DNA from: Gammaproteobacteria bacterium
GTDB taxonomy: Bacteria > Pseudomonadota > Gammaproteobacteria > PS1 > Pseudothioglobaceae
Length of the DNA: 43,300 nucleotides
Direction: 5' to 3'
NCBI GenBank assembly: GCA_029243595.1
Contig: JAQWRQ010000014.1
Coordinates: 1-43,300 of the forward strand
Shown one piece after another: positions 1-43,300 of the stretch (its first letter is position 1; each line of letters starts with the position of its first letter). The notes beneath the pieces were generated by a model that did not search any database, was not told the DNA's origin, and was given only the letters and a program-made list of their open reading frames with translations. Made by a program: the position numbers and the translations under genes.

Positions 1-47
1 ATGCTAAAGCTGCAGGTACTGCAACTTCAACTGAAGTAGCTAAGTAA
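1..47 (+). CDS. 3' end of a repeat-rich secreted protein (partial)
   Basis: The window opens inside a coding region. The frame starting at base 3 reads AKAAGTATSTEVAK and then TAA at 45-47. The Ala/Lys/Thr-rich tail resembles the C-terminal end of the protein at 272-814, which has AKG-type eight-residue repeats and ends PAAAK. It is followed by its own terminator at 111-135. I infer that it is a third member of the same tandem family, cut by the window edge. Only 14 residues are visible, so the assignment rests on composition and position. Confidence 0.5.
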   Translation, partial: AKAAGTATSTEVAK

Positions 48-73
48 TTTATTACTTAACCTCGCTAAGCATC

Positions 74-99
74 ACTTAGTAGGCCTAGGCTTACTAAGT
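74..99. repeat. 26-bp near-perfect palindrome
   Basis: Bases 74-99 form an inverted repeat (arms ACTTAGTA and TACTAAGT around the self-complementary core GCCTAGGC). One position is off symmetry, and in RNA it would be a G-U pair. It lies 27 bases after the stop of the partial gene and 12 bases before an ordinary terminator. It has no T tract of its own. It could be a 3'-end stabilising hairpin, a pause site or a protein-binding site. Confidence 0.6.
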
Positions 100-110
100 A
101 GCCAAGCTAA

Positions 111-135
111 AACCACCCGAGAGGGTGGTTTTTTT
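111..135 (+). terminator. Rho-independent terminator
   Basis: Stem AACCACCC (111-118), loop GAGA (119-122), stem GGGTGGTT (123-130), then a run of T through 135. It closes the transcript of the partial gene at the left edge. Confidence 0.9.
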
Positions 136-172
136 ATGGGTGATCATAAGTTATTTTTTATCTAAATATTGG

Positions 173-200
173 TTGTAAAGTGTATTTTAATTAGTATAAT
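173..200 (+). promoter_or_regulatory. Sigma-70-type promoter of the first complete repeat protein
   Basis: TTGTAA at 173-178 and TATAAT at 195-200 are separated by 16 bases. Transcription would start near 207, giving a leader of about 65 bases before the ATG at 272. Confidence 0.6.
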
Positions 201-271
201 TCACATCTGAATATTGATATTTTGTTGATGTTCTTTTCCTCTTTTTTATAACTAAATACATGGAGATAACT

Positions 272-814
272 ATGAAAACATTAGTACAAGCAGTAGCAAT
301 CGCTACCGTAGTTGCAGCAACTTCTGCATCTGCATTTTTCGGTAATAACAACAATGGTTGGGGTGGTAACAACTCTAATTGGGGTCCTTTCAGTGGTGGC
401 AACAACATGGGTCCATTTAGCGGCGGTTCTAACGCTGGCCCTATGAATGGTGGCTCTAACTGGGGTCCATTCTCAGGTGGTAACAACATGGGTCCATTTG
501 GTGGTGGTTCTAACATGGGTCCTTTCAACGGTGCTCAAAACTGGGGTCCTTTCCAGGGTGGTAACAAGTGGTTGAACAACACCGACTTCGGTCTTAAGTT
601 TGATACTAAGAACTCTACTGACACTAACGCTTCTGGCGCTGCTGACGGTAGAGCTTCTGGTGTTGCTGATGCTAACGCTAAAGGTACTGCTGATGCATAC
701 GCTAAAGGCGCTGCTGACGGTTTTGCTAAAGGCCAAGCTGATGCGTACGCTAAAGGCTATGCAGATGCAATGGCTTCAGGTGCGGGAAGCAACGCTCCAG
801 CTGCTGCAAAATAA
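272..814 (+). CDS. Secreted Gly/Asn/Trp repeat protein, sulfur-globule-protein-like
   Basis: The protein has 180 residues. The ATG at 272 is chosen over an in-frame ATG at 260 because GGAG at 262-265 is correctly spaced for 272 and would lie inside the earlier start. Residues 1-21 are a signal peptide ending in ASA. Residues 36-98 are seven 9-residue repeats of the type NWGPFSGGN. Residues 99-118 form a linker (WLNNTDFGLKF). Residues 120-170 are six 8-residue repeats of the type AKGxADAY. There is no cysteine. Exported, Gly- and aromatic-rich, low-complexity proteins of this kind envelop sulfur globules in purple and colourless sulfur bacteria. A sulfur globule role is therefore plausible but inferred from composition. 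Asn codons are about 5:1 AAC over AAT, unlike most neighbours, which suggests strong expression. It could alternatively be another structural or surface repeat protein. Confidence 0.75.
   Translation: MKTLVQAVAIATVVAATSASAFFGNNNNGWGGNNSNWGPFSGGNNMGPFSGGSNAGPMNGGSNWGPFSGGNNMGPFGGGSNMGPFNGAQNWGPFQGGNKWLNNTDFGLKFDTKNSTDTNASGAADGRASGVADANAKGTADAYAKGAADGFAKGQADAYAKGYADAMASGAGSNAPAAAK
377..565 (+). repeat. Seven tandem 27-bp coding repeats
   Basis: This stretch encodes seven consecutive 9-residue units (x-W/M/A-G-P-F/M-x-G-G-x). At the DNA level the units are similar but not identical, so the array is old or under codon selection and is not a fresh slippage product. Confidence 0.8.
629..781 (+). 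repeat. Six tandem 24-bp coding repeats
   Basis: This stretch encodes six 8-residue units with the pattern A-K/S-G-x-A-D-A/G-x. GCTGATG or GCTGACG recurs in each. It forms the C-terminal half of the secreted protein and differs in character from the N-terminal GPF repeats. Confidence 0.75.
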
Positions 815-838
815 TTAATTTTTAAAATTAGTTAATAA

Positions 839-866
839 AAGAGGCGCTTATGCGCCTCTTTTTTTT
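839..866 (+). terminator. Rho-independent terminator
   Basis: Stem AAGAGGCGC (839-847), loop TTAT, stem GCGCCTCTT (852-860), then six further T to 866. It follows the stop at 814 by about 25 bases. Confidence 0.92.
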
Positions 867-907
867 GTCTTTTGTTAATATATTATAAAATCATAATATA
901 ATTAGTG

Positions 908-913
908 TATAAT
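908..913 (+). promoter_or_regulatory. -10 box for the second repeat protein
   Basis: TATAAT at 908-913 lies 38 bases before the ATG at 951 and just after a terminator, so the downstream gene needs its own promoter. I see no good -35 hexamer 16-18 bases upstream, where the DNA is extremely AT-rich. Confidence 0.4.
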
Positions 914-950
914 ACATTTAAAAGCAATTTTTTATTTTGGGGAATATGAA

Positions 951-1556
951 ATGAACAACATGACAAAATTAATATTTACAATTACTTTATTGGCTTCTGG
1001 CATTATTAATGCATCACCATGGATGCCGTGGGACAATAACAACAACAACGGTGGTGATAATTTAATGGAATCTTGGATGCCATGGGGTGGAAGTTCTAAC
1101 TCTAACTCTAATTTCAATCCTTTTTCTGGTGGTAATAATTTCGGCCCAATGGACAGCATGACTAAATGGGGTCCTTTCAACTCAGGATCAGATTTCGGCC
1201 CAATGGATGGTATGACTAATTGGGGTCCAATGAATTCAGATGCTGACTGGGGTCCAATGAGTACAGTTAACAACTGGGTAAATGACACTGAGTTTGGTGT
1301 TCATTTTAAAACTAATAACAAAACAGAAAACACTGGCTATGCACGTGCAGACGGTAAGTATGCAGGTGAGTTACAAAATCGCATGTCCGGTCAAGGAAAA
1401 AACTACGCTACAGGTAATGCTGATCAATACTACAAAGGTCAAATTGACAACCAAGGTCAAGCTAGAGGCCAAGGTCGTTACGAGGGTTACGGTAGACAAG
1501 GTTTCTTTGGTTATGTGCCTGCCAATGGCAACTATTTCCCTGCACCATCTTATTAA
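951..1556 (+). CDS. Secreted GPM/GPF-repeat protein, paralogue of the upstream gene
   Basis: The protein has 201 residues. GGGGAA ends seven bases before the ATG at 951. Residues 1-21 or 22 form a signal peptide (hydrophobic stretch followed by INAS). Residues 55-105 contain degenerate repeats such as NFGPMD and NWGPMN. Residues 109-126 (starting WVNDTEFGVHF) match the linker of the 272-814 protein (WLNNTDFGLKF), which ties the two together. The C-terminal third is Gly/Gln/Tyr/Arg-rich (GQARGQGRYEGYGRQG) and ends in an aromatic/proline-rich tail, unlike the AKG repeats of its neighbour. Gly/Tyr-rich tails are seen in sulfur globule proteins, so the same tentative role is proposed. No cysteine is present. 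Confidence 0.72.
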   Translation: MNNMTKLIFTITLLASGIINASPWMPWDNNNNNGGDNLMESWMPWGGSSNSNSNFNPFSGGNNFGPMDSMTKWGPFNSGSDFGPMDGMTNWGPMNSDADWGPMSTVNNWVNDTEFGVHFKTNNKTENTGYARADGKYAGELQNRMSGQGKNYATGNADQYYKGQIDNQGQARGQGRYEGYGRQGFFGYVPANGNYFPAPSY

Positions 1557-1578
1557 ACAAAAATAACTGATTTTTAGA

Positions 1579-1606
1579 TTGACTCAAATCTAGTTTCCGT
1601 TATAAT
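1579..1606 (+). promoter_or_regulatory. Promoter of tRNA-Asn
   Basis: TTGACT (1579-1584) and TATAAT (1601-1606) with a 16-base spacer place the start near 1612, six bases before the mature tRNA. This is one of the best promoter matches in the window. Confidence 0.85.
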
Positions 1607-1617
1607 TTCACTTTTAT

Positions 1618-1693
1618 TCCTCGATAGCTCAGCTGGTAGAGCAACGGACTGTTAATCCGTTTGTCGGTGGTTCGAGCCCACCTCGAGGAGCCA
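1618..1693 (+). tRNA. tRNA-Asn (anticodon GTT)
   Basis: The gene is 76 bases long. The acceptor arms TCCTCGA (1618-1624) and TCGAGGA (1683-1689) pair. The D arm, a seven-base anticodon loop with GTT at 1651-1653, and a TTCGAGC T loop are all present. The CCA end is encoded (1691-1693). Confidence 0.97.
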
Positions 1694-1704
1694 ATTAAAT
1701 AAAG

Positions 1705-1731
1705 GCCTATCCTATGCGATAGGCTTTTTTT
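1705..1731 (+). terminator. Terminator after tRNA-Asn
   Basis: Stem GCCTATC (1705-1711), six-base loop, stem GATAGGC (1718-1724), then seven T. The tRNA is thus a single-gene transcription unit. Confidence 0.88.
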
Positions 1732-1794
1732 ATGTCTGAGTGAAAACACTGGGTGCTTGATGGGCGTCCATTTTTATGATTTAGCTTGTTACTG

Positions 1795-1800
1795 TATAAT
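1795..1800 (+). promoter_or_regulatory. -10 box immediately before ygiQ
   Basis: TATAAT at 1795-1800 ends eight bases before the ATG at 1809, so transcription would begin at or within a base or two of the start codon. No ribosome binding site is present. The -35 region is weak. Confidence 0.55.
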
Positions 1801-1808
1801 TTAACATC

Positions 1809-3971
1809 ATGTCGTTAGAACTTAAAAATCTTCACTCTTATCCAAAATTTTGGCCTCATAAAAAAGGGCTTGTTCCTGCACCACTGCTACCTATGTCTCG
1901 CAAAGAAATGGACGGGTTGGGCTGGGATAGTTGCGACATTATTATTGTGACTGGCGATGCCTATGTAGATCATCCGAGTTTTGGTATGGCAATTATTGGT
2001 CGCCTGCTAGAGTCTCAAGGGTTTCGTGTGGGGATTATTTCTCAGCCTGATTGGCATTCTGCCGATGACTTTCGTCAACTAGGAAAGCCCAATCTATTTT
2101 TTGCTGTTGCATCTGGCAATATGGATTCTATGGTGAATCATTACACCGCTGAAAAAAGACCGCGTTCTGATGATGCTTATACAGCTGGCGGTGTAGCAGG
2201 TAAACGACCTGATCGTGCGACGACTGTTTACACTCAGCGTGCTAAGGAAGCTTTTAAGGGTGTTCCTGTTATTATTGGTGGCATTGAAGCCAGTTTAAGG
2301 CGTATTGCACAATATGATCACTGGTCACAAACCATTCGTCGTTCTATCCTGCCTGACTCCAAGGCAGATTTACTGCTTTTTGGTAATGCTGAACGCGCTG
2401 TGGTTGAGGTGGCGCATCGGGTGGCAGCAGGTGAAAATATCAAAGAAATTACTGATATTCGTGGTACGGCTTATATGCGACAAGGCATTCCTGAAGGCTG
2501 GACAGTTTTAGATTCATGCGAAATTGATGGTGATAAGAGCTTGGTTCATCCGCAAACGGACCCTTATGCAGATACATCTGCCAAGGATAAGCAGGGTTGT
2601 GGTGATAAGAATAACCAGGGCAAACCTAGCGCAATTGACCCTAATCAGGGGGCGGTTCAGGTGATTGATTTTGACCATCGAACCAAAGGCTTAAAGCGAG
2701 AAAGTACGGTTATCCGCCTGCCTTCTTTTGAACAAGTGGCAAATGATCGTTATCTGTATGCACATACGTCACGCGTATTTCATCTAGAAACAAATCCGGG
2801 CAATGCAAGAGCTTTAGTACAGCGCCATGGTGAGCGCGATGTTTGGTTAAATCCACCACCGATTCCTTTATCTATGGAAGAGTTCGATAGTGTATTTGAA
2901 TTGCCTTATACACGCCATCCACATCCTGCTTATGGCGAGCTAAAGGTTCCTGCCTTTGACATGATTCGTTTTTCAATTAATATTATGCGTGGCTGTTTCG
3001 GTGGTTGTACTTTTTGTTCTATTACCGAGCATGAAGGGCGCATTATTCAAAGTCGCTCTGAAGATTCTGTGATTCGTGAAATTGAGACTATCCGCGATAC
3101 AGACGAAGAATTTAAGGGTAATATTTCTGACCTCGGTGGCCCAACGGCTAACATGTATCGCTTGCAGTGTAAAGACACCAAAATAGAATCTGCCTGCCGG
3201 CGTCTTAGCTGTGTCTATCCTGGTATTTGTCCAAATCTGGGGACCGACCATAAGCCACTGACTAAATTGTACCGGCGTGCGCGCAAACTAGAAGGTGTTA
3301 AGCGTGTTTTTATTGCCTCGGGTCTGCGTTATGATTTAGCGGTTCGTGATCCTGAATATATCAAAGAATTGGTCACTCATCACGTAGGCGGGCGTTTGAA
3401 AATTGCACCTGAACATACTGAAGAAGATACCTTGTCAAAAATGATGAAGCCAGGTATTGGGTCATATTATCAATTTAAAAAACTGTTTGATCGTTATTCT
3501 AAACAGGCAGGAAAAGAACAATATTTAATTCCTTACTTTATCTCATCACACCCTGGCACCAGCGACAAAGACATGTTAAATCTAGCGCTTTGGTTAAAGC
3601 GTAATGATTTTAAACCTGATCAAGTGCAAGCCTTTATTCCTACTCCTTTGGCAATAGCTTCCGCCATGTATCACACTGAATTAAATCCACTGAAGAAAAT
3701 CACTCGACGTTCAGAATCAGTCAAAACTCCTCGCAGTGGACAACAACGAAAATTGCATAAAGCTTTTTTGCGCTATCATGATCCTAAAAACTGGGATGTG
3801 TTAAGGCGGGCGTTAAAACAAATGGGCCGCAGTGATTTAATCGGTAATAGGGAAGAATGTTTGGTGCCTTATACTAAAGTGAGTGGCACATCAAAACCAC
3901 AGCATTCACGAAGAAGAAGTAATGATTTTCATCATCGTATTCCTGTGAGAAAACAGACTAAAAAGCGATAG
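1809..3971 (+). CDS. ygiQ: YgiQ-family radical SAM protein
   Basis: The protein has 720 residues, against about 739 in E. coli YgiQ, with recognisable identity from the N terminus ([27 protein letters not shown]). A cobalamin-binding-like N-terminal domain is followed by a radical SAM core with the cluster ligands Cys396, Cys400 and Cys403 ([10 protein letters not shown]). The last 60 residues are basic ([10 protein letters not shown]). The family is conserved in bacteria, but its reaction is not established to my knowledge. The start fits the family alignment although no Shine-Dalgarno sequence precedes it, and a -10 box sits eight bases upstream. It is a single gene flanked by tRNA-Asn and a non-coding stretch. 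Confidence 0.93.
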
Positions 3972-4059
3972 AAGAAGGTAATATTTCTAGACGTGATTTA
4001 AGGGTTTTTCATTGTTCAAAAAGAACTTTATTGTTGATAAAAATACCTATAATAACAAT

Positions 4060-4206
4060 CACTCAGCGCTGAGGGGGAGAGCGAAAGAAGCGTCTTGTGT
4101 TTTAAAGCACAACTTAGTGTTGAGACTATCCAACGTTGCTGAATCGAGTAACGGATTATAATTATTTTCTTGATTAACCTACTAGAATAAGTATTAGGTT
4201 AATTTT
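4060..4206 (+). ncRNA. Candidate small RNA, unidentified
   Basis: The 247 bases between ygiQ and the next gene hold no convincing reading frame but have RNA-like signals. TATAAT at 4048-4053 would start a transcript near 4060. The next 100 bases are clearly less AT-rich than the flanks and contain local inverted repeats: CTCAGCGCTGAG at 4062-4073, TTGTGT/GCACAA around 4095-4112, and an enclosing GTCT/AGAC at 4092-4095 and 4123-4126. A 9-bp hairpin followed by four T ends it at about 4206. I compared it from memory with 6S, SRP, tmRNA, TPP, glycine and c-di-GMP RNAs and saw no match. A minus-strand TATAAT also exists at 4155-4160, so the strand is uncertain. Confidence 0.35.
4173..4206 (+). 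terminator. AT-rich terminator hairpin
   Basis: ATTAACCTA (4173-4181) pairs with TAGGTTAAT (4195-4203), followed by TTT. On the minus strand the same hairpin lacks a T tract, so it most likely ends a plus-strand transcript (ygiQ or the candidate small RNA). Confidence 0.55.
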
Positions 4207-4218
4207 CAACGATTAAGT

Positions 4219-4458
4219 TTACCGGTGCCAATCATGATCGCGTTTAATTTGGTTAAACCTAATTTCACTTTGGCGAGTTCTTTCTATCATTTTCTGAGAT
4301 CTTTGTTCGTACCATTCGTATGGCTTAACTTTATCTTCAAAGTTATTTTTGGATACTTCCGTGATTGGAAATCTGTGGGCAGAATTTGGAGATGCGTAGA
4401 GTGTTGAGCTAATCAGTATTACGATTGTTGAGAGAGTTTTTGATATTATATGTTTCAT
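4219..4458 (-). CDS. Small exported protein of unknown function
   Basis: The protein has 79 residues. Residues 1-22 look like a signal peptide (basic start, then a hydrophobic run ending in LYAS). The mature part of about 55 residues is highly charged (PYEWYEQRSQKMIERTRQSE), probably a helix, and ends in HDWHR. No cysteine is present. I do not recognise the family. The ribosome binding site is poor (GTAAAA before ATG). It lies alone on the minus strand, downstream of the aminotransferase gene in the same direction, with 76 bases between. Signal peptide plus sensible composition support a real gene, but it could be spurious. Confidence 0.55.
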   Translation of the reverse strand: MKHIISKTLSTIVILISSTLYASPNSAHRFPITEVSKNNFEDKVKPYEWYEQRSQKMIERTRQSEIRFNQIKRDHDWHR

Positions 4459-4534
4459 TTTTACGATGGTATTGACAAGATGCTTTACGAATCAATATAC
4501 ACCTTAAAAAAAGAAATGTTATGCTTTTTAGGAG

Positions 4535-5707
4535 TTAAACACCACTTAGTCGAGTAACAGCTTGTTCAATATTATCCATACTGGTGGCAAACGAAAAACG
4601 CACATAACCTGGCGCACCAAAGGCTGAACCCGGTACTAGGGCAATATTTAATTCTTCTAAGCAATAGGTAGATAATTCAACATCATCTTTTAAACCAAGA
4701 CGCTTAATTAAGCCTTCTACTCTTGGGAAGGAATAGAATGCACCTTGTGATCTTGGGCATTCAACACCGTCAATGGCGTTTAGCGCATTAACGATATATT
4801 CATGACGTTCTTCGAATGCATCAACCATTGTGCCGATAATACTTTGGTCGCCATTCAGCGCTTCTAATGCAGCTGCTTGGGCGATAGAACATGGGTTGGA
4901 GGTTGATTGGCCTTGAATCTTCTTCATAGCTTTAATGATAGCTTCTGGGCCTGCACCATAACCAATGCGCCAGCCTGTCATGGCGTAGCCTTTAGATACA
5001 CCATTAAGAATAATAGTACGATCTTTAAGTGAGGTGTCGGCCATCACAATATTAACAAAATCATCCTCACCCCAGCGAATATGCTCGTAGATATCATCAG
5101 TGATAATCAGTACATGAGGGTGGTTTGAGAGCACATTTGCGAGTGCTTTTAGTTCGTCTTTTGTATAAACAGCACCGGTTGGATTGGAAGGGCTGTTCAT
5201 CACAAATAATTTAGTATTGCTGGTAATGCTAGCTTCTAATTGCTCGGGCGTGATTTTAAAATCTTGCTCTAAACCTGTTTCTACAATGACTGGCGTGGCT
5301 TCACCCAAGATAACCATGTCTGGATAACTAACCCAATAAGGCGCAGGAATGATAACCTCATCGCCTTTATTAAGTACAGCTTGGCATAAGTTGTAAAACA
5401 CTTGTTTGCCACCAGATGACACCATGACTTCAGTAGCCGAGTAGTCTAGATCGTTCTCACGTTTAAATTTGTCGATAATGGCGTTTTTAAGATCTGGCGT
5501 ACCATCAACTGCTGTGTAGCGTGTTTGTCCGTTTTTAATGGCATCAATGCCAGCTTGCTGGATATTTACTGGCGTATCAAAGTCTGGTTCACCTGATCCC
5601 ATCGGTACAATTTGAATGCCTTGAGCCTTAAGTTCATTGGCTTTAGCGGTAACCGCAAGTGTGGCTGAAGGCTTTACTTTTCCAACCCGATCTGAAAGAA
5701 TTGTCAT
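4535..5707 (-). CDS. aspC: Pyridoxal-phosphate aminotransferase, aspartate type (class I)
   Basis: The protein has 390 residues, typical of the subgroup Ib aspartate aminotransferases found widely in bacteria. The pyridoxal-phosphate lysine is Lys239 in the motif SKGYAMTGWRIGY. Asn175 in NSPSNPTG, the DDIY segment at 204-207 and a C-terminal YVRFSFA with the carboxylate-binding Arg are all visible. It would interconvert aspartate and oxaloacetate. Members of this subgroup can also act on prephenate or other amino acids, so the exact substrate range is open. It is divergent from uvrB with 55 bases between the start codons. This shared gap must hold both promoters. Confidence 0.9.
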   Translation of the reverse strand: MTILSDRVGKVKPSATLAVTAKANELKAQGIQIVPMGSGEPDFDTPVNIQQAGIDAIKNGQTRYTAVDGTPDLKNAIIDKFKRENDLDYSATEVMVSSGGKQVFYNLCQAVLNKGDEVIIPAPYWVSYPDMVILGEATPVIVETGLEQDFKITPEQLEASITSNTKLFVMNSPSNPTGAVYTKDELKALANVLSNHPHVLIITDDIYEHIRWGEDDFVNIVMADTSLKDRTIILNGVSKGYAMTGWRIGYGAGPEAIIKAMKKIQGQSTSNPCSIAQAAALEALNGDQSIIGTMVDAFEERHEYIVNALNAIDGVECPRSQGAFYSFPRVEGLIKRLGLKDDVELSTYCLEELNIALVPGSAFGAPGYVRFSFATSMDNIEQAVTRLSGV

Positions 5708-5762
5708 TGTCTTTTAAATTGTTTAAAATCGAAGGTTTTATGTTAATGAAAAATCATTTGTT

Positions 5763-7754
5763 GTGGGCAAGAAATTTCAACTAGAATCTCAATTTTCTCC
5801 AACTGGAGATCAGCCAAAGGCTATTAAGGCTTTAGTAGATGGCGTGAATGCTGGCGAGAAGTTTCAGACCTTACTTGGTGTGACAGGTTCGGGTAAGACA
5901 TTCACTCTGGCAAATGTGATCAAGCAAACCAAGCGTGCCAGCCTAATTATGGCACCTAATAAGACATTAGCTGCCCAGCTATACAGTGAAATGAAAGAAT
6001 TCTTCCCTAATAATGCGGTGGAATACTTTGTCTCGTATTATGATTATTATCAGCCAGAAGCTTATGTGCCGGCAAGTGATACTTATATTGAAAAAGATTC
6101 ATCAATCAACGAGCAAATCGAGCAAATGCGTTTGTCTGCCACCAAGGCTTTGCTTGAACGCGATGACGTTATCATTATTGCCAGTGTTTCAGCCATTTAT
6201 GGTTTGGGTGATCCAGAAAGTTATATGCAAATGCTATTACACTTGAGCGTGGGTGAGGTGATCAACCAACGAGAGATTCTTTCGCGCTTGTCTCAAATGC
6301 AATACACACGTAATGACGTGACTTTAATACGAGGGCACTTTAGAGTCAAAGGTGAGGTGATTGACATTTTCCCAGCAGATTCTGAAGAAGAAGCCATACG
6401 TGTTGAAATGTTTGATGATGAAATCGAGGCAATTTATTGGTTTGATCCATTAACGGGTGAAAAACTCAAATCATTACAGCGTATTACCATTTACCCGCAA
6501 ACGCATTACGTTACCCCTAAATCTAAAATTTTAAATACTTTGGATGATATTAAAGCCGAGCTTAAGGTTAGACGTAAGGAACTACTATCAATGAATAAAT
6601 TGGTAGAAGAGCAGCGCCTAACTCAACGTGTACAAATGGATATTGAGATGATGCGTGAGCTGGGTTATTGCAACGGCATTGAAAATTATTCACGTTATTT
6701 ATCTGGCAGAAAAGAGGGTGAAGCACCACCGACACTCATGGATTATTTACCTGACAATGCATTGGTAATTTTGGATGAGTCACATGTGACAGCAAGCCAG
6801 ATTGGTGGTATGTATAAGGGCGATAGGGCGCGTAAAAAAACACTAGTGGAATTTGGCTTTAGACTGCCTTCAGCATTAGACAATAGACCATTAAAATTTA
6901 ACGAATTTGAAGACCGCGCACATCAGTGCATTTTAGTATCGGCCACGCCAGCAGCTTACGAGCTTGAAGTGTCTAATGTGATTGCCGAACAAGTGGTTAG
7001 ACCAACTGGATTACTCGACCCTGAAATTGATGTACGCCCGGTGGATACGCAAGTAGATGATTTACTGAGCGAAATACACAAATGCGTAAAAGTAGGTGAG
7101 CGCGTGTTGGTGACTACACTAACCAAACGCATGTCTGAGCAACTCAGTGATTATTTGAATGATCATGGCGTTAAAGTGCGTTACTTGCATTCTGATATCG
7201 ATACCGTTGAGCGTGTGGAAATCATTCGTGATTTGCGCCTTGGTGTGTTTGATGTATTGGTGGGCATTAACTTGTTACGAGAAGGTTTAGATATTCCTGA
7301 GGTATCGTTGGTGGCGATTTTGGATGCTGATAAAGAGGGCTTTCTTCGTTCTGAGCGTTCACTGATTCAAACCATGGGAAGGGCGGCGCGTAATGTAAAT
7401 GGCAGGGCAATTTTATATGCCGATCGAATCACAGGGTCAATGGAGCGTGCTATGAATGAAACCAATAGACGTCGAGAAAGACAAGAAGCTTACAACAAAA
7501 AACACAACATTACACCAAAAGGTGTGGTGAAGCCGATTATTAATATTCTAGATACGGATATTACCAGTCAAGAAAATGACGATAATATGGTGAATGAAAA
7601 CATTCAAAAGCAGCTTTCTCCGGTGCAATTAGCCAAAGAGATTAAAGCACTAGAAAAACAAATGTATGCTTTTGCAGAAGAGCTAAAATTTGAGAAAGCA
7701 GCAGATGTGCGTAACCAAATAAAACAACTTAAAGATGGTCAATTTAAACATTAA
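5763..7754 (+). CDS. uvrB: Excinuclease ABC subunit B
   Basis: The protein has 663 residues, against 673 in E. coli. Walker A is GVTGSGKT at 39-46. The DNA-gripping beta-hairpin tip [12 protein letters not shown] lies at 92-103. The helicase motif DESH and a terminal UvrC-binding UVR domain (about 620-660) are present. It loads onto damaged DNA with UvrA and recruits UvrC in nucleotide excision repair. The start is GTG at 5763. No ATG lies in frame before the upstream stop at 5748, and the N terminus ([17 protein letters not shown]) matches the family. No clear ribosome binding site precedes it. It overlaps queE by 20 bases. Confidence 0.98.
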
Positions 7755-8370
7755 CGAAATATTCTACTCGCTACAAGGTGAGGCGCGTGAAGTGGGTTTG
7801 CCAACGGTATTTGTACGTTTGACTGGCTGCCCGTTACGTTGTACTTATTGTGATACTGAATACGCCTTTAAGGGCAAGAATATGCTTAGTATTAATGAGA
7901 TACTCGCTGAAGTTAAGCAATACAATACAAAGTATGTCTGCGTGACTGGTGGCGAGCCACTCGCCCAAATTGATTGCCATGTTTTGTTAGATGCACTCGC
8001 TAAAGATAATTACCAAGTGTCATTAGAGACCAGCGGTAGTATTGATATTAGCGCTGTGAACTCAGCCGTATCGATTGTAATGGATATTAAAACGCCATCA
8101 TCAAATGAATCCAAGCACAATAAATATGACAATATTGCCAAGCTTAAGGTTAAGGACCAACTAAAGTTTGTGATTGGATCCAAAGCCGATTTTGACTGGA
8201 GTGTTGAAATAGTTAACCAATATCCAACCGAAGCTGGTGTTTTATTCTCGCCGGTGTTTGATGCAATAACACCAACACAGCTGGCTGATTGGATTCTAGA
8301 TCAGCAACTAAATGTACGCATGCAAGTGCAAATGCACAAACTACTCTGGGGTGATGAGCCTGGTAAGTAA
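7735..8370 (+). CDS. queE: 7-carboxy-7-deazaguanine synthase
   Basis: The protein has 211 residues. It is a small radical SAM enzyme with cluster ligands Cys32, Cys36 and Cys39 (CPLRCTYCD). The N-terminal substrate loop ([11 protein letters not shown]) and VTGGEPL are typical of QueE. It converts 6-carboxy-tetrahydropterin to 7-carboxy-7-deazaguanine on the way to preQ0 and queuosine. It starts inside the end of uvrB (20-base overlap), so it is probably translationally coupled. Its stop abuts the stop of the convergent gene with no base between. A later pathway gene, queH, lies at 35931-36632. Confidence 0.95.
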
Positions 8371-8868
8371 CTACTGAGTAGTAATCTTCTTAATCTGTGA
8401 TATTGGCTTATCTAACTTTGGAATTGATACCTTTAAAATACCGTCTTTAAAGTCTGTGCTGATATTGTCTTTGTCGCCATCACTAGGAATAGATAACGAA
8501 TGAGAGAAACTACTTGATGAGCGAGAGCTTTGATTGTCGGAATTTTTTTCACTGCTGTGAATACCCTTAATTAACAACCTGTTTTGATTGGTTGAGACGT
8601 CTAAGTTAGCCTTATCAAGATCTGATATCTTAATTTCAACCACATAGCTATTACTGCCTTTATCAAAGTATTGCCTTGATTGTGGATTAAAACGATTTGC
8701 CGAATATTGTAGTCGGTTTATCTCATGGTCTAGTTGTTGAAATTGTCGATTAAAGTCGCGCCAGAACCCATCGTTAAATCCCTGGTTAAAAAACCCTGAT
8801 TGAAAAGGCCCGTGTGCACTTGCTAGAGTTGATGCTAATAGTGCGATGATTGGTAAGATTTTGTTCAT
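8371..8868 (-). CDS. Exported Hsp20/alpha-crystallin-like protein
   Basis: The protein has 165 residues. GAGG lies six bases before the ATG at 8868. Residues 1-18 are a signal peptide (LLASTLASA). Residues 20-60 are rich in Phe, Asn and Gln (QSGFFNQGFNDGFW). About 65-160 is an alpha-crystallin-type beta-sandwich (YVVEIKISDLDKANLDVS, the loop NRLLIKG, then FKDGILKVSIPK). Most small heat shock proteins are cytoplasmic. The signal peptide implies a periplasmic or extracellular holdase role, which is an inference. It lies downstream of the SulP gene on the same strand with a 67-base gap. Confidence 0.85.
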   Translation of the reverse strand: MNKILPIIALLASTLASAHGPFQSGFFNQGFNDGFWRDFNRQFQQLDHEINRLQYSANRFNPQSRQYFDKGSNSYVVEIKISDLDKANLDVSTNQNRLLIKGIHSSEKNSDNQSSRSSSSFSHSLSIPSDGDKDNISTDFKDGILKVSIPKLDKPISQIKKITTQ

Positions 8869-8935
8869 ATGCCGCCTCTAACATTTATTAATATAGTTAT
8901 ATTGTACAAATGTTAAGGCAGATTTTCAAGTGTTA

Positions 8936-10489
8936 TTAAGCCAGCTTGTCATCTGCTACGTGATAAGTAGGGTCTTCTAAAATATTAACTTCTACTAAGT
9001 TTTTAGCAGTTTTAAGCAATAATCGACACTCAGCACTAAGGTGCTGTAAGTGCAAAGTTTTACCCGCTCTTCTGTAACGCTCAGCCAGTTTATCGATGGC
9101 CTGAATAGCAGAGTGGTCTAATGCTCTAGCATCTTCAAAGTCAATATATACATCGTCTGTATCTGATTTAGGGTCAAACAATTCTTGAAAGTGTTCTTTT
9201 GAAGCAAAGAATAAAGTGCCTTTAACTTTATAGACGTTATCACCATTGTCATTTTGAGTTTGCTTAATATAAATTTTACTGGCTGATTCCCACGCGAAAG
9301 ATAGGGCAGATAGAATGACGCCAACAACGACTGCTAAAGCCAAATCACTAGTCCATAAAGTGATTACCGCAACTGAGATACCAGTAATGACATCTAGCAC
9401 CGGCACCTTGCCAAACAACCTTAATGTGCACCATTGGAATGTGCCGATCACCACCATCATCATCACGCCAACCAATACAGCAATAGGAATCATTTCAACA
9501 TATTCAGATAAGTAAACAATGAATGCTAATAGCGCAAGCGAAGCAACAATACCCGATAAGCGACCACGACCACCTGATTTGACATTAATAATACTCTGGC
9601 CCACCATGGCACAACCACCCATACCACCAAAAAGCCCGGTTACTGAGTTTGCAAGACCTTGGCCAACACTTTCGCGGTTGGGTTGTCCGGTAGTTTCTGT
9701 TAGATCATCAACAAGATTTAAGGTTAACAAACTTTCAATTAGACCAACTGCTGCTATTGTGACTGCAAAAGGAAATATCAGCTTTAACATCTCTAAGTCA
9801 AATGGCACATTTGGCATGTGGAAGGGCGGAAAGCCACCTTTAATAGAGGCTATATCACCAACGGTGCGTGTTTCAATACCTAGAGTAATTACTGCTAAAG
9901 TGCCCGCAATGACTGCAACTAAGATTGCAGGTACGGTCTTAGTAATTTTTGGCAAGAAATGAATAACCGCCATGGTTGCTGCGGCAATGGCTAGCATAAT
10001 CATTAATGGTTCGCCAGTAATCCATGTGCCATCTTTTAATTCAAACTGCTTAATTTGCCCGGCAAAGATTACTAAAGCGATACCGTTAACAAAGCCTAAA
10101 AACACAGGGTGCGGCACTAAGCGAATGAATTTACCTAACTTAAGTAAGCCAAATAATATTTGCAAGAATCCAGCCAAGATTACTGCAGCAAATAAATACT
10201 CTGTCGCCTGGGCAAGTGTAGCGCCTTGCTCAAGAACTAAAGCAATTAAAGGGGCAACTACTACAGCGATTGCACCTGTTGCGCCAGAAATCATACCTGG
10301 GCGACCGCCTGCAATTGAAGTCACTAAACCAATAGTAAAGGCAGCATACAAACCAACCAGCGGATTAACACCAGCAATTATGGCAAAAGCAACCGCTTCA
10401 GGCACCAATGCAAGGGCAACAGTTAGGCCGGATAAAATATCGTTTTTAGGGTTTGCAGAAGCGTACTTATTAATCAGTGTAAACAACAT
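8936..10489 (-). CDS. SulP-family inorganic anion transporter
   Basis: The protein has 517 residues. The N-terminal 390 residues contain about ten to twelve hydrophobic segments and the SulP signature region (ALALVPEAVAFAIIAGVNP). Residues about 405-500 form a STAS domain (DDVYIDFEDARALDHSAIQA). Family members carry sulfate, bicarbonate or other anions, often with sodium or protons. The substrate cannot be read from the sequence. For a sulfur-oxidising autotroph, either bicarbonate uptake or sulfate transport would make sense. AAGGA precedes the start, and the gene follows aroC by 27 bases in one operon. Confidence 0.9.
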   Translation of the reverse strand: MLFTLINKYASANPKNDILSGLTVALALVPEAVAFAIIAGVNPLVGLYAAFTIGLVTSIAGGRPGMISGATGAIAVVVAPLIALVLEQGATLAQATEYLFAAVILAGFLQILFGLLKLGKFIRLVPHPVFLGFVNGIALVIFAGQIKQFELKDGTWITGEPLMIMLAIAAATMAVIHFLPKITKTVPAILVAVIAGTLAVITLGIETRTVGDIASIKGGFPPFHMPNVPFDLEMLKLIFPFAVTIAAVGLIESLLTLNLVDDLTETTGQPNRESVGQGLANSVTGLFGGMGGCAMVGQSIINVKSGGRGRLSGIVASLALLAFIVYLSEYVEMIPIAVLVGVMMMVVIGTFQWCTLRLFGKVPVLDVITGISVAVITLWTSDLALAVVVGVILSALSFAWESASKIYIKQTQNDNGDNVYKVKGTLFFASKEHFQELFDPKSDTDDVYIDFEDARALDHSAIQAIDKLAERYRRAGKTLHLQHLSAECRLLLKTAKNLVEVNILEDPTYHVADDKLA

Positions 10490-10516
10490 GTTGGGTCCTT
10501 GTGGTTTTTTAAGGCG

Positions 10517-11614
10517 CTATGCTTTAGCTGGCACAACGGGTGTAGAAGATTTAACGCCCGTGTTTTGTGCACGATGACGCATCACATGATCCATGATCGT
10601 CATCGCCAACATAGCTTCAGCAATCGGGGTGGCACGAATACCAACACATGGATCATGGCGACCCTTGGTGATTACTTCAATAGGGTTTCCTTCTTTATCA
10701 ATACTCTCAACAGGTAAACGCAAACTTGAAGTTGGTTTAAGCGCGATTGAAACTAGTACATCTTGGCCCGAGCTAATACCACCCAATGTACCACCTGCAT
10801 GGTTGGATTTAAAGCCGTCAATAGTAATAGCATCACGATGCTCAGTACCTTTTTGAGTGATTGAGTTAAATCCTGCGCCAATCTCAATACCTTTAACCGC
10901 GTTAATACTCATCATGCCGTGGGCAATATCAGCTTCTAGGCGATCAAAGATTGGCTCGCCTAATCCGGCAGGCATGTTGCTGGCTACTACGTTAACACGT
11001 GCACCGATTGAATCGCCTGATTTACGTAGCGCATCCATGTAATCTTCTAGCTCTTTAACTTTGTTTGCATCAGGGCAGAAGAACGGATTGTTGTGTACTT
11101 CATTCCAGTCAAAATTATCAAAAGTAATCGGGCCGAGTTGTGATAAATAGCCTTTGATTTCAATACCTAGACTTTCTTTTAAATATTTCTTGGCAATACC
11201 ACCACAAGCAACACGCATCGCCGTTTCACGAGCAGAAGATCGGCCACCACCACGGTAATCTCTAAAACCATATTTTTGATCGTAAGTATAGTCTGCATGG
11301 CCAGGGCGGAAAGTGTTGGCGATGTTGCCGTAGTCTTTTGAGCGTTGATCGGTGTTTTGAATAATTAGCGCAATTGGCATACCGGTAGTTTTGCCTTCGA
11401 AGGTACCGGATAAAATTTTTACTAAGTCTTCTTCACGACGTTGTGTGGTGTGGCGAGAAGTACCTGGCTTTCTAAGATCAAGATCACCTTGAAGGTCAGC
11501 TTCAGTCAGTGCTATCCCTGGAGGGCAGCCATCAACAATACCAATCAGCGCCTCACCATGTGATTCACCTGCAGTGGTGACGGTGAATAATTTTCCAAAA
11601 GAATTGCCAGACAT
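10517..11614 (-). CDS. aroC: Chorismate synthase
   Basis: The protein has 365 residues (361 in E. coli). The start [16 protein letters not shown] is diagnostic, as are the FMN-binding and active-site stretches [11 protein letters not shown] and HRDAITIDG. It makes chorismate from 5-enolpyruvylshikimate 3-phosphate, the last common step to aromatic amino acids, folate and quinones. aroE of the same pathway lies at 17787-18590 but is not linked. It is followed by the SulP gene 27 bases later. A TATAAT at 11645-11650 (minus strand) is a likely promoter element. Confidence 0.98.
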
Positions 11615-11644
11615 AGGGTTAACTCAAGTATTAATATGTCGTTG

Positions 11645-11650
11645 ATTATA
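11645..11650 (-). promoter_or_regulatory. -10 box of the aroC operon
   Basis: On the minus strand the sequence reads AGGTATAATC, with the hexamer TATAAT at 11645-11650. It is about 30 bases before the aroC start. The -35 region is not convincing. Confidence 0.45.
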
Positions 11651-11663
11651 CCTAGCTAAGTGC

Positions 11664-11918
11664 TTATTTCGCTAGTTTGTTGTACAGCCACGCGAATACT
11701 AAGCCACCAATTGCCGCATCAAAGAATGCCCAAACCATGCCTGTCAAAACACCCGTAAGACTTAATGAATATCCTAGATAAACGCTTGACATGAAATCAA
11801 CAATATTATGCAAGTAAGTTGTAGATGTTAACGCAATGATTGACATAATGAGAATGCCTAATGACCATAGAATGCCAAAAGCAAGTGCAACAGCTTTAGT
11901 GTCGAGTTTTTTATTCAT
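11664..11918 (-). CDS. Small two-to-three-helix membrane protein, holin-like
   Basis: The protein has 84 residues with GGAG well placed before the ATG. Hydrophobic segments lie at about 10-30, 45-62 and 60-80, with the ending FFDAAIGGLVFAWLYNKL. Small proteins with this ending are often labelled bacteriophage holin in marine and environmental genomes. No lysis or phage gene is nearby, so the phage connection is doubtful. It follows tRNA-Arg on the same strand by about 53 bases with no terminator seen between, so both may share a transcript. Confidence 0.75.
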   Translation of the reverse strand: MNKKLDTKAVALAFGILWSLGILIMSIIALTSTTYLHNIVDFMSSVYLGYSLSLTGVLTGMVWAFFDAAIGGLVFAWLYNKLAK

Positions 11919-11971
11919 TACTATCTCCAGTAGTTGTTGATAGTTTTATTGTACGCTGACTTGGTGTGTGT

Positions 11972-12048
11972 TGGTGCCCTCGAAACGATTTGAACGTTCG
12001 ACCTGCCGCTTAGGAGGCGGCTGCTCTATCCAGCTGAGCTACGAAGGC
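11972..12048 (-). tRNA. tRNA-Arg (anticodon CCT)
   Basis: The gene is 77 bases long. On the minus strand the acceptor GCCTTCG pairs with CGAGGGC (one G-U). The D arm, anticodon loop CTCCTAA with CCT, T arm and encoded CCA are present. Confidence 0.96.
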
Positions 12049-12057
12049 AAGTGAGGT

Positions 12058-12086
12058 ATTATCGGTTGATAGAGTGATAAATTCAA
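12058..12086 (-). promoter_or_regulatory. Promoter of tRNA-Arg
   Basis: On the minus strand TTGAAT (12081-12086) and GATAAT (12058-12063) are separated by exactly 17 bases, just ahead of the mature tRNA end at 12048. The -35 box overlaps the last codons of the DsbA-family gene. Confidence 0.7.
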
Positions 12087-12697
12087 GTAATGATTTGATT
12101 GAGAATCGATTCAGGGCTGTTGTAGTCAATTTTAATCAATTTGAGCTTATTGTTTGTTTGCAAAACTAAAGACGGAAAGCTATTAACGCCTAATTTTTTC
12201 ACTAAAGCAATGTCATCGAGCAATAATGCTTGTATTTTAGGGTTGTTTAGGTTTTTTCCAAATTTTTTAATATCAATATCTAGCTGACTAGCTAACTCAA
12301 TCAACACGTTGTTTTCTGATGGATTTTGAGCATCTAAATAGTATGCTTTTTGAATTAATTGAGTCATTTTCGCCTCTAATTGAGGCTTTTGCTCTCTAAC
12401 AGCGATAACTGCTCGGCAAGCAGGGTAGGTAGAGCGCTTAGGTTGGCAATTTTTCCAAAAATCATAGTTAAATTTCACCCCCGGAATAGTCATTTCGATT
12501 TTTTGCCAATTTTTTTGGATGTAATAACGCATCTCGTCATTCATTTTTTCATCACTATCTGGTGCCAATCCACCCAGCACGTATTGGATATCAATAGAGT
12601 TGGGCAATGATTTTTTAACAGACTCCCAAGCACTATTGAATCCATAACACCAAGAGCACATGGGGTCGTGAATATAATAAAGTGTCTGTGAATTCAT
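12083..12697 (-). CDS. DsbA-family thioredoxin-fold protein
   Basis: The protein has 204 residues. The redox motif is Cys14-Ser-Trp-Cys17 in DPMCSWCYGF, and a cis-Pro loop (VNSFPSLVL) lies near residue 170. There is no signal peptide, so it is probably cytoplasmic. DPMCSWC is typical of the FrnE/DsbA-like oxidoreductase branch rather than of periplasmic DsbA (CPHC). Its electron partner is unknown. It is divergent from the glycine-zipper protein operon. Confidence 0.88.
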   Translation of the reverse strand: MNSQTLYYIHDPMCSWCYGFNSAWESVKKSLPNSIDIQYVLGGLAPDSDEKMNDEMRYYIQKNWQKIEMTIPGVKFNYDFWKNCQPKRSTYPACRAVIAVREQKPQLEAKMTQLIQKAYYLDAQNPSENNVLIELASQLDIDIKKFGKNLNNPKIQALLLDDIALVKKLGVNSFPSLVLQTNNKLKLIKIDYNSPESILNQIIT

Positions 12698-12705
12698 GCA
12701 ATTAA

Positions 12706-12732
12706 TTGATGGACAAGCGTAGAATGTATACT
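12706..12732 (+). promoter_or_regulatory. Promoter of the glycine-zipper/Sel1/pyrF operon
   Basis: TTGATG (12706-12711) and TATACT (12727-12732) are separated by 15 bases, slightly short. The start near 12739 would exclude the upstream ATG at 12706 and supports translation from 12763. Confidence 0.45.
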
Positions 12733-12762
12733 ACATTAATTAACGAAAAATGGAGTGTTAAG

Positions 12763-13266
12763 ATGCAAAAACAAAGCTTAATGTTTTTACCATTATTATT
12801 GGCGGCTCAGCTGTCATTCGCTGGTAGTTACACTGATACAGCAACCGTGACTTCAGTTGACAAAGTGTATCGTGATCACACAATACGTGAACCCTACCAA
12901 GACTGTTACATTAAAGAGTTCTATCAAGGAGATAGTGACGGTTCTGCAACCAATGAAATTATTGGTGGTATTTTCGGTGGCTTAATTGGCAATCAATTTG
13001 GTGAAGGCAGTGGTAAGGATGCAGCAACAATTGCAGGCACTTTACTAGGTGCATCATTAGCGCATGATGATGAATTGGCGCAGGCTAAAACAGGTAGAGT
13101 GGTTAGTAAAGAGGTTTGCGAAACAAAATACAGAACTAGCTCTAACAAGCGCTTAAGTCATTATCGTGTTGAGTATGAATATGACGGTCGAACCTTTACT
13201 TACACAACGAAAAATAGACCTTATGCAGATACAGTCAAGGTAAGAGTAGAGGTATCACCTAAATAG
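12763..13266 (+). CDS. Exported glycine-zipper (2TM) protein
   Basis: The protein has 167 residues from the ATG at 12763, which has GGAG seven bases upstream and begins a clean signal peptide (MQKQSLMFLPLLLAAQ, cleavage near SFA-G). Residues about 60-100 hold a glycine-zipper pair (IIGGIFGGLIGNQFGEGSG, then IAGTLLGASLA). The C-terminal part is a beta-rich domain with Cys and basic residues (CETKYRT, YRVEYEYDGRTFTY). Related proteins are small envelope proteins or lipoproteins of uncertain role. There is no lipobox cysteine directly after the signal peptide. The stop codon overlaps the GTG of the next gene. Confidence 0.85.
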   Translation: MQKQSLMFLPLLLAAQLSFAGSYTDTATVTSVDKVYRDHTIREPYQDCYIKEFYQGDSDGSATNEIIGGIFGGLIGNQFGEGSGKDAATIAGTLLGASLAHDDELAQAKTGRVVSKEVCETKYRTSSNKRLSHYRVEYEYDGRTFTYTTKNRPYADTVKVRVEVSPK

Positions 13267-13556
13267 TGAAAATAGAAAAAACGTTTGACGAGGTGTCCGA
13301 ACTTGCAAAAAGTGGCGATGCTAAATATCAGTACGAATATGCATTGATGCTTGAGCTGGGCTTAGGGACTGATAAAGACCTGAATCTAGCCTTTAAATGG
13401 TATCAAAAATCTGCCAATCAAGAACACCCTAAAGCACAGTATAATTTAGGCATTTTTTATGCACTTGGTAAGGCTGGTGAGAAAGACATTACCAAGTCAA
13501 AATACTGGATACGATGCGCTAATGAAAATGGCTATTCGGGTGCGAGTATTTTTTAA
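13266..13556 (+). CDS. Small Sel1-repeat protein
   Basis: The protein has 96 residues and starts with GTG, overlapping the previous stop by one base (TAGTG), with AGAGGT about a dozen bases upstream. This implies translational coupling. Two Sel1-like helical repeats are visible (AKYQYEYALMLELGLGTDKDLNLAFKWYQKS is one unit spread over about 30 residues, cited here by its landmarks ALMLELGLG and AFKWYQKSA; the next has YNLGIFYALG). No signal peptide, so probably cytoplasmic. It lies 12 bases before pyrF. Such proteins act as protein-binding scaffolds; the partner is unknown. Confidence 0.8.
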   Translation: MKIEKTFDEVSELAKSGDAKYQYEYALMLELGLGTDKDLNLAFKWYQKSANQEHPKAQYNLGIFYALGKAGEKDITKSKYWIRCANENGYSGASIF

Positions 13557-13568
13557 ATAAGGACAAAC

Positions 13569-14264
13569 ATGAAAGACATTAAGATTGAAGACAGGTTGAT
13601 TTTTGCACTCGACGTGCCAGAAGTTGGGCAGGCTAAAGATTTGGTGAAACAATTAGACGACAGTGTGACTTTTTATAAAATTGGCATGGAATTATTAATG
13701 ACCGGCCAGTATTTTGAATTAATGGATTGGTTAATCGCTAAAGATAAAAAAGTCTTTGTTGATCTTAAGTTTTTTGATGTACCAGAAACAGTGGGGCGTA
13801 CTATTGCTCGCTTAAGCCAAACTGGTGCAACCTTTGCCACCATTCATGGTAATCAGGGATTGATGGAAAAAGCCGCTGAAAACAAGGGTGATCTTAAAGT
13901 GCTTGCGGTAACTGCGTTAACCAGTTTGGATCGTGGTGATCTTGATGATTTGGGTTTTGATTGTGATGTACAAGATTTAGTAATCTCTCGAGCTAAGCGC
14001 GCGTTTGAAGCAGGTTGTGATGGTGTGGTCTCTTCTGGTCTTGAAGTGCCATTTTTAAGAGAATATGTCGACAATAAACTGATTGCTGTAACGCCAGGTA
14101 TTCGCCCCGTTGCAAATGATGATGACCAAAAACGTGTGGTGGATGTGGCCACGGCGTTTAAATCTGGCTCAGATTATATTGTGGTCGGTCGTCCGATTAA
14201 AAATGCGGATGATCCGTATGCAGCAGCAAGCAATATCCAAGATATTATCAAGACTTGTTTCTAG
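13569..14264 (+). CDS. pyrF: Orotidine 5'-phosphate decarboxylase
   Basis: The protein has 231 residues (245 in E. coli). The catalytic Asp-Lys-Asp array is Asp65, Lys67 and Asp70 in VFVDLKFFDVP. The phosphate-binding C-terminal motifs TPGIRP and VVGRPI are intact. It makes UMP from OMP in pyrimidine synthesis. AAGGA precedes the ATG. It is the third gene of an operon with two envelope or scaffold genes that have no obvious link to pyrimidines. Confidence 0.97.
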   Translation: MKDIKIEDRLIFALDVPEVGQAKDLVKQLDDSVTFYKIGMELLMTGQYFELMDWLIAKDKKVFVDLKFFDVPETVGRTIARLSQTGATFATIHGNQGLMEKAAENKGDLKVLAVTALTSLDRGDLDDLGFDCDVQDLVISRAKRAFEAGCDGVVSSGLEVPFLREYVDNKLIAVTPGIRPVANDDDQKRVVDVATAFKSGSDYIVVGRPIKNADDPYAAASNIQDIIKTCF

Positions 14265-14268
14265 TTTT

Positions 14269-14288
14269 TATACCCCCTTGCGGGTATA
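14269..14288 (+). terminator. Possible terminator after pyrF
   Basis: TATACCC (14269-14275) pairs with GGGTATA (14282-14288), loop CCTTGC. The following bases ATTTCGTT are only a weak T tract. Confidence 0.5.
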
Positions 14289-14298
14289 ATTTCGTTCG

Positions 14299-14326
14299 TT
14301 GTTGGCATATCTGCTGATAATATTCT
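14299..14326 (+). promoter_or_regulatory. Possible promoter of tRNA-Val
   Basis: TTGTTG (14299-14304) and TATTCT (14321-14326) with a 16-base spacer lie directly ahead of the tRNA. Both hexamers deviate from consensus. Confidence 0.35.
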
Positions 14327-14330
14327 TTAT

Positions 14331-14407
14331 AGTCGCGTAACTCAGTTGGTTAGAGTGCCAGCATGACATGCTGGAAGTCGTCAGTTCAAATCTGACCGTG
14401 ACTACCA
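14331..14407 (+). tRNA. tRNA-Val (anticodon GAC)
   Basis: The gene is 77 bases long. Acceptor AGTCGCG pairs with CGTGACT. D arm ACTC/GAGT, anticodon stem CCAGC/GCTGG with loop ATGACAT, T arm GTCAG/CTGAC and encoded CCA are present. Confidence 0.95.
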
Positions 14408-14448
14408 AAACCTTCAATTATTCCAACTTCTCGTATACAATTTACGTC

Positions 14449-15501
14449 ATGAGATTATTGTTGTTGTTTTTATTGTTGTTTAGTAATGCTGCATTGGCAA
14501 ACGCTGAGCTTTATGAGCGTGGCAGAGAGTACTATTATGGTGATGGTGTTGAACAAGATTATATCAAAGCTTTTAGTGCTTTTTTATATGCAGCTAAGAC
14601 TGGTCATTTAGAAGCGCAAACCGCTCTAGGGCTTATGCACATTGAAGGTAAAGGTGTAGAGCAAAATGACAAGAAGGGTATAGACCTTTTAAAAAAATCT
14701 GCTGATAAAAACAACGCTCAAGCGCAATATTACCTAGGCAGTATGTATTACCTAGGTGTTGGGGTGGAGCGAGATTTAAAGACTGCCCATCAATGGATCA
14801 AAAAATCAGCCAGTCAAGGCTATGCGGATGCTCAGCAGAATTTAGCTCTAATGTATGAGCAGGGTAAGGGCATTAAAAAAAATCCAATATTGGCCAATAA
14901 GTGGCATTTAGAATCAGCAAAGTCTGGCAATCATGAAGAGCAATATCGCTTAGCAAAAGCCTATCTTGATTCTGAGGATTATAATCAAGCCTTTGTTTGG
15001 CTGCTAAAATCTGCCAAACAAAATAATGATCAGGCGCAATATCAGCTTGGGCATTTATTTGCAAATGGCCAAGGTGTACCGCGTGATCATGATCAGGCTT
15101 TTATTTGGTACCAACAAGCCATGAAAAACGGCAATGATGAGGTGGTTTATATTTTGGCGGGACTATATGATCAAGGCCTGGGTGCTAAGAAAGATTATCA
15201 AAAATCACACAAGCTTTATCAGCAGGCTAAAGCACAAGGTAATTTAGATGCTTATCAAGACATTGCCAGACACTATGAAAAAGGCCAAGGTGTTGAAAGG
15301 GATTTAAATAAGGCTTATAACTTTACGATTGCTGCTGCAAGAAAAGGCCACAGCGATTCTCAACGCAGAGTGGTGCAAATGTATAAGCAAGGCGTAGGGG
15401 TGGAAAAGTCAATAAGAAAGGCTGAATATTGGTTAAAAAAACTGGCCAAAAAAGGGGATAAACAAGCCAAACAAGACCTTGAAATATTACATAAAAGGTA
15501 A
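14449..15501 (+). CDS. Exported Sel1-repeat protein
   Basis: The protein has 350 residues from the ATG at 14449. An open frame extends further upstream but runs through the tRNA, so it is not used. A signal peptide of about 19 residues (LLLLFLLLFSNAALA) is followed by about eight or nine Sel1 repeats of 36 residues through the rest of the protein (units such as LGLMHIEGKGVEQ and LGSMYYLGVGVER). Sel1 proteins bind partner proteins through a helical solenoid. TATACA at 14434-14439 lies nine bases before the ATG with no ribosome binding site. It overlaps the convergent methyltransferase gene by 15 bases. Confidence 0.88.
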   Translation: MRLLLLFLLLFSNAALANAELYERGREYYYGDGVEQDYIKAFSAFLYAAKTGHLEAQTALGLMHIEGKGVEQNDKKGIDLLKKSADKNNAQAQYYLGSMYYLGVGVERDLKTAHQWIKKSASQGYADAQQNLALMYEQGKGIKKNPILANKWHLESAKSGNHEEQYRLAKAYLDSEDYNQAFVWLLKSAKQNNDQAQYQLGHLFANGQGVPRDHDQAFIWYQQAMKNGNDEVVYILAGLYDQGLGAKKDYQKSHKLYQQAKAQGNLDAYQDIARHYEKGQGVERDLNKAYNFTIAAARKGHSDSQRRVVQMYKQGVGVEKSIRKAEYWLKKLAKKGDKQAKQDLEILHKR

Positions 15502-15903
15502 GAATCTCCCTGTCTTACTTCTATAGTTTTGATAGGCACTAAAACGCTCGGTAAGGAGTTTTTCCTCCACATTAGACTTGAGTATTAAGTCAACAAATAA
15601 AATTAATATAACAAGCTGTGCTACGCCATGCGCATTAGTCAATGTGAGTGCTGAACAAAATAGCAATACACTGGTATACATTGGGTGTCGGATAAAGTGA
15701 TAAATACCATGAGTAACTAATTGATGTTTGTCTTTTAATGCGGGAACAATATTAAGGTTGCCAGGTTTCATATTGATAACAGCCATGAATCCAATCACAA
15801 CTGATAGTGCAATGAGTGTAGTGCTTAGTGTATTTAAATGACTGAATTGTGCATTAATAAGTAAATAAATAATGCAACCAAATTGAATAACAACGTAAAT
15901 CAT
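15487..15903 (-). CDS. Membrane methyltransferase, isoprenylcysteine-methyltransferase-like
   Basis: The protein has 138 residues with three or four hydrophobic segments. The C-terminal signature GIYHFIRHPMYTSVLLF followed by EEKLL and YRSKTGRFLPF is that of the ICMT/phospholipid methyltransferase superfamily, which binds SAM at the RHPMY helix. Its substrate is unknown; bacterial members are varied. It overlaps the end of the Sel1 gene tail to tail. It is divergent from the ubiquinone hydroxylase gene, with 54 bases between starts. Confidence 0.8.
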   Translation of the reverse strand: MIYVVIQFGCIIYLLINAQFSHLNTLSTTLIALSVVIGFMAVINMKPGNLNIVPALKDKHQLVTHGIYHFIRHPMYTSVLLFCSALTLTNAHGVAQLVILILFVDLILKSNVEEKLLTERFSAYQNYRSKTGRFLPFM

Positions 15904-15957
15904 CAGTAGCTTGGGTAGTTATAATAGGCTTATTATCTCATTATTTTGAATTTAAAC

Positions 15958-17157
15958 ATGCAAACTACGTACGATATTGTCATTATTGGTGGTGGTCCGG
16001 CAGGACTTAGCTTTGCTTGTTCGATGATCGATGCCGATGTAGAAGTCTTGGTAGTAGAAAAATCCAATATTGATGCTATTTCTAATCCTCAGGCTGATGG
16101 CAGAGAAATAGCATTAACCCACTTGTCACTTAAAATATTAAAAAAACTCGGTGTTTGGGATTTGGTTAACCAGGCAGAGGTTGCACCTTTGAGAGAAGCA
16201 AAAGTTTTTGATGGTGATTCTCCGTCTTTATTAAATTTTAAAAGCGATGACTCTTCAATTGAGGCTTTGGGTTATTTGGTGCCTAATTACCAAGTTCGAC
16301 AAGCGTTGTATCAACGTGTTAGCCAAGCGAAAAATATCACCATTAAAACAGATTCAATGGTGGATGATGTCGAATACTGCGAGACACATTCGAAGGTGTT
16401 GTTTACCGCTGGCGATCAGATAGAGGCAAAGTTAGTAATTGCAGCTGACAGTCGTTTTTCAAATATTCGTCGTAAAGTAGGCATACCTGCACTGATGAAA
16501 GATTTTTCTAAAGTGATGATCGTTACTAAGATGGAGCATGAAAAAACACATAATAATGTTGCGTTAGAATGTTTTGACTATGGACAAACTCTGGCTTTAT
16601 TGCCAATGGTTGGCAATGCATCTTCTGTTGTTTTAACAGTGACTACAGATAAGTCAAAAGCCATGCTAGATATGTCTGAGGCAGATTTTAACGCTAAGAT
16701 AACAAAAGATTTTAAAGGTGCGTTTGGGCAAATGACCCAAAGTGGTGAGCGACACTCTTATCCGTTAGTAGGCGTACATGCACAAACCTTTATTACTGAT
16801 CGTTTTGCGCTTATTGGTGATGCAGCTGTTGGTATGCATCCGGTGACAGCGCATGGATTTAATTTAGGCTTAAGAGGCCAAGATATATTAGCAACCTTGA
16901 TTAAAGAAGCGTTAGTTCATGGTCAAGACATTGGCTCAACTTCATTGCTTAAACTGTTTGAGAAAAAGCATATCAATTTAACTCGACTTATGTTTTTTGG
17001 CACCAATGGTATTGTGGCTTTATTCACTAATGATGCGCCAGTGATTAAGCAAGTGAGGCGGTTTGTACTTAAGTTTGCAGAACATTTTCCACCGATTAAG
17101 TATTTGATTTCAAATCATTTAACTGAAGCCAAGCAAAACAAGTTTCTGCCTTTTTAG
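15958..17157 (+). CDS. FAD-dependent ubiquinone-biosynthesis hydroxylase, UbiH/UbiM family
   Basis: The protein has 399 residues from the ATG at 15958; an in-frame TTG four codons earlier is less likely. The Rossmann FAD motif is [14 protein letters not shown] at the N terminus. The second FAD motif is [23 protein letters not shown]. The stretch [11 protein letters not shown] and the segment [14 protein letters not shown] are what I would expect of UbiM, the 5-demethoxyubiquinol hydroxylase that replaces UbiF or Coq7 in some proteobacteria, but UbiH or VisC cannot be excluded by eye. It acts with O2 at the membrane side of the cytoplasm. It lies two bases before pdxH. Confidence 0.85.
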
Positions 17158-17159
17158 TT

Positions 17160-17798
17160 GTGAGTGTAGATTTAAACAGTTTAAGACAAGAGTTTGCTAG
17201 TAACGGTATAACGCGTGCTGAGCTTAATGACAATCCATTTATACAGTTTGAATCTTGGATGGATGAGGCAACTCAAGCAGGACTAACGTTGCCAAATGCC
17301 ATGAGTCTTGCAACTAGTGATGATAATGAAATTGGCATTAGAACCGTATTGTTAAAGTCATTTAATGAAAAAGGGTTTGTGTTTTTTACCAATTACAACT
17401 CTAAAAAATCAAAGCAAATTAATGATAATCCGAAAGCGGCATTACTATTCCCTTGGTTGGATCTTGAGAGGCAAGTAAAAATCTCAGGTAAGGTCGAAAA
17501 GATAACAACTTTGGAGTCAATTAAGTATTTTGCAACACGACCTAAAGACTCTCAATTGGGTGCTTGGGCATCAAACCAGTCTTCACAATTGTCATCTCGA
17601 CAAATGCTATTGTCACAATTTGAATCAATGAAAGAGAAGTTTAGCAAAGGCGAAGTACCACTACCTGATTTTTGGGGTGGTTATCGCGTAGTACCACACA
17701 CGATTGAATTTTGGCAGGGTAGAGAAAATCGATTACACGACCGTTTTGCTTATAAAAAACAAAGTGGCAATTGGGTGATAGAGCGCTTAGCCCCGTAG
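17160..17798 (+). CDS. pdxH: Pyridoxamine/pyridoxine 5'-phosphate oxidase
   Basis: The protein has 212 residues (218 in E. coli). It begins at GTG two bases after the previous stop, with no clear ribosome binding site, so coupling to the upstream gene is likely. Family motifs are visible: [21 protein letters not shown] for FMN binding, [15 protein letters not shown], and the C-terminal [12 protein letters not shown]. It makes pyridoxal 5'-phosphate with FMN and oxygen. Its last 12 bases overlap aroE, which runs the other way. Confidence 0.96.
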
Positions 17799-18590
17799 AT
17801 TTTTAATAACTTCTTGGGTGTTGGGTTGTTTACCGGTCCAAAATTCAAAAGCCGTTGCCGCTTGTTCAACCAACATACCTAAACCATCAACAACCATTTT
17901 GGCGTTATTGGCTTTTGCCCAATCCATGAACGGTGTTTGCGTACCATACATCAAATCATAACAAATGGCATCATTAGCTACACCATTAGCAATAGTCGGC
18001 ATTTGCCCATCTAGTGAGGCGCTGGTAGCATTAATAATCACATCAACAGGCGTGTCTTTAATTTTATCCAAACCAAAACCACAAGTTTTGCCATGATCTT
18101 CAAAATCTTTTGCAAGTTGAGTGGCTTTTGACGCGGTACGATTGGCAATCATTAGGCGCTTAGGTGATTGTTTTAGGATTGGCAATAAGATGCCACGCGT
18201 GGCGCCACCTGCGCCAAGAATTAGTATAGTTTTGTTGTTAAGGTTAATGCCTAGGTTCTTGATTAAGTCGTTGACCAAACCAATACCGTCTGTGTTTTCA
18301 CCAATGAGCTTATCACCGTCTATTTTGATGGTGTTTACTGCACCTGCAGTCTGAGCATTTAGAGTGAGCTCAGTTGCTAGGTTAAAAGCCTCTATTTTAA
18401 AGGGTACGGTAATATTAAAGCCTTTGGCACCTTGATTGATAAAGGATTGTGTGCTGAGTGCAAAATCATCAATAGGTGCTAGGATCTTATCATATTGAAT
18501 ATTCAATCCAGCTTGTTTGGCAAACTGGGTGTGAATAATCGGTGATAAGCTGTGTTCTATCGGATTACCGAAAACACCATAACGATTCAT
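17787..18590 (-). CDS. aroE: Shikimate dehydrogenase
   Basis: The protein has 267 residues (272 in E. coli). The shikimate-binding N terminus [14 protein letters not shown], the catalytic Lys in NITVPFK, Asp in GENTDG and the NADP loop GAGGATRG are present. It reduces 3-dehydroshikimate with NADPH. The gene lies two bases after rne on the same strand, so it is likely expressed from the rne transcript. Its 3' end overlaps pdxH by 12 bases. Confidence 0.97.
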
Positions 18591-18592
18591 AA

Positions 18593-20629
18593 TTAAGTGA
18601 CGTTTTCAGTTTTAGGCTTTGTCTCAGTTTTTACCTTTACCTTTGCTTTTTCCTCAGTTTTTGGTTTAGGCTTCGCTTCAGATTTTGGTTTTTGCTGCGG
18701 CTTATCTTGAGGCTTTTTCTTGTCATTTATCTGTGGCTTTGGCTGGGATTTATCTTGTGGCTTGCCTTGTGCTTTTTGATCATTATTGTTCTGAGGTTTC
18801 TTTTTTCCTTGAGGTTTAGGCTTTTGTTGCTGTTTATTTTGAGGGCGCTGCTGATTTTGATTCTGAGCGTTTCCTTGGTTTTTGTTGCGGTTCTTATTAC
18901 GGTTCCTGTTACGGTTTCTATTACGATTACGGTTATTTTGATTAGCAGGCTTTTTGTTTGGTTTCTTTTTCTTAGTACCAAATAGTGCTTTTTTAATCTT
19001 CTCAATTAATGAAAGTTGTTTTTTCTCAGGTACGCGTGTCTCCGGTCTGTTCATGTTGATTGCTGGTTCTTCAGCTGTGTTAGCTAGGCCATTTTCAGCT
19101 ACGCTGTGTTGTGGTTTAGAAATACCTTGGTAACTTTTATGCTGTGATTTTTTATCACCTTTTTGCTTGTTAATATTAAAGTTAGGGAACTGCATGTAAG
19201 GGTTTGGCAGTAGCGTTATTTTGATCCCATGCTTGTTCTCCAATCTAGTGATATCACTACGCTTTTCATTAAGCAGGTAGGTAATAACATCAGTGCTAGA
19301 CTGAATAGTTAAACGCTGTGTTTGGTTAGAAGCGTTACAACCATCTTCTAATTGCCTTAATATAGTTAGCGCCAAGCTTGGTACCGTTGGCGTGGTGCCA
19401 CTACCATTACATTGTGGGCAAGATTTTTCAACCGATTCAGTGACCGAACTCATTAAGCGCTGTCTTGACATTTCAAGCAAGCCAAATTGTGAAATCGTGC
19501 CAATTTGGATACGCGCACGATCTGAATTTGTGGCTTTTTCCATGGCTTTTTCAATTGATTTTCGGTGCTCTTCAGATGACATGTCGATAAAGTCAATCAC
19601 CACTAGGCCGCCAATATCTCGCAGCTGTAATTGGATAGAGATTTCTTTAGCTGCTTCTAAATTAGTATTGTAAGCAGTTTCTTCAATATCAAAGCCTTTA
19701 GTTGCACGAGCAGAGTTAATGTCAATTGCTGTCAATGCTTCAGTTGTATCAAAGACAATGGTCGCACCTGTGCGTAGAGACACCTCTCGGTTAAAGACGC
19801 TTCTAACTTGGTTTTCAACACCCATGTGGTTAAACAAAGAGTGCTCAGAAACATCAAAGAGTTTGATGCGATCTAGGTAGTGAGGTAAAACAAAACTAAC
19901 GAATTCTTTAGCATTTTGAAAGGTTTCTAGATCATCGATAATAACACTGTCAGTGTCTTCACGTAAGTAGTCTCTCAAAGTACGAATAACAATATCACTT
20001 TCTTGGTAAATTAAGAAAGGTGCTGAGCCTTTTTCTGCAGCGTTGTTAATTGAACTCCACAGCTCTGATAAGTAATCAACTTCCCATTGTAGCTCTTCTA
20101 AACTTTTGCCAGAGCCCGCAGTACGAATGATTAAGCCAGAGTTTTCCGGCATGGTAATTTTCTGAATTACTTCTTTAAGTGATTGTCTTTCTGTTGAAGT
20201 AATTTGGCGTGAAATACCATGGCTTTTTGGATTGTTTGGCGTTAGGATCATGTAAGCGCCAGCCAGGTTAATATAAGTACTTAGAGCTGCACCTTTATTA
20301 CCACGCTCTTCTTTTTCAACTTGAACAATAATCTCTTGTCCTTCTTTTAGAACATCAGAGATAGTGAGTTTATCACCTTTGGCTTTAGCGCCATTGTAGA
20401 GGCTTTCAGCTACTTCTTTGAAAGGTAGGAAGCCTTGTCTTTCTTTACCGTAATCGACAAAAGCAGCTTCTAGAGATTGCTCAACTCGGGAGATTTTCCC
20501 TTTGTAAATATTGCCTTTATTCTTTTGATTAAGGCTGGTTTCTATATTAAGATCAGTGAGTTTTTTGTTCTTGACAATACCAACTCGGATCTCTTCTTTG
20601 TGAGTTGCATTGATTAAAATATGATTCAT
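18593..20629 (-). CDS. rne: Ribonuclease E (short scaffold)
   Basis: The protein has 678 residues against 1061 in E. coli. The catalytic half is conserved. An S1 domain lies at about 35-120. The magnesium-binding Asp303 (TAIDINSARA) and Asp346 (VVIDFIDM) and the zinc-link Cys404 and Cys407 (CPQCNGSG) fall at the same numbers as in E. coli. The C-terminal part is short: it has a run of alternating Asn-Arg around 560-580, then Gln/Lys/Pro-rich low complexity. It keeps an RNA-binding-like basic tail but lacks room for the full degradosome scaffold. It cuts mRNA, rRNA and tRNA precursors. The SD (AGGA) lies in a small hairpin (20635-20651), and a 320-base leader precedes the gene. Confidence 0.96.
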   Translation of the reverse strand: MNHILINATHKEEIRVGIVKNKKLTDLNIETSLNQKNKGNIYKGKISRVEQSLEAAFVDYGKERQGFLPFKEVAESLYNGAKAKGDKLTISDVLKEGQEIIVQVEKEERGNKGAALSTYINLAGAYMILTPNNPKSHGISRQITSTERQSLKEVIQKITMPENSGLIIRTAGSGKSLEELQWEVDYLSELWSSINNAAEKGSAPFLIYQESDIVIRTLRDYLREDTDSVIIDDLETFQNAKEFVSFVLPHYLDRIKLFDVSEHSLFNHMGVENQVRSVFNREVSLRTGATIVFDTTEALTAIDINSARATKGFDIEETAYNTNLEAAKEISIQLQLRDIGGLVVIDFIDMSSEEHRKSIEKAMEKATNSDRARIQIGTISQFGLLEMSRQRLMSSVTESVEKSCPQCNGSGTTPTVPSLALTILRQLEDGCNASNQTQRLTIQSSTDVITYLLNEKRSDITRLENKHGIKITLLPNPYMQFPNFNINKQKGDKKSQHKSYQGISKPQHSVAENGLANTAEEPAINMNRPETRVPEKKQLSLIEKIKKALFGTKKKKPNKKPANQNNRNRNRNRNRNRNKNRNKNQGNAQNQNQQRPQNKQQQKPKPQGKKKPQNNNDQKAQGKPQDKSQPKPQINDKKKPQDKPQQKPKSEAKPKPKTEEKAKVKVKTETKPKTENVT

Positions 20630-20949
20630 GGTTTAGTCCTATTGACGGACTTTTTTTCACGTATAGAGGTTCAACACATACGTGCTGAATTGATATTAAA
20701 ATTTGATTTATTTGATTCATAAATGATTCAAAAACCTATTCCTTAAAGGGTTTGTACCCTATTTTATCTTTATTACCGATAATGGATAATAAATGATTAT
20801 GTTGCTCTATATGTGGCAAAAAAAAGCCCAAAATATTTATCGTAGTTTTTGTGGTGTTTTGTCTAGCACAAAAACGTTTAAAAAATTCTTGTTGCTGATG
20901 TAGGTGTATCTTATATCATCAAGCGCTTCAATTATATCACAAAAAAAAC
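20630..20949 (-). promoter_or_regulatory. Long structured 5' leader region of rne
   Basis: No gene lies in these 320 bases between the SDR stop and rne. On the minus strand TATAAT occurs at 20931-20936 near the distal end, so a leader of up to about 300 bases is possible. Hairpins in transcript order are: GTTTTTGTG/CACAAAAAC (20845-20875), AGGGT/ACCCT with a four-base loop (20747-20760), CACGTAT/ATACGTG (20658-20684), and AGTCC/GGACT (20635-20651), whose 3' arm carries part of the AGGA ribosome binding site. E. coli rne has a leader of about 360 bases through which RNase E cleaves its own message. A similar feedback is inferred here. Confidence 0.55.
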
Positions 20950-21669
20950 TTACTGGTTTAATGTCCGACCACCATCAACGCTGATAATTTGTCCGGTGAT
21001 GTAAGTAGAACTTGCTAAAAATAAAACAGTATTTGCAATATCGATTGCATCACCTTGCCTTCCTAAGGCAATTTTATTTATCATTTTATTTTTTTGTTCA
21101 TTGGATAACGAAGCTTCGTTTTCTGGCCATAGAATAGAACCAGGAGAAACACCACAAACGCGTATTTCAGGTGCCAGTTCTTTAGCCAGTGTTTTAGTCA
21201 TCATTGCAACACCAGCCTTGGAGATATTGTAAATTGCATGATTCTTGAGTGGGCGCTCGCCGTGGATGTCAACAATATTGATAATGCAGCCAGAGGTTTT
21301 CTTTAGAGCAGCTGTTAATGACTGAGATAGGAAAAAAGGCGCCATTAGATTGGTATTCATAATATTGTTCCAAGCATCTTGATTAGCTTCTTCAACGGCT
21401 GTCGGATAAAAAACAGAGGCATTATTAACTAAAACATCTAATCGTTCGATATGATGGCTTAATGCTTGAATATCATCAAGGTTAGACAGTTCTGCCTGAA
21501 CAATGGTGGCAGAATCACTACGCTGGGCATTGAGTGTTTGAGCTAGGGTTTCAGCGGCTTGTTTTGAATGTCGATAGTGAATAATGACATTGTAGCCATT
21601 GCTATGTAGCGTTTGCGCGATCTGCGCACCAATACGTTGTGCACCGCCGGTGATTAATGCTGTTTTCAT
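20950..21669 (-). CDS. Short-chain dehydrogenase, pteridine-reductase-like
   Basis: The protein has 239 residues from the ATG at 21669; an earlier in-frame start would add 16 residues ahead of the family N terminus and run into the divergent gene. The cofactor loop is TGGAQRIG, with Arg in place of the usual Gly-x-x-x-Gly, as in pteridine reductase and FolM. It is followed by HYRHS, NNASVFYP and the YxxxK pair in HAIYNISKAG. It probably reduces dihydrobiopterin or dihydrofolate-type substrates with NADPH. The start codons of this gene and the divergent methyltransferase are 16 bases apart. Confidence 0.8.
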   Translation of the reverse strand: MKTALITGGAQRIGAQIAQTLHSNGYNVIIHYRHSKQAAETLAQTLNAQRSDSATIVQAELSNLDDIQALSHHIERLDVLVNNASVFYPTAVEEANQDAWNNIMNTNLMAPFFLSQSLTAALKKTSGCIINIVDIHGERPLKNHAIYNISKAGVAMMTKTLAKELAPEIRVCGVSPGSILWPENEASLSNEQKNKMINKIALGRQGDAIDIANTVLFLASSTYITGQIISVDGGRTLNQ

Positions 21670-21685
21670 ATAAAATACGGATTCA

Positions 21686-22780
21686 ATGAACCTTGAAGAA
21701 ATAATCAAAAACACCATTATACAAAAAGCTAGCCCTATAGGTTTCGATGAATTTATGGATTTGGCATTGTATTATCCAACACAAGGTTATTACAGTGGTG
21801 GTGCGCAGAAGTTTGGTGAACAAGGAGACTTTATCACTGCGCCTGAAACTTCAGATCTATTTGGATTTTGTTTGGCGCGTCAATGTGCACAGGTATTGGA
21901 TGGTAATAACAGTATTTTAGAATTTGGCGCAGGTAGTGGTGTATTAGCGACTCAAGTTTTATTTGAGTTGGGCCGACTTAATAATTTGCCAGAAAAATAT
22001 TATATTCTTGAGCTTAGCGCCGAACTTAAACAACGACAAAAAGAAACAATTACTAAGGTTTTGCCAGAATTGCTTGATAGGGTTGTATGGCTAAATACTT
22101 TCCCCGAACATTTTTCAGGCGTGGTGATTGCTAATGAAGTGTTAGATGCGATGCCAGCCAAGCGGCTAATTAAAAAACAAGATGGTTTTGTTGAGTTGGG
22201 TGTAGATTGTAAGAATGGCCAATTGCAATGGCAGATGTTTGACCGGCCTTATGTCGATAACAAAGCCTTACTACCTAATGGAGTTGAGCAAGGGTACACC
22301 ACTGAAACAAACCCAAGATCAATGGCCTGGATAGAGTCATTGAGTGATATTATTGATCAGGGTTTGGTGTTGTTAATTGATTACGGCATGGATCGAGATG
22401 ATTTTTTTCACCCTCAGCGCGGCGAAGGCACGCTACGATGTTATTATCAACACAAGGCCAGTGATGATCCTTTTGTGCATGTGGGTGAGCAAGATATTAC
22501 TACTTCGGTTAATTTTTCAGATATAGCTGACCAGGCGCAACGTAGTGGTTTTGATATTAACGGTTACGCCACACAGGCGCTATTTTTAATTTCACTGGGG
22601 ATTGATGAATATCTGGTGGCTGAAACTGATGAAAATAAGCGTGTTACACTTGCACAACAAGTTAAACAACTGGTGTTACCCAGCGCCATGGGGGAGAGTT
22701 TTAAGGTGTTAGCATTGACAAAAAAACTACCGGTAAAATTAAAAGGGTTTACCGAACAAAATTTAACGCATAAATTATAA
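21686..22780 (+). CDS. SAM-dependent methyltransferase, MidA/NDUFAF7 family
   Basis: The protein has 364 residues. The N-terminal MDLALYYPTQGYYSGG and the SAM loop ILEFGAGSGVLATQ at 77-90 are typical of the COG1565 family. Its mitochondrial member NDUFAF7 dimethylates an arginine of complex I subunit NDUFS2. The bacterial substrate is less certain. It heads a plus-strand operon continuing to lpxC at 29706, with 15 bases before uppP. Confidence 0.85.
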   Translation: MNLEEIIKNTIIQKASPIGFDEFMDLALYYPTQGYYSGGAQKFGEQGDFITAPETSDLFGFCLARQCAQVLDGNNSILEFGAGSGVLATQVLFELGRLNNLPEKYYILELSAELKQRQKETITKVLPELLDRVVWLNTFPEHFSGVVIANEVLDAMPAKRLIKKQDGFVELGVDCKNGQLQWQMFDRPYVDNKALLPNGVEQGYTTETNPRSMAWIESLSDIIDQGLVLLIDYGMDRDDFFHPQRGEGTLRCYYQHKASDDPFVHVGEQDITTSVNFSDIADQAQRSGFDINGYATQALFLISLGIDEYLVAETDENKRVTLAQQVKQLVLPSAMGESFKVLALTKKLPVKLKGFTEQNLTHKL

Positions 22781-22795
22781 ACTGACAAAGACCCT

Positions 22796-23590
22796 ATGGA
22801 TTTATTACAAACAATCGTATTGGCACTCATTCAGGGGTTGAGTGAGTTTCTGCCAATCTCATCGTCGGCGCACTTAATTTTAGTGCCAAAGATGACGGAC
22901 TGGCCCGACCAAGGTTTGGCATTTGATGTGGTGGTGCATTTAGGCACGCTCAGCGCTATTGTGTTTTATTATCGACTAATTATTAAAACCTTAATCGCTG
23001 ACTTTTTTTACTCTGTTGTTAAAGTGAAAACAGTAGGTGAATCTAAATTAGCGTGGGGAATATTGCTAGGTACGATTCCAGTAGGTTTGGCAGGTTTGGC
23101 ATTTAAAGATACGATTGAGCTAACCTTGCGCTCAACTGAAGTTATTGCCTACGCAACATTGGTGTTTGGTTTATTGTTAGGTTTGGGTATTTGGGTAAAT
23201 ATTAAAAGAGCCTCTGTTAGAAAGGCAATTGATTGGCTGGATGTTGCTTTTATTGGAAGCATGCAAGCATTGGCGCTTATTCCAGGCACGTCTCGTTCTG
23301 GCATTACCATCACGGCAGGATTGTTGATTGGCTTATCTAGACAGATGTCTACCCAATTTGCGTTTTTATTATCTATACCTGTGATTACGCTTTCAGCCAT
23401 GTTAATGATTTTTGATTTGTATCAACAGCCACAATCGGTTGATTGGCTCATGTTGGTGTTGGGTTTTCTGGTTGCAGCAATTAGTGCTTATTTTACTGTC
23501 GTGTTTTTTATTAAATTATTAGACAGTATTGGCTTAATGCCTTTTGTTGTTTATCGACTATTTTTAGGAGTGGTATTATTAATAATGTAG
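22796..23590 (+). CDS. uppP: Undecaprenyl-diphosphatase
   Basis: The protein has 264 residues (273 in E. coli BacA/UppP) and is an integral membrane protein. The family motifs LSEFLPISSSAHL (residues 15-27) and PGTSRSG (about 163-169) carry the catalytic Glu, Ser and Arg. It regenerates undecaprenyl phosphate, the lipid carrier for peptidoglycan and surface polysaccharide precursors. The final codons contain the ribosome binding site and probable ATT start of pepN, so the two genes overlap by 13 bases. Confidence 0.96.
   Translation: MDLLQTIVLALIQGLSEFLPISSSAHLILVPKMTDWPDQGLAFDVVVHLGTLSAIVFYYRLIIKTLIADFFYSVVKVKTVGESKLAWGILLGTIPVGLAGLAFKDTIELTLRSTEVIAYATLVFGLLLGLGIWVNIKRASVRKAIDWLDVAFIGSMQALALIPGTSRSGITITAGLLIGLSRQMSTQFAFLLSIPVITLSAMLMIFDLYQQPQSVDWLMLVLGFLVAAISAYFTVVFFIKLLDSIGLMPFVVYRLFLGVVLLIM
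23566..23580 (+). promoter_or_regulatory. Ribosome binding site and ATT start codon of pepN
   Basis: AGGAG at 23566-23570 is followed by seven bases and then ATT at 23578-23580, in frame with pepN. No ATG, GTG or TTG is in frame between the stop at 23512-23514 and the TTG at 23653, and that TTG would remove residues conserved in PepN and has no spacing from its GGAG. Confidence 0.7.
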
Positions 23591-26094
23591 AGCCCCAGGC
23601 AATTTATCGCAAAGATTACCAGCCAAGTGCGTATTTAATTTATACAACGGAGTTGAGTTTTGATTTGTCTGAAGATGAAGCCCTTGTTTTATCTAAGGTA
23701 CATTATTACCAAAATCCGAATTTAACTAGCAAAGAGCGCAGCTTATTTTTAAATGGCGTTAATTTAGAATTAGTTTCAATTTTGATTGATGGTGTGCAGC
23801 CTAATTATCAGTTGGCTGACGAAGGGTTGGAGTTGAATGATTTACCGGATGAATTTACACTAGAAATTACCACACGCATTCACCCAGAAAAAAACACCAG
23901 TCTCAATGGCTTGTATCAATCCAGTGGTAATTTTTGCACACAGTGTGAGGCGCACGGGTTTAGACAGATCACTTATTATCTTGACAGGCCTGATGTGCTC
24001 AGTGTGTTTACTACACACATCAAGGCTGACCCTGAGCATTATCCAGTATTACTAAGTAATGGTAACTTAATCAGCTCAAAGCCAGGTGAGGTAACGTGGC
24101 ACGATCCTAGTCTTAAGCCTTGTTATTTGTTTGCTTTAGTGGCAGGTGATTTTGCCGTATTGGAGGATACTTACACCACCATTAGTGGCAATGAGGTTGC
24201 ATTAAAGATTTATGTTGAATCGCATAATATTGATAAAACTCAATTTGCGATGGATTCACTTAAGCGCTCATTTGCATGGGATGAACATCGTTTTGGTCTT
24301 GAATATGATTTAGATATTTATATGATTGTTGCTGTGGATGATTTTAATATGGGTGCAATGGAGAATAAAGGCCTTAATATCTTTAACTCTACCTATGTAC
24401 TGGCCAATCCAGACACAGCAACTGACAAAGATTTTATTAATGTTGAGGCGGTGATTGGTCATGAGTATTTCCATAATTGGACAGGTAATCGTGTCACTTG
24501 TCAGGATTGGTTTCAGCTCAGTTTAAAGGAAGGATTAACGGTCTTTAGAGATCAAGAGTTTACTTCTGATCTACATTCTCGATCAATTAAGCGTATTGAA
24601 GATGTGAATGGTTTACGTACTTTTCAGTTTGCTGAAGATGCCGGCCCGATGAAGCATCCGGTAAGGCCAGAGTCATACATCGAGATGAATAATTTTTATA
24701 CCTTTACCGTGTATGAAAAAGGCGCTGAAGTGATTCGTATGATTCATACATTCTTGGGTGAGGCAGGGTTTCAAAGTGGCATGAAGCTTTATTTTGAGCG
24801 CTTTGATGGTAAGGCAGTAACGATTGATGATTTTGTGGCTGCGATGAGTGATGCCAATGATTTTGATTTCAAACCCTTTATGACTTGGTACTCACAGCCA
24901 GGTACGCCTGAAGTTGAGGTGAGTACTACATATGATGCCCAGCAGAAAATCTATAAAGCAACTTTTAAACAAAAAGGCGAGCACACTTACTATTTGCCGA
25001 TTCGTTATGGACTGATAGATCAACAGGGTGAGGAGATTGATCAAGGTGTTTTGGTACTAGATCAAAAGCAAAGAACATTTGAATTTAAAAGCATTAAAGA
25101 CGAGCCAACCCCATCTTGGTTGCGCGGTTTTTCAGCGCCTATTAAGTTGACTTCAGGTCTTGATGCTGAGCAAAAAATATTTTTATGTGAGCACGACACT
25201 GACGCTTTTAGTCGTTGGGACAATGCGCAAGCGCTATGGTTGTCATTAATACTTAACCCTGCCCAGATTGATGAAGATGCGTTGTTTAGTGCTTTTGAAA
25301 GTATTTTAAGAAAAGAAACTGACAATGCACTCATCAGTGAATTACTAACATTACCATCAGAGAGATTCATTCACTTGCAAATGAGTGAGATTAATATTAC
25401 TGAAGCCAGACAAAAACGAGAAGTGGTGATTGACAAAATCGCTCAGCATTTTAAACCTATTTTATTAAGTATTTACAATAAGCTGAATACTGCTGATGTG
25501 TTTGAGCTTACACCAGAGGCAGTAGGTGCTCGATCATTAAAAAATACATGCTTATCTTATTTGGCTAAAGTGGGTGAGTTTAAGCTGGCCTATCACCAGT
25601 TTGAATCAGCCATTTGTATGAGTGATCGTTTGAATGCTTTTAATGCTTTGTTGTTGGCTAATAATGTATATCAAGATCAAGCAATCCAACAAATGTTCGC
25701 CCTCTATCAGTATGATGTTCAAGTGATGGACAAGTGGTTTGCTGCTCAAGCATTAGCACCTGGGAATGGGGTAGATGAGATTAAACAACTCATGCAGCAT
25801 GAGTTGTTTTCATTTAACACGCCAAATCGATTGCGCAGTGTTATTGGTAGTTTTTCTAGTAATTTTGTGCAGTTTCACAATCAACAAGGTTATGAATTAT
25901 TAACTGAGGTGATCATTAAACTTAACACCTCTAATCCGCAGATTGGCGCGCGACTAGTCAGTATTTATAATCATTGGAAGCGTTACACGCCTGAGTTGCG
26001 TGAACTACAAAAACAACAGTTAGAAACCATTTTGACCACAGATAATTTGTCAAATGATATTTTTGAAATTGTGCAAGCAGCACTTAAGTCTTAG
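23578..26094 (+). CDS. pepN: Aminopeptidase N (ATT start)
   Basis: The protein has 838 residues if it begins at ATT 23578. From there the N terminus reads NNVEPQAIYRKDY, which lines up with the E. coli start (QQPQAKYRHDY). The first conventional start, TTG at 23653, would delete this and 25 residues in total. With the longer form the GAMEN motif lies at 259-263 and the zinc motif HEYFH at 295-299, within two residues of E. coli numbering. The C-terminal helical domain is complete. It is an M1-family zinc metallopeptidase that removes N-terminal residues from peptides in the cytoplasm. It sits in the uppP-lpxC operon, ten bases before pncC. Confidence 0.93.
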   Translation: MNNVEPQAIYRKDYQPSAYLIYTTELSFDLSEDEALVLSKVHYYQNPNLTSKERSLFLNGVNLELVSILIDGVQPNYQLADEGLELNDLPDEFTLEITTRIHPEKNTSLNGLYQSSGNFCTQCEAHGFRQITYYLDRPDVLSVFTTHIKADPEHYPVLLSNGNLISSKPGEVTWHDPSLKPCYLFALVAGDFAVLEDTYTTISGNEVALKIYVESHNIDKTQFAMDSLKRSFAWDEHRFGLEYDLDIYMIVAVDDFNMGAMENKGLNIFNSTYVLANPDTATDKDFINVEAVIGHEYFHNWTGNRVTCQDWFQLSLKEGLTVFRDQEFTSDLHSRSIKRIEDVNGLRTFQFAEDAGPMKHPVRPESYIEMNNFYTFTVYEKGAEVIRMIHTFLGEAGFQSGMKLYFERFDGKAVTIDDFVAAMSDANDFDFKPFMTWYSQPGTPEVEVSTTYDAQQKIYKATFKQKGEHTYYLPIRYGLIDQQGEEIDQGVLVLDQKQRTFEFKSIKDEPTPSWLRGFSAPIKLTSGLDAEQKIFLCEHDTDAFSRWDNAQALWLSLILNPAQIDEDALFSAFESILRKETDNALISELLTLPSERFIHLQMSEINITEARQKREVVIDKIAQHFKPILLSIYNKLNTADVFELTPEAVGARSLKNTCLSYLAKVGEFKLAYHQFESAICMSDRLNAFNALLLANNVYQDQAIQQMFALYQYDVQVMDKWFAAQALAPGNGVDEIKQLMQHELFSFNTPNRLRSVIGSFSSNFVQFHNQQGYELLTEVIIKLNTSNPQIGARLVSIYNHWKRYTPELRELQKQQLETILTTDNLSNDIFEIVQAALKS

Positions 26095-26103
26095 ATTATT
26101 ACA

Positions 26104-26571
26104 ATGAAAGTGAAAAAATTAAGTCAGATTCTTGCTGAGCAATCGCTAACAATATCAGTGGCAGAATCTTGCACTGGCGGTCATTTGTCGGCCTTGCTAA
26201 CCAGCGTTTCTGGCTCATCTGCATATTTTGACCGAGGTTATATCACTTATAGCAATCAAGCAAAGACAGACATGCTTAATGTCGATACTAAAGTTTTAGA
26301 GAAATTTGGTGCTGTGAGTGAACAAACAGCAGCTGAGATGGTTAGCGGTGTGATTCGAAATTCTCACAGTGACGTTGCGGTGTCAATCACCGGTGTTGCT
26401 GGCCCAACAGGTGGAACAGTAGAGAAGCCGGTGGGTATGGTTTGTTTTGGATTTTGTATTAAAGACAAATATTTTGTTGAGACTCAAAACTTTACAGGTG
26501 ATCGAGAGACTGTAGTATCTAGTAGTGTTGATTTTGTTATACAAACTTTAGTAAATGAGCTATCCGCATAA
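26104..26571 (+). CDS. pncC: Nicotinamide-nucleotide amidohydrolase (CinA C-terminal domain)
   Basis: The protein has 155 residues, the stand-alone CinA C-terminal domain. The motifs ESCTGG (21-26) and ITGVAGPTGGT are typical of PncC, which deamidates nicotinamide mononucleotide to nicotinate mononucleotide and recycles NAD breakdown products. The N-terminal CinA domain is absent, as in E. coli PncC. It overlaps dusA by 17 bases. Confidence 0.93.
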   Translation: MKVKKLSQILAEQSLTISVAESCTGGHLSALLTSVSGSSAYFDRGYITYSNQAKTDMLNVDTKVLEKFGAVSEQTAAEMVSGVIRNSHSDVAVSITGVAGPTGGTVEKPVGMVCFGFCIKDKYFVETQNFTGDRETVVSSSVDFVIQTLVNELSA

Positions 26572-27535
26572 ATTTAGCGTTGCACCCATGATGGATTGGA
26601 CTGATCGACATTGCCGATATTTTTATCGGCTAATGTCTCAGCACGCGCAACTCTATACTGAGATGATTACTAGCAAGGCTATTTTGCATGGAGATAAAAA
26701 CCGCCTACTCGACTTCCATGAAGGCGAGCATCCACTAGTATTGCAACTGGGTGGTAGTGATCCAGATGAGATGGCGCAGTGCGCCAAAATTGCCCAAGAT
26801 TGGGGTTATGACGAAGTCAACATTAATGCTGGCTGCCCATCGGACAGAGTGCAATCAGGAAGCTTCGGTGCTTGTTTGATGAATACACCACAAGTGGTAG
26901 CCCAGTGCGTTGATGCAATGAAGCAAGTGAGTGATTTACCTGTTACTTTAAAGTCACGTATCGGTGTCGATGATATGGAAAGTTATGAGGAGCTGGTTAA
27001 CTTTGTAACTACGGTTAATAAAGCAGGCTGTGATACGTTTATTATTCATGCTCGTAAGGCTTGGTTAAAGGGTCTCAGCCCAAAAGAAAACCGCACAGTG
27101 CCACCACTCAATTACGATTGGGTGTATCAAATTAAGCAAGATTTTCCTGAATTAACGATTGGTATTAATGGCGGTATTAATCACTTAGAAGATGCACTCG
27201 GCCACTTAGAAAAAGTAGACAGTGCCATGCTTGGAAGGGTAGTCTATCATCAGCCTTATTTACTTTGTGATGTAGATGCAAAAATTTATCAGCAAAACAC
27301 ATCAACTCTGAGCCGCGAACAAGTATTATTAAACTTTATTGAATACATGAAAGTTCAAAGTGACCAAGGGGTACCGATTCGTTCAATGACACGACATATT
27401 CTAGGTCTATACCATGGGCAGCCCAATGCTAAAAAATTTAAACAATTGTTGAGTGGAAAAGTGGTTGAATTAAAACACCTATACGAATGGCTGGATTTTA
27501 AAAACTCAGAGCAAGAGCACGAAAATGGCGGATAG
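26555..27535 (+). CDS. dusA: tRNA-dihydrouridine synthase A
   Basis: The protein has 326 residues. The FMN barrel begins FSVAPMMDWTDRHCRYF. The catalytic cysteine is Cys94 in NINAGCPSDRVQSG, and the DusA-type segments ARKAWLKGLSPKENR and SMTRHILGLYHGQP are present. It reduces uridines in the D loop of tRNA (positions 20 and 20a in E. coli). It overlaps pncC upstream by 17 bases and ftsA downstream by 11, so translation is probably coupled. Confidence 0.95.
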   Translation: MSYPHKFSVAPMMDWTDRHCRYFYRLMSQHAQLYTEMITSKAILHGDKNRLLDFHEGEHPLVLQLGGSDPDEMAQCAKIAQDWGYDEVNINAGCPSDRVQSGSFGACLMNTPQVVAQCVDAMKQVSDLPVTLKSRIGVDDMESYEELVNFVTTVNKAGCDTFIIHARKAWLKGLSPKENRTVPPLNYDWVYQIKQDFPELTIGINGGINHLEDALGHLEKVDSAMLGRVVYHQPYLLCDVDAKIYQQNTSTLSREQVLLNFIEYMKVQSDQGVPIRSMTRHILGLYHGQPNAKKFKQLLSGKVVELKHLYEWLDFKNSEQEHENGG

Positions 27536-28787
27536 TAATTTTTTTGTAAGTGTTGATGTTGGCAGTCGTAAGATTGTTGTTTTGCTTGCTGATGAAGAAA
27601 ATGGAAGGCTCACTGTAACTGGGTATGCCATAGGTGAGTCAGCTGGTGTTAAAAAAGGCGTTATTGTTGATGTAGAGCAAGCAAGTCAAGCGATCAAAAA
27701 AGTAGCGGAAGCCGCCTGTTCGAGTTGTGATATTTCAAGCTTTTTTAATGTCAGTACGAATATTTCTGATCCGCATTTAACTGTCACTAATCGAGATGGG
27801 CAAATATTTTTACCCACAAATGAAGTTGGTGAAGACGATGTAAGGACAGCGGTTAAAAATGCTTGTGGCATTCCAACACCTACCAACAAGCAAGTGATTA
27901 ACAGTGTTATTAATCATTTTGTATTAGATAAAGATACAGAGACCGGGCAGGGTGTTGTTACCGACCAGCCTATTGGTCAAAAAGCAACTAATTTAGAAGT
28001 CAATATGCACATTGTGATGGTGTCTAATCAATGCGTGAATGCAATCGATCAAAGCATCCGAAAAAGCGGGTTTGGTTTGAATAATATCGTGCTAAATTCA
28101 ATGGCGAGTAGTGAGGTTTATCTTACGAAAGATGAAAAAGACAGCGGTATTTGTTTAGTAGATATTGGCGCTGGCGTGACCAATTTATCAGTTTTTATTA
28201 AGGGCGGTATTACTTATAGTGCAGTTATTCAAAAAGGTGGCGACCAGATTACTGAAGAAATTGCTTACGCGTTTGACACATCATTCGAAGAGGCGGAACG
28301 CTTAAAAATTGAGTACGGAGATGCGCAAACCAAATCTATTCGAGAAGACAAGTTGATTTTATTTGTGCAGGCTGACGACGACCCTGATCAGAGTGAACGT
28401 TACTTGTCTCACCAATCTTTAGTTGAGGTAATTGAGAAGGCCTATTTAGAGTTGTTCTCTTTGGTTAAAAAAGATTTACAATCTCATAAACTTGATCGCT
28501 TGCTAAAATCTGGTCTTGTTTTAACAGGCGGCGCTTCTAAAATTAAAGATTGCGATGCGTTAATGCTAAAGTATTTCAATGTTAGAACTAAGCTTGGATG
28601 TATTAACACCGAAAAAATTACAACTAAAAAAGTGCAATTTGAGAACAGTCTCGAAGATCCTATTTATGCTTGTGCCTTAGGTTTGTTGTTATTCGAGCCT
28701 AATGAGTCTGATTTTAGAGAAACAGAAGCAAACAACAAAGGAGGCTTTTTAGGTAGAATGGGAAGACGCCTCAACCTTAAGCTTTAG
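27525..28787 (+). CDS. ftsA: Cell division protein FtsA
   Basis: The protein has 420 residues, the same as E. coli FtsA. The actin-fold phosphate loops [15 protein letters not shown] and [15 protein letters not shown], the adenosine motif VLTGGASKI and a C-terminal amphipathic membrane helix ([13 protein letters not shown]) are all present. FtsA anchors the FtsZ ring to the membrane. In most gammaproteobacteria it lies between ftsQ and ftsZ. Here it follows dusA and is followed seven bases later by lpxC, so ftsQ and ftsZ are absent from this locus. Confidence 0.96.
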
Positions 28788-28794
28788 TATATTT

Positions 28795-29706
28795 ATGATC
28801 AAACAAAGAACAATCAAAAAAACCGTTAAAGCACGCGGTATTGGTATTCATAGCGGTAGCGTGGTTAACATGACACTCATCCCTGCGGAGCAGGATCATG
28901 GTGTGGTATTTAGGCGCATGGATGTTGGTGGCAAGTTAGTAAGGGCGCACAATGCTTTTGTTAATGAAGTGGTGCTTTCTACTGGGTTAGAAAACCAAGG
29001 CGTTAAGGTTTCTACGGTTGAGCACTTAATGAGTGCTCTTTCAGCATTAGGCATTGACAATGTTTTGGTAGAGCTAGATTCGTTTGAAGTGCCAATTATG
29101 GATGGCTCTTCGGCACCGTTTATTTTTCTAGTACAGTCTGCTGGCATTCAAGAGCAAGATGCGCACAAACATTTTTTTGTTATTAGTGATACGATTCGAG
29201 TTGAAAATGGTGATTCGTGGGCGCAAGTGTCTCCGTACGAAGGTTTTAAAGTCACACTTGAGATTGATTTTGATCATAAAAAAGTAAAAGAGAGTGGGCA
29301 AAAACTCAGTATTGACTTTGCACAACAATCTTATCTAAAAGAAATTTCTCGTGCCAGAACCTTTGGTTATATGAAAGATGTAGAGATGATGCAAAGGCAA
29401 AACTTAGCGCTCGGCGCAAGTATGGATAATGCAATTGCCCTGAGTGATGATGATGTGCTTAATGAAGATGGTATGCGTTATCAAAACGAATTCGTTAAAC
29501 ATAAGATCTTAGATATTGTGGGCGATTTGTATTTATTAGGTTCTAATCTAATCGGTCACTACGAAGGCTATAAAACAGGCCACTTATTAAATGATCAACT
29601 ATTATCAGCCATTCTAGAGCGACCAGATACTTGGTCAATTGAGACATTCGAATCTAAAGATTCTCCAATCCAATTCTACTCTGAAGACTGGCAAAATTCC
29701 TTATAA
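28795..29706 (+). CDS. lpxC: UDP-3-O-acyl-N-acetylglucosamine deacetylase
   Basis: The protein has 303 residues (305 in E. coli). The zinc ligands are His77 ([10 protein letters not shown]), His236 and Asp240 ([11 protein letters not shown]), and the catalytic His263 lies in GHLLND. It catalyses the committed step of lipid A synthesis. No clear ribosome binding site precedes the ATG. The seven-base gap after ftsA suggests re-initiation or coupling. It is the last gene of the operon; a promoter for ilvB follows. Confidence 0.97.
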
Positions 29707-29714
29707 ACTGCTAG

Positions 29715-29741
29715 TTGTATTAAGTACACCTTAGGTATAAT
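29715..29741 (+). promoter_or_regulatory. Promoter of the ilvB operon
   Basis: TTGTAT (29715-29720) and TATAAT (29736-29741) are 15 bases apart. The leader is only about 20 bases, too short for an ilv attenuator, so the ilv genes lack the classical leader peptide here. Confidence 0.5.
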
Positions 29742-29770
29742 CTGAAGGTTTTTATTCTTTCAAAGAAGTG

Positions 29771-31504
29771 ATGAAGTTAAATGGTGCACAAATACTAGTT
29801 GATTGCTTGAAAAGTGAAGGCGTGAAGCACATCTTTGGGTACCCGGGTGGGGCAGTTTTGCACATCTACGATGCATTAAATGTTTGTACGGTAATTGATC
29901 ATATTTTGGTTCGTCATGAGCAGGGTGCTGTGCACGCTGCAGATGGTTATGCACGCACTAGTGGTAAATGCGGTGTAGCACTCGTTACCTCAGGACCTGG
30001 TTTGACTAATGCTGTTACAGGTATTGCCACTGCGTTTACAGACTCTATTCCAATGGTGGTTGTTTCTGGCCAAGTGCCTTCTCCAGTAATCGGTAGTGAT
30101 GCCTTTCAAGAGGTTGATGCAGTCGGTATTACGCGTTCATGTGTAAAGCATAATTTTTTGGTTAAAAATGCTGACGATATTGCTGAGATAGTTAAAAAAG
30201 CCTTTTATATCGCAACAACAGGGCGCCCAGGTCCTGTCTTGATTGACATTACCAAAGACGCAACTATTGCTGAAATTGAATACGAGGGTTACCCTCAAAC
30301 GATAAAAATGCGCTCATATCAGCCTGAAGTTCAAGTAGATGCTGAGCAGATTAAAAAAGCAATTGCAATTATTGAAAAGGCTAAAAAACCTATTATTTAT
30401 TCAGGTGGTGGCAGCGTGATTGGCAATGCTAGTAAAGCCTTAACAACCCTGACGCACAATACTGGATTTCCAATCACACAGACGCTAATGGGTTTGGGTG
30501 CATTTCCTGCAACAGATAAACAGTCTTTAGGTATGCTGGGAATGCATGGTACGTACGAGTCAAACATGGCAATGCATGATTCAGACTGTATTATTGCTGT
30601 GGGTGCAAGATTCGATGACCGCATTACTGGAAATTTAGAAAAATTCTGTCCTTACGCAAAAATCATTCATATTGATATCGACCCTTCCACCATTGGTAAA
30701 GTGGTGGGCGTTGATGTTTCTATTATTGGACAAGTGAACGATGTGTTGCAGGCGCTTATTCAGAGTCTGGATACTAAAAAATTAGAAAATATAGACTCGT
30801 GGTGGAAGCAAATCAATGACTGGCGCTCAGTAGACTCTATGGCGTACAGAACCAAACAAGGTGTGATTAAGCCACAAACAGTTATTGAAGCATTGTATGA
30901 AGTGACCAAAGGAGAAGCTATTGTTACTTCTGACGTAGGTCAACATCAAATGTGGGCGGCGCAGTACTATCCATTTGACAAGCCACGTCGTTGGATTAAT
31001 TCAGGCGGACTTGGAACCATGGGGTTTGGTTTGCCAGCAGCCATGGGCGCAAAATTAGCTGACCCCGATCGAGATGTAGCCTGTGTCACCGGTGACGGCA
31101 GTATTCAAATGATGCTACAAGAATTGTCAACTATGTTGCAATACCATACACCCGTTAAAATCATTAATATTAATAATGGCTATTTGGGTATGGTACGTCA
31201 GTGGCAAGAGTTTTTCTATGATAAGCGTTATTCAATGTCTTATATGGATGCTTTACCTGATTTTGTGAAGTTGGCGGAAAGCTATGGCCATATTGGTATC
31301 AAGGTAGAAAAAGAATCCGATTTAAAGCCAGCACTGATTGAAGCGTTCAAGCAAAAAGACAGAACAGTATTTATCGATATTTTGACAGACCCAACTGAAA
31401 ATGTATTCCCAATGATTCCATCAGGTGCAGGACATCATGAAATGTTATTAGCAGGACGCGATGAAATGGCTTCTACGAACGATTCAGGGTTAAACTTGGT
31501 ATAG
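29771..31504 (+). CDS. ilvB: Acetolactate synthase large subunit
   Basis: The protein has 577 residues from the ATG at 29771; a GTG directly before it is also possible. The catalytic Glu lies in RHEQGAVHAADGYAR. The FAD/pyruvate segments and the thiamine-diphosphate motif GDGSIQMMLQE ending in NNGYLGM are complete. It condenses pyruvate with pyruvate or 2-ketobutyrate at the start of Val/Leu/Ile synthesis. It is followed two bases later by the small subunit gene. Gene symbol ilvB or ilvI is a matter of convention. Confidence 0.96.
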   Translation: MKLNGAQILVDCLKSEGVKHIFGYPGGAVLHIYDALNVCTVIDHILVRHEQGAVHAADGYARTSGKCGVALVTSGPGLTNAVTGIATAFTDSIPMVVVSGQVPSPVIGSDAFQEVDAVGITRSCVKHNFLVKNADDIAEIVKKAFYIATTGRPGPVLIDITKDATIAEIEYEGYPQTIKMRSYQPEVQVDAEQIKKAIAIIEKAKKPIIYSGGGSVIGNASKALTTLTHNTGFPITQTLMGLGAFPATDKQSLGMLGMHGTYESNMAMHDSDCIIAVGARFDDRITGNLEKFCPYAKIIHIDIDPSTIGKVVGVDVSIIGQVNDVLQALIQSLDTKKLENIDSWWKQINDWRSVDSMAYRTKQGVIKPQTVIEALYEVTKGEAIVTSDVGQHQMWAAQYYPFDKPRRWINSGGLGTMGFGLPAAMGAKLADPDRDVACVTGDGSIQMMLQELSTMLQYHTPVKIININNGYLGMVRQWQEFFYDKRYSMSYMDALPDFVKLAESYGHIGIKVEKESDLKPALIEAFKQKDRTVFIDILTDPTENVFPMIPSGAGHHEMLLAGRDEMASTNDSGLNLV

Positions 31505-31506
31505 CT

Positions 31507-31989
31507 ATGAGGCATATTATTTCAGTAATGTTAGAAAATGAATCCGGCGCTCTGTCTAGAGTTTCCGGGCTTTTTTCGGCACGCGGCTTTAACATCGAAT
31601 CACTCACTGTGGCAGCTACCAATGATCCTACCTTGTCAAGAATGACCATTGTGAGCGTTGGTGATGATAATATCATTGAGCAAATTGTAAAACAACTTGA
31701 AAAACTCATTGATGTAGTCAAAGTAGTAGATTTGACAGCAACAGAGCATGTTGAACGTGAGTTATTATTAGTTAAAATTGACGTTAATCCAAAAACACAA
31801 GCAGACATTGATCGACAAATTGATCAGTTTTCAGGCAAGATTGTTGATGTATCAGAAGATACTTACTTGGTTGAAGTTGCAGGGCAAAGTAAAAAAATTA
31901 ATGAATTTTTAGATTCGCTAGATGAATCTAGGGTTTTAGAAGTTTCAAGAACAGGCGTCACTGGCGTTTGTCAAAGAAGAGAAGGTTAA
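31507..31989 (+). CDS. ilvN: Acetolactate synthase regulatory (small) subunit
   Basis: The protein has 160 residues, the full two-domain length (IlvH type). The N-terminal ACT domain (ISVMLENESGALSRVSGLF, GFNIESLTVAATND) binds valine for feedback inhibition in this family. The C-terminal domain (ELLLVKIDVN, FSGKIVDVS) is complete. It begins two bases after ilvB. ilvC starts 18 bases downstream. Confidence 0.96.
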   Translation: MRHIISVMLENESGALSRVSGLFSARGFNIESLTVAATNDPTLSRMTIVSVGDDNIIEQIVKQLEKLIDVVKVVDLTATEHVERELLLVKIDVNPKTQADIDRQIDQFSGKIVDVSEDTYLVEVAGQSKKINEFLDSLDESRVLEVSRTGVTGVCQRREG

Positions 31990-31992
31990 TAA

Positions 31993-33012
<1,020 letters not shown>

Positions 33013-33039
33013 TTATTAACCAGTAAATAATGATTAAAT

Positions 33040-33062
33040 CATGCCCAGCAATGCTGGGCATG
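33040..33062 (+). other. Strong hairpin without T tract, between ilvC and pssA
   Basis: CATGCCCAGC (33040-33049) pairs perfectly with GCTGGGCATG (33053-33062) around a three-base loop. No T run follows and pssA starts 14 bases later. It is better explained as an RNA-stabilising or processing hairpin that separates ilvBNC and pssA mRNA levels than as a standard terminator. Confidence 0.6.
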
Positions 33063-33076
33063 TTAATATGTGAGCT

Positions 33077-33823
33077 ATGACAAATAAAGTAAGAAGGGGA
33101 GTTTACTTATTACCAAATGTATTAACAACATTTGGTTTGTTTTCTGGTTTTTTTGCCGTTATTTTAGCAACTAAAGGACAATATGCTGATGCATCAGTCG
33201 CTATTTTTGTGGCTATGCTATTTGATGGGCTCGATGGTCGTGTTGCACGCCTTACTAACACTCAAAGTTCATTTGGTGAGCAGTACGATTCGATGGCAGA
33301 TATGCTTTCGTTTTGTGTGGCACCAGCCTTATTGGTGTATTTTTGGCAATTCTCAGATTTAGGAAAAATTGGCTGGTTGGGCGCATTTATTTATACTGCT
33401 GCCGGCGCACTACGTTTAGCTCGATTTAACACCCAGATTGGTATTCAGGATAAGCGTTATTTTCAAGGCTTGCCTTCGCCAGCAGCGGCCGCATTGATTG
33501 CGGGCATGGTTTGGACTAAACAAAGTATTGGTGTGACTGATTACGACCAATATCTAACATTGATAAGTTGGGTTATCTTAGTAGGTGCTGGTGTGTTAAT
33601 GGTAAGTAATGTCCGTTACTATAGCTTTAAGGAAATTAATTTAAAAGGTAGATCGTCGTTTAAACTGTTGTTAATTGCAACATTAATTATTATTGTGACC
33701 ACGTTGTGGCCGAGTGCGATTTTATTTGTATTTTTCTTAACTTATGCATTATCAGGGTTAATCCTAACTGTAATTGAAGTTAGAAAAAAACGTCAATTAA
33801 AAAAACGAGCAAAAAACACTTAA
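33077..33823 (+). CDS. pssA: Phosphatidylserine synthase (CDP-diacylglycerol type)
   Basis: The protein has 248 residues and several membrane segments. The CDP-alcohol phosphotransferase motif is complete: Asp53-Gly-x2-Ala57-Arg58-x8-Gly67-x3-Asp71-x3-Asp75. This is the integral-membrane type II enzyme, unlike E. coli PssA of the phospholipase D fold. It joins CDP-diacylglycerol and serine, feeding phosphatidylethanolamine synthesis. The tail is very basic (KKRQLKKRAKN). The ilvC-pssA-leuA order recurs in many proteobacteria. Confidence 0.94.
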   Translation: MTNKVRRGVYLLPNVLTTFGLFSGFFAVILATKGQYADASVAIFVAMLFDGLDGRVARLTNTQSSFGEQYDSMADMLSFCVAPALLVYFWQFSDLGKIGWLGAFIYTAAGALRLARFNTQIGIQDKRYFQGLPSPAAAALIAGMVWTKQSIGVTDYDQYLTLISWVILVGAGVLMVSNVRYYSFKEINLKGRSSFKLLLIATLIIIVTTLWPSAILFVFFLTYALSGLILTVIEVRKKRQLKKRAKNT

Positions 33824-33831
33824 TATTGCTT

Positions 33832-33837
33832 TATAAT
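33832..33837 (+). promoter_or_regulatory. -10 box of the leuA leader transcript
   Basis: TATAAT at 33832-33837 is seven bases before the leader peptide ATG at 33845, so transcription would start about at the ATG. The -35 region is poor. A ten-base palindrome AATGCGCATT (33835-33844) overlaps the expected start site and may bind a regulator. Confidence 0.5.
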
Positions 33838-33844
33838 GCGCATT

Positions 33845-33913
33845 ATGAGTCATCAAGATACCATTTCTCAATTTAAACAAAGCCTCTTGTCTTTGTTGCG
33901 ATTATTACCGTAA
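33845..33913 (+). CDS. leuL: Leucine leader peptide upstream of leuA
   Basis: This 22-residue reading frame is too short for usual gene lists. Six of its last nine residues before the terminal proline are leucine (SLLSLLRLLP), encoded by CTC, TTG, TTG, TTG, TTA, TTA. It ends 81 bases before leuA. Leucine-rich leader peptides ahead of leu genes sense charged tRNA-Leu through ribosome stalling. Its stop codon lies in the loop of a hairpin (33904-33919) whose first arm is made of the last two Leu codons and Pro. It has no ribosome binding site and may be translated from a leaderless transcript. Confidence 0.8.
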   Translation: MSHQDTISQFKQSLLSLLRLLP

Positions 33914-33947
33914 GGTAATCTATCATCTCGACTGGCTGAAAGGCCAG
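33904..33947 (+). promoter_or_regulatory. Two leader hairpins controlling leuA (attenuator-like)
   Basis: Hairpin A is ATTACC (33904-33909), loop GTAA (33910-33913, a GNRA tetraloop containing the leader stop), GGTAAT (33914-33919). Hairpin B is CTGGC (33932-33936), loop TGAAAG, GCCAG (33943-33947). A stalled ribosome on the Leu codons would melt hairpin A. Hairpin B has no T tract after it, so classical Rho-independent attenuation is not apparent. Translational control, Rho-dependent termination or a pseudoknot are alternatives. The leuA ribosome binding site AGGAGAG (33981-33987) is strong and outside both stems. Confidence 0.6.
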
Positions 33948-33994
33948 CACATCTAAAAAACATAAGCAACAAAACAGATACAGGAGAGACAACA

Positions 33995-35527
33995 ATGTCC
34001 GACAAACTAATTATTTTTGATACAACCCTTCGCGATGGTGAACAGTCACCAGGTGCATCAATGACTAAAGATGAAAAGGTACGTATTGCCAAGGTATTGG
34101 AAAAGATGCGTGTCGATGTGATTGAGGCAGGTTTTGCTATTGCATCAGTAGGTGATTTTGAGGCAGTTCAAGCGGTGGCTAACGCCGTACAAGATTCCAC
34201 TATTTGCTCCCTTGCTAGAGCACTAGATAAAGATATTGATCGCGCAGGTGAAGCATTAAAAGGTGCTAATTCAGCTCGTATTCATACGTTTATTGCTACC
34301 AGCGATATTCACATGAAAATGAAGCTGAATATGACGCCAGATCAAGTCGTAGAACAAGCAGTTCGCGCAGTTAAACGTGCTAGACAATATACTGATAATG
34401 TAGAGTTTTCACCTGAGGATGCCGGTAGATCAGATGAGGATTTCCTTTGTCGTGTTATCGAAGCAACAATTGATGCAGGCGCAACTACGATTAACATTCC
34501 TGATACAGTTGGTTACAACATTCCGCACCAATTTGGCGCTACCATGAAGTCACTAATTGAACGAGTTCCAAATTCAGATAAAGCAATTTTCTCAGCGCAT
34601 TGTCATAACGACTTAGGTCTTGCTGTTGCTAACTCGTTGTCAGCAGTACTTAATGGGGCACGCCAAGTTGAGTGTACGATTAATGGCTTGGGTGAGCGTG
34701 CTGGCAACACTTCGCTAGAAGAGTTAGTAATGGCAGTGAGAACACGACAAGATGTATTTGACTGCGATACCAATATTGATTCGACACATATTTTGGCAGC
34801 ATCACGTTTGGTTTCTAGTGTAACTGGGTTTATTGTGCAACCAAATAAAGCTATTGTTGGTGCTAACGCCTTTGCTCATGAGGCAGGCATTCACCAAGAT
34901 GGCGTTTTAAAGCATCGCGAAACTTATGAAATTATGCGTGCTGAAGATGTAGGCTGGAATGCCAATCAATTGGTGCTGGGTAAGCATTCAGGGCGTAATG
35001 CCTTTAAAGTAAGGTTGGGCGAGCTAGGTGTTGAGTTTGATTCTGAAGAAAATTTGAACGATGCCTTTAGACGCTTTAAAGAGCTGGCTGATAAAAAACA
35101 TGAAATTTTTGATGAAGATCTGCAAGCCTTGGTATCAGAAACACAAACTGAGGCGAGCGAGCTAATCAAGCTAGTGTCCTTAAAAGTCTGCACTGAAACT
35201 GGCGAAGAAAATACTGCAACGGTTGTTTTGTCGGTTAACGACAAAGAGCAAACTGCCACTGCAAAAACCTCAGGTGCGGTAGATGCCACTTTTAGTGCAA
35301 TTAGCACTTTGGTAGATTTTGATATCAACCTGCAATTATATTCAGTGTCAAACGTCACTCAAGGTACGGATGCATTGGGTGAGGTTAATGTGCGCCTAGA
35401 GCATGATGGCCGTATTATCAATGGCCAAGGTGCAGATACAGATATTATTACTGCAAGTGCTAAAGCCTACATCCATGGATTGAATAAAATTATGGCGGCC
35501 ACTGATAGGGCGCATCCTCAAATATGA
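33995..35527 (+). CDS. leuA: 2-isopropylmalate synthase
   Basis: The protein has 510 residues (523 in E. coli). The HMGL-like barrel begins [18 protein letters not shown]. The metal ligands lie in [15 protein letters not shown] and [14 protein letters not shown], and a C-terminal LeuA dimer domain with leucine feedback site follows. It makes 2-isopropylmalate from ketoisovalerate and acetyl-CoA. It is the only leuABCD gene seen in the window. It is preceded by a leader peptide and overlaps the next gene by ATGA. Confidence 0.98.
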
Positions 35528-35943
35528 ATGAAGCGTTAAGATCTCGTTATTTAGAGGCAATGGGTGTGCCTGATTTTTTGTATGCCCAGGCTAAATCTGA
35601 AAATCTTAATGCACAAAAAATCACCACACAATGTTTGGTGATTGAAACCAGCAATTCACATTCGTTTTGTTTAAGCGGAAAATCTCAAGATTTCTTATTA
35701 AAAATGCTGAGTGCTATCGGTCTTAAAAAAGATGATATTCAGTGTATCAGTATTAATATTGATGACTTGAGCCATACGCTTTCTGGCTACAATGCTAAAA
35801 CAGTGTTGCTGATGAGTAAGGGTTTAAAGCCATCTTCTAAGCAGCATTTTTCTACCCATCATCCGAGTGAAATCCTAATTAACGAGCAGCTCAAGCGTGA
35901 AGCTTGGGAAGTGTTAAAAGAGATCCAAGTATGTCTAAAGTAG
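35524..35943 (+). CDS. Small protein resembling DNA polymerase III psi subunit (HolD-like)
   Basis: The protein has 139 residues and starts within the leuA stop (ATGA overlap). The N terminus [13 protein letters not shown] resembles the region of HolD that binds the chi subunit. The C-terminal [21 protein letters not shown] is a motif shared by the uracil-DNA-glycosylase-like fold, to which psi is related. The length matches HolD (137 in E. coli). No glycosylase active-site motif is apparent, so a catalytic role is unlikely. HolD is poorly conserved, so this is a tentative call. The alternative is a truncated family 4 uracil-DNA glycosylase relative. Confidence 0.6.
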
Positions 35944-36632
35944 ACTATACGTTAAAAGGTTACGATCGCCCTCAGCTAGCCACGCCAAATGGTGAAAGTA
36001 AATTATTAATGCATTCGTGTTGCGCCCCTTGCGCAGGTGAGATTATGGAGGCTTTAGCGGCTTCAGAAATTGAAACAACCATCTTTTTTTACAACCCGAA
36101 TATTCATCCAAAAGAAGAATACGAACTTCGTAAAGAAGAAAACATTCGCTTTGCACAAAAACTCGGCATGCCATTTATCGATGCAGATTATGACAAAGGC
36201 AATTGGTTTGATCGCACTCATGGCCAAGAAGACGAGCCTGAGCGTGGTGAGCGCTGTACCACGTGTTTTGATATGCGTTTTGAGGTAACCGCGCAGTATG
36301 CCAAAGATCATGGTTTTGACCTTATCTCTTCAACACTGGGTATTTCTCGTTGGAAAGATATGAAGCAGATTAATGGTTGCGGTGCGCGTGCAGCAAGCCC
36401 GTTTGATGGTGTGAGTTACTGGGATTTTAACTGGCGAAAGCAAGGTGGCTCATCGCGCATGCTGGAATTATCTAAGCGTGAAGAATTTTATCAACAAGAG
36501 TATTGCGGCTGTGTATATTCTCTACGGGATACTAATCGCTGGCGTGTTTCTCGTGGCAGGGATAAAATTGAACGTGGTGTAAAATTTTACCAAGAGGCAA
36601 TGGACAAGTTGTCTGTCCAAACTAAAATTTAA
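35931..36632 (+). CDS. queH: Epoxyqueuosine reductase QueH
   Basis: The protein has 233 residues from the ATG at 35931, where AGAGAT lies upstream; a frame opening at 35904 would add nine poorly supported residues. Cysteine motifs CCAPC near the N terminus, CTTC in the middle and CGC near the C terminus bind the iron-sulfur cluster and metal in this family. QueH is the cobalamin-independent enzyme for the last step of queuosine synthesis in tRNA, replacing QueG. It overlaps the previous gene by 13 bases and the convergent argF by three to four bases. Confidence 0.93.
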
Positions 36633-37528
36633 CCAAGCAAATATAACAACAGTGATTTTTGTGCATGTAAGCGATTTTCAGCTTCGCTCCATACTAAACT
36701 TTGCTTTCCATCGATGACATCAGCGCTAACTTCTTCACCACGATGCGCTGGTAAACAATGCATAAATAGTGCGCCTGATTTAGCATTACCCATGAGTGCA
36801 ACATCTACTTGAAAATCTTCAAAAGCCAACTCACGTTTTTTCTGCTCGTCTTCTTGCCCCATACTCGCCCAAACATCAGTCACTACAAGATCTGCATCTT
36901 TGCAAGCTGTTTTTGCATCGGTATATAAGTTGATGCAGTTAGCGTATTGGTCGATAAATTTTTGATCTGGCTCATAGTCTTTAGGGGTGGCGATATTTAG
37001 TGTAAAGTCAAAGACTTTAGCGGCTTGCATATAAGTGTGACACATGTTGTTACCATCGCCAATCCAAGCTACTACCTTGCCTTTAATCGAACCATTGTGC
37101 TCTTGGTAAGTCATCATGTCAGCCAGTAGTTGACAAGGGTGAGACTCATCTGATAGGGCGTTAATAATAGGCACCGATGAATGTTTGGCGAATGTATTGA
37201 TATCATCATGAGACGACACGCGCATCATTACTGCATCAACCATTGAGCTAATGACAACTGCACTATCAGTGATAGGCTCACCACGACCCAATTGAATATC
37301 CCTATCGGATAAAAATAATGCATGACCACCGAGTTGTGTCATTCCAGCTTCAAAAGAAACACGAGTACGTGTTGATGACTTGTCAAAAATCATTGCCAGT
37401 GTTTTATTTTCAAGGGTTTTGTTAATTTCCCCAGATTTATGTTGTTTTTTTAAGGTGATTGCCTGATCAATAATTTGTTGTAAATCATTGGTGGATAAAT
37501 CATCTAAATTAATAAAATTTTTTGTCAT
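36629..37528 (-). CDS. argF: Ornithine carbamoyltransferase
   Basis: The protein has 299 residues, the short anabolic form. The carbamoyl-phosphate loop is SSTRTR (51-56). The ornithine-binding stretch includes [11 protein letters not shown] and the C-terminal [12 protein letters not shown] with its catalytic Cys. It makes citrulline in arginine synthesis. It lies 14 bases after argD. Its TAA stop overlaps the queH stop on the other strand. Confidence 0.97.
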
Positions 37529-37542
37529 GTTTGTTTTCCCGT

Positions 37543-38700
37543 TTATACGGCGTCAATTAGTTCACAGACTGTATTGATCATTATGTCAGCTTCAGTTTTC
37601 CCCATAATTAATGGCGGCAATAGTCGAATTGATTGACCTGTGATGTTAAGTAGTAATTTTTTATTAAGCGCTTCAACTAGCAAGCTCGAACAATCTTGCT
37701 TAAGCTCAATGGCTAGCATCAAGCCTTTTGCACGTATTTCTAAAACTTTGTCTGAGTTCGAAAGCTTTGATTTTAAGCTTGATAGTAAGTATTCGCCCAT
37801 CTGCATAGTATTGCTAAGAATATTGTCTTTCTCGATAACCTCAAGCACTGCAAGCGCTGTTTTACATACCAGTGGGTTGCCACCAAAAGTAGATCCGTGA
37901 GAACCTGGCTGAAATAGTTTGGACGCTTTACCTTTAGCCAAGCACGCACCAATAGGTACGCCATTGCCTAAGCCTTTAGCTAAGGTTAAGACGTCAGGTG
38001 TTATGTTGTTGTATTGGTGAGCAAATAATTTTCCAGTACGGCCAATACCTGTTTGCACCTCGTCAAGTATTAGCAGCCAATTATTAGCTTCGCAAATATC
38101 CTGCACTTGATTAAGATAATCATCAGCTGGAATAATCACACCACTTTCACCTTGGATAGGCTCCAACATTACGGCCACTACATTAGCATTATCAGTGTGC
38201 GCTTTAATGGCGTTAATATCATCAAAGTCAACATGAATAAATTCACTAACCAAGGGTGCAAAACCAGATTGTACTTTTGGATTGCCAGTGGCAGACAGGG
38301 TTGCCATGGTGCGACCATGAAAACTTTGATTGGCCGTTAAGATAATTGGATTATCAATATTCTTAGCATGACCATGTAAACGCGCAATCTTGATAGCGGC
38401 TTCATTAGCTTCAGCGCCAGAGTTGCCAAAAAAAGCAGCATCCATATTAGATAATTGGCAAAGTTTTTCAGCCAATGCCTCTTGGTGTTCGATATGGTAC
38501 CAGTTACTTGTATGGATAAGCTTTTGTGCTTGTGACTGAATGGCATGTGATATCTCAGGATGAGAATGACCCAACCCTGTAACACCAACACCACAAAGTG
38601 CATCTAGGTATTGATCGCCTTTAGTGTCTGTCAGGTAACAACCTCCACCTTTAACAAAGGTGACTTCAAGCGGTGCATAATTTGACATTAAATAAGACAT
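37543..38700 (-). CDS. argD: Acetylornithine aminotransferase
   Basis: The protein has 385 residues and is a class III aminotransferase. The cofactor aspartate lies in [18 protein letters not shown] and the pyridoxal-phosphate lysine in [29 protein letters not shown] binds the phosphate. It converts N-acetylglutamate semialdehyde to acetylornithine, and many relatives also act on succinyldiaminopimelate for lysine. It heads an argD-argF unit. Confidence 0.95.
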
Positions 38701-38739
38701 AAATTTTTTAGTGTGTTTTTAACTTGGCCACTAAACAAA

Positions 38740-38761
38740 AAAGCCCCAAAACGGGGCTTTT
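38740..38761 (-). terminator. Terminator of the 67-residue gene (works on both strands)
   Basis: AAAGCCCC (38740-38747), loop of five, GGGGCTTT (38753-38760). On the minus strand it is followed by a further run of T, so it ends the small gene at 38782-38985 before argD. On the plus strand only TTTTA follows. Confidence 0.88.
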
Positions 38762-38795
38762 ATTACCAATCAGAATTCTGATTATGATTGGTAAT
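38762..38795 (-). other. 11-bp stem hairpin overlapping the end of the small gene
   Basis: ATTACCAATCA (38762-38772) pairs with TGATTGGTAAT (38785-38795) around a 12-base loop containing GAATTC. It includes the gene's stop codon (38782-38784) and sits directly ahead of the terminator on the minus strand, giving two tandem hairpins at the 3' end of one short mRNA. Confidence 0.65.
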
Positions 38796-38985
38796 GTAAA
38801 GGCGGTGCCATTTGACTATCGATTTCAGCTAACTCATTTTTGTAGCCTTCATAGAAAGAACCTGCTGGTGGGTTGACCCAATCTTCGTATGAAAAACCAT
38901 TTGCATCTGTATGAGCTTTAAAAGTATTTTGTAGTGCGATTCTTTTTGCGCTTAATTCATTAGATTCTTGACTAACTGCGTCCAT
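38782..38985 (-). CDS. Conserved-looking 67-residue protein, unknown function
   Basis: The protein has 67 residues with AGGAG well placed before the ATG, a TATAAT upstream at 39022-39027 and a strong terminator downstream, so it is a complete single-gene unit. There is no signal peptide or membrane segment. It is acidic, with an N-terminal helical region (NELSAKRIALQNTFKAH), a central aromatic/proline part (YEDWVNPPAGSFYEGYK) and an ending PPLHYQS. I do not recognise the family. The short size and strong signals suggest a well expressed regulator or accessory protein. Confidence 0.78.
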   Translation of the reverse strand: MDAVSQESNELSAKRIALQNTFKAHTDANGFSYEDWVNPPAGSFYEGYKNELAEIDSQMAPPLHYQS

Positions 38986-39021
38986 GTTTATCTCCTAAAT
39001 GTAGAATAAGTAAAAAGAGTA

Positions 39022-39027
39022 ATTATA
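39022..39027 (-). promoter_or_regulatory. -10 box of the 67-residue gene
   Basis: On the minus strand GGTTATAATTAC carries TATAAT, 37 bases before the start codon. The -35 region has no good match. Confidence 0.45.
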
Positions 39028-39147
39028 ACCTCAAATCAAGTTTTGTGGTGCTTATTATTTACTGTGAATAGTGACAAATACTTTACAATCTGTCTGGGTT
39101 TGTGTCACAATTAGGTTGAATATTTTTTAATCTGATAAGGAGCGTTT

Positions 39148-39444
39148 ATGCAATTAAGTATTTCTGGTCACCATCTCGACATCACCGAGGCAATCAAGCA
39201 ACATTCTACTGAAAAATTATCTAAAATTAAACATCACTTTGATCATTTGATTAATATCAATATGGTTTTAGGCGTTGAAAAGGATGTGCAAAAAGCCGAG
39301 GCAACCATTCATGTTAGCGGGGCAGATTTATTTGCTAAAGCTGAAAGCGACAATTTATACGTTTCTATTGACCAGATGGTTAATAAATTAGACTCACAAA
39401 TTAGAAAGCACAAAGAAAAATTAAACGACCATAGGAAAAACTAA
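39148..39444 (+). CDS. hpf: Ribosome hibernation promoting factor
   Basis: The protein has 98 residues, the short HPF form (95 in E. coli). It begins MQLSISGHHLDITEAIKQ, as in the family, and contains the conserved ATIHVSGADLFAKAESDNLYVSID region (cited as landmarks AEATIHVSG and DNLYVSIDQM) and a basic C terminus. It binds the 30S decoding centre and promotes inactive 100S ribosomes when growth slows. AAGGAG lies seven bases before the ATG. In many relatives it follows rpoN and precedes PTS genes; here it stands before mgtE. Confidence 0.96.
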   Translation: MQLSISGHHLDITEAIKQHSTEKLSKIKHHFDHLININMVLGVEKDVQKAEATIHVSGADLFAKAESDNLYVSIDQMVNKLDSQIRKHKEKLNDHRKN

Positions 39445-39453
39445 AGGTCGACT

Positions 39454-39475
39454 AACTTAGGGGAAATTCTAAGTT
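39454..39475 (+). other. Hairpin in the mgtE leader
   Basis: AACTTAG (39454-39460) pairs with CTAAGTT (39469-39475) around GGGAAATT. An A-rich stretch with AAGGA follows. No T tract, so not a standard terminator; it separates hpf and mgtE and could affect translation of mgtE. Confidence 0.4.
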
Positions 39476-39498
39476 TAAAAAAAAGGAATATTGATCCA

Positions 39499-40851
39499 AT
39501 GTCAGAAGTTGAAAACACTTCTTTCGAGGCTTGCCTCCAGAAACTAATGACGTCTCTGGAGGCATCTTTGTATGAAGAAGCCACTGCTCAACTCGCCAAT
39601 TTACACTCGGCTGAAATTGCTCGCCTGTTAGAAAGTGTCTCACCAAAAGATAGAACTCAACTTTGGTTAACCATTGATCCAAGCACACAAGGCGATATTC
39701 TTAAAGATCTCAGCGAGGATGTTCAGTCTCAACTCTTAAATGAAATGGATGTTGATGCCATTGTGAAGGCCACCGAAGGCCTAGATATGGATGACTTGGC
39801 AGACATTGTGCCTGAGTTGCCTGAGTCGGCCCTGCATAATTTGTTACTCACATTGGATCACAAACATCGAGATCATCTTAAGCGTGTTTTATCTTACCCA
39901 GAGGATTCGGCAGGTGGGTTGATGAATATTGATATTATTACGGTACGTGATGATGTCAGTGTGCGCACTGTGATTCGTTATTTACGCTTATTAAAAGAAA
40001 TGCCAAACGATACTGACAAGGTATTTGTGGTTGATCGCGCTTACAAGTATTTAGGTTCAATCCATATTTCTACTTTGCTAACCAACGAGGCAGAGCAAAA
40101 CATTAACCCGTTGATTAATAAAACTTTGAAGCCGATTTTGGCAGACATGCCCGAAAAAGAAGTAGCGCACTTGTTTGAACACCGCGATTTAATTTCCGCA
40201 CCGGTTGTTGATGAAAGCAACGAGCTGATTGGCCGTATTACCATTGACGATGTGGTTGACGTGATTCGTGATGAAGCCGAGCACTCAGTTATGTCAATGG
40301 CTGGTTTAGACGAAGAGGAAGATGTGTTTGCACCGGTAATGCAAAGTTCTAAACGTCGAAGTGTTTGGCTTGGTGTTAACCTAATCACAGTCTTTATTGC
40401 AGTATTTTTTATCGGCTTATTCGAAGCTACTTTGCAAGAGAAAATTGCCTTAGCAATCCTAATGCCAGTGGTGGCATCTATGGGTGGTATTGCCGGTACC
40501 CAAACCTTAATCTTGGTAACCCGTGGTATTGCTACCGGTAGAGTGACCACATCCAACCTTAAAGTATTAATGAATAAAGAGGTGGCGATTGGTTTTTTAA
40601 ACGGCATAATTTGGGCGATAGTAATCGGTGTGGCGACTTATGTTTGGTTTGAAGATATGATGCTCAGTGTTGTTATTGCACTAGCCATTATTGTTAATTT
40701 AATCTTTGCAGCTTTCTCCGGTGCGTTTTTGCCTTCGCTACTCATTAGGTTTAAGATCGATCCTGCATTGGCAGGCGGTGTAATCCTCACAACCATTACT
40801 GACGTAATCGGTTTTGTTGCTTTCTTAGGTTTGGCTTCACTAGTCATCTAA
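39499..40851 (+). CDS. mgtE: Magnesium transporter MgtE
   Basis: The protein has 450 residues. An N-terminal helical MgtE_N domain (1-135, with HSAEIARLLESVSPKDR) is followed by two CBS domains (about 140-260, PEDSAGGLMNIDIITVRDD marks the junction by its landmark SAGGLMN) and five membrane segments (about 285-450). The pore signature PVVASMGGIAGTQT carries the ion pathway. The cytoplasmic domains sense Mg2+ and gate the channel in this family. It starts about 11 bases after AAGGA, with a hairpin further upstream. Confidence 0.95.
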   Translation: MSEVENTSFEACLQKLMTSLEASLYEEATAQLANLHSAEIARLLESVSPKDRTQLWLTIDPSTQGDILKDLSEDVQSQLLNEMDVDAIVKATEGLDMDDLADIVPELPESALHNLLLTLDHKHRDHLKRVLSYPEDSAGGLMNIDIITVRDDVSVRTVIRYLRLLKEMPNDTDKVFVVDRAYKYLGSIHISTLLTNEAEQNINPLINKTLKPILADMPEKEVAHLFEHRDLISAPVVDESNELIGRITIDDVVDVIRDEAEHSVMSMAGLDEEEDVFAPVMQSSKRRSVWLGVNLITVFIAVFFIGLFEATLQEKIALAILMPVVASMGGIAGTQTLILVTRGIATGRVTTSNLKVLMNKEVAIGFLNGIIWAIVIGVATYVWFEDMMLSVVIALAIIVNLIFAAFSGAFLPSLLIRFKIDPALAGGVILTTITDVIGFVAFLGLASLVI

Positions 40852-40880
40852 CAAAAATCTTACTTTGTAAAGCAGTATAA

Positions 40881-41768
40881 ATGCCATTTGTACTTAAAAA
40901 ATTCAATGCCGTTCAAGGTAAGAAAATTCAGTCTTTCTTGTTAGATGAGGCTGGCTTATCATCATCAGCCTCTCAAAAACTTTTGTCTAAAAATAGAGTG
41001 TTTGATGACCAAGGTAACATCTTAAAAAATGGACAAACCATAGACTTTGAACATGTTCAAGTAGCTGTATTTGAGGGACGTACAAGAGGCTTAAAGCCCA
41101 TGTTTGAAGTTGAAGATTTTGCCGTCTTTGAGAAGCCATCTGGCATTATGGTGCACCCCACTCGAAAAGATACACCGTATTGCCTGCTTGATGAAATTAG
41201 ATACTACTTTGGTGATAAAGCAGATTTAGCGCACCGAATAGATGCTGAAACTTCAGGTTTGGTCTTAGTAGCTAAAAACAAGCAGGCGAGTACAATATTA
41301 AAAACCTTGTTTGAAAATAGAGAGTGTAATAAAGAATATTTGGCTTTAGTTAAAGGCCAGATTAAAAACAACATTACCATTGATAAACCCATCTCAAAAT
41401 CAAACGGCATCATTGGCATAAAAATGACTTGTGAAAACCAAGATGGTAAAGCATCAACAACACACATTCAGCCTTTAAAATTTAATGAACAAGATAATAC
41501 AACCTTAGTAAAGGCTATACCTATTACTGGCAGACAGCATCAAATCAGAGTACACCTAGATTCAATCGGACATACGATTTTGGGCGATCCAATCTACGGG
41601 GTTGATGATCAAGTGGCTGATCAATGTTTAAAAAAGACATTGTCAGATGAAGATAGAACTGATTTGACTGGTGCAAAGCGACTAATGCTTCATGCAAACA
41701 AGTTGTCATTTATTTATAAAGGTGAAAAATACAGTATTACTTCAAAATTTAGCAAATTTTACGAATGA
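40881..41768 (+). CDS. RluA-family 23S rRNA/tRNA pseudouridine synthase
   Basis: The protein has 295 residues. The catalytic aspartate is Asp121 in HRIDAETSG, and the second motif GRQHQIRVHL is intact. The N-terminal 65 residues look like a divergent S4 RNA-binding domain (SSSASQKLLSKNRVFDD). Whether it matches RluC, RluD or RluA in target cannot be decided by reading. It begins 29 bases after mgtE and is separated from the convergent phosphohexomutase by a terminator. Confidence 0.9.
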   Translation: MPFVLKKFNAVQGKKIQSFLLDEAGLSSSASQKLLSKNRVFDDQGNILKNGQTIDFEHVQVAVFEGRTRGLKPMFEVEDFAVFEKPSGIMVHPTRKDTPYCLLDEIRYYFGDKADLAHRIDAETSGLVLVAKNKQASTILKTLFENRECNKEYLALVKGQIKNNITIDKPISKSNGIIGIKMTCENQDGKASTTHIQPLKFNEQDNTTLVKAIPITGRQHQIRVHLDSIGHTILGDPIYGVDDQVADQCLKKTLSDEDRTDLTGAKRLMLHANKLSFIYKGEKYSITSKFSKFYE

Positions 41769-41805
41769 GCCGAATTTCACAGTAAAAAAAATCACATAAA
41801 TTGAT

Positions 41806-41831
41806 AAAAATAGCCTAAAAATGCTATTTTT
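41806..41831. terminator. Bidirectional terminator
   Basis: AAAAATAGC (41806-41814) pairs with GCTATTTTT (41823-41831) around an eight-base loop. It has T after it on the plus strand and a run of T on the minus strand, and lies between two convergent genes. Confidence 0.75.
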
Positions 41832-41887
41832 AAGCTAAAAACAAGGGTTTTTTACTATTTTTTAAGAAATTTCGTAAATAATTAAAA

Positions 41888-43261
41888 TCAGAAGTCTTTG
41901 GTGGAAATATCGTTAGCTTCTAGCCAGGTTCTGAACTTTGTTTGAATTTCTTCTATGGTTTTTTGATTATCCGCCTCAAAGCGAAGCACCAGGCATGGTG
42001 TGGTGTTAGAAGGGCGAACCAGGCCCCAGCCATTAGAATAATCCACTCGTACACCATCAATCGTGGTTATCTCAGCACCTTCAAAATTGACATTTGTAGC
42101 AAGTTTATCCATGGCTTTAAATTGGTCGCCTTGCTCGTCAAAGTGGATATTGATTTCTGGTGTGTTGATACTGTCAGGTAAATCGGCAAAAACCTCGGCG
42201 CAAGTTTTGTTGGTTTTTGACATAATTTCTAATAATCTTGCGCCGGTGTACAGAGCATCATCAAAGCCGTACCAACGTTCTTTAAAGAAAATATGGCCAC
42301 TCATTTCACCACCAAGGGCAGCACCGGTTTCTTTAAGCTTAGCCTTAATAAAGCTATGCCCAGTGCGTGACATGATTGGATCGCCTCCATGTTCGGCAAT
42401 GTCTTTTGGTAGTAAAGAAGAGCACTTAACGTCAAAAACAATTTTGGCACCTTTATTGCGTTCAAGGATATCTCTTGAATATAAAATCATTTGGCGATCT
42501 GCCCAAATAACATTACCTTTATTGTCAATGAGGCCGAGTCGGTCGCCATCACCATCAAAAGCAAAACCCATATCTGCACCGGTATCTTTTACTTCTTTGA
42601 TAATATCAATAAGATTTTTTGGTTTCGATGGGTCAGGGTGGTGGTTGGGAAAAGTACCATCTACCAAACAAAATAGTTTGGTAACTTTAGCACCAAGTTG
42701 CTCGAATAATTTTGGCGCGATGTTGCCAGCCACGCCGTTACCTGCATCGACAACAATATTAAGTGGTTTGTCAATCTTAATGTCTGATTTGATGCGATCA
42801 ATATAATCTTGCTCGATATCAACTTTAGTTGAAGTGCCGTGGCCTGTATTAAAGTCATTGTTTTTAATGCGTTGATACAGCTCTTGAATGCGATCGCCTG
42901 AGAGCGTTTCGCCAGCAATCATAATTTTAAAGCCGTTGTATTCTGGTGGATTGTGCGAGCCGGTGATCATTACACCACTTGTGGCAGCTTTGGTGTATGT
43001 GCCGTAATACACCAGCGGGGTAGGCACCATGCCAATATCAACAATATGACAGCCACTTGCTTTAAGGCCATCTTTTAAGGCGCTCATCAGCTCAAGACCA
43101 CTGAGGCGTCCATCGCGCCCCACGACAATACCACGCTCACCTTTGGCGATGGATTCACTACCAATCGCAAGGCCGATGAGTTTGACTGCATCAGGTGTGA
43201 GATCTTGCTCAACAATGCCGCGAATATCGTAAGCTTTAAAAATAGATTGTGAAATAGGCAT
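41888..43261 (-). CDS. algC: Phosphomannomutase/phosphoglucomutase
   Basis: The protein has 457 residues (463 in Pseudomonas AlgC). The phosphoserine is Ser102 in TGSHNPPEYNG, the metal loop is FAFDGDGDRLG, the sugar-binding loop is GGEMSGHIFF and the phosphate-binding loop is RPSNTTPCLVLRFE. It interconverts the 1- and 6-phosphates of mannose or glucose for LPS and polysaccharide precursors. Start MPISQSIFKAYDIRGIV matches the family. It could be labelled manB in other genomes. Confidence 0.94.
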   Translation of the reverse strand: MPISQSIFKAYDIRGIVEQDLTPDAVKLIGLAIGSESIAKGERGIVVGRDGRLSGLELMSALKDGLKASGCHIVDIGMVPTPLVYYGTYTKAATSGVMITGSHNPPEYNGFKIMIAGETLSGDRIQELYQRIKNNDFNTGHGTSTKVDIEQDYIDRIKSDIKIDKPLNIVVDAGNGVAGNIAPKLFEQLGAKVTKLFCLVDGTFPNHHPDPSKPKNLIDIIKEVKDTGADMGFAFDGDGDRLGLIDNKGNVIWADRQMILYSRDILERNKGAKIVFDVKCSSLLPKDIAEHGGDPIMSRTGHSFIKAKLKETGAALGGEMSGHIFFKERWYGFDDALYTGARLLEIMSKTNKTCAEVFADLPDSINTPEINIHFDEQGDQFKAMDKLATNVNFEGAEITTIDGVRVDYSNGWGLVRPSNTTPCLVLRFEADNQKTIEEIQTKFRTWLEANDISTKDF

Positions 43262-43270
43262 AGTGATAAA

Positions 43271-43300
43271 ATGAATTTAAGTAAATGGTTTATTTTAATC
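43271..43300 (+). CDS. Possible 5' end of a plus-strand gene (partial)
   Basis: ATG at 43271 opens a frame reading MNLSKWFILI up to the window end, which looks like a signal peptide or membrane anchor start. It is divergent from algC with only nine bases between the start codons. No ribosome binding site is seen. Ten codons are too few for a firm call. Confidence 0.35.
   Translation, partial: MNLSKWFILI

Follow-up and report, generated by a model that had tools for sequence, protein, structure and literature searches.

The leuA gene of the window (the whole stretch of DNA analysed, an entire contig of 43.3 kb that is part of a 1.1-Mb genome) is preceded by a leucine leader peptide frame. As read from the compared sequences, the Leu-Leu-Pro-stop end of this leader is folded into a hairpin (hairpin A) that is followed by a second one (hairpin B), and its upstream Leu codons are complementary to the start region of its own leuA in a genus-specific manner. 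We propose that this region is a cis-acting leucine-responsive leader, which probably controls leuA with a translational output in the window's genus. Leu-rich leader peptides control leu operons through ribosome stalling. The nearest named relatives of the genome are the SUP05-cluster and Thioglobus bacteria, and the SUP05/Thioglobus family of the window is labelled Thioglobaceae here. The gene order is ilvB-ilvN-ilvC-pssA followed by leuA, with the leader between pssA and leuA. The NCBIfam scores of leuA are 886 bits for NF002087 (cut-off 729) and 726 bits for TIGR00973 (cut-off 599). The positions of the features are listed in Table 1.

Table 1. Features of the leuA leader region, in positions of the window.
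Feature	Position	Strand	Details	Basis
-10 box of the predicted leuA promoter	33832-33837	+	TATAAT	Offset conservation
Leucine leader peptide ORF	33845-33913	+	22 codons and a stop, MSHQDTISQFKQSLLSLLRLLP; ATG 33845-33847, TAA 33911-33913	Sequence, conservation
Helix C, 5' strand (predicted)	33884-33899	+	Upstream Leu codons, CTC TTG TCT TTG TTG C	Minimum-energy fold, statistics
Hairpin A	33904-33919	+	5' arm of Leu-Leu-Pro codons, ATTACC (33904-33909); loop GTAA (33910-33913) holding the stop TAA; GGTAAT (33914-33919)	Covariation
Hairpin B	33932-33947	+	CTGGCT (33932-33937); GAAA tetraloop; GGCCAG (33942-33947)	Covariation
Helix C, 3' strand (predicted)	33966-33986	+	GCAACAAA...AGA...CAGGAG	Pairs listed, statistics
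leuA Shine-Dalgarno sequence	33982-33987	+	AGGAGA, hidden within helix C in the ground-state fold as predicted	Folding
leuA, regulated gene	33995-35527	+	2-isopropylmalate synthase	NCBIfam

Six Leu codons lie among the last ten codons of the leader (CTC TTG, TTG TTG, and TTA TTA), and 81 nt separate its stop codon from leuA. The earlier note had described a leucine leader with six Leu codons near its end, and the frame is found exactly where it had been placed. The identity of the frame as a leader peptide is supported as well, as it is a short Leu-rich ORF before leuA that is kept in relatives.

We gathered the leuA upstream regions of 74 distinct loci from Thioglobaceae and of 77 from other gammaproteobacteria. 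They were scanned with a detector that demands Leu-Pro, a stop within eight codons, an ORF having a start, and a hairpin positioned at the Pro codon. This detector was devised with the motif already known and was loosened once; in the loosened form it finds the arrangement at 66 of the 74 and 50 of the 77 loci, respectively, compared with 2 of 1480 and 14 of 1540 dinucleotide-shuffled upstream regions scored with the same loosened rule (0.1-0.9%). The stricter first detector was positive at 47/90 and 32/77 loci, likewise far above shuffles. Only a single site is detected in the window when both strands are scanned. An 18-nt consensus pattern of hairpin A is present in 60 of 83 family genomes, nearly always as a single copy, and a reversed control pattern has no match in the 83 genomes. 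Two genomes each carry a second copy of the hairpin motif, which in one of them adjoins a fragment of a second leuA; these extra copies represent either contamination or duplication. At six loci from some Methylococcales, pssA lies near leuA with no leader seen by eye.

The end of the leader is its most uniform part. Among 62 distinct Thioglobaceae leaders, the codon at position -3 from the stop is Leu in all 62, that at -2 is Leu in 61 (TTG, TTA, or CTG), and that at -1 is Pro in 59, with all four Pro codons used; the stop itself is found in 56. The Leu-Leu-Pro-stop codons, which form part of hairpin A, vary almost only synonymously in these leaders. An alignment across related genomes had been suggested as a check of the leader, and both the frame and its terminal Leu codons are retained in nearly all relatives.

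Hairpins A and B have exactly the positions that the earlier note had given them, with the stop codon in loop A and the Leu-Leu-Pro codons themselves as the 5' arm of hairpin A, and the compensatory changes that it had proposed to look for are present in both hairpins. Covariation was counted on the pre-specified hairpin structure in place of the output of RNAalifold, which returned zero pairs for a 55-sequence alignment, probably owing to a few misaligned rows. In hairpin A, 88% of the alignment cells are paired, and two pairs show UA/CG and GC/AU double changes. All six pairs of hairpin B have changed on both sides, and 70% of its cells are paired in an imperfect alignment. The two hairpins together contain 78 double-changed cells compared with 28 ± 7 in shuffles, and give a covariation of 0.327 compared with 0.201 when shuffled and at most 0.13 when slid, where kinship of the sequences inflates counts of this kind.

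The loop of hairpin A should be noted. A GNRA loop as a functional motif was rejected, since the loops of relatives vary (GTAA, ATAA, CTAG, TTAG, and GTA) and only the stop codon is conserved; the GNRA character in the window is incidental. Nor is a stop codon within a hairpin unusual, since E. coli pheL shares the layout. The stop in the loop is usual but not essential, as the hairpin persists where the stop is shifted or the frame ends earlier. At six loci the stop lies outside the loop and translation would run on by a few codons through hairpin A, which is kept. In four 1.0-Mb genomes of the genus g2, a leader Arg codon is replaced by TAA and the frame ends before hairpin A; in these smallest g2 genomes the hairpin is largely kept, in some of them as a longer palindrome. 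One alternative pairing, inspected by eye as a pseudoknot, was not conserved, and two nested hairpins explain the interior of the element.

In the minimum-energy fold, a long-range helix (helix C) between the upstream Leu codons and the sequence ahead of leuA encloses hairpins A and B. Its 3' strand spans the gap between hairpin B and leuA and extends into the Shine-Dalgarno sequence, AGGAG included. The fold of positions 33883-33998 has a z score of -4.06, and none of 200 shuffles is equally stable. Since the composition of Leu codons by itself makes them complementary to Shine-Dalgarno sequences, we applied two controls. Compared with synonymous recodings of the same peptide, helix C of the window gives p = 0.05, which is not an independent test, as helices had already been noticed by eye in the region ahead of the Shine-Dalgarno sequence when the 3' target was enlarged to include it; a narrower earlier test on the ribosome-binding site only gave p = 0.19. 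Values of p < 0.05 were obtained at 4 of 6 loci in g1 (the window's genus), 15 of 22 in g3, 9 of 12 in g5, 1 of 2 in g11, and the single locus in g7, and at no locus in g2, g4, g6, g8, g9, or g10, where loci within a genus are related and their p values are not independent. Pairing of leaders with their own leuA start was also compared with that of foreign leaders and foreign tails, giving -16.8 versus -10.6 and -11.1 kcal/mol in g5, -15.9 versus -10.0 and -10.9 kcal/mol in g3, and -14.0 versus -10.2 and -12.0 kcal/mol in g1. Own pairing is thus favoured by about 5-6 kcal/mol in both g5 and g3 and by 2-4 kcal/mol in g1, and is not favoured in g2 or g4. Several helix C positions are occupied by different pair types. 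A first duplex test, with foreign leaders taken from all clades, gave a mean rank of 0.37 and was confounded by G+C content and by the segment cut-off.

Helix C is absent in the sister genera g2, g4, g8, and g10 and in many other gammaproteobacteria. Genera without helix C still keep hairpin A and the Leu-Leu-Pro end. Helix C cannot explain the whole family, because sister genera lack it. Anti-Shine-Dalgarno pairing as a class-wide rule was rejected, with only 19 of 89 loci at p < 0.05 against synonymous recoding, of which g4, g2, and Methylococcales contribute few or none. Pairing of earlier codons in the symbiont genus g2 (TTCTCCTAT) was also rejected, being no better than synonymous recoding (p = 0.08-0.69). 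At two Thiotrichaceae loci (Thiomargarita), the leader codons TGCCCGTTTGCC have complementarity of about 10 bp with GGGCAAGCGGG just before leuA, and a run of T7-T8 stands between the latter and the leuA ATG. At three Methylococcales loci, the leuA Shine-Dalgarno sequence lies in a small local hairpin (CTCCAT..ATGGAG) and is not paired with the leader.

The energy for opening the Shine-Dalgarno sequence was calculated with a ribosome-masking model. In the window it falls from 4.1 kcal/mol in the free RNA to 2.0 kcal/mol when a ribosome occupies the Leu codons of hairpin A; one placed at the stop gives 3.0 kcal/mol, suggesting that the helix is then partly opened too. The gain is largest in g5, where the means are 7.3 (free), 3.4 (stalled), and 6.0 kcal/mol (at the stop). 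The lowered opening cost in the model is consistent with translational attenuation. The earlier note had guessed at a non-classical output; its translational option is supported in the window's genus by the Leu-codon:Shine-Dalgarno helix, and no conserved pseudoknot was seen by eye.

The promoter bears on how a ribosome would reach the leader. In the window, 7 nt separate TATAAT from the leader ATG, leaders of the family likewise have a spacing of 7-8 nt, and the mean match to TATAAT across leaders peaks at the window's offset. A match of at least five of the six positions that ends 6-9 nt before the most upstream ATG is found in 76% of 68 Thioglobaceae leaders (controls, 1.5-23.5%) and in 51% of 47 other gammaproteobacterial leaders (control windows, 0-8.5%). 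In most of the listed exceptions, the window among them, the most upstream ATG shares bases with the TATAAT. The -35 element of the window is weak as judged by eye, and no Shine-Dalgarno sequence precedes its leader ATG. The usual spacing between a -10 box and the start would place the 5' end of the transcript at the leader ATG itself or up to about 2 nt upstream of it, and the leader transcript is thus predicted from the promoter position only to be leaderless. The promoter and the base stem of Leu codons and Shine-Dalgarno sequence are additions absent from the earlier note.

From these features we infer a leaderless start, ribosome stalling, a direction of control and, in the window's genus, a translational output, which may be combined as follows. 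Transcription would start at or next to the leader ATG, and a ribosome would load directly on the leader. When leucine is ample, the leader would be read to Leu-Leu-Pro-stop and the ribosome would depart; hairpins A and B would then form, the upstream Leu codons would pair with the stretch before leuA including the Shine-Dalgarno sequence, and helix C so formed would keep leuA translation low. When charged tRNA-Leu is scarce, the ribosome would stall on the Leu codons and cover the 5' strand of helix C, by which the leuA Shine-Dalgarno sequence would be exposed. Where helix C is lacking, the conserved sensor must work in some other way, for which the leading candidate, on thin evidence, is Rho-dependent termination.

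Several known systems share parts of this arrangement. The LEU element of Actinobacteria has a base stem of Leu codons and leuA Shine-Dalgarno sequence that surrounds a pseudoknot (Seliverstov et al. 2005, PMC1262725); its mechanism is unsettled, as published mutations of the leuA leader in that phylum disagreed with classical attenuation (PMC1262725). The element described here likewise has a leader ORF with Leu codons before leuA, a base stem around internal helices, and no obvious terminator, whereas the LEU element belongs to another phylum and has a pseudoknot interior in place of two simple hairpins, one of which holds the leader stop. A base stem of the LEU type is found in the window's genus, g3, and g5, and not in g2, g4, g8, or g10. 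The functional likeness, judged by description, has apparently arisen by convergence. The wider view, that the element is a leaderless leucine leader with its Leu-Leu-Pro-stop end in a hairpin and with anti-Shine-Dalgarno Leu codons in several lineages, convergent with the LEU element and alternating by genus between translation and another mode of output, is about equally likely to hold or to fail.

Leaderless starts have been described for the S. meliloti trpL leader, whose transcript begins at the ATG (PMC7298713), for the C. diphtheriae ilvB leader (PMC5784534) and, reportedly, for mycobacterial polycysteine ORFs (Canestrari et al. 2020). These differ from the present leader, leaderless by prediction, in amino acids and taxa. 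The leuA of Shewanella has a classical terminator attenuator (PMC2659441). Both it and RF00512 resemble the leader region of the window in a Leu peptide before leuA, codons suited to sensing charged tRNA-Leu, and a hairpin made from the coding end, and differ from it in that this region has no T-tract terminator, no Rfam match, and another peptide end. E. coli pheL is similar in its control codons followed by Pro-stop, the stop in the loop, and the leader end as the 5' arm, but differs in using phenylalanine, in its T-run terminator, and in an SD-like AGGAAA before the leader ATG. No Rfam family reached its gathering score in the window or in 20 relatives, RF00512 (Leu_leader) had no match in the window even at E ≤ 10, and the gammaproteobacterial leuA leader element is not in Rfam 15. 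The literature searched, mostly outside subscription journals, yielded no account of the element in these bacteria.

The output of the leader may also be sought in transcription. No terminator-like site was found in the leader region of the window between pssA and leuA, and the absence of a T tract after hairpins A and B in the window, already pointed out in the earlier note, is confirmed; the longest T run after the leader stop is at most 4 at 71 of 74 family loci. The intrinsic terminator with a T tract that belongs to a classical attenuator was not found. An attenuator with hairpin A as the 1:2 hairpin, hairpin B as a remnant of 3:4, and transcription termination as the output is improbable, even though hairpin A is laid out like the 1:2 hairpin of E. 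coli pheL and, as judged by eye, some Chromatiales-like loci allow pairing between the 3' arm of A and the 5' arm of B. In the window this 3' arm is not complementary to hairpin B by eye, so that the two do not look mutually exclusive. The lack of an intrinsic terminator agrees with the proposed translational output, and also with Rho-dependent premature termination of the E. coli tna type, acting with the same leucine leader: a ribosome leaving after the stop would expose a G-poor stretch behind the leader, which would be shielded as long as a ribosome stays on the terminal Leu codons. Conservation is highest in the two Leu codons just before the stop, also in lineages without helix C, and C exceeds G from hairpin A to the Shine-Dalgarno sequence at 88% of loci and 93% of family loci. 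However, the C-G excess of the window is ordinary, being reached by 21% of random windows, the stretch is short and A-rich, and the genus-matched helix between Leu codons and Shine-Dalgarno sequence is left unexplained. We regard this termination as unlikely for the window.

Other explanations dispense with stalling by leucine starvation. A nascent peptide ending in R-L-L-P may arrest the ribosome at the stop, perhaps in a leucine-sensing manner, and Leu-Leu-Pro-stop is indeed conserved as amino acids with synonymous variation of the codons. Against this, relatives that keep the hairpin read beyond Pro (LLPSGR, LLPSGNL, or LPAGR before the stop) or stop before it, the upstream residues differ among clades, and the need for C-C in the stem would account for Pro as well; such arrest is distinctly improbable. 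Translation of the leader might promote coupling or reinitiation on leuA with no sensing of leucine, as both lie on one predicted transcript, but the gap of 81 nt exceeds the peak at 10-13 bp that has been reported for proteobacterial leaders (PMC4833913) and the conserved Leu codons would go unexplained, which makes this very improbable. Short ORFs frequently arise randomly; a chance ORF with functionless hairpins is nevertheless scarcely credible, being refuted by conservation as seen in the detector counts, the covariation, the synonymous codons, and the once-per-genome pattern.

If the proposed leucine-responsive control of leuA is true, it would place leucine leader control of this gene in Thioglobaceae, that is, in SUP05, Thioglobus, and related symbionts. 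It would also offer a second and unrelated system in which to test the open mechanism of the LEU element. Sister genera with and without the helix between Leu codons and Shine-Dalgarno sequence would further provide a natural comparison, in which the output changes while the sensor stays fixed.
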